Shown here: positions 1 through 64,000 of the stretch, piece after piece | Numbering within the stretch: the first letter of the stretch is position 1 | How the letters are laid out: every line of letters begins with the position of its first letter | Assembly: GCF_965363235.1 (NCBI RefSeq) | Contig: NC_134844.1 | Coordinates: forward strand, 49,844,872 to 49,908,871 | Length of the DNA: 64,000 nucleotides | Direction: 5' to 3' | DNA from: Mytilus galloprovincialis | Lineage: Eukaryota; Mollusca; Bivalvia; Mytilida; Mytilidae | Translations under genes and position numbers: made by a program | The notes under the pieces: model-generated | Database searches by the model: none | What the model was told of the DNA's origin: nothing | What the model saw: the letters and a program-made list of their open reading frames with translations, nothing else

Positions 1-314
1 TTATCATAATGCAACAGAGTGATTTTTTTTTTAAATATTTTGTATAATGTAAATATCATCTATTTAAGGTAGCATTACAGTCTAACAACGATTTTTTGAA
101 GATATTTTGTAAAAGTCCAAAAGTCACTATCATATTACAACAAGGAGTAAATTGATATTGAACTTATGTAAATATAAGCACATGGAAATTAATCTAAATA
201 TATAGGCATTTGAGATTGGCAAATGTATCAATCATTTGTTGATACCTGGGTCCAACTTTTAATCCCTGGCCACAAGAAAAATATTGTGGTCTTATCTTAT
301 TGAATTGCAAACAA

Positions 315-590
315 GAATGTGTCCCAAGTACACGGATGCCCCACTCGCCCTATCATTTTCTATGTTCAGTGGACCGTTAAAAAGGGGAAATTTAATTTGG
401 CATTAAAATTAGAAAGATCATATCGTAGGGAACATGTGTACTGAGTTTCAAGTTGATTGGACTTCAACTTTATCAAAAAATACCTTGACCAAAAACTTAT
501 ACCTGAAGCGGCCGGACGAATGAACGAGTGGACGAACCGACAAGAAAACACAATGCCCCTCTACTATCGTAGGTGGGGCTTAAAAAGTTA
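315..590. repeat. Dispersed repeat ending in a GCCCC/GGGGC hairpin
   Basis: This block is absent from the matching place in the copy 2 intron (about 13920-13960), so it was inserted after the two copies separated, or lost from copy 2. Its right end holds a small hairpin with arms TGCCCC and GTGGGGC around a loop containing CTACTATCGTAG. A 61-codon frame inside it is a chance frame. I recognise the type as a common bivalve dispersed repeat from memory only. Confidence 0.5.
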
Positions 591-664
591 ATTTATATAA
601 AATGGAGCAAACAGTGAAACAGAAAAAGAAACGAAAGGGAATAAAATCTACCAAAACGAAAGAC

Positions 665-1097
665 AAGATAGAGTGCACACGCTGAAATATCTCGCTTTCT
701 TTACAAACCATAGATATTTTGTTGATAGTCCTAAAATATGAGGTTTACTACACCTATCACATAAACTTAACATGATCCAAGAAAAGGAGGTCACTCATTG
801 CTATTACTCATAACAAGAGAAAAATTAACATTACCAAAAGATCGTTTTCCCCCCATGTAGTCACTGAAACATAAAAATAAGGTCAAGAACAATGAACATG
901 TGACCGACAGAAACTTGGTAACATAAGTAATATATATACAAAGTTGGAAGCATCGAGGTCTGTCACCTTCTAAAATATAAAGCTTTAATGAAGTGAACTA
1001 CATGTAACGCTGCCATCGCCATAGACGCCACCGCCGCCGCCGGATCGCCGTCCCGATGTCGAGCATTTTGCGACAAAAGTCGCAGGCTCGACAAAAA
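665..1097 (+). repeat. Dispersed bivalve-type repeat, internally deleted copy
   Basis: The left end starts with GAGTGCACACGCTGAAAT, the same as 14028 in the copy 2 intron. The right end reads through CGCCGCCGCCGCCGG to GTCGCAGGCTCGACAAAA. The internal tandem units seen in copy 2 are mostly missing here, whereas copy 2 lacks this right end. Both look like different deletion products of one insertion that predates the copy 1/copy 2 duplication. Confidence 0.5.
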
Positions 1098-1180
1098 CTA
1101 TGGATAAGAGTGTGAAAGTATCTTTTAAATCCTCTGACTGCTTGTACAAGTTCTTCTCTTTTTATTCAATTTTAATTTTA

Positions 1181-1468
1181 TTAAGGTGGTACCCAACACT
1201 TTCACTTAAATTAATTTGGCTCGTTGAATTTTCATAAAATTTTGACAAAGTATGTACTTTGACCCTTTAACCAAAAGATATAAATTTCAAAAATTTTGAA
1301 CCAACCATTTTATCAGAAAAGTTACACTTAGTCTAGTTATATAGCAGTTTGACAAACACCAATTTTGATAATTGAGAAGCTTAATATTCCCTTTACAACA
1401 CAACGTAATTAAAAAAGTTTAGCTGATTTTACATAGTTATCTCCCTGTAATGTTAGGTACCACCTTAA
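1181..1468. mobile_element. TTAA-flanked MITE (288 bp)
   Basis: TTAA is followed by GGTGGTACC at the left, and GGTACCACC precedes TTAA at the right, giving perfect 9-bp terminal inverted repeats flanked by a TTAA target duplication. It has no coding capacity. TTAA duplication is typical of piggyBac-type transposition, so a piggyBac-mobilised MITE is the best guess. It sits in the copy 1 intron. Confidence 0.65.
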
Positions 1469-2997
1469 TATGTGAAATTGTTTAAGTGTATATTATTAAA
1501 AATCATGTGGGAAGTCTATTTTCAGGGACGGAATGGTCTAGATTTTTTATGAACATGCATTTAAATGCACAGTTTTAATGTTTTAGCTAATTTCAGTCAT
1601 AGTATATTTCTTTTTAAAATTCAAATGAAAATTATTCTATTTAGTTAAAATGTTAAATATTGATTTATATGCCGAATGCCAAGTAAGTGTTGGGAAGTGC
1701 ACACTTAATGCAAAATTTACAGCATAAGAGCACCAAAGACACAAAGTGTGTGGTTCTATTGATAAAGTAATGGTGTCAAAACACTCCTGGGGTGTTCCCA
1801 GTGAAATTTTGATATTTATGTTTCATTTCAAGGGGTTCTAAGGAGGATATTTAGTTGTTTTAGTGATTTCTCAAATCAATTTTTTATGAGAATTGTTAGC
1901 AAAAAATGAAAATAAAAACCATCGGTTTGACTTTGATATATGCGATATATTTACTACATAACCATTTCCTGTTTTTGGATAATTTGTTTCTAAATGAATT
2001 CATAGGTCTCCATAGCATAAAGGTGCAATGAGGTATGACACCAAACAGTTAAATCAATATCTTATTACTGGAGGTCTATATCAAAATTCTAAGACTCGGT
2101 TTTGTAGCTTGTGTATGGTTGATTAAATGAATGGAAACAAATGTTTACTATCATGTGACCTGTTGCCATGGTTACACCAGAGAGAGATTATATTTCACCA
2201 TTATAACTATTGGAAATCAAATCTTTGGAAGATTCTCTTTCTATAAATATACACAAATATTAAGCTTTATTTGTTAGAAAGGAAGAGAAAGAGGGTGTTT
2301 AAAAACTATGAGTGTCAATTCTAAGTTTGTTTCCTAACTGTGTATTACTACCTAAGTAGTTTGATAATAGATACGAATATTGAAAGAACTATTGCTCAGT
2401 GTCTACGAGTGACGAAAGGTATAAAAGTTGCAACATGGAAAACTGCATTTTCAGTTTTTATCAAGAGTCGCAGAAGTCACATCTCATGTGCTATGTATTT
2501 ATTCGGGATGTTGATTTACTTAGCAAACATCGTTAGGAGTCGTAAATTGTCATAAATTATTCGTAATTATTCATAATGACACGTAAATAGATTGTAGCTA
2601 ACATATTAAGCCATGTATGAACAGTAACATTTCCGTGTTATTCACTTCAAAATTCGTTAGTAGCCCGTAAAATGCACGTAAGTTACTCGTAGATAACTTA
2701 GATAACTATTAAGAAATCGGACAATATTTCAGTATAATTCAAAAATATAATAAACCTTTGTCTTTTTCATTTTTAGCCATGGCGTTGTCAGTTTATTTTA
2801 TATCTATGAGTTTGACTGTCCCTTTGGTATCTTTCGTCCCTCTTTTATTGAAACGTGAAAATACATGTAGGTCGTTAATGTGGTTAAATCGTAAGGATTC
2901 GTGAATTGGTATGATTCTTAAGTTGAATCCGTGTTTATAAAAGGGCTATTGAAGAAGGGACATTATAAAAAAAACCTCAAAGATTGTTTCAACAAAC

Positions 2998-3953
2998 CTT
3001 CCTCAGTTTTTATCATTTCATACTGATGATCAGGGTAGCCCTCAGCGACAATATCAACTTTGGCCTGTGTGTGTTTGTTTTTCTGTCTCACTAAGGCAAT
3101 ATCACTTTGGCTGGTCTGAACAACAATTTTCCAAAATGTACTTATATTTTCGAGACTTTTCATCATATCATTGGTTTGGAAAGAGATGATGACATCTGAA
3201 AGTTCATTGTTATTTTGTATTGACTGTATGAGGCTTTCTGATTCCATCAGTGCATGTTCAATCTGCTTGCTGATAAGATACGTTTGCAGGTCGGATGCAT
3301 GCTGCTTTGTTATTGCAAGGCTTTTTTGAAGTTCATCTATCTCTCTTTCCGCTCTACAGATGCCAAAATTTTGCTGATTTTCTTTCTTTCATTATTTTCG
3401 ATTATATGGAGTTCTTTCAATAATGTTCTTTCAAGACGATCGAAGTGGTTATTTACTGTACGCCTAGCTTTCTGAATTTCTTTTTTAATCGTCTGTCTGT
3501 GTAGTGTTAAAGACGATAGATTTCCTGCGCGATTCTTTTGAATTCTTTGTAAATCAGCAGTAACTTCCCGGATTGAATTTTCGATTTCTAACATCATGTT
3601 GAACGATTTTATCCTGCAGACAACATCGCTTATATCTGTGAGATCTTTGCAGTTCTTATGGTCCCCTATAAGACACTTTGTACAACAAGAACATTTGTGT
3701 TAATGACACTAAGCTTGATATCGTTCACCATGTGATTTGCAGGATTCTTCAATTTGAAGGACACTTACAGGTAACTTTTGAAATTCGTTTACAGGTATAA
3801 CACCATGACTTTTTGATGCTTTATTCAGGATATGATGTTCTTTACATTCATCACAGAGTCCTTCATTACATTCAAAACACCATGCAGTAGATGGTACACA
3901 CTTTTGTCTGGAATCGCAGATGCCACAAAGTGGAAAATTGCATGCCATATTCC
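2998..3953 (-). pseudogene. B-box/coiled-coil exon of gene copy 1, broken
   Basis: This is homologous along its whole length to the copy 2 exon. It keeps the splice acceptor (TTTTACAG before GAATATGGC), the start at 3948 (MACNFPLCGIC), B-box 1, the coiled-coil segment and the donor (GAAG|GTTTGT, last exon base 2998). It cannot make the protein: two stops (TAG, TAA) fall inside B-box 2 directly after RYQA, near 3705-3715, and a 4-bp deletion relative to copy 2 shifts the frame near 3330-3345. It has no YxxL array; the linker has ALVRQKNK and YEMI as in copy 2. It is a recent pseudogene, since the rest of the exon is still highly similar to copy 2. Confidence 0.8.
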
Positions 3954-6900
3954 TGTAAAACATTTATTCATTGAACATGTTGAATCCTCATGCATTGACT
4001 GTCAAATACATGTTTAACTTCGCGTTTTTCGATCAAAATTATTAGAGGTTTAACTTCGCACTTTTAGTTTTGAATGTTTGAGTTAACTCAAGAAAATCTA
4101 ATCATTTCTTTTATAGTGTTATGCTGCATCTTCATATGAGTAAATAATAAATAAGGTTATTATCAAAAGAATTCCCCTACTAGCTGTAACGTTTACATAA
4201 GTCGAGACAACACTTATACGAGTGAAGTTGTCACTGATATAGTTTGTGTTTTTGGAAGACTGCCACATACCAGTTTTAAAGTTTCACTCCCGGTTTTTAG
4301 TGGAGTTCGTGTTGTTTCTTATTTATTGTTTATAAATGTTGATGGTTTTATGAGTCTTTGTTTACTCCTTTGTTTTGATTGTTATTGTCTTTTAAAGGTT
4401 ACAAAAATCGCTTAACCATTGTGAACAACCTTTTGCAACTGCACCAAAAAGTAGCTCACGCCTGTAGGCCTTGCTGTTGAAAGATGTAAGAATTGTCACG
4501 AATTAAGGTATATCCGATTTTGATGTTTTAGATCTATCAAGACATTTTGACAGAAACTAGTGTCCAAAATACTGTTTATTATGAAAGCATCTCTAAAATT
4601 TGTCCTTTCAAAATTGTAAATAATGTGCAATATTACACAATAAATATCAAAATCATGAACATTTTTAAAATGAATTCACATATCTATTTTTTGGACTGTA
4701 TAATAGAAAAAGTCAATTTATACAAAATAAGCTGATGTCGTATGACTATCGATGAGATAAACCGTATCTATGAATACTGTCACAAAGATGTGAAAGTTAG
4801 AGCTACAATAACACCGTTAGTAGACTTCTTTTATTATGCCATCAACAAAATTGTGAAATCATTTCCATACCGTGCTACAGTCAAAACTATATAGAAAATT
4901 GCCTTTGTCACAAAAGAGTAACCGGTTAAGAGAAGCAACTTATCAACTAAGGTTTATCATGCATAGTAATTAGTACAGTTGGACAAACTGAGGGTGATCT
5001 GACAACACATGTTTACTCTAGAAAGAAGTGACATTAGAAACATGTTTCACTGTTATTTTAGAAACATTGCTCATGGCGCGAAAATGCAGTAATGTCATCC
5101 ATTATTTGGATTAGACCTATTTGGAATGCTTTAAAACTTTGATTTTTTTTCTTCATTATGTATTTTTGTTTTTTTTAATTAACATATGCATTAGGTAACA
5201 CTTATGCAAAATTGCATATCTAAAATGGAGAAGAAATAAAATCCGTAAACAATCAAAGATACGATTTAATATGGATTAATGCTTGTTGCATCTTACTAAA
5301 AAGAACATTACTTAGTTCTAACATCAAAGTATAGACAGTAGATGGTACTGTAGCAATTGTGGTTTTAAAACAATATGCATTGAATCATTTGTCTTTGATC
5401 TCTCATTTTTCTAAGAAACAGACTGGATTTCCAATAGCGGCATCAGATTTCGTTTTCCCCTTTTATTTATCCTCTTTAAAAGAATAGATGCTTGCCTCTA
5501 TTTAAAAATATAAATTTCATAATCGATAAGTTCAGTTTTGAAAGTTAAATACACAGTCTTTGTTTACGTAGGCATTCGACTGAATTCTTTTGATTACACC
5601 TATTCATAATTTCTTTCTTTGAATTATCGTTATAATTTCAATTATCTATATTTCAGTTGTTTATACTATTTGAAATTGTTTTATTACAAATATGCAGTTT
5701 TTGTAGACATTCCCTTTTTGAATTAATATTGGAGTTCGGGACTTTTGTTGTACAATTTTGTTTAGTATGGTTATGCAATGGTAACGATTTAAATTATAAA
5801 TCTTTTTAACTTTTGTAATTCGACTTTATATATGAGCCTTTAATGTTAGTTATGAGGCATAGTTTTTGTTTACAAGTCTACACAGTTACAGCAATTGCCT
5901 ATCTTTTCGAAAGATAGATATGTTTTGTCAAATGGCCTTCCTATTTAATGGAAAGGGCATACCTCAACAACATCCAGTTAAGAATATGCATGTATACAAG
6001 TACACATGGATAAGATATTAAGTTCTATACATTTAGTTGAATGATTATATTCATAATTTTACATATAATTTGGACATCGATATAAAGATATCAAACTTTT
6101 GTGAACAAATAATACGTTAAATATGTTTACGAAGTATGCCTTTTGTTAAGGTAACGGTTAGCGAAATTGTTAATATTTGTTTGTAGTTCAAGCAATTATA
6201 TTTTGTTTATCAAATTAATAAAAATAGTTTACTGTCATAGTGACGGATCTGAATGTAAAGAACTATTTTGACCACGTATTTTGAAAAACTTAGCACAACA
6301 TGAAAAATACATTCTTCCTACGACTAGCTGTCTAAGGATTAAAATATGAGATGTAAGGGTAACGTCAGTGAGACCAATTAGGAATTGAATGCATCGATAT
6401 ATGCATAGGGTATAATTTTCTACTGGCTTTAGAATTCGATATCGGAGATATTATACGGGAGCAAAATAGGACAGAATTGCGACAAATGAAACTTATCCTA
6501 CTTATCTATGAAACATACAATTTAAAAACGGAGAGACAGGCAAACTGTTGTAATTCTGTTTTTAAACCATTTGGAGGCATGATTGAAACTGAACAAATAC
6601 CAAATCTTTTCTTCGTCCTGTTTGAGCAGAAATCCTTTATAATGAAAATGCTAGATCTTGATTTGAATGATGAATATAAACATGGTATACACTTCAATTG
6701 AATTATCATAAACGTGTACTCCTTCATCCATATCAATAAAATTAATTTGTAAATGTAAGCAGTAAAAAGGAACACTTTTTAAGTCTGCATTGTTTATTAA
6801 AAATTCTAAAAAGGTCTTTAAAGCAGGACGTCTTCTTACATAACCAATGAAATGCAATTGGCAAATGAAGCGTTGTAATCCAAGTATTTACAATTACTAC

Positions 6901-8319
6901 CATTTAAGTAACACCATTAAGTGTTTAAATTGTTTGTTTGATCGAGTATCTTCAGAAGAAGGTATAATGAATTTGCCGTATCGTTTTTAAATGCTTATTT
7001 CATGCACTGCTTCGTTAGGGAATTTTAACTCCAGGAACTCTGGAGGCACTACTATATATCTACTATATATAGCAACAAGAAGTATCTTTAAAAAAGATAT
7101 CCGACGTATTTAAATTTGAGTATATGTTTAAAACTATCATTTCGATAACCTTCAGAAGCACAAAGATACCATTTAAATAACGTTTTCTCTGTTTGTGTTC
7201 AGTATTCTCGGTCCTCGTATCTTTCTGTTTACATTCACCAAAACCCCGCGGAAATCTCACATGCGTAGGTGCGTTCGTACAACAAAGTTTACATTAAAAA
7301 TTATATAATTGTCCCGAATAAACAGCTGTCACGGATGCAAAGAGCTATTGGAGAAACAATTATTTGAATAAAAATATAAATCTTTGTAAGATCTAGTTCA
7401 AATATTTATAGTTTTTCACTTGCTTTCCATCACGATATAATTAACGAGACGTTTTTTCAAACACAACCAAATCACCTACCATGACAGCATTTTGTCCAAT
7501 CACAGAAAGGATTTTCGAGCATGCGTATTCTGTTGCTATAGTTAAGCGTCCTTAAGTTCAAAGGGCACAAACCGAAACTATACCGACTACGTCCTGTTGA
7601 CTCCTTTGTTTGGCCTTTGTTGGGCCTCTCGTTTTAATATGTACAAATAAAAACAAATTTCCTTGTGATATAATTATAACTCCAATCCATACAAACGTCT
7701 GACTCATTATTCATTTCGAAGAATTCTCATGTGATTTGTCAACTAACATGCCTCATTCTTTTATAATCGAATGGACACAATGTGTTGAAATAAAACTGTT
7801 TAGGTTTTCATTGCGAAGAACCCAATATACTGGTCAGAATAAGGCTAATTGAAAAATGCCGAATGTTTTCATTAAGTAATCAAACATTTTAGCGATGATT
7901 AAAGGCCGTGCAGATCTGCTTGTATTCCAGATGTTATGAATGTATAGCATTAAACTTAATGCAGATTCACTGTATACTAGTACCTCCATCATGGTAAACT
8001 ATCAGTCTATTTAGTTTTGCCTTAATCGCAAATTTAAATAAATTGATTGATTGGTGATTGCAAATTTTAAGACTGATTATAAATATATGTAAGCCTGTTT
8101 ATTTGTATAAGTGATTTATTGCATTATTCATATTGTTTAAACAAATGACAAGTACTTGTGTTGGGAAGTATCAGTTTGTCTACTTGGCCATTCAACACCT
8201 ATAAGAGAAAATTTTGTACTTAAATGCTATTTAAAAGGTTTAGCTTTTATACTATAAACCCAAAACAAAGAAAAATAAAACAAGTTCGGTTATTTATTTT
8301 CAAAAATAATATTATTGAA
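3954..8319. other. Intergenic, AT-rich, no supported gene
   Basis: No exon with homology or conserved splice sites was seen. At about 4265-4395 is a diverged plus-strand fragment resembling the 3' end of the reverse-transcriptase element (CTCCCGGTTTTTAGTGGAGTTCGTG region); it matches, reversed, 52650-52760. Short open frames at 4547, 6477, 6506, 6651 and 7063 are ordinary chance frames in AT-rich DNA. A first exon for copy 1 is expected here but could not be recognised. Confidence 0.4.
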
Positions 8320-8575
8320 CTTGTCTTTTCATATCTTATTTCAAAATTCTATCCCATGGATTCTTTTAAGTCACAAAACTGAGCTTCTTATGAACAATAG
8401 GACAAATGTGGGCAATTTTGCACGACCAAGAACATGAAAAAAAGCACGGTAACTCATGCAAACTTTTTATTATATTTTTGTAAAAAACATAGTAAATTCG
8501 TTATTTTTGCAAAGTGTTTATTGAATTATATTCCAAATAAATATATACCGACGATCCCGCTCACCTGTCAAAACA
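8320..8575 (+). repeat. Dispersed repeat (paralogue of 22730-22990)
   Basis: Shares a collinear run with 22730-22990: TTATTTCAAAATTCTATC, then AGCACGGT..ACYCAT, then CATAGTAAA and ATATACAC-like blocks. It is non-coding. The class is unknown. Confidence 0.5.
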
Positions 8576-8759
8576 CTGTCTAACTTTTTTACATGATGAG
8601 TTTATGCGGTTTGTTCTGTTGCGTTAAAGTAATATAAAAGTTGCGGCACATTTCAATATGCAGTGTCACTGTGCTAGATTAAGTATTGTTTAAAAATGAT
8701 AAAAAATAATTTTAAACTGCACAAAAGACAACAGGCGTGAAGTTGAAGAATTTCCTGGA

Positions 8760-8965
8760 CTTAACTTGTAGATACTAAGGAATTTCTTATCCCAGGGATA
8801 GAATAACTTAGCCGTATTTGGAATTTGGGTCCTCAATGCTCTTCAATTTTTTAACTTGTTTTGGCTTTCTTACTATTTTGATCTGAGCGTCACTGATAAT
8901 GCGAATGTAGACGAAACGCGCGTCTGGCGTATTAAATTATAAGCCTGGTACCGTTGATAATTATT
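8760..8965 (+). repeat. Hammerhead-core repeat, degenerate single copy
   Basis: Has the repeat's lead (ACTAAGGAATTTCTTATCCC, then GGTCCTCAATGCTCTTCAA) and the core region GAGCGTCACTGAT..GTAGACGAAACGCGCGTCTGGCGTA. Stem II is damaged here (CTGATAATGCGAATGTAGAC), so this copy should not fold into a hammerhead. See 25085-26005 for the best copies. Confidence 0.6.
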
Positions 8966-9224
8966 GCAATATGTATATTTAACAAATAAATTCCAAGAAG
9001 GTATTGAAAAGCTCTCTTTGAGCTTTTGGTTGTGCCATTTTTAAGGACTTTCCGATTTGACTTTTCGTCGTAGTTTTGTTATTTTAATTTTTGCCTGTTT
9101 CCGAGACCACAATTTCAACCCGAATTAAGTTAAGATGTGAATTTCTAGTTATCAAAATAATTCAAAACTGCTTTATTTGTACTTCAGTCATAATTGAAGT
9201 ATCAAATCTAGCAACAAATAAAAT

Positions 9225-9330
9225 AACAAAAAGGGAATTTAAAATGGAAAGTCCTTTACAAAATCAAAAGCTCAACACATTTAACGATTAGTCATATTCC
9301 TGACTTGGCACAGGCATTTCCCAGTGTAAA
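9225..9330 (+). repeat. Fragment of a dispersed repeat (CCTGACTTGGTACAGGCA family)
   Basis: Contains AAAATCAAAAGCTCAACACA and TCCTGACTTGGCACAGGCAT, also found at 21540-21830 and 59495-59810 (plus) and 39245-39590 (minus). It is a short fragment and non-coding. Confidence 0.45.
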
Positions 9331-9854
9331 AAAATACCACTTATTTTATTTCTTAGCAATAATAAAACTTACAAAACAGCAAGAGGAGCAAAGACGAAAA
9401 TAAGCTTTAACTTTTAATAATACTTTCAATGTCCTTGTTTTAAAATAAACGCAATGATGAACATCCGTTTAAAACTTCATATCTCCATAAGGTACCAAAG
9501 TTTCCGATGAATGATATCCTAACGGAAAGGATAAGACAAACACTATATTCAAACTATATTTCCTGGAGTATGGTACATCTAATGCGATTTATTTAACCTT
9601 CATCAAACTTTCATAGTTGGTTTGCATTTGAAAAATATACAACTAAACCAGCAGAACGAAATCCTCATCAATGGAACATGCGTTTAAACAAAAAATATTT
9701 TCATGAAGCTGCTTTTCATTACCGACTATACAGTATTGGATTTTTACATTGTTACAGACATTATTGTAATCTGAAATTGGTCAAACTAATTTATCTGGAC
9801 TTTGTCGTGAAGTTTCTAACTGGCAATCATACCATATCGCCTTATTTTCAATAA

Positions 9855-11690
9855 AAACAAACGAAAAAGCATACGAAAACAATACCAGTCCATACAACTA
9901 TTTATAAAATACTGGTATACATGTTATACTACATATGATTATAAAGAAACCAACACAAACGAAAAAATTAATTTTTCGACAGCCCGCCGTATTTGATGGA
10001 CGCCGGATGTAATATCATTATTACAAATACAATATTGTTTCTTACAGCAAATAACAAACACGTCGTTATTCTACGGTTCTATACATTATAAAAAAACAAC
10101 ATTTTTTCTCTTTGAATCTTAAATATTTCAAAAATATTTTCCTCGCGGATAGTCGATCTCGTCCAGGAAAACCCCTATTTTTTCAGTGGAAACCTGTATC
10201 CGACGACAATGCACAAACCTATCTAAAGGAAAGAGGTAGTCGGACCTCACCTACTATAACATGCATAACGAGAGAGTTTTGATAAAATAAAAATTCTTGA
10301 AATGAATAAACAATACATCAATAGTATATATATATATATATATACATATATATCAAATGTTTAAGTCATGCTGGAACGAGAAGGCGGCTAGAAATGACCA
10401 ATAGATCAACCATTCCTAGATACATGACATACCAGGATCTAACTCCTTTGATTGGACCATACACATATTACACCTAACGTTAATACAATAATTTCCCGCT
10501 TTTTCTCGAACCTTGAAAAAATATTGTTGATTTGACTTTTTACGGTTTGGTTAGATTTAATTTCTATTAATTTTTGCAGGGGTTGGTTGAAAAGAAATAA
10601 ACTACAATATATGGGTTCGTTTACTTGTTTTGGTGTGTTGTTTTTTGTTTCTAAACAATTTCTTCTAGTTTTTGCTAACTTTAATTTGTTTTAGTTCTAG
10701 CTGTTATCCTTTAGATTACAAGTTTGAGTGCTGATGTCTTTTTGAAAGGAAGTTAAAGAGCAGACAATTAGTAGTGTATTCAGATTCTGACTTATACAAT
10801 ACGTAAACGCACTCGACAATGCCCTGGCCTAGTTAATGTCTTCTTCATACACTGATGAAATTTACCTTGTATCTCTGACTTTCTACATTTCTAAATTTTC
10901 TTTTGTTCTAACAGAAATGCAGAAAACAGCCTTTATATGTAAAAATAAAAAAGCAACACAAATCTTAATCTTTGAACATGCGGAGCGATATCGAATTACT
11001 CTTCAGGAGCACCTGGAAACACACGTGTCTTGCTTAAAGTAGTGTATGTTGCTTTTGATTTCGGGTTAAGTCTTGGATGTTGTGCTTTTAGTTTTCAATG
11101 TCTTCGCTGTAATAGTCTTGTCTATTATTTGTCTTGAAAAATTATGTTTCACGATAAAGATGTTGTAGTTCAGGCAGATAAAAAAAAAAAATATTAATAA
11201 TTATCCACAATGCTTTCCAGCATAAAAATGCAAGCACACAAGGGATACAATGTAACATGCAGAATATTTTATTAATAGTCAACAAAAAATAAAAGCATGC
11301 AACACCGAGGAACAAGAAATCAGTTTTTTTAAATTTGGTTGTTGACTCTTTCTATAAACTGTCGACAATTCTAACGGAACGATGTTTATGCCTCTCCTAT
11401 TGACCTCTTCTTTTCTCATATGATTTGAAGTTCATTCAAACACATGTCAAAGACAAGACGATCAAAGAAGCTAGATCATGTGATTTCACATTCAGGTATA
11501 TATATATATGATATTCTTATCATTAACAATCAAAAATTTCCTGATTGGGTTACATTATTATAACCCAGAACTAGAAGTAAAAGAAACAATGGACATGGCT
11601 TTCTCTGTCTCACTTTTACACTTATTCCTCGTACTAGATATAAACGATCATCATAGTACCAAAATCTTCATAAATCGTCACAGTGTTTGA
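9855..11690. other. Intergenic, nothing recognised except an (AT)n tract
   Basis: An AT dinucleotide run lies at about 10325-10353 and a shorter one near 11497. Small open frames at 10836 and 11508 show no domain and no homologue elsewhere in the window. Nothing else can be supported. Confidence 0.35.
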
Positions 11691-11699
11691 ACAGAAAGT

Positions 11700-11815
11700 T
11701 AATGAACCAGGGTTGTGTCAAATAACGTCTCGTCCCTTTTTTTCAAGACTAACAAAGCCAGAGGCTCCTGACTTGGGATAGGCGCAAAAATGCGGCGGGG
11801 TTAAACATTTTTTTG
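11700..11815 (-). repeat. Fragment of the 22035-22315 repeat family
   Basis: The stretch GCCAGAGGCTCCTGACTTGG through GCGGCGGGGTTAAACA is the reverse complement of about 22040-22100. It is non-coding. Confidence 0.5.
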
Positions 11816-12639
11816 GATATCTCAACCCTCCTCAATCCAATGTAGAAAAGTAAACGCATAACAAAAAGCACAGTAAAATTCAGTTCAAGAGAAGTCCGAG
11901 TCCAATATCAGAGGAGGTAACAAAAGAAAATAATCAAAATGACAATAATACTTAAATAACAACAGACTACTAGCAGTTACTAACATACCAGCTCCAGACC
12001 TCAATTAAACTGATTAAAAGATTACGTCTTCGTCATATGAATATCAGGCACAATCCCTCCATTTAGGGGTTTGATACTATACCATCATAACATATATGAA
12101 AAGAACATAACCAGTGGCATGCCAACAAATGGTTTTTAAATAAATGTGCTTCATTCCGATGTAAAGACCCTATAAGTGAATCAATATAAAAGCAAAAATA
12201 TGCAATTTTTAATGACCTGACAACAGTATGGTAACTATATCCCTTCTTAGTAAGTCTGTTTAAAGGATTTGTAAGCTTTTGAGGGGATTACTGACATGTT
12301 TGTGCTTTGTAAAGAATATTACCATAAAAGATAGTTTAAATAAAGATTCCGTTCTTTGAAGAAGTTCTTTATTATTTCTTTAGAACATATGTCAAAGTTG
12401 GAAAGGTCAATCAATTCTGTTGTGCATGTTTTGAGTTCCGTTTTGTATCTTCTGCTTTTCTGATTACAGCACGTTTATATTTCCCTGTCTGCAATTTTCT
12501 TAAGAGCCGATTCATATTTTCGTTGCTCAGTCTCGAAAATATGTGTGGATATGGTTTGAAAGAAACATAAACAAGTATGGTTAGCATGAATGTATTTATT
12601 TGAGGATAAAGTATGATCTTGGTACACAAATCACCATCA

Positions 12640-12980
12640 TGTGTGTTGCGTCAGTAAAAAAAAGCTGAACTATAAAAGCAGAAAAAAATTATAGGTCTAT
12701 GTCCTTGTTTTTGAGGTATAATTAATTGAAATTTTGCAGGAAATGATTCACTCAGTTCATGCATCTAACATTGGAACCTTATTCTCTCAAAAACTATGAA
12801 GAAAAAGAAGTATTTTATAAGATTTTCAAAAAAGGCTTTTAAAACTATATGTAATGAAAAAAATTAAAAGAAAAGAAAGGGTAACGTGCAAATTATTTAT
12901 TGGCATTACATAGATAACACCAGAGGACTCCAAATGTCTGACAAAATGTCAAAGCAAGAGTAGCAATCATCCCCAAAGAC
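12640..12980 (+). repeat. Decayed relative of the 23917-24314 MITE
   Basis: Collinear with 23995-24300: GTCTATGTCCTTGTTTTTGAG, AATTTTGCAGGAAATGATTC, TTTTATAAGATTTTCAAA, ATAACACCAGAGGACTCC. The terminal repeats are not clear here. It is non-coding. Confidence 0.5.
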
Positions 12981-13026
12981 ATAAATTTTGTTTTAAATTT
13001 TAATCCTTATCCTCGAAATTCAATGT

Positions 13027-13512
13027 TTAACCTTTGATTTCATCCTTTTCATAATGTTTTCTGCAATGCAAGACATTTGCAGTGGCGGATCCAGAAATTT
13101 TCATAAGTGGGGGCCCACTGACTGACCTAAGAGGGGGCCCGCTCCAGTCACGCTTCAGTGATTCCCTATATAAGCAACCAATTTTTTTCCCAAAAAGGGG
13201 GGGCCCGGGCCCCCTGGGCCCCCCCCCTAAATCCGCCTCTGATTTGATATGGTTCATCCTTTGAACTACACAACAACACGACAGTACCTTCACCTAAAAT
13301 ATTCCTTCTCCCTACAGTGATTTCAAATTCTTTTTCGATTCCTCTTTTTCCAAATTTTCGTACTATATTGAATGACCAACAGCATTTTGGTATCTTTTTC
13401 TGAATGTCTTCTAATATAAAACCACTTGTCGTAATGCACAGTCTGTATTGCCCCTTTAATCCAAATTTCAAGGCATCATTCGCTGGTTTCACAGTGACAA
13501 TGAAACAAGAAT
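13027..13512 (-). CDS. PTB exon of gene copy 2, split by a MITE
   Basis: The last exon of copy 2 starts at 13512 after a TTTCATTTCAG acceptor, in phase 1. It codes an IRS/DOK-type PTB domain: CFIVTVKPANDALKFG, YRLCITTSGFILEDI, then SFNIVRKFG and ITVGRRNILGEGT. The phosphotyrosine-pocket arginines of this family appear present (R of VRKFG, R of VGR). After CSSKDEPYQ the frame runs into the MITE at 13080-13241 and stops within it at 13166, giving a foreign tail. To the left of the MITE the original C-terminus continues and ends near 13027, matching the KKMQSEVKH end of copy 6. Read as is, copy 2 would be about 433 aa with most of the PTB core but not its native C-terminal helix. Confidence 0.7.
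13080..13241. mobile_element. 162-bp MITE inserted in the PTB coding exon
   Basis: The ends CAGTGGCGGATCCAG and CTAAATCCGCCTCTG are inverted repeats with a few mismatches. ATTTG flanks both sides (13075-13079 and 13242-13246), a 5-bp target duplication. The centre is a long G/C run with GGGGGGGCCC and CCCCCCCCC, able to form a hairpin. It has no coding capacity. The superfamily is uncertain. Confidence 0.75.
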
Positions 13513-13586
13513 CTGAAATGAAAAACATATAATATTCAGTGCATTCCAATTAGAGAAAAAAGGTCCACTTGAAAAAAAAATACTCG

Positions 13587-15329
13587 TTATTATTATGAAA
13601 CCGAGTGATTTTATGTTGAATATTTTGTATAATATGAAAATCATCTATTTAAGGTAGCACTACAGTCTAACTATGATTTTTGAAAGATATTTGTTATCAT
13701 TTTATTTTGAAGTAAGTATCATTCTGCACCGTTTGTAAAAATCCAAAAGTCACATCACAACAACGTGTAAATTGATATTGAAGTTATGTAAATAAAAGCA
13801 CATGGTAATTAATCTAAATATATAGGTATTTGAGAGGAGCCAATATGCCAATCATCTGCTGATAACAGTGTCTAGCTATTAACCACGGACCACAAGAAAG
13901 ATTTGTTGTCTATCTCATTGTATTGAAAAAAAGGTGATTTATAAAACATGGAAATTAAACAGAGAAGAAGAAAAAGATATGAAAAAAAAATAATAACTAA
14001 AAGTAATAAAATCTAACAAAATGAAAACAAGAGTGCACACGCTGAAATGTCTCGCATTCTTTACTAAGCAAAGATATATTTTGATAGTCTGAAATATAAA
14101 GTTTTACTACACCTATCACATAAACTTAACATGATCCAAGAAAATGAGGTCAAAGTCATATAAACCAAGCAAGAAATACATATACACCTAACAATTATTC
14201 AATACACTAAATTTTATTGACCTCTTGCTTATAGTTTATAAGAAACAGACTTAACCAAGAAAACTTAACATTGACCAATGAACCATGCTACGCAAACATG
14301 TACAGCTTACAATTTTTCCATACAACAAACGGAGTTGACCTATAGCTTATAGTTTAAGAAACCAAAACAGACCAAAACACAAAAACTTAACACTGAGCAA
14401 TGAACCGTGAAATGAGGTCAATGTCGAATAAAACCTGCGAGACTGACATGTACATCATAAAATATGTCCATACACCAAATACAGTTGACCTGTTGCATAT
14501 AGTATTAGAAAGAAGACCAAAACTCAAAAACTTAACTTTGACCACTGAACCATGGAATTGAGGTCAAGGTCAGATGACACCTTCCAGTTGGACATGTACA
14601 CCTTACAATCATTCCATATACCAAATATAGTAAACCTATTGCATACAGTATAAGAAAAAAAGACCAATAAACATAAACTAAACTATAACCACTGAACTAT
14701 GAAAATAAGGTCAAGGTTAGATGATCCCTGCCAGTTGGACCTCACAATCCTTCCATTCACCAAATGTACTAGACATATTGCTTATAGTATCTGAGATATG
14801 GATTTAACAACCAAATCTTAACCTGATCCATGAAATGATGTCGAGGCCAAGTGAAAAATGGCTGACAGGCTGGGGGACTTCAAGTAAAATCAATATATCT
14901 TCTTACTGAAGGCATATTTCAAAAATCGGAGACACGGTTTTGTAGCTTGTGTATGGTTTATTAAAGGAATGAAAACAAATGTTTTCTACCATTTGACCTG
15001 AATTTGCCATTTTCACTCACTAGATTTTTAAGGAAGAGTTATATTTCAGCTTTACAATGAGTTATTTATTGGGATGTACTTAAATCGTTGTATTTTATTC
15101 TGTATTAGTATATGGCGGTCAACATGGTCAAGTTTAGTTTCCTTTGTTTTGGACTTAGTAAACTCCTGCTGGACGATAGCCATGACAGTCGTTTCACAAC
15201 ATAACGTTAGATTCTTGGTCGTGGTAGATCTATTAAATAGTTGTCGTGTCGTGCAAAATGTCAAAAAAATATTTCGAGTGGTCACATCAGCTACGACACG
15301 TCAAAAACTCAAATATTGTTTCAACAAAC
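13587..15329 (-). other. Intron of gene copy 2
   Basis: The intron runs 13513-15329 (1817 bp) between PTB acceptor and B-box donor. Most of it aligns with window bases 1-2997. It contains the dispersed repeat with tandem units at 14028-14880. Open frames on both strands at 15052-15426 are intronic or overlap the exon antisense and are not genes. Confidence 0.6.
14028..14880 (+). repeat. Dispersed repeat with about 5 tandem units of roughly 145 bp
   Basis: Units recur with the phrases CTTAAC..TGACCA..TGAACCATG, ATGAGGTCAAGGTCA, TTGGACATGTACA and CCAAATATAGTTGACCT. The ATGAGGTCAA-type word falls near 14143, 14413, 14556, 14707 and 14838. The left end matches 665. The pattern matches a bivalve dispersed repeat I know by sight; no decisive classification is possible here. 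Confidence 0.6.
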
Positions 15330-16284
15330 CTTCTTCAGTTTTTATGGTTTCGTACTGATGATCAGGATACTCCTTGGTGAAAATATCAACTTTGGTCAGT
15401 GTCTGTTTGTTTTTCTGTCTCACTAATGAAATATCACTTTGACTGGTCTGAACAACAATTTTCCAAAATTTACTAATATTTTCGAGACTTTTCATCATAT
15501 CATTGGTTTGAAAAGAGATGATGACATCTGAAAGGTCATTGTTGTTTTGTATGGACTGTATGAAGCTTTCTGATTCCATCAGCTCATGTTCAATCTGCTT
15601 ACTGATAAGATACGTTTGCAGGTCGGATGCATGCTGCTTTGTTACTGCAAGGCTTTTTTGAAGTTCAGCTATCTCCTTTTCTTTCAGTTCTACAGAAGCC
15701 AAAATTTTGTTGATTTTCTTTCTTTCATCATTTTCAATTATATGGAGTTCTTCTAATAATGTTCTTTCAAGACAATCGAAGTGGTTATTTACTGTATGCC
15801 TAGCTATCTGAATTTCCGTTTCAATCGTCTGTCTGTGTAGTTTTAAAGAGGATAGATTTCCTGCGCGATTCTTTTGGATTCTTTGTAAATTATCAGTAAC
15901 TTCCCGCATTGAATTTTCTATTTCCAACATCATGTTGGACGACTTTATTCTGCAGACAGCATCGTTTATATCTGTAAAATCTTTGCAGTTCTTATGGCCA
16001 CCTAAGAGACACTTGGTACAACAAGAACACTTGTGTTGATGACAATAAGCTTGGTATCGATCGCCATGTGATTTGCAGGATTCTGCAAGTTGAAGGACAC
16101 TTACAGGTAACTTTTGAAATTCGTTTACAGGTATAATTCCATGACTTTTCGATGCTTTGTTCAGGGTGTGGTGTTCTTTACATTCCTCACAAAGTCCCTC
16201 GTTACATTCAAAACACCATGCTGTTGAAGGTTTAGAAATATGTCTGGAATCGCAGATGCCACATGCAGGGAATACACCTTCCAT
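15330..16284 (-). CDS. B-box 1 + B-box 2 + coiled-coil exon of gene copy 2
   Basis: TRIM-like protein without RING, 318 codons plus one base in this exon. The start at 16284 (MEGVFPACGIC) was chosen because the splice acceptor (TGTTTTACAG) lies 4 bases upstream, as in the other copies, so any earlier in-frame ATG is intronic. B-box 1 ligands are C8, C11, C24, C27, C32, C35, H39, H48; B-box 2 ligands C70, H73, C81, H84, C89, C92, H97, C100. About 120-240 is coiled coil rich in E, K, L. The linker (about 241-318) has QTSQSDISLVRQKNKQ and QYETIK, with no YxxL array. The donor is GAAG|GTTTGT at 15330, phase 1, leading to the PTB exon at 13512. B-box/coiled-coil proteins usually oligomerise and act as scaffolds; without RING, ubiquitin ligase activity is not expected. 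The partner exon is cut by a MITE, so whether the gene is functional is open. Confidence 0.8.
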
Positions 16285-16499
16285 TTTCCTGTAAAACATT
16301 GATTTGTAATAGTGACACACTGACTGCAATTTATAACTGGTATATTAAAGTTGCAAGGTGTAACACGCAGGATACAAATAGTGAAAATGACTCCGCTAAA
16401 CAATCTGAAAGACCAAAGTTCACAAACAATCTGGAAACTCTGGCTATATTACTTCTCTTGTTTGTTCTTTTTTTCAATTTCGGTTAATTAATATGTGTA

Positions 16500-16699
16500 A
16501 TATGTGACGTCCAGTTTTTACACATTCTAGTTTAGTAGAAGCCTTTAGCTTTGTGAATCTTGTATGTCTTTAAGTTTTAGTTCAGTTATATGTTTCGGAG
16601 TTTAGTGAGGCGCCATTTTCTCTGACCTCATACACATTTTTGTTAAAGGGGCCAGCTGGAGTCAGTCCCTGGGTGCGGGGGTGTTCTGGCTAGTTTGAA
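16500..16699 (+). repeat. Left part of a dispersed repeat (22035-22315 family)
   Basis: Matches 22110-22215: GACGTCCA, GGGGCCAGCTG and neighbours. The copy is interrupted by the MITE 16700-17159 and resumes at 17160-17290 (TGAAGACCCATAGATGGCC to ACATTCCCCATTTCC). Confidence 0.55.
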
Positions 16700-17159
16700 G
16701 GTGCAATACCACCAACGCATGATACGTCACATCCAGCTGTATACGAACATAGGTCGAAAAAAAATATTCCCTTGAATTTGACAGTTGTAGGTAATTAACC
16801 CTACATTTTATTGCAGTAAAAATTTCGGTGTCATAAACATATGTCTTCGGTATTTCAAAGCATCATTTTTTTTATTTCCGGTTTCTATAGAATGTTTTGA
16901 ATACTTGAGGTTACATGGTTTCTAAATCTTGTACACAAGTTAAATAAGGGAGAAATTTGACTGGTTAACTTCCAGTGATGTTTATTTTCTTATATGCAAT
17001 GAAATGCTATGTGAATATTTTTCTATAGTACTGGACAGGATAAAACTTTACTCATACAAGTATTTCTTTATTTAAAACAAAGACACATTCTGCACATTTT
17101 TTTGAAACGTGCAAATTTAACAAAGATTAATAGGGGAAATTCAATGGTGGTATTACACC
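16700..17159. mobile_element. 460-bp MITE with TGAA duplication, nested in a repeat
   Basis: Ends are GGTGCAATACCACCA and TGGTGGTATTACACC (14 of 15 positions complementary). TGAA flanks both sides (16696-16699, 17160-17163); the uninterrupted copy at 22230 has a single TGAAGACCC there, giving an empty site. It is non-coding; the 69-codon frame at 17068 is spurious. Confidence 0.7.
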
Positions 17160-17290
17160 TGAAGACCCATAGATGGCCTTGTGTTGTTTTCTGCTTTAGT
17201 AGGGTTTTCGTCTCTTTGACACATTCCCCATTTCCATTCTCAATTTTGTACTGTATAAGGCTGTTTGTATCCCTCAATTAATTCTCAATT
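17160..17290 (+). repeat. Right part of the interrupted repeat
   Basis: Continues the copy begun at 16500: TGAAGACCCATAGATGGCC, then TTTGACACATTCCCCATTTC and CATTCTCAATTTT, as at 22230-22310. Confidence 0.55.
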
Positions 17291-17689
17291 TTGGTGTAAT
17301 GCAATGTAATGTTTACCAAATATTTTTAAATCAACGTTTCAAGGTTTAATGAGAAAAGTTACCTAAATGGTTTTGTCATTTTTTTAAAACAAATGTATTT
17401 GTTATCAATACATGATATATCTAAGTTATTTTTCATTTACCTGTATATATTATGAAAACCGGTCTCTTCAAAAGTGATTATTTTCTTAGGGTGGTGTCTT
17501 GCCATGGCTTATTTGGACTTGTTTGTTTGCTTTTTGGCCTTGAATGTTTGTCCCTAATATTTTATTAACTATGTATTTGCATTCAGGTATCGTAGATCAA
17601 ATTTATTCGTTCATTGTGTGTTAATTTACGTTTTTTGATTGAGTTAAGCCTACAATTGATATTATATCGTGTGTTTTTCTATGCTGTGA

Positions 17690-18605
17690 TGTTGTACTAT
17701 TGTTTCAGGAAAAAGGGAGAAGGTTTGGTACAATTAAAACGTTTAATCCCGCTGCAAATGTTTGCACCTGTCCTAAGTCAGGAATCTGATGTACAGTAGC
17801 TGAATGGTTTTACACTAGTAAAACAGGGACGAAAGATACCACAGGGACAGTCAAACTCATAAATCTAAAATAAACTGACAACGCCATGACTAAAAATGAA
17901 AAAGACAAACAGACACAAACAATAGTACACATGACACAACATAGAAAACTAAAGAATAAACAACACGAACCCCACCATAAGCTAGGGATGATCTCAGGTG
18001 ACCCGGAAGGGTAAGCGGAACCTGCTCCACATGTGACACCCGTCGTGTTGCTTATGTGATAACAAATCCGGTAAATAGGCTTTTACGGTAGGTCAAATTC
18101 ATGAAAGGGAAGGGGATTGTAGTTACGACGCAAGGAACATATCCGATATCATTTGTGAAACGGTTATTCCATAACGGTTAACCAACTCGTGATGGCGTCC
18201 TTAAAATTTACGAAGGGATGATTTCAACTTAAACTCTTGGTTTAATAGCTTCCTTGTGAGCAGCAACCCTCTATCAAGGCAATCAATATAGGAAATGCAA
18301 GCACGGGAATATCGTATCAATTGGGAGATATATACCCCGTACGCAGGTGCTGCTGGAATGTTGCTACTTAGAAATGGAAAGTTCACAATTGGAAAGCTGA
18401 AATCATCTCTTTTGTCGTAAAGTTTTTGTTTTCAGCCGACCCTCATTGTCATAGTAATTTGGGGCCCTTTATAGCTTGTTGTTCGGTGTGAGCCAAGGCT
18501 CCGTGTTGAAGGCCGTTCATTAACCTATAACGGTTTACTTTTAATAAATTATTATTTAGATGGAGAGTTGTCTCATTTGCACTCACACCACATCTTCCTA
18601 TAACT
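17690..18605 (-). repeat. Dispersed repeat (50235-50605 family), interrupted
   Basis: Its two halves (17690-17821 and 18452-18605) match the reverse complement of 50235-50605: AAATGAGACAACTCTCCAT, CCTTGGCTCACACCGAACAA and GCAGCGGGATTAAACGT. A 630-bp piece of the reverse-transcriptase element sits between them at 17822-18451, flanked by TAGTAA on both sides. Confidence 0.65.
17822..18451 (-). mobile_element. 5'-truncated reverse-transcriptase element, 3' end (fossil)
   Basis: Fragment of a retroelement of LINE/Penelope kind: the C-terminal end of the RT protein (recognisable SNIPAAPAYGVYISQLIRYS region near 18300-18380) followed by the 3' untranslated region with ACCCTTCCGG and ending GTATCTTTCGTCCCTG on the minus strand. 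Related 3' ends lie at 2760-2855, 36770-37080, 43395-43660, 51440-52240, 52610-52960 and 58890-59420. Flanking TAGTAA (17816-17821, 18452-18457) looks like a target duplication. It is broken and truncated. Confidence 0.65.
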
Positions 18606-21539
18606 ATATATCTAACTATACTTCTCTTTTTAAAATATTGAACAAGAATTGAGTTTGCCCTTTATTATTGAGGAATTTTATTATTACAGTAATATTTGAA
18701 AACCACAAACAATTTAGATAGTGTCAATATTGATTGTAGTGAAGATACAATGAAAGTTTCTTCATAAAAGGGATTTTCATGGTGTGTGTGTACAGTAAAC
18801 CTATGACGATTAAAAATGAAAAGAAAATAAATAGTAAGGCACAATCATTTTTCTCATGAGACATTGTTGACACTTCCTCGTCAGTATAGATTTTAATAAC
18901 TCGTTTGCCATGAGGTATTTTACTAACTTACATAAATTTAAGAAAAGTACAAAATGACTTGCGTTAGCCTGACAATGTTAATAGGGACAAGGCTTATTCG
19001 ATTAAATTATTTACTGACTCGAATTCAAAGTATATGATGATAAATTAACAGTACCTAGACTGATATAAACAAATAACAGTTACCCAATTGTCTTAATGGT
19101 TAATATGTCTCGTCCTGAATATGCATGAAACATTTGTCACTGTTACATTTGTAATATATTGTGGTCAACTACATTGTTTGTTAAACCAGTCGTTGGTATG
19201 ATACAGGTAATGTTATTTTTTTTATGTTTTATGAACGCATTATGCTAAACCCCTTTCGGGTGTGGTTATACTTGATTTTCTTATCATATTAATTTAAGTC
19301 TGCTGTTGCCATGTCAGTAGCTGCTAGTACATGTAATAGTCCTTTGTTAATTTATATTATCAATGTCATTTTCTTTACTTCCCTTCGTTTGTCGCTCTTT
19401 GATCAGGTTGTTGTCCCTTAGACATATTCACCGTTTCCTTTCTCAATTTTAATTGTTTCAAATTCTAATAAGATTTTGGACTACAAATGCATGTAACATT
19501 TAGTATTTGGTTTCAATCAAGCAACGGATCCATGTATTCATATATGCATACTTATGGTTTTCACACCAATTATAACAACATAGAGTTCTACGCATTGTTA
19601 GTCATGTGTAATCGAAGATGTTTTTCATCAAGTTTTTATCCTTTGTCGATCTGATAGCACTCGGCTGTGTCGTCTTAAAACTGCTACATAGTTTTGCTTA
19701 TTCAACTTTGGTTTCAACAAATAGTTGAACAAATAGTTCAGACTGGGTGCAACAATGAAAATAAAAGCAACGGCAAATCCATTTTTCGAGATTAATCTAT
19801 TTAAATGATGAGGGGGATTCAAATCATTGCGTTATTTGTTGTCTTTAAATAACGATATTAACCGAAATTGGTGTTTCGGGTTGTAGTGGATAGGGATACC
19901 ACCAACAAACAGCAAATCGGATTATCTGTAATTTTAAACAACTGTGTGATATTCCTAAAGTTTTATGTATAATGTTAAAACAGAAATGTAATAATTTTAA
20001 TTTAATAGTTTAACAAATTAAGATTATGATGAGTAGTTAATATTTACCTATTCCTAAATGCTACCACCGTGTTTTATCGACAAGGAAGAAAAACAATATT
20101 TTGTCGTATGACCCTCGTCTTTATAAGGAAGAGCAAACTTTAAATACTTCAAGTGAATATTGATTAAATCATCTAAACAATAAAACAGTACAAGGAAGCA
20201 CAAATATTCAACTTTTACATTTAGAATTAAACTAGCTATCTTGATAAATAATACTTAAGAATAATGGTGGATTTGAATTTAAATTTGATATAACTAGGTA
20301 TTCCCTATAAAAGAACACTGATATCCGGCTGTTTATTACTTTCCTAATACCACAACACATATGTGTGAACATTTAAGATTAAAAACTTTTTTTTCTAGAC
20401 ATTAGTGATGTGTAAAATGATGCGATGAACTCACAAACTGAATAAAAGTCAGAAGAATTTGTATGTAAAGTTTGTGATTATGAGCACCGGTTTGCACATC
20501 AATTACCTTTAGTAAAAATGATATTGGAATTTAAACGAGAAGAACATTTTGCGGCTACAAAGCTTGACCCCCGTAATTGCCTTTTGATAAGACTGGAAGT
20601 AACAAATACCGATAAGTAGTCTTTCATTTGACAAGAACTGGGATCGAACACATGACCTTGCCCACTATGGACTAGCACGCAACCAAAAAACATTTTTAGC
20701 GTGTTGTTTGAAAGGTAAGTTGCATTTATGGAACCAATGCAGAAAGATCAAGAACTTAAAATCCTAGCTTAAAAGACCAAACAGTCCTTACAAGGTTCAC
20801 ATATTCACCCATACAAAATACATCTAATATAAAAATCAAAGCAGTAAATTAAAGAGACGCATACCAGATGCCAACGACCTCACCATGTTGAAGTCGGATA
20901 TTGTTTTTATTTGTAGAAAAATTAAAAAAACACAGAAAATTCATTTCAAGATAGATTAAACATCCGAAGCATCCGCTATCATAATAAAGATATTTCTAGA
21001 ATAAAATAGCGCAACAAATTGACACCTGATAACTATACTTACCCCTGACTCATAATAAATTGTTTTGTGATGTGCCTTACATTTGAATTTTAAAACATTT
21101 ATGCTTATTCCAAATGTAATATTACAGAGATTTCAGATATTCGATCCGAATGTTGTTTCATTTATTGCGCTTTCTCTATTATTTGTGTATATATTTTGTA
21201 TATATTATGGTGTATATTGTGTATTCACTATGTATATTGTGGAAATCAACTACTTTGATTATCTATATATATGCTTATTGTACATAATTGAGTACAACTC
21301 AATCTTTTTGTTTGCAAATTGTCAAACATTTACAAATTAATTATTGTATTTTATATTCGAGTAATTTTTGTGTAATGCTGTCATATAATATTATATGTAT
21401 AAGTCAACTTACATGCTTAATTGAAGATTAATTAAATTTGTTTTGATAACGCTAACTAATACTTCGATACTTTCTTTTAATGTCATCAAATTCATCTACC
21501 ACTTATTTCACGGCAAATAAATTAACATAGACATTTCAG
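18606..21539. other. Intergenic, no supported gene
   Basis: Nothing with a domain or splice pattern was seen. About 19290-19455 resembles a common bivalve repeat tail (GTTGTTGTCCCTTAGACATATTC, CCGTTTCCTTTCTCAATTTT). Frames at 19628 and 20499 are short and unrelated to anything else here. Confidence 0.35.
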
Positions 21540-21830
21540 GAATTACCAGGAAATGCACAACAATACTGAACTCCGAGATAAATTCAAACTAAAAGTCCAA
21601 AATCAAATGGTAAAACCAAAAGCTCAAACATTCCTTACTTGGTACAGACATTTTGTTATGTAGCAAATGTTGGATTGAACCTGGTTTTATAGCTAGCTGA
21701 ACCTCTCACTGGTACGATTGTCGCATCAAATTCCATTATATTGACAATGATGCGTGAAGAAAACAAACAGACATAATAGGTAAAAATGTTAAAAATATAG
21801 CAGTCAACATTGTGTGACATTTACAGTGAT
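21540..21830 (+). repeat. Dispersed repeat (CTTGGTACAGACATTTT family)
   Basis: Matches 59495-59810 on the same strand and 39245-39590 reversed: ATACTGAACTCC, ACCAAAAGCTCAAACA, AACCTGGTTTTATAGCTAG, ATCAAATTCCATTATATTGA, ACAGACATAATAGGTAAAA. It is non-coding. Confidence 0.6.
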
Positions 21831-22034
21831 CAACATATTATTTGTTGTGAGGAAAAAGTGAGTAGTTTAACATGTAAGTGGTCAATTTATTATTCACCAA
21901 TTAAAAATAAGTCAACCAATTCAATATTTATTAACGAAAAACCTTTGCATAATACAAAAATATATAAAGAAAATATACATTTACTTTACTTTTTTACATT
22001 GGATAGAGGTATAGGGGAGGGTTAAGATCTCATA

Positions 22035-22315
22035 AAAATGTTCAACCCCGCCGCAGTTTTGCGCCTATCCAAAGTCAGGAGCCTCTGGCCTTTGTTGGTC
22101 TTGTATGATTTTAAATTTTAGTTTCTTGTCTATAATTCGGAGTATAGTATGACGTCCATTATCACTGTACTAGTATACATATTTTTTAAGGGGCCAGCTG
22201 AAGGACGCCTACAGGTGCTACATTGAAGACCCATTGGTGGCCTTCGGCTGTTGTCTGCCCTATGGTCGGGTTGTTGTCGCTTTGACACATTCCCCATTTC
22301 CTTTCTCAATAATAA
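22035..22315 (+). repeat. Dispersed repeat, uninterrupted copy
   Basis: Runs from CCCCGCCGCAGTTTTGCGCC through GGGGCCAGCTGAAGGACGCC to TTGACACATTCCCCATTTCC. It serves as the empty-site reference for the MITE at 16700-17159 and matches the reversed fragment at 11700-11815. Confidence 0.6.
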
Positions 22316-22729
22316 TATACTATAAAATACTGAAGGAACTCAATACAAAAATATGAGACAGGGTAAAACATACCTTCGATACCTTAAATGTCACAGTAAC
22401 AGAACTTTGATATCTATGTACAAAACGTTGATCCCTTATTGAAAGGGGTTTAACACACATTGTTTGAAACCTTGATTTCTTTATGTAGATTCATGGTATA
22501 CCGCCATCTTGGATTGTACAATCACAGTACACAATTGGTCTAGTTATTTGCCTAAATCTGCAAATTTGGAGACAGATTTGGAATTCAATGGTATACTGTT
22601 TTTTTTTATTTAAAGAAAACTTGTTAATTAATCGTATTCTACAAAATATTTTAACAAATATCAATTTTTTTTGGTTTTAAAATATTTTTTTTCAAATGAG
22701 CCATTTAAGGGGAGATAGCTCTTTTAGTA

Positions 22730-22990
22730 CAAATACTCACAATTTATTTCAAAATTCTATCTCATAGAATTTTTTTGATGCACACTAATGTGTTTTTTCA
22801 TGAACAAACTAACCAAATTTTGGCAATGTTCAACGACTCATAGCTTGCAAAATAGCACGGTGACCCATATTTTTTATTACATTTTTTAAAAGAGCATAGT
22901 AAAATCTTCATTTTGGCAAATTATAAAAAAATTCTGTCTAAAAAAATATACACTTGTGATCTACATTAAATGTAAAATTTCCAAACATTA
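22730..22990 (+). repeat. Dispersed repeat (paralogue of 8320-8575)
   Basis: Collinear with 8320-8575 over TTATTTCAAAATTCTATCTC, TAGCACGGTGACCCAT, AGAGCATAGTAAAATC and ATATACACTTGTGATC. The class is unknown. Confidence 0.5.
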
Positions 22991-23916
22991 GTTTCAAAAT
23001 TGAATTCTATTCAAATATTTTTAATCTAGAACCTGTACAAAACGAATATTCTTAAGGTATATTTGGTCAATTGACTACAGCATTATAACAATAAATCTTC
23101 GCTTTTAAGATTTTCTCATCTGCTCGTCTTGAAAAACAGGAGACACGCCACATCTATATTAAAAAACACCCAAAAAAGTCGATGGTACAATGGGATCACC
23201 GTGTCTAAAATATGTACAGGCAAGTATTAAGTTCCCTTCTTACAATATTGTAAAAAAAAATGTTTACAAAAGCTAAAGTATTATTTGACAAAGAATTTCA
23301 CTGTAAGTGTCATGGATAAAAATATAAGTATCCGTATGTAATTAACTAATTTTAAACTCCTTTTATTACAGAAATATAATAAATCCTAAATCCATATGAA
23401 ATATATATCAATGGCATTTGAAAAAATATTATGATGATAAAAAAAGACAGATAAAAATGTCAGATAGTTTCACATGCGACAGTACTGGCAAAAGTACACG
23501 CACACATGAATATAGAATACAGAATATAAATGGTGTGCATATAGTAATACAATACGTAAAAATCAACAAAAATCGATGCAAATAATTGACTCATTACGGT
23601 CCGACTATTTTACGGATTTCACTTGCAGACTCATGTAAGCTTTTTGCATTGTTTACCTGTTACATAATCGCCAATAACTTTTCATGAAAGTGGGAAATTG
23701 ATACTCAATGGTAGGTGGTGTATCCAAACAAAACATAAAGTATCCTTACGTATCAAACTGAATAAATTACAATGTAATGTAATGTAGAAGTAACAGGACA
23801 CATTATTACTTCTGTTTATTTGAGACAAGGAGATGCGATAAAATTGGCAATGCGACAATTATATGAAAATAAAAAAAATCACGTAGATTTATCTAATAAT
23901 AGTTCAAAATACAGCC

Positions 23917-24314
23917 TTAAGGATGTTCGCTACTCTGTTCCAAAATAACAAGGTTTTAAAAAGACTTTTATATATTGAAAGTACATAAATAAAGAAACGA
24001 AAAAAGGAAAAAAAAGTTAGGGGTCCGTGTGCTTGTTTTCGAGATATTAGCCATTGAAAATTTGGCGGGAAATAATTCTCTCTAGATTTTTCATATATTT
24101 AACATTGCCACCTATTGTCGTTCAACAACGGTGAAAAAATAACTAGGATTTTATAAGATTTTCAAAGTTGACATTTTAAACTATATTTAATGAAATAATG
24201 GAAAGAAAAGTAGGGGTTAATGGGCAAATTATTTTAATGGCACAACATGGATAAAACCAGAGGATTCCGAAGATCTGTAAAAAATTCAAAAACATGAGGA
24301 GCGAACTTCCTTAA
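23917..24314. mobile_element. TTAA-flanked MITE (398 bp)
   Basis: TTAAGGATGTTCGCTAC at the left and GAGCGAACTTCCTTAA at the right form imperfect inverted repeats enclosed by TTAA. It is non-coding. A decayed relative is at 12640-12980. The TTAA duplication suggests piggyBac-type mobilisation. Confidence 0.65.
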
Positions 24315-25084
24315 GCAATAAGAAAAACTTCTGTTGTAAAACAAGCTATGAAGGCCTCGACATGACAAAATGTGAAGCATTCAAAATAAATAATGTAAAC
24401 AAACAATAAAATATTATATATATATAAGTTAATTAATTCAAACAAACATACAACCATTAGATTAAACAAAGTGGAAAACAAAATTGTACTTGAAAGTAAA
24501 TATAATGTAGTACAGTATATAAAGTTTTAAGACATATATACGCTTGCCCGATAAAGCAAAAAAAAAATCAAAATAGATATATGAGAGTACACTAATATTG
24601 GAAATAACATTAAGCAAACAGCATGCGTCCGAGCATCCCTTTGAACTTACCTACACCATGAATAAGTAAAGTCCAATATTTGAAAACTGGATCAGTAAAT
24701 ACCGAGCCACAACAACATTTCTACGACAAAAATGGACATGAAAGTACAAAGACAAATGAAGGGGAAACTGCAAAAGGAACTAAAATGATATATAACGACC
24801 GAATCTAGAATATATAATCCAAGAACATACTGCATTATTTCTGACATAAACTATTTATTTAAACGTTTTTGATACCCTCCGATTAACGTTTTGATAAAAA
24901 GGATAAGAAGTTCATTATGAAAGTACATAAATATTTTCCTTAAACAACGTTAACTTTTGACAAAGTTTTTTGGATATCGTATTATTTGAGAATTATCTCC
25001 TTCAAATGCAAGTGAAGTTTATTGTTACTCGGTGTTAAGTTATATAACAACATCTATGGCATCGACTTTATCCGCATAGGTATA

Positions 25085-26005
25085 TTTTTAGGCATAGATT
25101 GCCCTAAGATGTATTTGGCAAAACTTTTAGGAATTTTGGTCCTCATTTCTCTTCAACTTCGTATTTTAGTTGGCCTTTTTCTTTTTTTGGATTCGAGCGT
25201 CACTGATGAGTCTTTTGTAGACGAAACGCGCGTATGGCGTATATACAAAATTTAGTCCTGGTATCTATGATGAGTTAATTTACAACCACTGGGTCGATGC
25301 CACTGCTGGTGGAGATTTATTTCCCCGAGGGTATCACAAGCCCAGTAGTCAGCACTTTTTGTGCTGACATGAATTATCATTGATATGGTTATATTTACAA
25401 ATTAACTGTTTACAAAATTTTGAATTTTTGGAAATACTAAGGCTTTTCTACCTCAGGCATAGATTGCCCTTAGCTGTATTTGGCAAAACTTTTAGGAATT
25501 TTGGTCCTCAATGCTCTTCAATTTCGTATTTTATTTGGCCTTTTTAACTTTTTGGATTCGAGCGTCACTGATGAGTCTTTTGTAGACGAAACGCGCGTCT
25601 GGCATATATGCAAAACGTAGTCCTGGTATCTATGATGAGTTAATTTACAACCACTGGATCGATGCCACGTCACTGCTGGTGGAGATTTATTTCCCCGAGT
25701 GTATCACAAGCCCAGTAGTCAGCACTTTTTGTGCTGACATGAATTATCATTAATATGGTTATATGCTGTTTACAAAATTTTGAATTTTTGGAAATACTAA
25801 GGCTTTTCTACCTCAGGCATAGATTACCCTTACCTGTATTTGGCAAACATTTATGAATTTTGGTCCTCAATGCTCTTCAATTTCGTATTTTATTTGGCCT
25901 TTTTAACTTTTTTGGATTCGAGCGTCACTGATGAGTCTTTTGTAGACGAAAAGCGCGTCTGGCGTATATACAAAATTTAGTCCTGGTATCTATGATGAGT
26001 TAATT
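25085..26005 (+). repeat. Tandem hammerhead-core repeat, three units of about 360 bp
   Basis: The CTGATGAG cores start at 25203, 25568 and 25928 (spacing 365 and 360). Each unit has GGCATAGATT, GGTCCTCA, GAGCGTCACTGATGAG, then GTCTTTTGTAGACGAAA and TCCTGGTATCTATGATGAG; units 1 and 2 add CACTGG(G/A)TCGATGCCA and GTCAGCACTTTTTGTGCTGA. The core matches a hammerhead ribozyme: CUGAUGA, stem II GUCU/AGAC, GAAA, stem III ACGC/GCGU, then A as cleavage base (unit 1 best; unit 2 has GCAU, unit 3 GAAAAGCG). A convincing stem I adjacent to the core is not seen. Tandem units of a few hundred bases with hammerheads are how metazoan retrozymes look. The 77-codon frame at 25022 is spurious. Confidence 0.6.
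25203..25241 (+). ncRNA. Hammerhead-like ribozyme core (best copy in array)
   Basis: Order of conserved parts: CTGATGAG, stem II of four pairs with loop TTTGT, CGAAAC, stem III of four pairs (ACGC with GCGT) and the following A. All invariant core bases of a hammerhead are present. Stem I pairing is weak: upstream GGATT can pair with downstream AGTCC only across a large internal loop. Self-cleavage is inferred, not shown. Confidence 0.5.
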
Positions 26006-26726
26006 TCTATTTATTTCATAACTTGGTGACATCATTGTGTATTCGACGAATTAATATGATTAAACGGACAGGTGTATTTTTATTCAAACAGGAGTTCCTC
26101 TTAATACGACAGTAGGTAAGAAGTTATCAACGGAAGTATGTAGCTTTACGGCAACAAAACGGTTCAACGTATATAAATATAAACTATTCTAAATATTAAT
26201 TAAATCAATACATGTTCTGGCAGGCACAAAAGTATAAGATGCACATAAGATTGTAGACCTAAGTATAAATAATATATTGTGAATTCATTTATTTTCATGC
26301 GTACCAATGGTCGTGGATTAAGGAAAACTTACATGTTCATGGATATTTAATTTCGTAGTTTTTGCCAAATTCTGCATACAAGCCTATATAAAATTGCGAT
26401 TCGTTGATCATTTAATTTTGTTGTTATCATGAACACACTAAATCTACGAAAATTGGTATCCAACAAATAATAATGAATTCACAGTATGTTATTTGAATTT
26501 GAATGTTTTGTCTTAACTGTAGAACTGATTTCATCTGCTCAACTGTTACTAAAGATATATACAAAATCTGTTTTCTTTCAGCTTGTATGATGTAACATAA
26601 AAATCAAAGTTATTGTGTGTTTTAGCTTCATAATGAAAAAAAATGTCTTGTCTTCTTCTAAACACATATAATGTCTTTATCGGTTTTAGTTTGTATTAAA
26701 TACTTTAAAGTCAATATCCTCTGGTA

Positions 26727-27046
26727 TCAAGGTTTGCCTGCTGACTGTTGTATAAAGATGGGTACTAAGCGAAAAAGTCTTTCTAAATTATCTCTTGAAT
26801 CACATAGGAATGTGACATTACCCGGACCTAGAATATGCCTTCTACCTACAGTAATTACAAATTCTCGCCCTTCTTTTGACTTTCCATATTGTTGCACGAT
26901 ATCATATGGCCAATGACATTTTAATGTCCTTTTCTTTATGTCTTCTAATGTGAAGCCTTCAGGTTTAACATACAGTCGGTAATCACTAATTAATCCAAAT
27001 TTCCATGCTGCCTTCCCTGGTTTGGCCATGACAATGAAACAAAGAT
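26727..27046 (-). CDS. PTB (IRS/DOK type) last exon of gene copy 3
   Basis: Begins at 27046 after TTTCGTTTCAG, phase 1, and ends at a stop at 26727; 105 codons after the junction codon. The domain runs LCFIVMAKPGKAAWKFG, YRLYVKPEGFTLEDIKK, CHWPYDIVQQYG, FVITVGRRHILGPG, VTFLCDSRDNLERLFRL. The order and the GRRxxxGPG turn are those of IRS/DOK PTB domains, which bind phosphotyrosine in NPxY contexts. Aligned by eye, the first pocket arginine (IRS1 R212 equivalent) is Q in VQQYG, while the second (VGR) is kept, so phosphate binding may be altered. A GATAAA word lies downstream where copy 4 has AATAAA. Confidence 0.8.
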
Positions 27047-27669
27047 CTGAAACGAAAGAAAAAACAAATTCTGAGTGTAAAATGTTCTTATTGGACTCTG
27101 CATGTAACGAACTAACTTGACATTATATATACAATTCAAATATATATCCTCTCTCTTTGTATTTAATCTCCACACTTCTTATGAAGGAACTTACAAGTAG
27201 CCTTTATATTATTGTTTTATCTGTACTGTCTTTCTATTGAATTAAATTATGTCGATTGTTAAAATGAAATATGTCACATATTGAGAGGTTCAAATCAATT
27301 AATGTTTTAAAAATTTCTGTTGCTGAGTCTGGTTTCTATGTTGCGTTATTTTCACTGTGTATTGTCTTTCTATTTTGTCATGATATTGTTAACTTTGTTT
27401 TCGTTTTGATTTTCCCACCTCACTTCTACTCATCTATTTATTTTCGTGTTTTACAAAAATTGTTGAAGCAATCGATGATCGTAATACTTTACTTATACCA
27501 AACAAATATTCTTATTCTTAAAAATTCCTTTTCAAATTAAGGCTTTAACAGGTAACAACCTGTTTCATGCTCTGTGGTCAGTCTGGTATCATATGAATGT
27601 TTCTCTGTTTGCATGTGGAAACATTAGACTGTGCTTATTTATTTTTCTATCGTGCAAAAGACATGTTAC
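27047..27669 (-). other. Intron of gene copy 3 (623 bp)
   Basis: Bounded by donor CCAG|GTAACA (last exon base 27670) and acceptor TTTCAG (first exon base 27046). If the donor is not used, translation stops eight codons on, at 27647, giving a protein without PTB. An antisense 89-codon frame at 27271 has no support. Confidence 0.6.
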
Positions 27670-28993
27670 CTGGATCAGTCTGTCCAACAGTTTCACCAAG
27701 TTCCGTATATGATTCTTCTCCATTCTCCTGTTCCATTGATGACGTATAAACTGGACTGGTCATTTCAACAATTTCACCAAGTTCCGTAGATGAAGCATCC
27801 GTATATGTTTCTTCTCTATTCTCCTGTTCAATTGATGACGTATAAACTGGACTGGTCAGTTCAACAATTTCACCAATTTCCGCATAAGTTTCTTCTCTAT
27901 TCTCCTGTCCCATTGATGACGTATAAACTGCACTGGTCAGTTCAACAATTTCACCAAGTTCCGAAGATGCTTCTTCTGTATTCTCCTGTCCCATTGATGA
28001 CGTATGAATTGCACTGGTCAGTTCAACAATTTCACCAAGTTCCGTAGATGCTTCTTCTGTATTTTTCGGTCCAATTGAAGATGCAGAAACTGGACGGGTC
28101 AGTTCCACAATTTCACTTAGTTCTGTATATGCTTCTACATTATGCTCCTGTGGTATCAAAGACGTATAAGCTTGTGTAATCTGCTCATCGTTTTCTCCAA
28201 GTTTCGAGTATTGTGCCTCTTTATTCTTCTGTTTCATTAAATAAATATAGTTTGAGCTTGTGTGTTCATCGTTTTCTCCAAGTTTGGAGTATTGAGCCTC
28301 TTTATTCTCCTGTGGTATTAAAGACGTATAATCTTGTATAATATGCTGATCGTTTTCCCCAAGTTTCGAGTATGGCGCCTCTTTATTCTCCCGTAGTATT
28401 GAAGACGTATAAGCTTGTGCAATCTGTTCATCGTTTGCACCAAGTTTCGAGTATTGCGCCTTTTTATTCTTCTGTTTCATTGAAGACATATAGTCTGAAC
28501 TTGTCTGTACAACGGTTTTACCGAGTTTCTCATATTTTGCCTCATTATTCTCCCGTTGAATTAAGGCCGTATAAATTTGTCTGGTCTGTACATCGATTTC
28601 CTCCGTATTAATTATATTTTGCTTTACAATGTCTACAAAATCGTCCATTTGTTGAGAGATATTTACATTTGAAAGCTTATTATTATCGTGTATATTTGTG
28701 AAATTTTTGCATTTCTTATGTTCCTCAATGAGACTTTTTGTACAACAAGAACATTCGTGTTCATGACAGTATGCTTGATTATTTTCACCATGTAATTTGC
28801 AGGATTCTTCAATTTGAAGGACACTTACAGGTAATATATGTATAATGCCATGACTTCTCGATGCTTTGTTTAGTAAATGTTGAACCTTACATTCTTCACA
28901 GAGCCCTTCTTTACAATTGATACACCATGTAGTAGATGGTACAGAAATATTTCTGGAATCGCAGCTACCGCAAATAGGAAATTTACTTGCCAT
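27670..28993 (-). CDS. B-box + tyrosine-motif array exon of gene copy 3
   Basis: 441 codons plus one base from the start at 28993 (MASKFPICGSC); the acceptor TTTCTGCAG lies 4 bases upstream. B-box 1 (C8 to H48) is complete. B-box 2 is C65, H68, C76, H79, C84, S87, H92, C95, where S87 replaces a zinc-ligand cysteine. The coiled coil of the other copies is missing: the protein passes from NIHD straight to NNKLSNVNIS, an in-frame deletion of about 140 residues. Residues 140-441 are a tandem array: YxxL/I at Y141, 154, 181, 208, 222, 235, 249, 262, 276, 289, 370, 429, with further YTSS sites; unit 27 residues (81 bp) with alternating 13/14 spacing. Two sub-types occur: YSKLGENDEQ/YTSLIPQEN early, YTELGEIVEL/SPVYTSSMEQ late. 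Joined with 26727-27046 the protein is about 547 aa. No signal peptide or membrane segment, so cytosolic. Confidence 0.8.
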
Positions 28994-29264
28994 ATTTCTG
29001 CAGAAAAAAACCAACATTTACTTCATTACACATTTTGATGGTAAAAGGCCTTACTCTCCAATCATAGTTTTATCTATCATAAAATTGATTAATAACACTG
29101 TTGAAAGCTTAACGCATCATATTATACGGAAGTTAACTTAAAGGTTCGAATACCAGGTGAGATCCTTACATTTTCGTTAATTATACAAATACTCTGTATT
29201 CTTTTTACCCATAGACCCTCTACCAGGTCAATCATAATTACTCCTCCCTTCATAAAATCCAAGT

Positions 29265-30372
29265 ACCAGTTTCACGAAGCTGTCTTAGGACTTATACATG
29301 TCTTACTATTAGGATGGTCTTACAACATATCTTAGTCTAAAGTCTGTTATTCAAAGTAGTCCTAGATTAAGACATTTTTAGTTATATGGTTTGCTACTGA
29401 GACCCTACGGATTCATAGAGGGTTAGTAAAATGCATAGGGGGTGAGGCCGGATGCCGAATCCCCTATGAATTCTATTCACCCTCTATGGATCCGTAGGGG
29501 GGTCAGTAGTTAACCGTATAACGAATGTATCGCACGCTGGATTTTTCTGCTACGTTTTGTTGAAAAATAAACAAAGAAACACAACCACATAAATACAGAC
29601 GTCGCCATTAACGCGTCATGAACCCCCTATGAAATGTACTAACCTCACAGGGGTCACCACGTGACGGCGTTAAACCGTTCACAAAGTGAGAATTTACCAG
29701 CGATGCGATAAATCTTAATATTGGTTTTAAAGTTAGGACTACACGAGAGGAGTCTTATGATGGTATAAGAATAGTCTTAAGTTTATTTACTAGTGTATAA
29801 ATAACACTCATTTGTTTTTTTTAATTCAGCAAATATATTATTACACAATGTATCATATAATTATCTTTTCTCATTTTCCTGCTTATAACTAAATCTGTAT
29901 GTGTTGATTATCATCATGATTTGTCAACAATGAACATTCGATTTATTAATATCAGTATCAGTTTAATCCTTTAAACTTATCATAACCGATACAATTGAAT
30001 TAACTCACTTATTTATTCTTTCCCCCCTCAATTTGATATCTAATGTTTCATATGAATATTTTTTGGTGTACTATTTATAGATTATTTATATAAATTTAAC
30101 ATAATTTTTTATTTTAATTTTCAAAATATCTACGCATATTAATCAATACGTTAAGTAATTTGTTGGAAAGACACTACATTTCCATAAATCCAATATCAAA
30201 ACTAAGGAATTAAAACAAACTTGCGACATGTTTATCTTTGGTAGGATCAGTCTGTGACAGCTTTGGGACGAGGTCTGAGATATGTTATACGGCAGTCATA
30301 TGAGAATTATAAGACATGTACTAGGATATATCTTATGACAGATTTTATGATAGTTTCGTAAATCCGATCCCT
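29265..30372. mobile_element. Foldback-type element with inner palindrome
   Basis: The left region (CAGTTTCACGAAGCTGTCTT, then TACATGTCTTA) is loosely inverted at the right (TAAGACATGTACTAGG, ATAGTTTCGTAAATCC). Nested in it, 29385-29520 is a strong imperfect palindrome: CTACTGAGACCCTACGGATT pairs with the complement of GATCCGTAGGGGGGTCAGTAG, and GCATAGGGG with CCCCTATG. It is non-coding. Boundaries are approximate and no clear target duplication was found. Confidence 0.45.
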
Positions 30373-30589
30373 GGTTGAAGACTATTGAAATGTTAAGTCA
30401 CGCCTTATATCCTAGAATTTGGAATTTCTCGTCATTGGTTTACTGCTGTTAAGATCCATTCAATCATTTTAATATACCATAAACAATTAAAGGAGATAAT
30501 TCGACATAAAAAATGTCAAGCCCTGACACTTTAACTATAAAATATTCATGCTACAGATCCGGAACCCGTTAAATTAGTGCATGTCACAA

Positions 30590-30990
30590 TTAAAATATGT
30601 GATTTACTTTGTACTTGTTTGGCTTTATAACTATTTTGATCTCAGCGTCACTGATGAGTCTTATGTAGACGAAACGCGCGTCTGTCGTATTAAATAATCC
30701 TGGTACCTTTGATAACTATTAACACCACTGGGTCGATGCCACTGCTTATGGACGTTTCGTCCCTGAAGGTATTACCAGCCCAGTAGTCATCAGTTCAGTG
30801 TTGACATGAATATTAATTGTATAGTCATATTTTTTTTTATTAATTTTCTGTTTACAAATTTTTCAAAAAACTAAGGATTTTCTCATCCCAGGAATAGATT
30901 ACCTTAGCTGTCTTCAACTTTGTACTTGTTTGGCTTTATAACTATTTTGATCTGAGCGTCACTGATGAGTCTTATGTAGACGAATTATAT
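30590..30990 (+). repeat. Hammerhead-core repeat, one full and one truncated unit
   Basis: Cores start at 30651 (CTGATGAG, GTCTTATGTAGAC, GAAACGCGCGTCTGTCGTA) and 30962 (same start, cut off right after GACGAA). The first has an intact core and stem II with loop TATGT; its stem III has a GTCGT side instead of GGCGT, which weakens it. A tail fragment of the same family is at 31383-31410. Confidence 0.6.
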
Positions 30991-31800
30991 TTACATTTTG
31001 CAGTCTTGCACACTTATCAATATTCGTATCTGATATTAAAACAAAAAATAATCGTGCGGTTATCAATGGTAATATAGTCGTGCTATTAGCTCACTGGCAT
31101 ACAACCCTGATAACAACACATTGAAATAATGATAAACTTGGAACAGCTATTTCTTTTTTAACCACAAATGCTTTACATTGTTATCTACTGCTCATGTTGT
31201 TGTAGAGAAAAAGTTCGAATGATATTAGCAATTTCTTTGTTTCTATGAAAAATCAAACTTGATACACTTCCGATATGATTTTGGGTTTGGTCTCTTCGTT
31301 CATTGTGCTCAATGTTTACTGAAATTTTGAGATTGAACTATCCTGGATTTATAGATTATCGTTGATCATCTCAACTATATTATAATCCTGGTACCTTTAA
31401 TAACTATATACTCAACGAGATTGATTTTCTTGCTTAAGCCGGAACGGCGAAATGGAGAAAAGCAATCGAGTTGAGATGCAAATTCTTCTAATCTGTGTAT
31501 CGCTATTTTATCAATGACGACGTTGTCAATGTGATGTCAATTTCATTAAAAACGCCATGTGCTTCCTTAGTTTCTCGTGATAATTTTCCATTACAAACGA
31601 GTAGCATGATATAAAAAACTATCACAAAAATGTTCAAAGGGAAAATGCACAAGATAACATATTATACACTGGTATAGTACTAACCTCGAAGTACAGACAC
31701 GAAAGTCTGATACCTATAACCTTGCGGTTGAGTTGTGGCCATGTCCTATCTTCATCTTTAAGGAAGAATATAAAAATTTTCAATGAACTTTGCACTTTAA
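30991..31800. repeat. Segmental duplication unit (paralogous to about 46930-47500)
   Basis: CAGTCTTGCACACTTAT, GCGGTTATCAATGG..ATAGTCGT and TTTGCACTTTAAAAGCAGAA have counterparts at 46980-47080 and 47478-47505. This is the upstream flank of copy 3, matching that of copy 4. Confidence 0.55.
31721..31742 (-). other. Possible short upstream exon of gene copy 3
   Basis: ATGGCCACAACTCAACCGCA then AG|GTTATAGG: an ATG, seven codons (MATTQPQ) and a GT. The same layout occurs upstream of copy 4 (47416-47437, MATTIPK, AG|GTAAATG). Both are preceded by TTCCTTATAG/TTCCTTAAAG-like sequence. If spliced straight to the B-box exon this ATG is out of frame with the B-box ATG, so it would be a leader or upstream frame rather than the N-terminus. 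Weak evidence. Confidence 0.25.
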
Positions 31801-33029
31801 AAGCAGAACATATACTTTTAAAACATAAGATTTATGTAAAAAAAAGTACATTAAACAGGGAAAAGCATTGTTCTTAATATATAAGTCGACAAACAATCAG
31901 GAAATCGAAACAAGTGTAAACCTCCTGATAAAATTAATTTTGATAAAATAAAGTAACTGATATACTGAGAACAAAACTTAGTGGATTATAAAAATGTGTT
32001 CATAATTCATAAACTATTGTAACTAACTATACAGGTTTTTTTTACTAAATGACCAGTCCTTATGTCCTTTATTCCGTTCATCCCATGATCACTTTGTAGT
32101 CACCATGATAGCGCTATATATGAAGAAAATCATTTCAGTTAGAAACTTTTTGAGCGGGGGATATGATCTCAATTTATCAGCTCCTGTTCAAATTTGTATG
32201 GACGTTTTAACTTATCGAAATATTGGATTGATAATGTAAAATACGTAACCAATTTTTTTTTGCCAAAGAGTGGTTGTGAAATATTTTGAAATAACTCTCG
32301 TAGTTCGCTAATACATATGTTAACAAAGTTATAGATATAATGCATATTTTTAGTGTTTTTTTTATGTCGTAGAACACCCCGAGGTGCGTTCTACCACCTT
32401 TATATGCATTATTCTGACTAATATACCGTCTAAAATTATTGTATTTTTTTATAAAGATTTGCAAAAATTAGCATCATATTTACCGACCACACTAAAATGG
32501 GATATTCCTTTCTAATGCGTTTTGGTTTTAATACGCCATACGGCTAATTTACAATGTAAAATAAAACTCACATATTAATTTAGATATAAAACTTTAAAAT
32601 TGTTATCCATACACAATAAATTTTTTTACTGTTATTGCATGAAGACAACATAATGTGTTACCATCCGATCATGGTGTATGACTAACACAAGACACATTGT
32701 AAGTAATTTATTGTACCAGCTTAATTTATTAAAAAGGAAAGAGGGAGCTTTCTTTTTTTCTATTCTTAATGACATTTCTACCCCGGAAAAGTGGTTATGT
32801 TCTCAACAATTTTAAATTATTCGAATGAAATGTTCAGAAAGATTGTCTTTTGAATAGCAATACATTTCTTAACAGATAATCAGGATATAATTATATACTC
32901 TCCCTAGTCAGTGCTATGCCTCTCTCTTCAATCGAATATCTGTGGAGCGTACGGACCTGAATGCAGAATTAATGATAATTTAGTTTGGGAGAATTTCCTT
33001 GTATCCAATTGCATCAAAAGTATTCAATT

Positions 33030-33715
33030 TCAAACACGTGTTGCGGGATCTCAATATTGATGACTTCAAGACTAAACATCCAGATTATAGCTTTGCTGTT
33101 TTACCAATCATATATAATCCGGTTGGACACGTAATTACTGGTCAATAACACTTGTCTGCGAAGTATTTTATCCAAGGGCTCGAAATCTCGTTAGCCTAAA
33201 CCCATCAATGCGAAACACTACAGTTCAGGAGTATGCCAGGCAATCCGTTAAACGCGAAAAAAACGAAGACGATGATACTCGTTCCGAATGTATTAAGGAT
33301 GTGCCATCGTTAATACGAAATATACTTAAGAAACTTATTGGGTCTATCAACACCCATGCTACATGAATATTTAGAGAACCAAATGTTGTAAAAAGATTGT
33401 CCCTCTTTCATGACAAATATGTTGTTGAGCCCTCATGATCAAATAAAGCCACAATCAATATCGATTTTACATATGTAAGTGTAAATCACATTACATCAAC
33501 TACTTGATAAATGCATTAAATACAAAAATGTTTTGACAACTCACTTTGAAACTCAACATATACCCCAGAACTTCAAAAACAAACGGAGAATTTGATCTCT
33601 CTCATGCACCACTGTGTTAATATATGAACTACTTAAATTTCTATACCAACAACTGTATATTTCTGTGTCTTCAAAGAGCTCCACGAAACTTCTTTCTAAA
33701 TTACTACAAATGTAA
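33030..33715 (+). mobile_element. Reverse-transcriptase element relic (Penelope/LINE-like fossil)
   Basis: A degraded fragment of the N-terminal part of the same kind of retroelement protein whose 3' end recurs elsewhere in the window; the clearest run is LNIDDFKTKHPDYSFA near 33050-33100, and a diverged piece resembling the start of the RT domain lies near 33650-33710. It is old, broken many times and has no intact frame. Assignment is from memory of related mollusc elements. Confidence 0.5.
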
Positions 33716-34359
33716 CATCAATTATATTAATTAAGTTGTTATCTTATAATTTTTTTCTTTGTGTGTTTCATTGTCGTTTTTGTTTTTTTGTCGCAATTCA
33801 GTGTTTCTGTTGTTTCATTGTTTTCCTTTTAAGGTTGATGTGTTTTAGTTTGTAAACCAGATTTGTTTTCTCTCAATCGATTTATAACTTTCGAACTGCG
33901 GTACACAAGCCGGTCATCAAAGTTATTTCAACGTATTTTAGAGATGTGGATACTAAAAACGATCGTTTAGAGGCCACACAATCTATACTATTTCCTTTTA
34001 ATTTGCAATAATATCAAAGTATCTACTTTTATACGCTTTTCATAGGTATTCCCCATTCCAAACTAAACGCCAATTGAAAGATTTGGTACTTCTTTCGAAA
34101 AACTAAGAAGAACATAAAAAAGAACGTCCAACGTAGATACAAGTATCTTGTCTGATAGAGTGGGGAGGGGTGTAAATTCTACTTCGTAAAAAATCGTTCT
34201 CATTTTAACAAGGAAAATGTCTGATACTGATATTATCATCATACTTGATATCTTTAATTAATGACAACATATTTTTTACATTTGAAGGATTTTTTTTTAA
34301 CTATAAGTACAACGACTAAATCCAATATATTGTTACCATTTATCACTTAACTATATGGT
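33716..34359. other. Intergenic, nothing recognised
   Basis: AT-rich, no open frame of interest, no repeat that I could match within the window. Confidence 0.3.
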
Positions 34360-35060
34360 AAAGATATAAAACTTTACACAGCGTTAGTTAGGATGCTTAT
34401 AAACAATGTTTGATATTGAAAAAATCCAAGATGGCTGCCAAAATCAAAATGGCCACCTAGAGTAAATAGGCTATAGACATGTTAAAGCACGAACTGTTGC
34501 ACATTGCTAGAACCATCTAAAAAAGTTCCATAATGGCCACCAACAGTTTAAAGGATAAGTACAATGCATTGGTGTAAATGATCTCTTTATAGTAACAGTC
34601 TGAAACTATACACAGTGTTTAAAACACTTTTGAATATTGTATTGGTTTTAATAATCATTTAATGGAATAGTCGCGAAACGTTGCACATTGCTAGTGACGA
34701 TGCTTACAAACATTTTTGAATATAGAGCCATACAAAAAAGTTCCATAATGGCCACAAACAGTCTAGAGGATAAGTCCGATGTATTGGTGTAATTAATCTT
34801 AATGGCAAAAAATTTTTTTGGTAATTTTTGGTCCGCAATGCTCTTTAAATGAGTACTTTATTTGGGCTTTTTAATATTATTTTGGATCACTGATGAGTAC
34901 GAAACGCACGTCTGACGCAAATACAAAATTTCAATCCTGGTATATATGATGAATTTATTCATAGAAACAGTCTTAAACTATTGACATGGTTTGAAACACT
35001 TTAGAATATAGAGCGATATAAACTAATATCAAAATGGCCGTCAATTTTATGCTAAGATAA
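34360..35060 (+). repeat. Diverged tandem repeat, about 2-3 units
   Basis: The phrases GTTGCACATTGCTAG, AAAAGTTCCATAATGGCCAC, ACAGT..AGGATAAGT and ATTGGTGTAA occur at 34490-34575 and again at 34680-34795; a third, more diverged piece (AACACTTTAGAATATAGAGC, AAAATGGCCG) lies at 34970-35045. The third is separated by an inserted hammerhead-core repeat at 34795-34960. Confidence 0.5.
34795..34960 (+). repeat. Hammerhead-core repeat lacking stem II
   Basis: Contains GGTCCGCAATGCTCTT, GGATCACTGATGAGTACGAAAC, CGCACGTCTGACGCAAATAC and CCTGGTATATATGATGA. The stem II hairpin is deleted (CTGATGAG joined to TACGAAAC), so this copy cannot be an active ribozyme. It sits inside the tandem repeat 34360-35060. 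Confidence 0.6.
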
Positions 35061-35289
35061 ACATATTTGTATAATTTACCACTTATTTCGTAGTAATCGT
35101 CTGATTTTTGCAATCGATATGCATTATATATATTTTTCTTGATATGGATATGTTTAGTACTTGTGAAGAAAACTACATGTATGTATGTGCCTGTCTCAAG
35201 TCAGGAGCCTGTGGTTGTAGTTTGCTACATAAATCTTTTTCTTTCATTTTTTTTATATAAAATAAAGGCCTTAAGTTTTCTCGTTTGAA

Positions 35290-35465
35290 TTGTTTTACAT
35301 TGTCATTTTAGGGCCTTTTTTAAGCTGACTATGCGGCATGGGATTTGCTAATTGTTGAAGGCCGTACGGTAACCTTTAGTTGTTAATTTCTATTAATTTC
35401 TGTGTCATTTTGGTCTCAAATGGACAGTTGTCGCATTAGATTATACCACATCTTCCTTTTTTTTT
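35290..35465 (-). repeat. Fragment of the 50235-50605 repeat family
   Basis: TTGTTGAAGGCCGTACGGTAA, GGACAGTTGTCGCATTAGA and CACATCTTCCTTTT match the 5' part of that family in reverse. It is non-coding. Confidence 0.5.
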
Positions 35466-36769
35466 TTAATTTAAATACAATGAACAGATGAGATCTATAT
35501 TAAAGTTGTTTTAAAAAAAATAATTCTGGACATACTTGTGTTATATAGAATTTATACTATCTGATATATAACTATCTGATAATAGTTCTTATGCATCTTG
35601 ACCGTTTATTTTAATTATAGCAAATATTGATATCGTTAGGTTAATTTGATTATAAGCCAACAAAATAATTATTTAAAGATATTAACGAAAGTTAAGACTT
35701 TATACTAAATTTATTGACAATCCGCCAAAAAAACCCAAAACCCAAAAATAGAATAAATCCATCGAGTTCATAAATATGCCAGTTGTTTACCATTGAAATT
35801 GCCATTTGGTAAAGGGCTTTTCATTTTGAATTTAACACATGTAACATGCAGTTTGTTATTCTTGTTATTTTACTTTGTTAAATTGAATACTCCGTATTGA
35901 AGGATTTTTTTAACACGTCCAGGAACACGAACTACATGTGCATCTAAAATATTAATAAAAACTATAATAAAGTGTTCTAGATCACTACCTCGAAATCGCT
36001 TGCATCCAGAGCGTGGTTTAAAGTATGAAACTCTTAATTTTTGCCTGGAAAATTTCTGGAAGGGATTCAAAAGTGTCATAAACGTGAAACTAATGTCAAT
36101 GTAACATTTTAAATTTTTCACTATTTCAAAAAAGTTGAATCTAAATAAAATTAAAAATAGATATGAAGAATGTGTCAAAGAGACAAATGACAACCTAACC
36201 AAAGAGTAGAAAACAGCCGAAGGTGTACAGTTGGTCTTGAACACAGCAATAAATTAACGCAAAAGGTGGCGGTTTCGACTGGAAGCTGAAGAATGCCAAA
36301 GGACAGGTCAACTATATGTAGTGATGTAAACTCACAAATTTTAGGAGGCGAATTGCCTTGTCACCTTCCTTTTTGTTTCGTTGTTCAGAAAACAGAATAA
36401 TTGATATATTTACTTTTTCAATTCAGTCACTCGAAACGGATTCCACTTATGAAATCAGATTAAAATATCATATTTGCAAATAAGATTGGAATCATGAATA
36501 CAGCCACAATGAAATGTTCCATAAACAATGCGATTTGTGCATACAACTGACATATTTTACGGAGATCTAGAACCGTCGTCAGGCTAAACTTGGTGTTGCC
36601 TTTTAAGAAAGCAACTAAGTACAAATATCGGGTGCATAATACGTCATTTGAATAGAGTCATAATAAAATACTCAATAAACCACAACTATTATAAACCGAA
36701 GACGTCACAATTAGATTTTGGCACAAACATGCTATATTTTACTAAAATTGCGTCATGAATTTCTAGTGG
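35466..36769. other. Intergenic, no supported gene
   Basis: The 124-codon frame at 35870-36244 (minus) has no recognisable domain, no splice context and no counterpart in the paralogous regions. Nothing else can be supported. Confidence 0.3.
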
Positions 36770-37090
36770 GAAACTTTACGAGTTATTTGACCATTATGGA
36801 ATAACCGTTTCACAGATGAAATCCAATATGTTCCTTATGTTGTAACTACAATTAACTTTCCTTTTCAACACAAATGTTACGTACGGAATAGCTGGAAGTG
36901 ATCTCAGGTGCTCCGGAAGGGTAAGCAGATCTTGCTCCTCTTGTGGCACCCGTCTTTTGTTGGTGTGCATGTTGCTTAATCTTTAGTTTTCTATGTTGTG
37001 CCGTTTTTACCCATGTCCTTGTCAGTTTATTTTCGATAAATAAGTCCGATTGTTCCTCTGGTATTGTACGCTCAACTTGTACAACATATT
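36770..37090. mobile_element. Rearranged 3'-end fragments of the reverse-transcriptase element (fossil)
   Basis: Pieces of the family's 3' region in mixed orientation: a plus-strand piece near 36780-36860, a reversed piece with GGTGCTCCGGAAGGGTAAGC near 36905, and a plus-strand piece near 36960-37080. It is broken and old. Confidence 0.5.
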
Positions 37091-37518
37091 GCATCAAAAT
37101 AGTTCAAGAATATAATCCATTATTTTTTCATTTTCTCATGGCCTGGGTCTATATATTCGTCAGTTTAATCTCTTGCATACGCTTGGAATAATATTCAAAT
37201 ATAACGAACAGGCCTTGTGAAAATCTATGGATTGCAAAAAAATATTTTAAATGAAACCATGATTATACACAGGTTCCAGGGATGCTAATAAATCGGATTT
37301 TTGATGCCCGTTCGTAGATCAGGTATCCCAAACATTGTATTCTGTGTAATTTTCAAATGTCATAAATGGAGGTCCTTTCTGTGACTCAAAAGTCCGTCCG
37401 ATGATAGTATAATGTTTACTCCATAAGTATGTGGAATTTTAACCTCCATCCAAGTCAGTTTAAAAACTCTAAATACAAAACATCTTTGTCTTCAGTTGTC
37501 ACTAAATTATATATACAT

Positions 37519-38010
37519 TTAAGGGGGCTCGCGGGTATAAATCATTTTTTAGATATAGGATTTCGCTATATTATTCTATAAATGAACGTTATCATATACT
37601 TAATAGAAAAATGAAATAAAAAAAATTGGGGTCACAATCTGCCTCTAAAAGAAGCATGTATTCTTGTTTATGTCCTTTTTTCTGTTGAACTAATAGGAGA
37701 AATAGAGGTTATATCGAAATAAAAATAGACCTAAATTACAGAAATCGCTAAATTTTTTTCAATTATTTAGTTTCTGTACAGCTTCTTTGCAAACATTAAT
37801 AAAAAAAAATAGGTCACCGATGAGTTAAAAAAGATATTTCCATATTTATTCCAACAAATGGCAGTTTAAAACTCATCTGGGGCCAAACCGAATCAATTGT
37901 TTTGGTGAATTTGTGTACCATATCATAAAGTAATAACTTATAGTGTAAAAAATAAAATGTGTAATGAAAAAAACAAATGTTTATTTTTTTGTACCCGCGA
38001 GCCTCCTTAA
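37519..38010. mobile_element. TTAA-flanked MITE (492 bp)
   Basis: TTAAGGGGGCTCGCGGGTA at the left and TACCCGCGAGCCTCCTTAA at the right are inverted repeats (one mismatch) including TTAA. It is non-coding; the 112-codon frame at 37814-38152 straddles the right end and is spurious. TTAA suggests piggyBac-type mobilisation. Confidence 0.7.
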
Positions 38011-39244
38011 AGCACTTCTTGTTTAATCGTGTGAACAATTCGCATGTAAGGTAATCAGAACCGCTGTACAGATGAAAAATAATAGATTGATGTGAAACGT
38101 GAAACACATTGAACATAAAGTTACATAGCGCAACGTTTTGTGTGACAGCCATATATTACATAATTGTACAATTCTTGACTTCTATTGTTTGGACTGTTTG
38201 GTAGTTTTTCTGAAAAACAATTTACAATATCTACCTCTTATTTTCTGGAAAAAAGATCAATGTAGTCATTCGGGGAATTGACTTTTGGATATTATTCATT
38301 CATACGAACACGTTAAAGTTGTGAAATTTGTGAGAAGTTAGACGTCAATTAATAAATAACCAGTTTGAAAATGTTCAATTGAATTCATTATTTTATTTAC
38401 GTCATGTGTCTGGTTTAAAACAGCAACAAAAACATTATACACGAACTAGATACGAACATATAAGATAAGGAAAATACATATATAATATATTTTAAAATGT
38501 CTCAGTACTGTCATAAAATTCTGAGACGTTCATCTTTGTTTGAAAAAAAACCAAAAGATCGCAGGTTTAAAAAACAAACAAAGAAGCTTTTGACTGAAAA
38601 TTAATATCTAAAGGGTCAAGATCAAAAATGCTTTACTCATTTTGTTTTCATCTCGATAAAGCAGACACTCTAAAAGAAAATAAAATATTTTGTTTATAGT
38701 ATAATAAATAAGTTTAGTGTATTTAAAAGACTTTAAAAGATCCCGTCAGTATGATATTGTTCTATTATATGTCATTATGATATATTTCTATTATGAATTA
38801 CAATATACGTTGAACCACAAACGTCAAAATCATTCAATCGCGTAGTGGAATTAACTATTTTTGGATTCTTATAAATTCTATATATAACTTTTGGACTAGT
38901 TTAAATCTCGGTCTATTTCTTAAATTTATTCTTACATACTTTTGATTTTTTAACCCTGTATGCTAACATTCCCATGAAAATTTTAAAATTGTTTGTACGC
39001 ACATTGAACGACAAATTTATGTGACGTATAAAATTTTCTGACGTCAGACACTCAATAAATGTGTTCGTAGATAGTAGATGTTTTTGTGTTCTGTTAAATT
39101 GTTCCTTTTAAAATTGTTAAACGATTATGACTGATGTGTCCATATTTTGACTATTATATTTATTGTGTCTGTTTATTTAACGCATCAATGTAAAAATATC
39201 GGAAATTGATGAGACTGTCATTAAAGTGAGAGGGTTAGCGCTAT
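38011..39244. other. Intergenic, nothing recognised
   Basis: AT-rich sequence with no open frame, no inverted repeat and no within-window match that I could see. Confidence 0.3.
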
Positions 39245-39590
39245 AGAACCAGGTTTAATCCACCATTTTCTACATTTGAAAATGCCTGTACCAAGTCAGG
39301 AATATGACAGTTTTTGTCCATTCGTTTTTGATGCGTTTTGTTATTTGATTTTGCCATGTGATTATGGACTTTCCCAATTGATCTTCCTCTAAGTTCAGTA
39401 TTTTTGTGATTTTACTTTTTACTATCTTCTGATTGGTTAAAAGTACATGTATTACCTTTTTTTCAATGTTGTCAATTTTTATGGCGACAAGCCCACTATG
39501 ACGTTGTGTTTTCATATGCCAACATGTGTGTGCGTTGTTATTGTTAATATCGATTCTATAAAAAGTTCTTTGGGCCTTAATCCTGATAGA
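39245..39590 (-). repeat. Dispersed repeat (21540-21830 family), reversed
   Basis: ACCAGGTTTAATCCACCATT, TGCCTGTACCAAGTCAGGAA and TTCAGTATTTTTGTGATTTT are the reverse complement of the family at 59495-59650. The 107-codon frame here (39270-39593) lies within this repeat and is not a gene. Confidence 0.6.
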
Positions 39591-39834
39591 CATTTATTGA
39601 AAATGAATGGCAATATTTCAATTTGATTTAATTAAACTATAAAATTAATTTTGACTCTTCACATTTTACATATTTTTTACTGAAAAGTGTCATAAATTAA
39701 TTTTGTGGTTCAATTAATTCAAAATAAATAAAATCCATTTATTAAATAATCATTAAACACACCATAGTCTGTTCTTTGAAGAATGTTTACCTGAATGTCT
39801 CTTAATGGAGTCACGCCACGTCACGTCACCAACA

Positions 39835-40350
39835 ACCAAATTATGATAAATAAACTCATCATAGATACCAGGACTACATTTAGTATATACGCCAGACGCG
39901 AGTTTCGTCTACAAAAGACTCATCAGTGACGCTCGTATCCAAAAGATTTAAACAGACCAAATAAAGTACGAATTTGACGAGCATTGAGAACTAAAATTCC
40001 TAAAAGTTTTGCCAAATACAGCTTAGGTGATCTATGCCTGAGGTAGAAAAGCCTTAGTATTTCAAAGATTCAAAAATTTGCAAAACGTTTATTTATCAAA
40101 AAAACCATATCAATGACAATTCATGTCAGCACAAAAAGTGCTGACTACTGGGCTTTTGATACCCTCGGGGAAATAAGTCTCCACCAGTATTGGCATCGAC
40201 CCAGTGGTTGTAAATAAACTCATCATAGATACCAGGACTACATTTAGTATATACGCCAGACCGCGTTTCGTCTACATAAGACTCATCAGTGACGCTCGTA
40301 TCCAAAAAAGTTAAACAGGCCAAATAAAGTACGAAGTTGAAGGAGTTTGA
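39835..40350 (-). repeat. Hammerhead-core repeat, two units reversed
   Basis: On the minus strand two cores occur near 39885-39926 and 40247-40295, about 365 bp apart: CTGATGAG, GTCTTTTGTAGAC or GTCTTATGTAGAC, GAAAC. Sites after GAAA differ (CTCGCGTCTGGCGT; GCGGTCTGGCGT), which disturbs stem III. The 76-codon frame at 40126 is spurious. Confidence 0.6.
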
Positions 40351-40999
40351 TGACACAATGGTATCACTCTGTATCTGTCCTCTTACAGTATATAAAGAAT
40401 GTATATTGACACTAGCATTTAAGTATTATTTTATTACAAAATAGATATAGTGGAAAAGGAAATAATTTTAATGTGTATATTTAGGTATTCGTAATATATA
40501 AGCTATTCTAATGTGGTATCACTTGCTACGAGATATATAAAAAGTCTAATGCATGGTTGTTTTTGTTTAATCTTTAACGGAAGTGAAAAAGAGAAATAAT
40601 AATTTTTGTAGCAGCCAGAATAGATCAATTTTGTAAAACTAAACTTAGAAATATTGATAATTGATTGTGCATTTGTAATTGAATAATTCGACCTCATTTA
40701 TTTGCACTTCAATTTAACCCCTTAGCTAGAGCAGAGATATTCATTAAACGAAGTAATAATTTTCATCCATCAGCTATAAAAGTATCAGAAAAGTGCATTA
40801 CATTATACTGTGTTATATGCAAATTAAATAAACAGAATTAAACAAACATACAACTGATTTCAACCTTTAACAAATTATTTTAATATAGGTAAATATAATC
40901 TAGTACAGTATAATTAAATATAATGAAATTTACACATTAGCATACCCAATACTGGAACAGTGATCTTAAATATAAATTCGAAGCTACAAGAACAAAAAA

Positions 41000-42134
41000 A
41001 AGCATTATATAACAGCATGCGTCCAAAGTCCCCTCCTAAATGGACTAACCTGTATCATGAACAACGATAGCCAAACATTTGGAATCCGCATCTTTAAATA
41101 CCGAGCCACAATAAGACATACTAGTATACGAACAACAGGGACATACCAGTATAAAGACAAATGACGGGATAATGAAGTGATATGCAGCATCAGAATAGAA
41201 TATATAATTCAAGAACATCCGGCATTATTTCTGACAACCTATATTTATTTAAAAGTTATTGGTATCCTTCGATTAATTTTTTGAGAAAAAGGATAAGAAG
41301 TTCATTGACCAAATACTTGCTCATCAATTTTGTCTTCAAGCAACGTTAACTTTTGGCTAAATCTTCATGGCTGTTGCAAGCATTTGGATGACTAATGATT
41401 AGAGTAATGTTTCCTTTGAATGCAAGTGAAGTATTTTGTTACCAGGCGTTAAGTTATATAACAAAACCTATGAAATCAGCTTTTTTGCATAGGTTTATCA
41501 TCTATTTCTTCTATAATTTGGTGACACCATTGTATATTCGTCGAATTAATATGATTTAACGGGCAAGGGTATTTTAGCTTTTAAAACAGGAGTTCCTCTT
41601 GATAAGATAACATGTAAGAAGTTATCAACGGAAGCATGTAGCTTCAATTTACGGCAACGAAACGGTTCAACGTATATAAATATAAACTGTTCTAAAAATA
41701 AATTAAATTTATACATGTCTGGCAGGCACAAAAGTATAAGATGCACATAAAATAGTAGACCTAAGTATAAATACTATATTGTGAATTCATTTATTTTTTT
41801 CATGGATACCAACTTTCGTGGATTAAGGAAATCTCACATCTTCGTGGATATTTATTTCGTAGTTTTTGGCAAATTCGGCTTACACACTTAATCCACGAAA
41901 ATTGGTTTCCAACAAATAATAGTGAATTCACAGTATGTCATTTGAATTTGAATGATTCGTCTTATCTGTAGAACTGATTTCATCTGCTCAACTGTTACTA
42001 AAGATGTATATAAAATCTGTTTTCTTTCGGCTTGTATGATGTAACATAATAAATAAAAGTCAATGTGTGTTTTGGCACATACAAATGTCTTTATTAGTTT
42101 GAGTTTGTATCAAAAGAGTCAATATCCTGTAGTA
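41000..42134. repeat. Segmental duplication unit (paralogous to 24600-26720)
   Basis: 3' flank of copy 4, collinear with the 3' flank of copy 3. At about 41490-41510 (GCATAGGTTTATCATCTATT) it lacks the hammerhead-core array that copy 3 carries, giving an empty site. Confidence 0.65.
42090..42095 (-). other. Likely polyadenylation signal AATAAA of copy 4
   Basis: AATAAAG on the minus strand about 40 bases after the copy 4 stop codon, within normal distance for a 3' end. The matching site of copy 3 reads GATAAAG. Confidence 0.4.
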
Positions 42135-42460
42135 TTAATATTTGTTTGCTGACTGTATCCTTTTTATAAAGATGGGTACCAAACGAAAAAGTCTATCTAA
42201 ATTATCTCTTGAATCACACCGAAATGTGATATTGCCCGGACCTAAAATATGCTTCCTACCTACAGCGATTACAATTTCTCGCCCTTCCTTTGACCTTCCA
42301 TATTGTTGCACTATCTCATATGGCCAATGACATTTTAATGTCCTTTTCTTTATGTCTTCTAATGTAAAACCGTCAGGTTTAACATAAAGTCGGTATTTAT
42401 TATTTAATCCAAATTTCAGTGCATCTTTCCCTGGTTTGACCCTGACAATGAAACAAAGTT
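42135..42460 (-). CDS. PTB (IRS/DOK type) last exon of gene copy 4
   Basis: Starts at 42460 after TTTCATTTCAG in phase 1 (junction codon E), 107 codons to the stop at 42135. Same fold signature as copy 3: LCFIVRVKPGKDALKFG, YRLYVKPDGFTLEDIKK, HWPYEIVQQYGRSKEG, IAVGRKHILGPG, ITFRCDSRDNLDRLF. The first pocket arginine position is Q (VQQYG), the second R is kept. This domain should read phosphotyrosine or plain NPxY peptides; the same protein carries NPVY at residues 282-285, a possible ligand in cis or in trans. Confidence 0.8.
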
Positions 42461-43756
42461 CTGAAATGAAACACAAAACAAATATGAAGTGTATTATTCT
42501 GTGGGTAAAAACTACTTATTCGACAGTACTTGTACCTACATTACTCTCATCTACATTAGACTTTACATTTCAAATACATATCCACTTTCTTTGTACTTTA
42601 TATTTTACATTTCTTATGCAAAAACTTAAAATGCAGCCTATTGTAATATTGTTTTATCTGTATTGTCTTGCTGTTGCATTGCATAATGTCAATATTTAAA
42701 TATGTCCAGAGGTTACTCTCATTTAATCGATTTACAGAATAAAGATAACATTTTATCTAGTGTCAAATTATAATATACTATATATGATTATTTTTACAAC
42801 ATATTGAGAAAAATAATAGCTTGTATCTTTGAAGAATTGTTTTCCAAATAAACGAACACAATAGTTGAAAATTAAAAACAATAACAATGGTTTGTTGATT
42901 GCTTATTTGATTTGCTAAGCGTCCAGTGGAAAATATTTTGTGAAAATGGAGAACAAGTCAAAGCTAAAAACAGTAAGTAGGGTAACAAGGTATGCATTGA
43001 CCTCTTGAAAAGGAGCGGGAAATTCAAACAGTCACAGAAAAAAAAACGTTGGATAAGGACAGTAGTGTTGGCTTAAAATGGACCGTTCAAAAAATATTCT
43101 GCAAGGGTTAAAAACATGCAAAGATGTTGACAATCTCTGTACAAGAGGTTTCGGATTAAATGTCAAAGTTTTGACGGAAGTTGGCTACATTTTTGTACAT
43201 TCCGCACAATGGAACAGACGCTCTTTTTTCTGCAAGGGTTATAACTGCTGCCTATAGCTAGACAAAACATAAGCAATGCATGGTTTCCTTTGATTTAATT
43301 CAAGCTTCAGTTCTGGTCATAATTTCCTTTATTAATATGCGTATACAATGTTTTAAATTGTCTAATATGTATATGTAAATCTATATTGTTAAACGTTGAC
43401 ATAAGGGTTTGGAATGAAAGAGGGACGACAGATACCAGAGGGACAGTCAAACTCATAAATGAAGTGAGAACATTATATATGTTATACGAAGAAAGATGTT
43501 TGAAGATTGATGTTGCTAAGTTTGCTTTTCTATGTTGTGTTTTTGTCTATTGTTGTTTCCTTTTAGTGTTTTTGTAGTTTATCATCTTTTGCCATGGCTT
43601 TGTCAGTTTTGATTTCGTTTAAGAGTTTGATTTTTACGTTTCGCTTCTACTAGTCTATTAATGAGAATGTGTTACAAAATCTTTTAAATCAACAGACGAT
43701 CGTATCAATTAATTTGTACCATAACCAGTATTCTTAATCATTTGTTTTTTACAAAC
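42461..43756 (-). other. Intron of gene copy 4 (1296 bp)
   Basis: Donor ACAG|GTTTGT (last exon base 43757), acceptor TTTCAG. It contains reversed and forward 3'-end fragments of the reverse-transcriptase element at 43395-43470 and 43560-43660. The plus-strand frames at 42436 and 43386 are spurious. Confidence 0.65.
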
Positions 43757-45206
43757 CTGTGTCATGTTGCGTGGTTTGTACGGTTTCATATTCATTTTCC
43801 TGTGTAGGTTGGCATGTGGACACATTAGACTGATCCTGTTTATGTTTTTGTCTCACTAACGACATGTTACCTGAATCAGTCTTTTCAACAATTTCACCAG
43901 GTTCCGTATATGCTTCTTCTTTATTCTCCTGTTCCGTTGGAAACGCAGGCACGAGACTTGTCGTTTCAACAATTTCACCAAGTTCCGTATATTCTACTTC
44001 TTTATTCTCTTGTCCAGTTGGAGACGCATGAACTGGAATGGTCTTTTCGATAATTTCACTAAGTTCTGTATATGCTTCTTCCTTGTTTTCCTGTGGTATT
44101 AAAGACGTATAAGCTTGTGTAATCTGTTCATCGTTTTCAGCAAGTTTCGAGTATTCAGCCTCTTTATTCTTCTGTTTAATTAAAGACGTATAGTCTGAAC
44201 TTGTCAGTTTATCGTTTTCACCAAGTTTCGAGTAGTCAGCCTCTTTATTCTTCTGTTTCGTTAAAGACGTATATTCTGAACTTGTCTGTTCATCGATTCT
44301 ATGGAGATCTGCATATTCTACCTCTTTATACTCCCTTTTAGTTAAGGCCGTATAAACTGGATTTGGCTGTATAACGATTTCCCCAATTTTAGTTATATTT
44401 GTCTTTACAATTTTTCCTATATCGTTCATTCGTAAAGAGATATTGACATCTAAAAGCTCATTATTATCGTGCATGGACTGAACGATGTTGTTTGTATCCA
44501 TCAATTTATGTTGAATATGTTTACTAATATGGAATGTTTGTTGGTCGGATGCATGCTGCTTTGAAATTGCCAGAGTCATTTGAAGTTCAACTACTATCTT
44601 TTCTGTACGCTCTACAGATGCCAAGATGTTGTTTATTTTTCGTCTTTCGGTATCTTCAACTTTAATAAGTTCTTTCAATAGTTCTCCTTCAATACGATCA
44701 AAATGTTCATTAATTACATGTCTAGCTTTCCGAATTTCTTCATTAATATACTTTCTATCTAATTGTAGAGATGACATATTTTCTTCTCGATTCTTTTGAA
44801 TCCTTTTCAAATTTTCGGAAAGTTCTTGCAATGAACTTTCAATTTCAAAAAAAGTTTTTGATGAACTGAATTTGCAAACACCATCATGTATATTTGTGAG
44901 ATTTTGGCAGTTCCTATGTTCCTCAATGAGACATTTTGTACAACACGAACACTCATGTTTATGACAGTATGCCTGGTAGTTTTCGCCGTGTAATTTGCAA
45001 GAATCAGTAATTTGTAGGACACTAACAGGTAACGTTTGATATTCGGTCAAAGGTAAAATACCATGACTCTTGTGTGCTTCGTTGAGAAGATGATGTTCCT
45101 TACATTCTCCACAAAGCCCTGTGTTACATTCAAAACACCATGCTGCAGATTGTACAGATGCATGTCGGGAAATGCAGACGCCGCATACAGGAAAATTGCT
45201 CGCCAT
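43757..45206 (-). CDS. B-box/coiled-coil/tyrosine-motif array exon of gene copy 4
   Basis: The most complete member: 483 codons plus one base, start at 45206 (MASNFPVCGVC), acceptor TTTTCTTCAG 4 bases upstream. B-box 1: C8, C11, C24, C27, C32, C35, H39, H48. B-box 2: C70, H73, C81, H84, C89, C92, H97, C100. Coiled coil about 120-240. Array from 285: YxxL at Y285, 298, 312, 325, 339, 352, 366, 379, 406, spacing 13,14,13,14,13,14,13,27; then YTEP at 433 and YETV at 473. Acidic residues often precede the tyrosines (EVEY, EAEY, EEAY), as Src/Syk-type substrates prefer. NPVY at 282-285 is a PTB-type ligand. There is no RING, signal peptide or membrane segment. With the PTB exon the protein is 591 aa. 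I infer a cytosolic phosphotyrosine scaffold; I do not recognise a named family with this order. Confidence 0.85.
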
Positions 45207-45210
45207 ATTT

Positions 45211-46549
45211 CTGAAGAAAAAAACATTCACTTCCGAATACATTTTATTGGTATTAGCATTGTAGTCCAATCCTTGTTTTACATACCCGTTATTTTCACAA
45301 ATACAAACTATTGATAAGGGAAAATATTAAACGCTTATGCTGATCACGACTGATTATTATTAGAAAAAAGCTTGAACATCATATAACAATGATGGAAATG
45401 ATTTGAATATTAGATATTTGAAAAACATATTTCTTTTGTATCCTGCAATACACACTAGAACAGACAATGTCTTAAAATGATCAATATACAGATCAGCATT
45501 GTTTTCCTTTCTACAGCACATTTGTAAACTACAAAACTCAGGGCTTTCAGACGTCATTTTAGGCGAATCGAAAATAAAACAGAGGCCGGTTCCATTGTTT
45601 GAAATGTAATATTCATATCAATTCTTTGAAAATTAGTTTATGGTCAGGGGTGTGTGTATTCGTCTATATTATGCCACTAAATGCTTAAACATCATAACGG
45701 GGAAGATGGTGTGGGACGATTTGTTTTTGAAAGTAGAAAAAGGGACCGTGTTTGTACTTACATGAACAATACAAAGGGAGCCGACATGTAGAGCAGGAAC
45801 TGCGTTCCTTTCCAAAGTGCCTGAAATCACACCTATTATGTGATGAAGTTCGATTTGCTTTATTCTTAAGTGTGTGTTTATACACTATTGATTGTTTTGA
45901 AAAAAAAAGAATTCAATGACATTGTCACTTTGTAGTCAACGTATGAGTTTGAACATCCCTTTGTTATCTTTCACGTTTCTTTTTCGTGGCATTTAGTTTA
46001 GACATACCTAAAAATTACTTCTAATATGTTTTAACAGCAACAGTTCTAATGATTACAACTATGACAATGAAAATTTTCTGTTGCTGTTCCGTTACTGCAT
46101 TAAGTTAATAATCGATAAAGTTAAACGCTTTGATTTTTCGTCATGTTTGATAAAAATCTATAGCTCGTTATTCTCATAGAATACTGTGGATTCATAAATA
46201 TTTGTTTGATACCAATTTTCGTGGATTTCGTTGATATAGGAGAAAAAAGAATCTAAATGATCAACGAATTACAAAAGGAATATATGTAAACTTTGCCAAA
46301 TCAACATTAGATATCAAAGTTTTTCTCAATCTACGAAAATTGGCACCCACGAAAATAAATGACTCCACAGTAATATGAATGCCGGAAAAATCTTTAAAAA
46401 AAATTGGAATGCTACTATAGAATAACAAAAGTTCTGCTTCTATATCATGCTTCATCCTGATTTGAAATAAACATCTATACGGTAGTGGATTATTGGAAAA
46501 TGGTGAAACCTAAGTTGCTGGAAAACAAAGACGTACACGAACCTTAACA
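45211..46549. other. Upstream flank of gene copy 4, no exon recognised
   Basis: The splice acceptor just upstream of the B-box ATG implies a 5' exon further right. None can be placed with confidence here. Short frames at 45360, 45685 and 46261 show no homology. Confidence 0.35.
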
Positions 46550-46554
46550 TGCTT

Positions 46555-46620
46555 CACAATATAAAAGTAAGAAGATGTGGTATAATTGTAAATGATACAA
46601 CTCTCCATAAGAGACAAGAT
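46555..46620 (+). repeat. Short fragment of the 50235-50605 repeat family
   Basis: AAGAAGATGTGGTATAATTG and GATACAACTCTCCAT correspond to the start of the family. Confidence 0.4.
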
Positions 46621-46929
46621 GACATACCCAGTGAAGATATGAAGAGTAGGAAAAATATCAAAAATCAAATTAGAATCAATACGCTTAAGTCGAAACAAGA
46701 CTGGAAGATAAACAACAGTTTCATAACACTACATAAAGACCGAAGACTGACAAACAATAGAAACTTGAGTTAATTCCAAGTGCTCAAGCTGATACAAATA
46801 AATGAAAAGTAAAGCAAGTTGCAAGTTGAAGTGATATTTTAAACTACATAATCATGTATTAACTTTATTTTATTGCAGTACGCTTTAAACTTAAAATAAA
46901 GGATTTTTCTAGCTGGTCTTCAAATTTTA

Positions 46930-47505
46930 TTATACTTCAGTTTGTATACAAATCTTTGTACATTACAGGTAAATCTTTCAGTCTTACACACTTATAAATA
47001 ATTTGTATTTAAAATAAAATAAAAAAACTGCTCATGCGGTTATCGATGGAGGCGTAGTCATAAGATTAGCTAACGGGATAAAAATGAGAGTATTGATATA
47101 ATGATATTATGTAAAATTGCGTTTTTTTACATTTTACAAATGCTAAACAATCTTATATATAGTGCTGCTAAGGAAATATCCACAATTGTTTTTGTTTCTG
47201 AGTACATATCAATCTTCTTAACTTTTGACATAATTTTGCATTTGGTCGATAACGTCATCATTAGTCATTATGCTACAAGTTTTGTTAAGTCTTTAAAAAC
47301 TTGATTTGAGTTGATCTGACAAATATCTAATAACATAGTACATGTATGTGATACTGAATCAACCCCAAATTATACATATAAAAGTTTGTTTACGGAAATA
47401 TTAATGAACATTTACCTTTTGGTATTGTTGTCGCCATATGCAATCTATAAGGAAATGTATTAAAAATTGTCATATGAACTTTGCACTTTAAAGGAAGAAA
47501 CACTT
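46930..47505. repeat. Segmental duplication unit (paralogous to 30991-31800)
   Basis: CAGTCTTACACACTTATAAA, TGCGGTTATCGATGG and GAACTTTGCACTTTAAAGG match the upstream flank of copy 3 in order, so copies 3 and 4 were duplicated together with at least 2 kb of upstream DNA. Confidence 0.55.
47416..47437 (-). other. Possible short upstream exon of gene copy 4
   Basis: ATGGCGACAACAATACCAAA then AG|GTAAATG, a good donor. The counterpart is at 31721-31742. Length and phase do not join it in frame to the B-box ATG, so it may be leader, part of another transcript, or chance. Confidence 0.25.
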
Positions 47506-48952
47506 TTACAAGTGAAATATGAACAAGTAGCTACATTACATAGTAACCTAAAAAATTTGAATGGAAAAAAAACCAGATCAAGAAATCGAAGTAAAATACA
47601 TGTTGAGAGCATAACTTTTTAAAGTTACATATACTTGAATTCTCAAATTTTGTCTTTTTTTTAATTGCGGGTTCGTCTATGCATGATTAATAACCATTTA
47701 AAAGAAATATGATGTTTTAATTGTCCCATCCTTAAGTCATTCAGTCCGTCTATCTGAGATCACTTTGTTGACATGATGACATTTCATTTTGTTGTCGGAT
47801 CCGATTTATATTTCAATGCGGGATAATCAGAAATCATTTGAATGACGAACTGTATTTGAGCGGTGTACATATTTAAAAATATTTGAAGATAATGTTGTTG
47901 CTTGATTAGCTCCTTCTTTCTTCTTAAATCCTCTTGAATTTATGAATGGATGTTTTCACTTATCGAAATCTTGGATGAATGATGTAAAACACAGGCATTT
48001 TTTGCGACAAAGAGAAGTTGTGATATACTACTTTTCAACTCCTGTCTTTTGATAGAGCATTGATATTCAGACGCATAAAACTTTGAATTAAATGTTCCAC
48101 TCATTACGACTGCCGATGAGCACACTGACGATAAAAAAATTCTTAAATTGGGAACGATATCATTGTGAAGAAGGCTTGTAAAGATTTTCCTTATTAATTC
48201 TTGCCACCGGAATAACACCTTCATTTTTGTCGGATTCTCTTCGTATTTCTTATCCAATCATCCTAAACGTAGATGCATTTGATATGAAAATCACATCGTA
48301 CATTTTTTCGATTGTAGGGCTTGCTTATACAGTAAGACATATGTTAGCGTCTTACTGTATAGTAGCAAGGATCATTTGTGAATTTAATTAGAAAAGCCAA
48401 ATACCTGATTTATACTTTTCATTTTTAAATGATTCATATAACTATTAAATTTTTAGCCGCTGTTCCGATCCGTCGCTCTTCCAGTTCTTGTTATCAGCTA
48501 ACATGTTCATCAGTGTCTCCTTTTTCGGATTCAGGAAGAGTTTTTTTCCGTTATGGGAATACATATGTTTACAATCACATTTTTTGTAATTGCTTGCCAT
48601 AAAAATCGGTCGAGGAATTTAAACATTTGTGGAATCTGTTGTAATAAATTGTACAATATCGGACAACATTCGTGAAAACACTCAACGAGTTATAAATATA
48701 GGATTAGTTTGGTCTTCCAATTAACTTGGGCATCCGTTTTGTAGTGCGGAATGAATAAAACAAGTATCCTGGTCCGTTCAGAATATATAATGCCTTGTGT
48801 TGAGAGACAGCCTTGACAACATGTGTGTGAGGGTTCTATATGTGGCCAATTGTAAGGGACAATATTTGCCTCTATCCAAGATATTCTTAGTCCTTTATAC
48901 CCATCGTTTTATTTTGAAAATAATTACTTTTGTATCAACTGTTTAAAGCTTA
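47506..48952. other. Intergenic, no supported gene
   Basis: The 105-codon frame at 47940-48257 (minus) has no domain and no paralogue. Nothing else was recognised before the foldback element. Confidence 0.3.
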
Positions 48953-49916
48953 AGCCTCGGTCACACCTTACCGGATAGCTCGAACGGACGCCTAACGGAT
49001 AACTTTTTTCAATCGGTTCATGTCCGTTAGACGTCCGTCCATATCCGTTGCATGTTCGTTAAGCGTACGTTTTATCAGTCGACGTCCGTTCCGTCCGGTG
49101 GAAAATTTTGAGCATGTTCAAAACTTTGAACGGACGTCCAACGGATAAAATGTCCGTTGAACGTCCGTTAGGCGTCTGTTTTGTACGGTACTCGTCCGTT
49201 TCGTTTCCGTTTTGTATCCGTTACCTGTCCGTTATACATCCGTTGGTGGTCTGACAGATAAATTCACCAACGGACTTCTAACGGACGTCTAACGGATAAA
49301 ACGGATGTTGAACGAATGAGAAACGGACTTCTACCGGCCGTATAACGGATAAAACAGACGATGAACGGATCTGAAACGGATACATGCCAGTTGAAAATTT
49401 AGCGTCAGAAATGCCAATTATTGGTATATCAGATTTCTTAAGGTTCATGAAGTCTTATTATTCATAATCGATCTTAGAGTAAAGGCACGTCTTCACATTC
49501 AAGCAGCTCTTATTCAGGCCAAACACTGCCCTTTGGCGGCATGTTGAAGAACAAACCAAAACCAGTAGCACAGAAACATTTTGAATATTTTTGCGATTTA
49601 CATGTATACTTATTGTCGTCTTTAATTTTTCCGTATATCTTGTTCATCCGTTTTATCCGGTACGCTTCCGTTGGGTGTCAGTTTTATGCGGTGCTCGTCC
49701 GTTGGATGTACGTTCGACATCCGTTCTGTCCGGTACGTTTCCGTTTCTCGTACGTTGCATGTCCGGTTTGTGTCCGTTATGCATTCGTTACACGTCCGTT
49801 TTATTCGGTCAGTACATCAACGGACTTCCAACGGATAACAATTTTGTCAACGGACAACTTTTTTTTTCATCCGTTAGACGTCCGTTCGTGCTATCCGGTA
49901 AGGTGTTACCAAGGCT
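48953..49916. mobile_element. 964-bp foldback element full of ACGTCCGTT words
   Basis: Terminal inverted repeats: left AGCCTCGGTCACACCTTACC then GGATAGCTCGAACGGACG; right ends CGTCCGTTCGTGCTATCC then GGTAAGGTGTTACCAAGGCT. TTA flanks both sides (48950-48952, 49917-49919), a 3-bp duplication as made by PIF/Harbinger elements, though TTAA is also possible. The inside is almost entirely the words CGTCCGTT / AACGGACG in both orientations, so a single strand could fold extensively. Frames of 139 and 109 codons at 49541-49960 are by-products of the repeats. Confidence 0.7.
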
Positions 49917-50234
49917 TTAAATATGATTTGTGGGTGAGAAAACATAATAGCTTCTTATAATCGACAACAACCCGATACAACAAACACTGCGATATTTGAT
50001 CTAATATGATCAAAATGCAGATTCTACATCAATAAACCTGATATCTTTAACGTTTTGTTTTACAATGAAAAAAGCAGAAGTCACCACTTTCGTCGCAAAG
50101 TTAAGTTAAAAATGACAACGAATAGGTTTTAGTCTTGTCTCACATATATATATATGTTTGTTAAATCTTCTTTATTATGCAATTTAATCTATGCTATTAA
50201 CAGCTTATTACACCAATAATGAAAAACAAACAAT

Positions 50235-50605
50235 AGATATAGGAATATGTGGTGTGAGTGCCAATGAGACAACTCTCCATCCAAAAAACAATTGAAAAAA
50301 GTAAACCATTAGAGGTCAATGTACGACCTTCAACTCGGAACCTTGGCTGACACCAAACAACAAGCTTTAAAGGGTCCCAAAATTACTAGTGTAAACCCAT
50401 TCAAACGGGTAAACCAACGGTCTAATCTATATAAAAAAATGAGAAACGAGAAACACGTATAAATTACATAAACAAACGACAACTACTGTACATCAGATTC
50501 AGGACAGGTGCAAACATTTGCAGCGGGATTAAACGTTTTAATGGTACCAAACATTCTACCATTTTCTGAAATAATAGCATAACATCACAACATAGAAAAA
50601 CTCTA
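50235..50605 (+). repeat. Dispersed repeat, uninterrupted copy
   Basis: Runs from ATGTGGTGTGAGTGCCAATG through CGACCTTCAACTCGGAACC to GCAGCGGGATTAAACGTTTT and ATAGCATAACATCACAAC. It abuts the truncated PTB relic at 50628 and may have removed its end. Other copies are at 17690-18605 (interrupted), 35290-35465 and 46555-46620. Confidence 0.6.
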
Positions 50606-50627
50606 TTACTAATTACTATTACTAATC

Positions 50628-50792
50628 TTCCATATTGACGTACTATGTTATGTGGCCAATAATATTTTAACGTGTTTGTCTCGGTGTCTTCTAATTTAAA
50701 ACCTTGTTTTGTAACATACAGTCTGTATTGTCCTTTTAATCCAAATCTCAGAGCATTTTTCCCTGGTTTTACGACGACATTAAAACACAGAT
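50628..50792 (-). pseudogene. Relic PTB exon (gene copy 5)
   Basis: The minus strand reads, after a TTTGAG boundary at 50793, LCFNVVVKPGKNALRFG, YRLYVTKQGFKLEDTE, YYWPHNIVRQYGR, then homology stops where a dispersed repeat begins. The acceptor has GAG in place of CAG and the second half of the domain is gone. No B-box exon is visible to its right. It is a dead copy, with features between the copy 2/6 and copy 3/4 types. Confidence 0.75.
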
Positions 50793-51344
50793 CTCAAATG
50801 AAAAAAAAATCAAAGATGCATTTTTCTGATAGTACTATTCAAACTATATTATAACATATTTCAAATTATAACACAATTAAATAATTATATACATTTTATG
50901 TTCTTTTTTTTTAAATATTGTTACGGTCCGTATACAGGTATTAACCGTGTAACCTGTTTTATAATATTGTAAACACCTATATGAAGTTCTTTCATTTAAG
51001 AAAAATAGATCATTTTTTTAAGGAAACACCCCAAACGATTTCAAGGTTCAATGCCACGTGCTTCCAGGCACAAAATAGTGAAATGTGCAAGGTAATTATT
51101 CCACTCGAAATTTAGTAAACCATTTTAGTTTTCCATCTAAATATTTGTTGAGGGTTTAGTATAATGTATGTTATAAATCAGATCTGAGAATTGGAGTCAA
51201 ACCGTTGGACGTTTCCTTTCACATGAAATACAATTTTTCGTTTACATTTTTTCTGATAATTCACATTCGTGATGTTGGATTTGATGACGCAATTACAATA
51301 TGTTTTAAATATATATACATAATAATTGAAAACAGAGGCATACA

Positions 51345-51450
51345 ATAGTTATCAAAGGTACCAGGATTATACTTAAGTAAGTCAGCCGCGCGTTTCGTCT
51401 ACATCAAACTCATCAGTGACGCTCAGATCAAAATAATTATAAAAGCCATG
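51345..51450 (-). repeat. Hammerhead-core repeat fragment, reversed
   Basis: GTTTCGTCTACATCAAACTC then ATCAGTGACGCTCAGATC is the reverse of the core region. Stem II is imperfect (GTTTGATGTAGAC). Confidence 0.55.
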
Positions 51451-52240
51451 GTGCTTTTAAAATTAGGGAAATCTTATTATTTCTGTTATATAGATGATGT
51501 TCTCGCACTCAATTATTCAAAATTTGGTGATGATGTTGAACGCATATATACCATCGAACTAGAGATAAAGTGAATTTGCCTTATATATTGACTAACATCT
51601 AGACATTTGAAAACAGAACTTTACGACATAAGAGATGATTTCAACTTCTCAATTGTTAACTTTCCATTTCAATATATGTAGCAACATTCAGCAGCGCCTT
51701 CATACGAAGGATATATCTTTCAATTGATACGATATTTCTGGGCATGTATTTCCTATCATGATTTCCTTGATAGAAAATTGTTGCTCAAAAGGAAGCTAGT
51801 CAACTGTGAGCTCCCAATGGTGAAATTGAAAGCATCCCTTAATTGATTATACGGAAGCCACCACGAGTTGCATTGGTTGACCATGATGAAATTTTTGCTT
51901 CACAGATGAGAGCGGATATATGCCATATGCCATTTTAACTATCCCGCTCCCTTTTTCACGAATGTGATCTAACAAATTAGACTTATTACCGGGTTTGTAC
52001 TAACATAATCACCACGACGGGTGCCACATGTGGAGCTGGATCTGCTAACCCTTCCTTAGTAACTGAGATATTCCCTAGTGTTTTGGTAGAATTCGTGTTG
52101 CTAAGTCTTTATTTTTCTATGTTGTGTTTTGTGTACTACTGTTTGTCTGTTTGTCTTGTTATTTTGTTTTCATTTTTTCTTCGATTTATACGTTTGAATG
52201 TTCCTCTTGTATCTTTCATCCCTCTTTTACTGGCTGTTTA
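51440..52240 (+). mobile_element. Reverse-transcriptase element, 3' part (fossil)
   Basis: 5'-truncated fragment with the YIDDVL catalytic-motif region of an RT near 51480-51510, the C-terminal region, then the untranslated 3' end finishing near GTATCTTTCATCCCTCTTTT. It has many breaks. Family: LINE/Penelope-like, same as 17822-18451. The small size of the surviving piece agrees with 5' truncation on insertion. Confidence 0.6.
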
Positions 52241-52609
52241 AAATAAATGTTAATCTTGAATTTTTGTAACGTGACGAAATTGCAGCATGAATAGACGTGC
52301 AAGGAGATCTTGCATAACATATACTCGTTAAACATTGATTTGAAGAAATATGTTAATTTGAAACACAAAAATCACCAGTTGCGCTTGAACAAAAATAACT
52401 GAACGGTCTAATTAAGTACGAAGTTGAAGAATAATAAAAACATAATATAACTAAGACGAGCCAAGTATTGGTAATGTCATTTATGTTTTGCCTCAGCAAA
52501 TATATTTCAGATAATTTCTCATTTTTGTACTAGAACATTTGAAAAAAACTGATATTTTAACTTATTTTAATATCAGATCTGAAGTAAAGGCTATTTAGGA
52601 AGTGATACT

Positions 52610-52960
52610 CTCAGAAACGGCATTGACCAAATGGTTAAATGACAATAACAATGAAAACTAAGGAGTAAACAAAGACTAAAAAAAAATCAAAGGACATTTA
52701 CATCAACAGTTATAAATAATAAATAAGAAACAACACTCCACTAAAAACCGGGAGTGAAATCAGGTGCTCCGGAAGGGTAAGCATTTCCTGCACCGTATAC
52801 GGCACCCGTCGTGTTATTTTTTTGTTCATTTCGGTAATGATGGAAGGTTATTATGACTGAGGAAGAATATCAGATATGATTTCTGACACACTTTTGTCAT
52901 AATGGCCAATCAGCTCATGATGGCGACCGTAAAATGTCTTGAGTGATGACCTTCATTTGA
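52610..52960 (-). mobile_element. Reverse-transcriptase element 3'-end fragment (fossil)
   Basis: Reversed 3' region: AACAACACTCCACTAAAAAC, GGTGCTCCGGAAGGGTAAGC, GGCACCCGTCGTGTT, then a diverged coding end near 52890-52950. It is broken and old. Confidence 0.5.
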
Positions 52961-53243
52961 TTGATTCATAGCCCTGTCTTAGCAACTTTTGAGAAAGCAG
53001 TATTCCTCGTGTAAAAACGAAATTCAAGATAGCATGCACACAGTGTAAAACGCAAGAATTTTAGTATATATATTTTGATCGAATAATTTTATAAAAAATA
53101 TCTCAAACCAGTAAATGACAATATATAATCTTAATTTTGATTTGCTTCATCATCAAAATATTGAATGGATATTCATGGTAACAAATGTTATATGTAAATA
53201 ATCTTTTTTCATGATGAAATACTCCTGCCATGTGTGTTGTATA

Positions 53244-56200
53244 CAGTTGGGTGCAGACCAAGCATTACATAAAGTAAACGCAAGTTAACGCCGCGTGCAC
53301 ATATTTCGTTAGTTAACTTCAAATCTCCCGTTTACTAGTAAACGCACGTTTACTATAATTACGTTAACGTGGTCGAAATGGAAATTTCTAATGTCTACCC
53401 TAGTAAACGGGCGTTTACTATGTGTCCGTTTAGTCAGTAGTAAACGGGCGTTTACTTCAGAATTCTTCAAATTTATTTTTACGTGCACTTAAAAGTAAAC
53501 GGGCGTTTAGTACAGATTTTACAAGTGTATTTTTACGTGCACTTGAAAATTAAGTAAACGCACGTTTACTTTTCGCGTTAACAGATTGGGTAAATTTAAA
53601 ACTTCAAGTTCATTTGCACATTTATTTTATAAAAGCGACCTTTAGTCTTTATATATTTCACGTATATGTGTTTCAAACCAGAACATTTCAAAAACTCTTT
53701 TAATTCGAAATATTAAATTACACAAAATCACTTTCATAAAGTCCATTAACTTTACTGATTGGCAGATTTTCTATATTTTACTTTCAAAAGTTACATGTGC
53801 AAATATCGATACGGAAAGAAAGGTTATCCGAGACATCTGGAGAATATTTTTATATGATGGGATATAAACATCGTGGTTTACGTTGTTTCGTTCCCCGTTT
53901 ATAATTGTCTCTTCGAATTCCTAACTATAACTCGGTGTATTTAATACATTAATTTTTAATCGAAATTCACCTTGTTTGCCTTGGATTAACATGATAAGAT
54001 TCTGTTTTGACAAATGATAAAAAAAACCGTAAATTGAACAGTATATTGAAAGGGATATCAATAAAGTGTATTATAAGTATGTTCATTTGTACCATCTCGT
54101 CAATTAAAATGTTCAAATATTGCTATCTTTACATGGATATATAACTCATTTACTATGCGGCTATATAAATTTACATAATAGAATGCTTATATGGTCAGTT
54201 TTGGTTGTTGTGGACAAATAATTTTATTATATGAGTCAGTCTGAGGTATGAAAACTACTGAATTTTGTTTACGATTCAATATTTTGAATAAAAAAAGTAC
54301 ATGCTGGCACTCTAAATTGATGCGAACAAAATTTTTTAGTCATAATATTCAAATATTGCTACCTATTTTCTTATACAATCAATCCTTACATGAAAATATA
54401 ACTCATTTACTATGCGGCTATATAGATTTACATAATAAAATGCTTATATGGTCAGTTTTGGTTGTTGCGGACAAATAATTTTATTAAATGAGTCAGTCTG
54501 AGGTATGAAAACTACTGAATTTTGTTTACGATTCAATATTTTAAATAAAAAAAGGACATGCTGGCACTCTAAATTGATGGGAACAAAATTTTTTTAATCA
54601 TAATATTCAAATATTACTTCCTTTTTTATTATACAATCAATCCTTACTTGAAAATATAACTCATTTACTATGCAGCTATATAGATTTACATACTAGAATG
54701 CTTATATGGTCAGTTTTGGTTGTTGCGGACAAATATTTTTATTATATGAGTCAGTCTGAGGTATGAAAACTACTGAATTTTGTTTACGATTCAATATTTT
54801 GAATAAAAAAGGACATGCTGGCACTCTAAATTGATGCGAATAAAATTTTGTAATCATAATGTTCAAATATTGCTACCTATTTTCTTATACAATCAATCCT
54901 TACATGAAAATATAGCTCATTTACTCTGTGGCTATATAGATTTACATAAGCAAATGCTTATATGGTCAGTTTTGGTTGTTGCGGACAAATAATTTTATTA
55001 TATGAGTCAGTCTGAGGTATGAAAACTACTGAATTTTGTTTACGCTAAAATATTTTGAATAAAAAAGGACATGCTGGCACTCTAAATTGATGCGAACAAA
55101 TTTTTTTAGTCATATTATTCAAATATTGCTACCTATTTTTTTATACAATCAATCCTTACATGAAAATATAGCTCATTTACTCTGTGCCTATATAGATTTA
55201 CATAAGCAAATGCTTATATGGTCAGTTTTGGTTGTTGCGGACAAATAATTTTATTATATGAGTCAGTCTGAGGTATGAAAACTACTGAATTTTGTTTACG
55301 ATTCAAAATTTTGAATAAAAAAGGACATGCTGGCACTCTAAATTGATGCGAATAAAATTTTGTAATCATAATGTTCAAATATTGCTACCTATTTTTTTAT
55401 ACAATCAATCCTTACATGAAAATATAGCTCATTTACTCTGTGGCTATATAGATTTACATAAGCAAATGCTTATATGGTCAGTTTTGGTTGTTGCGGGCAA
55501 ATAATTTTATTATATGAGTCAGTCTGAGGTATGAAAACTACTGAATTTTGTTTACGCTTAAATATTTTGAATAAAAAAGGACATGCTGGCACTCTAAATT
55601 GATGCGAACAAATTTTTTTAGTCATATTATTCAAATATTGCTACCTATTTTCTTATACAATAAATCCTTACATGAAAATATAACTCATTTACTATGCGGC
55701 TATATAGATTTACATAATAAAATGCTTATATGGTAAGTTTTGGTTGTTGCGGACAAATAATTTTATTATATGAGTCAGTCTGAGGACATGCTGGCACTCT
55801 AAATTGATGCGAACAAATTTTTTTTAATCATAATATTCAAATATTACTACCTTTTTTATTATACAATCAATCCTTACTTGAAAATATAACTCATTTACTA
55901 TGCGGCTATATAGATTTACATACTAGAATGCTTATATGGTCAGTTTTGGTTGTTGCGGACAAATATTTTTATTATATGAGTCAGTCTGAGGTATGAAAAC
56001 TACTGAATTTTGTTTATGCTTCAATATTTTGAATAAAAAAGGACATGCTGGCACTCTAAATTGATGCGAACAAAATTTTGTAATCATAATATTCAAATAT
56101 TGCTACCTATTTTCTTATACAATCAATCCTTACATGAAAATTTAGCTCATTTACTATGCGGCTATATAGATTTACATCAGCAAATGCTTATATGGTCGGT

Positions 56201-58838
56201 TTTGGTTGTTGCGGACAAATAATTTTATTATATGAGTCAGTCTGAGGTATGAAAACTACTGAATTTTGTTTACGATTCAATATTTTGAATTAAAAAAGAC
56301 ATGCTGGCACTCTAAATTGATGCGAACAAAATTTTTTAGTCATAATACTCAAATATTGCTACTTATTTTCTTATACAATAAATCCTTACATGAAAATATA
56401 ACTCATTTACTATGCGGCTATATAGATTTACATAATTAAATGCTTATATGGTCAGTTTTGGTTGTTGTGGACAAGTAATTTTATTATATGAGTCAGTCTG
56501 AGGTATGAAAACTACTGAATTTTGTTTACGATTCAATATTTTAAATAAAAAAAGGACATGCTGGCACTCTAAATTGATGGGAACAAAATTTGTTTAATCA
56601 TAATATTCAAATATTACTTCCTTTTTTATTATACAATCAATCCTTACTTGAAAATATAACTCATTTACTATGCAGCTATATAGATTTACATACTAGAATG
56701 CTTATATGGTCAGTTTTGGTTGTTGCGGACAAATATTTTTATTATATGAGTTAGTCTGAGGTATGAAAACTACTGAATTTTGTTTTAGATTCAATATTTT
56801 GAATAAAAAAGGACATGCTGGCACTCTAAATTGATGCGAATAAAATTTTGTAATCATAATGTTCAAATATTGCTACCTATTTTTTTATACAATCAATCCT
56901 TACATGAAAATATAGCTCATTTACTCTGTGGCTATATAGATTTACATAAGCAAATGCTTATATGGTCAGTTTTGGTTGTTGCGGACAAATAATTTTATTA
57001 TATGAGTCAGTCTGAGGTATGAAAACTACTGAATTTTGTTTACGCTTCAATATTTTGAATAAAAAAGGACATGCTGGCACTCTAAATTGATGCGAACAAA
57101 TTTTTTTAGTCATAATATTCAAATATTGCTACCTATTTTCTTATACAATAAATCCTTACATGAAAATATAACTCATTTACTATGCGGCTATATAGATTTA
57201 CATAATAAAATGCTTATATGGTCAGTTTTGGTTGTTGCGGACAAATAATTTTATTATATGAGTCAGTCTGAGGTATGAAAACTACTGAATTTTGTTTAGG
57301 ATTCAATATTTTGAATAAAAAAAGTACACGCTGGCACTCTAAATTGATGCGAACAAAATTTTTTAGTCATAATATTCAAATATTGCTACCTATTTTCTTA
57401 TACAATCAATCCTTACATGAAAATATAACTCATTTACTATGCGGCTATATAGATTTACATAATAAAATGCTTATATGGTCAGTTTTGGTTGTTGCGGACA
57501 AATAATTTTATTATATGAGTCAGTCTGAGGTATGAAAACTACTGAATTTTGTTTACGATTCAATATTTTAAATAAAAAAAGGACATGCTGGCACTCTAAA
57601 TTGATGCGAACAATTTTTTTTTAATCATAATATTCAAATATTACTACCTTTTTTATTATACTATCAATCCTTACTTGAAAATATAGCTCATTTACTATGC
57701 GGCTATATAGATTTACATAAGCAAATGCCTTTATGGTCAGTTTTGGTTGTTGCGGACAAATAATTTTATTATATGAGTCAGTCTGAGGTATGAAAACTAC
57801 TGAATTTTGTTTACGATTCAATATTTTGAATAAAAAAGGACATGCTGGCACTCTAAATTGATGCGAACAAAATTTTGTAATCATAGTATTCAAATATTGC
57901 TACCTATTTTCTTATACAATCAATCCTTACATGAAAATATAGCTCATTTACTATGCGGCTATATAGATTTACATAAGCAAATGCTTATATGGTCAGTTTT
58001 GGTTGTTGCGGACAAATAATTTTATTATATGAGTCAGTCTGAGGTATGAAAACTACTGAATTTTGTTTACGATTCAATATTTTAAATAAAAAGAGGTCAT
58101 CGCCGTCAGGCTGGTACAAAAATTGCTGTCAATTGTTTTATATGGTCAATTATGGCATAAAAATATAACTGAATTACTTCTATATAGAATAAGATAACTT
58201 GTTAAGAGGTAAATATTGTCAGTTGTGGTGAATGATATCAAAAAGTTTTGTTTTACGAGTCAGTCTGTCTAAGATGAGAAAACTGTTTGATTTTGGTGAG
58301 GATTAAATTACATGTATTTGAATAAACATACTTAAACTATTATTTGCGAAGAACAAGAAATTTACTATAATTATTGTTCAATTAAATACAAATGTGTGAC
58401 ATTTTTAAATTACTGTAATCGTCAATATGTCAAGCAGAAATGACCAGTTGGTCAATTAATTGTGATGTTCCTTATCATTTCATATTTTAGGTCAGTGTAT
58501 CCAAGTTACGATGACAATCTGCGTTAACGGGCGTTTACTACAAACAATAAACGCGCGTTTACTTATTACAAAAATAGAAGACCCGCCTTTTTCCACGTTA
58601 ACGCGGAGGTAAACGGAAAAGTAAACGCCCGATTACTCTTTACAAAATTAGAAGACTCGCCGTTTTTGCGTTAACGCGGAGGTAAACGCGAAAGTAAACG
58701 CCCGTTTACTTTTAATGTCTACTGCAATTTCGGAGTTAACGCACAGTTAACGCGGCGTTTACATGAAGTGCACGCGAGTAAACGCCGCGTTAACTTTTTC
58801 GGCCCGTCTACATGTAATGCTTGGTCTGCACCCAACTG
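53244..58838. mobile_element. 5.6-kb TIR element carrying an internal satellite array
   Basis: Left end CAGTTGGGTGCAGACCAAGC then ATTACAT; the right end is the exact reverse complement over 27 bp. TA lies on both sides (53242-53243, 58839-58840), a TA target duplication as in Tc1/mariner-type transposition. Inside each end (about 53270-53600 and 58510-58800) lie many near-palindromes of the type GTAAACG(N)2CGTTTAC. The centre, 54106-58098, is a 257-bp tandem array. There is no transposase, so it is non-autonomous. Confidence 0.75.
54106..58098 (+). repeat. Satellite array, about 15 units of 256-258 bp
   Basis: The phrase GGTATGAAAACTACTGAATT recurs with ATG at 54248, 54505, 54763, 55019, 55275, 55531, 55993, 56249, 56505, 56763, 57019, 57275, 57532, 57790 and 58046. 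One unit (55740-55800) lost about 50 bp between GAGTCAGTCTGAGG and ACATGCTGGCACTC. Units differ by a few per cent and show sub-groups (ATTGCTACC/ATTACTACC types) that alternate in blocks, as from unequal exchange of multi-unit segments. A 76-codon frame survives in only two units. Confidence 0.85.
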
Positions 58839-58889
58839 TATACATTATGTTTAATGATAAACGTACTGTTCTGTTCTTTATTTAGATCG

Positions 58890-59420
58890 TATGTTCCTAA
58901 TGTCTTCACTCCTGTTCCCTTTTCACGAATGTGACCTACCTGATATGACTTTTAACCGGGTTTGTACTAACACGACGGGTGCCATGTGTGGACCGGGATC
59001 TGCTTACCCTTCCGGAGTATTTGAGATGACCCAAAAATTTTGTTGGGTTAGTGTTGATTAGTCTTTATTTTTTTTATATTGTGGTTTGTGTACTTTTGTT
59101 TGTCTCTATGTCTGTCTGTCTGTTTGTTTTATTCTTTTGTAGCCATGGTGTTGTTAGTTTGTTTTTGATCTAGGAGTTTGGATGTTCCTCTGGTATGTCT
59201 GGCCCCTTGTTTAAGTATGTCCCTTCTGAACAGCAACCCTTTATCAATGAAGTCATGATAGGAAACGCAAGCCCTAGAGATTATTATCAACTGACATTCA
59301 TACTCATCAATAGGTGCTGATGGAGTATGTCTACATATAATTGTAAAGGTAACAATTGGAAAGCTTATCATCTCTTTTGTCGTAAAGTTCTATTCACAAC
59401 CGACCCTAATTGGAAACTTC
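58890..59420. mobile_element. Reverse-transcriptase element 3'-end fragments, two orientations (fossil)
   Basis: 58890-59210 is the 3' untranslated region on the plus strand (CGACGGGTGCC, ACCCTTCCGG, AGCCATGGTGTTGTTAGTTT); 59210-59420 is the coding end on the minus strand. It is broken and rearranged. Confidence 0.5.
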
Positions 59421-59494
59421 TAGATGTGAGTTAAGATATGAATCAGACGCAATTGTATCTGTCGTATCTTTTATTTCAAGTTCAATAGGATCAA

Positions 59495-59810
59495 AAGTGA
59501 AATCACAAAAATACTGAACTCCAATAAGAAAAATACTTAACCAAATGGCAAAATCAAAAGCTCAAACACATCAAACGAATGAATAACAACTGTCATACTT
59601 CTGACTTGGTACAGGCAATTTCTTATGCAGGAAACGGCGAATTAAACCTGGTTTCATAGTTAACTAAACCTTCTACATCAAATTCCATTATATTGACAAC
59701 GATGTGTGTACAAATCAAACAGACATTATATGTGAAAATGTCAAAATTAGGGGTACAGCATTCAACATTTTGTTATCATCTTAATCACTGTAAAAACTTA
59801 ATGGAACGAA
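59495..59810 (+). repeat. Dispersed repeat (21540-21830 family)
   Basis: AAATACTGAACTCCAATAAG, TTCTGACTTGGTACAGGCAA, TTAAACCTGGTTTCATAG, CAAATTCCATTATATTGACA. It is non-coding. Confidence 0.6.
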
Positions 59811-61307
59811 GAAGCACAAAAACGGTATTCATCTAATTTAACCACCTCATTTTGCTTTTTTATTATACGATTTTATTTAAATATGTTCAACATGTTCAAG
59901 GTGTATCTATCTAAAAAAATACTGGTAGCAAGATGGGTAATAATAAATAATAATGGGATAATGTAAAGCATAAGTAATGAAGAAAGTTTAAGCTATGAAA
60001 TATAATTTTTTCTGGGTTATATTTCAAGTGGCAATTACTTCCAATTTTTCTACGCCTGATAAATCTTCCTTAAGGAAGAGTGAATCGGACCCATTTTTAA
60101 TATTTTTTCTGTATAACAAGCTATATTACCAAAAAACCTTATTTTACAAGTAAAATGTTTTTAGATGATTCAAGTGTTCCACATTGCGAATTGTTACTGT
60201 TACACGGGCATTCAAATTCTAATGACATCACCTTCAGAACATTCGAAAAGACAATGTCACTTTTTCTAATAGGAAATCCAATTGCAATAATTTCATTAAC
60301 AGTAAACTTTAACTTCTACCGCAAGCACTGGAGTATTGTATTTGAAATATTCATGATGTACTTGATTTACAATAGACACAAATGAATTAATCTTTTTTAA
60401 AATAAAGTTTAGTAGTGTCAATCTATTTATGTTAGTCAAGGCGAAGCAGATATCTACATTTACAAAATTAATGTATCTTATGTCGAGTGAAGTGTTATAC
60501 ATAGACACCAAACGATTTGTTAGAGGGCATTTTCTTTTTTGCGAAACGTAAAGTTAAAACCTTATGCTATCTTTTGAAAATTCTTATAAAAAATAATCAA
60601 ATCTACACTATCGATTACACAAAATTCCATTTTTTCTGTAAACGTGTTAAGGTAGGCTTGATTAACGTATTCTGCTTTTATTCTTCAATACAGTTTTTGA
60701 TGGCCATATACAATTATAATGCATAGCCTTACAGCAACTCGTGTAAGTTTATTAAAGAGACTTCCAGAGGCCTGAATCGATAATTTTGTTTAACATTTTA
60801 AAAGCGAGCAACATTAAAATCTTATGCACTAGTGGTACCAGTAATTTTCTTTTTCACACTTTTCAAAAAATATTCAAACACGAAACAAAGCAACACAATG
60901 TGATGTGATGACAGTACATTATATAGAAGTCGTTTAAAAAATACAGTTATTATACTAATTTTAAAATCTTGTTGAACAAGTAAGCTGTTCGGAGTTTCCC
61001 TCTTTCAATTATATTTCTTTCAAATATACACTAAAAGTTAAAGTTGTACCACACCATGGCAAACTAGACTGTGTTTACATTTTAAGTACAAACTTATCAT
61101 TGATATTTAAAACTACACAACAAGATACATTATATGTTGATATCGTTAAACGATTTCACAGTATAACTAAAATGTGAGAGAAAAATATTACCTGTGAATG
61201 TAATACGGAAGAAATATCATTTATTTTCTTCATTCAAAATAAAATGTTCGCATTACGTACATAAATTACAATTATAATTAAAAACCAATTGTTCAGAGAA
61301 CCATTGA
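59811..61307. other. Intergenic, no supported gene
   Basis: AT-rich; frames at 60155, 60296 and 60517 are short and overlap on opposite strands. No domain, splice pattern or repeat match was recognised. Confidence 0.3.
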
Positions 61308-62461
61308 TGGTCTTTCCACCAGTAAGGATCTTTTTTATATGAAAATATTAAAATTCGGTTTTAAATGTCAATTTTAGCGTCAAATGACAGCTTATTGGAC
61401 GCTGATTCCAAAAATATATGGTTTCTATACAAAAAGATATACATAAGGGAGATCATTTTTTACTTCCGGTTTAAAAGATGTTATTTCCGGTATGTTTTGA
61501 TAGTTTACTTGACACTGATTCCAAAACTAGATGGTTCTATATACTTTTACATTAATTTAGTACAAAAAATGGCTACTTCCGGTTTACAAAAGGTCACTTC
61601 CGGTTCACATTGCTTGCAACCTTTTGCCAAAAGTCCCATGGCTTTATCATGTATATATAAGAGGAAAAAGCAAAGGTCAAAATCTAGAACGTTAAATTTA
61701 CCTATGACCTTGAGCTCAATTTCAAGGTCATCAACCAAGGACCTCAAATCAAAAGACTCTAGGCCTCTACTTTATATTGTTAATGAGTTACATTACCATA
61801 CAACTAATATTAGATATAAAAGGGGGCAAAACTCGCATTAAATGTTACGTACCCTTTTAAGTAAAATTTACATGTTACGACATGTCGCAACTAACAATTG
61901 TGTGAAAATATTTTGTCGATATCTTGTACGATTTCTGAAAATAAGAGATAACAAGCCAAAATCAAAAATTTGAACATGACCTTGACCTTTGACCTTGACC
62001 TCATTTTCATACTTTTTGAGCAAGGGCCTCAAATCAAAAGACCATAGGCCTCTATCACTTATGGTTTTCCAGTTACAAATTTATTTCACTTATTTCAATA
62101 CAAAAGGGGAAATTACTCTCATATGGGGTCTTCCTATAGCTTCGGTCAAAATAAAACGTAACATCCTGAGGATATAACGAGCAATTTGGAAAAATAAATT
62201 TCTCGCTGTCTTTTACGGTTGCGGAGGAGATCTGATAACAAGAAAAACAGTGTTTGGGGAGATAACTCTTACAAAGAAAAGTGTTAGGTTAAACAGGGTG
62301 AGTTTCAAAAGCGTATAGACTGTATGATCTCATATACAAAAAAACTAAGCGACAACTTTTGAAACATTTTTACACCGCAAGAAAAAAATTAGGTAGAAGA
62401 AAAAAAAATTAATCAGAACAAAATCAATAGGTCTTTCCACACGAAAGGTGGAAAGACCTAA
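61308..62461. mobile_element. TIR element with internal duplication (about 1.15 kb)
   Basis: Left TGGTCTTTCCACC at 61308 and right GGTGGAAAGACCTA at 62448 are inverted repeats. The right end also has a short hairpin, GGTCTTTCCAC..GTGGAAAGACC. Inside, a block (GACCTTGA, ATTTTCATACTTTTTGAGCA, GGCCTCAAATCAAAAGACCA, TAGGCCTCTA) occurs twice, near 61705-61775 and 61980-62055, about 280 bp apart. Frames at 61365 and 61989 run through these repeats and are not genes. No clear target duplication. Confidence 0.5.
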
Positions 62462-62737
62462 TGAAAGACTGCCTTTTTCATTAATATCATTATATTAAAA
62501 CTCTGTACGCAAGATCCTTAAAACTAAACAACTGTTACTACAAGGCTCAAAAATAGAAAAAAAATAATTACATTTTAAATATAAAAATTTATAAACTACA
62601 TTCCGATGACAATTGTTCTATTGGTAACCTTGCTGCCTGTCTTGCAAACCATGTAATATGATATATATCTTAGTTATAATGAAGTTGCTTGTTCTATGAT
62701 TTATTCCCTTTTATCAAATACATGTCTTATTTCGCTT

Positions 62738-62743
62738 TTTATT
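62738..62743 (-). other. Likely polyadenylation signal AATAAA of copy 6
   Basis: AATAAAAAG on the minus strand, about 17 bases past the stop codon of the copy 6 PTB exon. Close but usable. Confidence 0.35.
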
Positions 62744-62759
62744 GTTTATCCTTATCCAT

Positions 62760-63085
62760 TTAATGTTTGACCTCTGATTGCATCTTTTTTATAATTATTC
62801 GTGCAACACTCGAAATTTTACCTGGATCATCTCTTGAACTACACAAAAACAAGACAGTTCCTTCACCTAAAACATTTCGTCTCCCTACGGTGATTGCAAA
62901 TTCTCTTTCGTTTCCTGTTTTTCCAAATTTTCGTACAATGTTAAATGACCAACAGCATGTTGGTGTCATTTTTTCAATGTTTTCTAATATAAAACCACTC
63001 TGTGTAACACGTAGTCTGTACTGTCCATTTAGTCCAAACTTCAAGGCATCTTCTACTGGTTTGGCAGTGACAATGTAGCAAGGAT
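62760..63085 (-). CDS. PTB (IRS/DOK type) last exon of gene copy 6 (partial gene)
   Basis: Starts at 63085 after TTCAATTTAG, phase 1 (junction codon D), 107 codons to the stop at 62760. Domain: CYIVTAKPVEDALKFG, YRLRVTQSGFILENIEK, CCWSFNIVRKFGKTG, ITVGRRNVLGEGT, FLCSSRDDPGKISS. It is closest to copy 2 and, unlike it, undamaged; both pocket arginines (VRKFG, VGR) appear present. The B-box exon must lie to the right of the window, at least 0.9 kb away. Whether that exon has a YxxL array cannot be known here. Confidence 0.8.
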
Positions 63086-64000
63086 CTAAATTGAAAGAAA
63101 CATACTCTTTAATGCATTCCTAGGAATTTCAAAGAACATATTATTTTACCTCTTGTTCATTTTGGCCAGGTTTTGTTAACCGTCTTTGCCTTTGTAAAGA
63201 TTGATACATGTTCTATAAATTTGAATTGATGTGTTATACTCAGAGCCCTTAATTTTCAGTATATGTCTTAACTATCCAATTCAGGATTATGTATCCTTGT
63301 GTTGATTAAATGCTAAACATATGGAAATTTTATAGAAAATCCACAGCCTTTCCCCTTGTACTCTCATATTTGGCGATTCCATGCTTGATAGATAGAGGTT
63401 TATTGCAGGCAGTGCTAGCAATGATTTCCTTAAAACAAGTTAGCCCCCTATAACCCCGATACAAATCAATCCGGACGTTGACGCGTTCGAAGCGATAATC
63501 AGGACAACATTTGGTATGACAACAATTTTGAATGCCTCTCTATAACTTATTTGAGTATATATAAATGTGTCAATGTGCATGTTAGTTTATTTATTCAATT
63601 AGACAGTTGTTGTAAGTTTTAGATATTGCATAGAACGTTTGATAAAATTGCTAGATGCAAAACGCACAGACATGGTGCAATTTCATATGTTTTATGAGGT
63701 AAACAATGCTGAATATCTTTTCGTGCATACACCTTTGCATATAAATACCTTAAGCAATAATAAATAACTATATGTTGAATTACTACGTGTCCTCAAATGT
63801 TACCTAGAACTTAGAATAAACACAATATCATACTAAATAAATTTTCTCTTACTGTATTGTTCGTTCAATCAAATGTGTCTCGTTCGCTGTGCGTTTTTAA
63901 ATAATCACTGTACAGTTTGTTGACAAAAACCGTCACAAATTACATTCTTGTCAAGGTATTCGAGATGGTGTCGGCGACCCTTTTTCTGTATTATATTGTT
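63086..64000 (-). other. Intron of gene copy 6, no exon seen
   Basis: No B-box sequence or donor with the GAAG|GTTTGT or CAG|GT pattern preceded by B-box linker codons was found up to the window end, so the intron continues. A short stretch near 63385-63415 faintly recalls the reverse-transcriptase element's end. Confidence 0.45.

Follow-up and report, generated by a model that had tools for sequence, protein, structure and literature searches.

A chain of YxxL motifs in a mussel B-box/PTB gene: a possible soluble tyrosine-docking scaffold that is ITAM-like but not an ITAM

Most of what is known of ITAM-like signalling concerns membrane receptors, and DOK adaptors are laid out with an N-terminal PH domain and a tyrosine-rich tail that follows the PTB domain. 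The ITAM consensus is given as YxxL/I-x6-8-YxxL/I in one source (PMC12058738), and a second source places ten to twelve residues between the tyrosines (PMC5089863). The latter also describes kinase preferences from vertebrate T cells: Lck disfavours an Asp at -1, and ZAP-70 avoids nearby Lys/Arg. In the PTB domain of Dok1, the phosphate is met by Arg54, Arg69, and Arg70 (PMC4479986). Among the matches listed for the open-licence literature, judged by titles and the openings of abstracts, neither a mollusc B-box/PTB protein nor a soluble chain of YxxL motifs was found.

A chain of this kind is encoded in the window, the stretch of 64,000 nucleotides of Mytilus galloprovincialis DNA analysed here. 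It is part of copy F of a tandem gene cluster, whose features are the following:

43757 to 45206, minus strand: coding part of exon 1 of copy F, which is copy 4 of the first-pass annotation (from Pfam and the open reading frame)
43899 to 44384, minus strand: array of F, six 27-residue units (residues 275-436) with nine YxxL
43818 to 43898, minus strand: seventh F unit (F7), without tyrosine (GEIVEKTDSGNMSLVRQKHKQDQSNVS), which matches the single linker unit of other copies
43788 to 43790, minus strand: Tyr473 of YETV in F
42461 to 43756, minus strand: putative intron between the array exon and the PTB exon of F (donor GTTTGT, acceptor TTTCAG)
42135 to 42460, minus strand: exon 2 of F, with an IRS/DOK-type PTB domain and the stop codon (Pfam IRS, 27.7 bits)

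The frame of exon 1 extends over 43749-45326 on the minus strand, with the ATG at 45206-45204, and encodes in order two B-boxes, a coiled coil, a linker, the tyrosine array, the Tyr-free unit, and YETV. A likely splice acceptor (TTTCTTCAG, 45207-45230) lies directly before the start codon and therefore suggests an untranslated first exon upstream. Upstream of the start codon, copies A, B, and D translate much as F does. The nine YxxL that had been placed at residues 285, 298, 312, 325, 339, 352, 366, 379, and 406 are found exactly there, with Tyr codons that run from 44352-44354 down to 43989-43991. Their measured spacing (13, 14, 13, 14, 13, 14, 13, 27) agrees with the proposed alternation of 13 and 14 within a 27-residue, 81-bp unit, and the 81-bp period was also returned independently by Tandem Repeats Finder (43879-44094 and 44126-44354). 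Outside the earlier count are YKEV293, YTEP433 (with its Leu lost), and YETV473, as well as YQTL at residue 56, which is unrelated to the array. Acidic residues precede many of the tyrosines, as had been noted, with an acid at -1 in six of nine and at -3 in five of nine. The description of the protein as soluble is also borne out, as neither exon encodes a membrane-spanning stretch (best 19-residue hydropathy mean 0.94). The array peptides EAEYSKLAENDEQ and EEAYTELSEIIEK are candidate phosphopeptides.

Chance from composition alone is ruled out as the source of the nine motifs. They were reached in 0 of 20,000 shuffles of the 189-residue F segment (shuffle mean 0.70), and when the columns were permuted identically across all six F units, which keeps the repeat, at least nine YxxL occurred in 49 of 50,000 permutations. 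The nine are not independent events; they are the two motifs of the unit, copied by duplication.

The cluster around F was surveyed by tblastn over 163 kb around the window, and the whole-genome searches cover 1.38 Gb. B-box/coiled-coil exons are present in A, B, C (broken), D, E, F, and a split H/I, and PTB exons in A, B, D, E, F, G, and H, with fragments beside C. Further cluster features in the window are:

27650 to 28993, minus strand: copy E, with B-boxes, a mostly missing coiled coil, eleven array units, and twelve YxxL/I
26727 to 27046, minus strand: PTB exon of copy E, 82% identical to that of F
15304 to 16284, minus strand: copy D, with B-boxes, coiled coil, one Tyr-free linker unit, and QYETI; its frame overruns the donor
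13166 to 13512, minus strand: PTB exon of copy D, ending in unrelated sequence
2963 to 3948, minus strand: copy C, broken by in-frame stops and a frameshift, with one Tyr-free linker unit and QYEMI
50521 to 50787, minus strand: PTB exon G, which matches well for its first ~50 residues and then fades
62763 to 63080, minus strand: PTB exon H, whose partner B-box/coiled-coil parts lie outside the window

The frame of copy E ends at a TAG ahead of the expected splice donor, so E may not reach its PTB. No B-box exon for PTB exon G was found between copies F and H. The tail of the D PTB exon (13166-13245, RGGFRGGAQGARAPPF) is unlike the other PTB exons; by blastn against the 163-kb cluster it matches itself and the PTB fragment of C, the latter over the last PTB-like bases only, and its foreign part has no second copy there. 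The H/I split (G000:C7:49914286-49930016, L036-L038) lies outside the window with its parts about 14.8 kb apart; in query residues, the B-box part extends to 122 and the coiled-coil part starts from 121, as if an insertion or an intron lay inside the exon. The window also holds a large satellite-like array of 256-bp tandem repeats (54125-58100), the copies of which match at 93-94%.

In the whole genome, exon 1 gave at least 85 matches, and three of these B-box/coiled-coil relatives from elsewhere in the genome were translated (L006, L007, and L008). By their translations they look like proteins that continue past the linker into a beta-propeller, L007 in a shorter frame. Of twelve scored candidates for the PTB exon, nine matched: seven lie in this cluster, and the two on C4 also match the Pfam IRS family; a genome-wide Pfam IRS scan at E 0.001 returned only E and B among the cluster exons. 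For the array, 52 candidates were scored and four matched at E up to 1, every one of them within E and F. In prokaryote and viral contigs, 34 and 3 pattern stretches, respectively, were found and none was confirmed as a relative; as these collections are prokaryotic and viral, nothing is implied about orthologues in other molluscs.

The array unit is kin to a linker without tyrosine. This linker unit is present once in cluster copies, for example as GELVVQTSPCDMLLVRQKSKQAQANVA in A and GEIVVQTSQRNMSLVRQKIKEAQTRVA in B, and a Tyr at unit position 11 or 24 is found in none of the seven single-unit segments (A, B, C, D, H, F7, E12). The linker unit of L006-L008 (like FGEINVNSDPCDFSVQKRKDRQAQIMV), aligned by eye, likewise lacks Tyr at both positions. 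In the unit tree, F1 pairs with E1 and F4 with E6, and F5 and F6 are grouped with E7-E11. The simplest account of these alignments would place both the gain of two tyrosines and the multiplication of the array units ahead of the split between E and F. Of the tyrosine motifs that follow the coiled coil, only the last (QYET[V/I] or close; Y473 in F) is common, being present in six of seven copies. The array tyrosines are thus no conserved feature of the family: the single-unit segments lack them, and the first motif decays within the arrays. The first-pass annotation had named tyrosines that are not conserved among orthologues as evidence against its proposal; this was worded for orthologues of other species, and the Tyr-free sister copies appear to lean that way.

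Within the arrays, constraint was counted over the 17 units of E and F, with F7 and E12 left out and five E10 codons dropped for register. Y24, L27, E21, and N19 are each kept in 15 units, Y11 in 13, and L14 in 8. The second YxxL of each unit is probably kept; the first is decaying, most strongly in E. When changes are mapped by parsimony to the unit tree, there are 44.5 synonymous and 121.5 nonsynonymous changes at a synonymous site share of 0.21, counts that are rough because the tree rests on 81 bases per unit. Overall, substitution in the units is close to neutral. This ratio favours a near-neutral tandem duplication, in which two tyrosines arose in the linker and were copied and nothing reads them. 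The presence of the array in only two cluster copies, the loss of Y11 in 4 of 17 units and of L14 in 9 of 17, and the state of copy E, without most of the coiled coil and with a frame that ends before the donor, point the same way. Set against this, the frame has been kept open: the 17 units are free of stop codons, although the inferred changes should have produced about 9.4 (P ~1e-4, with transitions weighted twofold and changes treated as independent); stops do occur just past the E array, in unit E12, which is outside the 17. The ExxYxxL columns (E21, Y24, L27) are among the six slowest of 27, and 20 of 2,925 column triples are as slow, the triple being chosen post hoc. The share of column pairs that are as slow is 4.3% for Y24 with L27 and 26% for Y11 with Y24, and the corresponding figure for the four Y/L columns together is 10.7%. 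The F4-E6 pair differs by six synonymous and four nonsynonymous changes and has retained both YxxL. Duplication without any reader of the tyrosines is, on balance, rather unlikely.

Diversifying selection on the youngest units, E8-E11 (1 synonymous, 14 nonsynonymous changes), is not claimed (P 0.12), and the other four unit subsets and the whole tree gave P values from 0.31 to 1.0. Outside the array, Ka/Ks is 0.23-0.32 in the B-box and coiled-coil region (six pairs of A, B, D, and F), which denotes constraint, and 0.26-0.79 in the PTB exons (15 pairs).

F has TRIM-family features, namely B-boxes and a coiled coil; no RING domain was found by Pfam in exon 1. The B-boxes that had been assigned from sequence hold in part: the D copy reaches 26.7 bits, above the Pfam zf-B_box cut-off of 24.1, and F itself stays below it with 20.7 bits (E 4.7e-4). 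The Cys/His of both boxes are invariant in four aligned sequences, at positions assigned by the usual B-box spacing. AlphaFold models of exon 1, built from four sequences (mean pLDDT 51), contain one confident helix at residues 117-247, with block-mean pLDDT of 64-98 over residues 111-240 in the monomer. Copy E was left out of the folding alignment because it is without most of the coiled coil. Confidence is low for the B-boxes and the array; the low B-box score is not evidence against them, because the models leave out zinc and rest on a shallow alignment. Over the array, helices are drawn at 283-326, 336-369, and 375-389. They would suit a structural repeat, a helical continuation of the coiled coil packed by Tyr and Leu, for which phosphorylation is irrelevant. 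These helices have a block-mean pLDDT of only 36-70, however, and after residue 390 no structure is predicted (about 25-31). In addition, the tyrosines lost among the 17 units became His, Ser, or Pro and never Phe. A purely structural role is accordingly graded as quite improbable.

The array exon and the PTB exon have compatible splice signals. The exon 1 donor (G/GTTTGT) and the acceptor of the PTB exon (42135-42460) are both in phase 1, which is also the phase of the seven PTB acceptors examined and of the donors in A, B, D, and H; the acceptor of PTB exon G reads GAG. We infer a splice that joins the two, by which the soluble F protein probably also has a phosphotyrosine-binding-type domain. 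The earlier assignment of a PTB domain withstands comparison with Pfam, by which the exon, itself in phase, is of the IRS/DOK type (27.7 bits against a cut-off of 22). By sequence, the exon matches Dok1 at E 4.5e-4, and the top PDB matches of its predicted fold are the Dok1 PTB (E 3.3e-7); of five AlphaFold models the best has a mean pLDDT of 75 and the other four 41-55. Dok1 RRYG (54-57, in the numbering of PMC4479986) aligns without gaps with QQYG of F. At the positions of Arg54, Arg69, and Arg70, F has Gln, Arg, and Lys, and E has Gln, Arg, and Arg. Arg54 is kept in A, B, D, G, and H, and Arg69 in A, B, D, E, F, and H, in a comparison made without L016, L017, and L024. The copies with the chain are thus the copies without Arg54, which counts as a single observation, because the Gln of E and F is probably common by descent. 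From the alignment, this Gln may mean weaker phosphotyrosine binding or another ligand.

The PTB could also bind its own chain at NPVY285 and so cluster the scaffold. F has one NPxY, which stands at the first motif, and the Dok1 PTB is described to bind phosphorylated NxxY of integrin tails (PMC4479986). This reading is downgraded because E lacks NPxY, with RQIY at the matching place, and the Gln at the Arg54 position of F also speaks against it. Self-binding is therefore very improbable.

The comparison of the chain with ITAMs stands for the chained YxxL pairs and their fusion to B-boxes and, by the predicted splice, to a PTB; it does not stand for the strict spacing. Pairs of the consensus x6-8 number 0 in F and 0 in E, the gaps being x9 and x10, and the relaxed x6-12 pattern has seven starts in F and seven in E. 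Measured against twelve residues between tyrosines, a spacing of 13 is at the edge and one of 14 beyond it. ITAMs lie in membrane-receptor tails, and neither F exon encodes a hydrophobic 19-residue stretch. A possible partner is encoded at C1:102295013, where an SH2 exon matches SYK (E 7e-18) and ZAP-70 (2.6e-12) ahead of the next kinase, CSK (9e-7). It comes from 54 SH2 matches in the genome, of which 30 loci were translated and this one was chosen by eye and searched against the PDB. A tyrosine-kinase catalytic exon lies 25 kb away on the same strand. Elsewhere in the genome, tandem runs of kinase-domain exons, equal or almost equal in score and mostly ~1.7-1.9 kb apart, are found at C1:45763308-45812657 and C3:92336290-92352771.

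These observations bear on a working ITAM chain, a soluble counterpart of CD3 zeta in which phosphorylated YxxL pairs would recruit tandem SH2 domains of the Syk type. The YxxL pairs are in register, the Syk-like SH2 exon is present, and Syk homologues have been reported in some invertebrates (PMC5978004, PMC9486129). The surroundings of most first sites of the units are near neutral in charge, as described for Lck/ITAM sites (PMC5089863). The absence of any x6-8 pair stands against it; several E units are without the first Leu (YTSS, YMSS), which leaves single motifs 27 apart, and no second SH2 of the Syk-like gene turned up in the search. A true ITAM chain is thus unlikely. The vertebrate kinase preferences appear to cut both ways for the array: beside the near-neutral first sites, Asp is found at -1 in two of nine F sites, and Lys/Arg lie near several.

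The preferred reading, which is given about an even chance, is that F would be a soluble, multivalent scaffold for tyrosine docking, akin to an ITAM chain without being one. If expressed and spliced as predicted, it would have about 590 residues with two B-boxes, a coiled coil, nine YxxL, and a C-terminal DOK/IRS-type PTB. The long coiled coil should oligomerise the protein and thereby multiply the chain. Src- or Syk-type tyrosine kinases would phosphorylate the chain, above all the ExxYxxL of each unit, and it would offer docking places to several SH2-domain proteins at once. Recruitment of the scaffold to activated receptors would fall to the PTB, or in sister copies to the single QYET[V/I] motif together with the PTB. 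Columns and positions beyond chance, the slow ExxYxxL, the open frame, the PTB fold, and the Syk-like SH2 argue for such a scaffold, as do the constraint on the B-box and coiled-coil region, the confident helix, the lost tyrosines that never became Phe, and the kinase exon 25 kb from the SH2 exon. The near-neutral units, the unexceptional rates of Y11 with Y24 and of the four Y/L columns, the stops in E12, the chain-free sisters, the Gln at Arg54, and the mixed kinase preferences argue against it, as does the part of the array that AlphaFold draws as helix, at the low block-mean pLDDT given above.

A more far-reaching version is that in a single mussel lineage the linker acquired tyrosines and was duplicated in tandem, so that an ITAM-like chain came into being and gave a soluble Syk-type scaffold while the PTB drifted from phosphotyrosine binding. 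The drift and the birth of the chain would then amount to a shift from reading phosphotyrosine to offering a platform of it; we regard this version as doubtful. If such a tyrosine chain has arisen recently in a soluble B-box protein, it would illustrate how motifs of this kind emerge from unrelated sequence, and it would link TRIM-like proteins with phosphotyrosine signalling within a single polypeptide of an animal that lacks adaptive immunity. The chain-free sister copies offer a natural comparison.

Within its own genome, F resembles the relatives L006-L008 in B-boxes, coiled coil, and linker unit, of which they have one. The cluster differs from them by a PTB exon where the relatives show an apparent beta-propeller, by the multiplied linker, and by the tyrosines gained in E and F. 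With DOK/IRS adaptors, F shares an IRS-type PTB and possible tyrosine docking sites in one soluble protein. Its tyrosine sites precede the PTB, however, and the stop codon follows directly after it; B-boxes and a coiled coil are present instead of a PH domain, for which Pfam gave no match in either F exon. In C. elegans, TRIM-21, which acts on the engulfment receptor CED-1, likewise ties a TRIM protein to NPXY and phosphorylated YXXL signalling, as described in PMC9388098, although there the motifs are on the receptor and the adaptors CED-6 and NCK-1 are used. In F, YxxL and PTB are inside the B-box protein itself. CD3 zeta and other ITAM proteins likewise carry several YxxL pairs per chain, with three ITAMs in zeta (PMC12058738). 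F differs from them by its gaps of x9/x10 instead of x6-8, by the absence of a membrane span, by unpaired and decayed motifs, and by a unit that is related to a TRIM-like linker.
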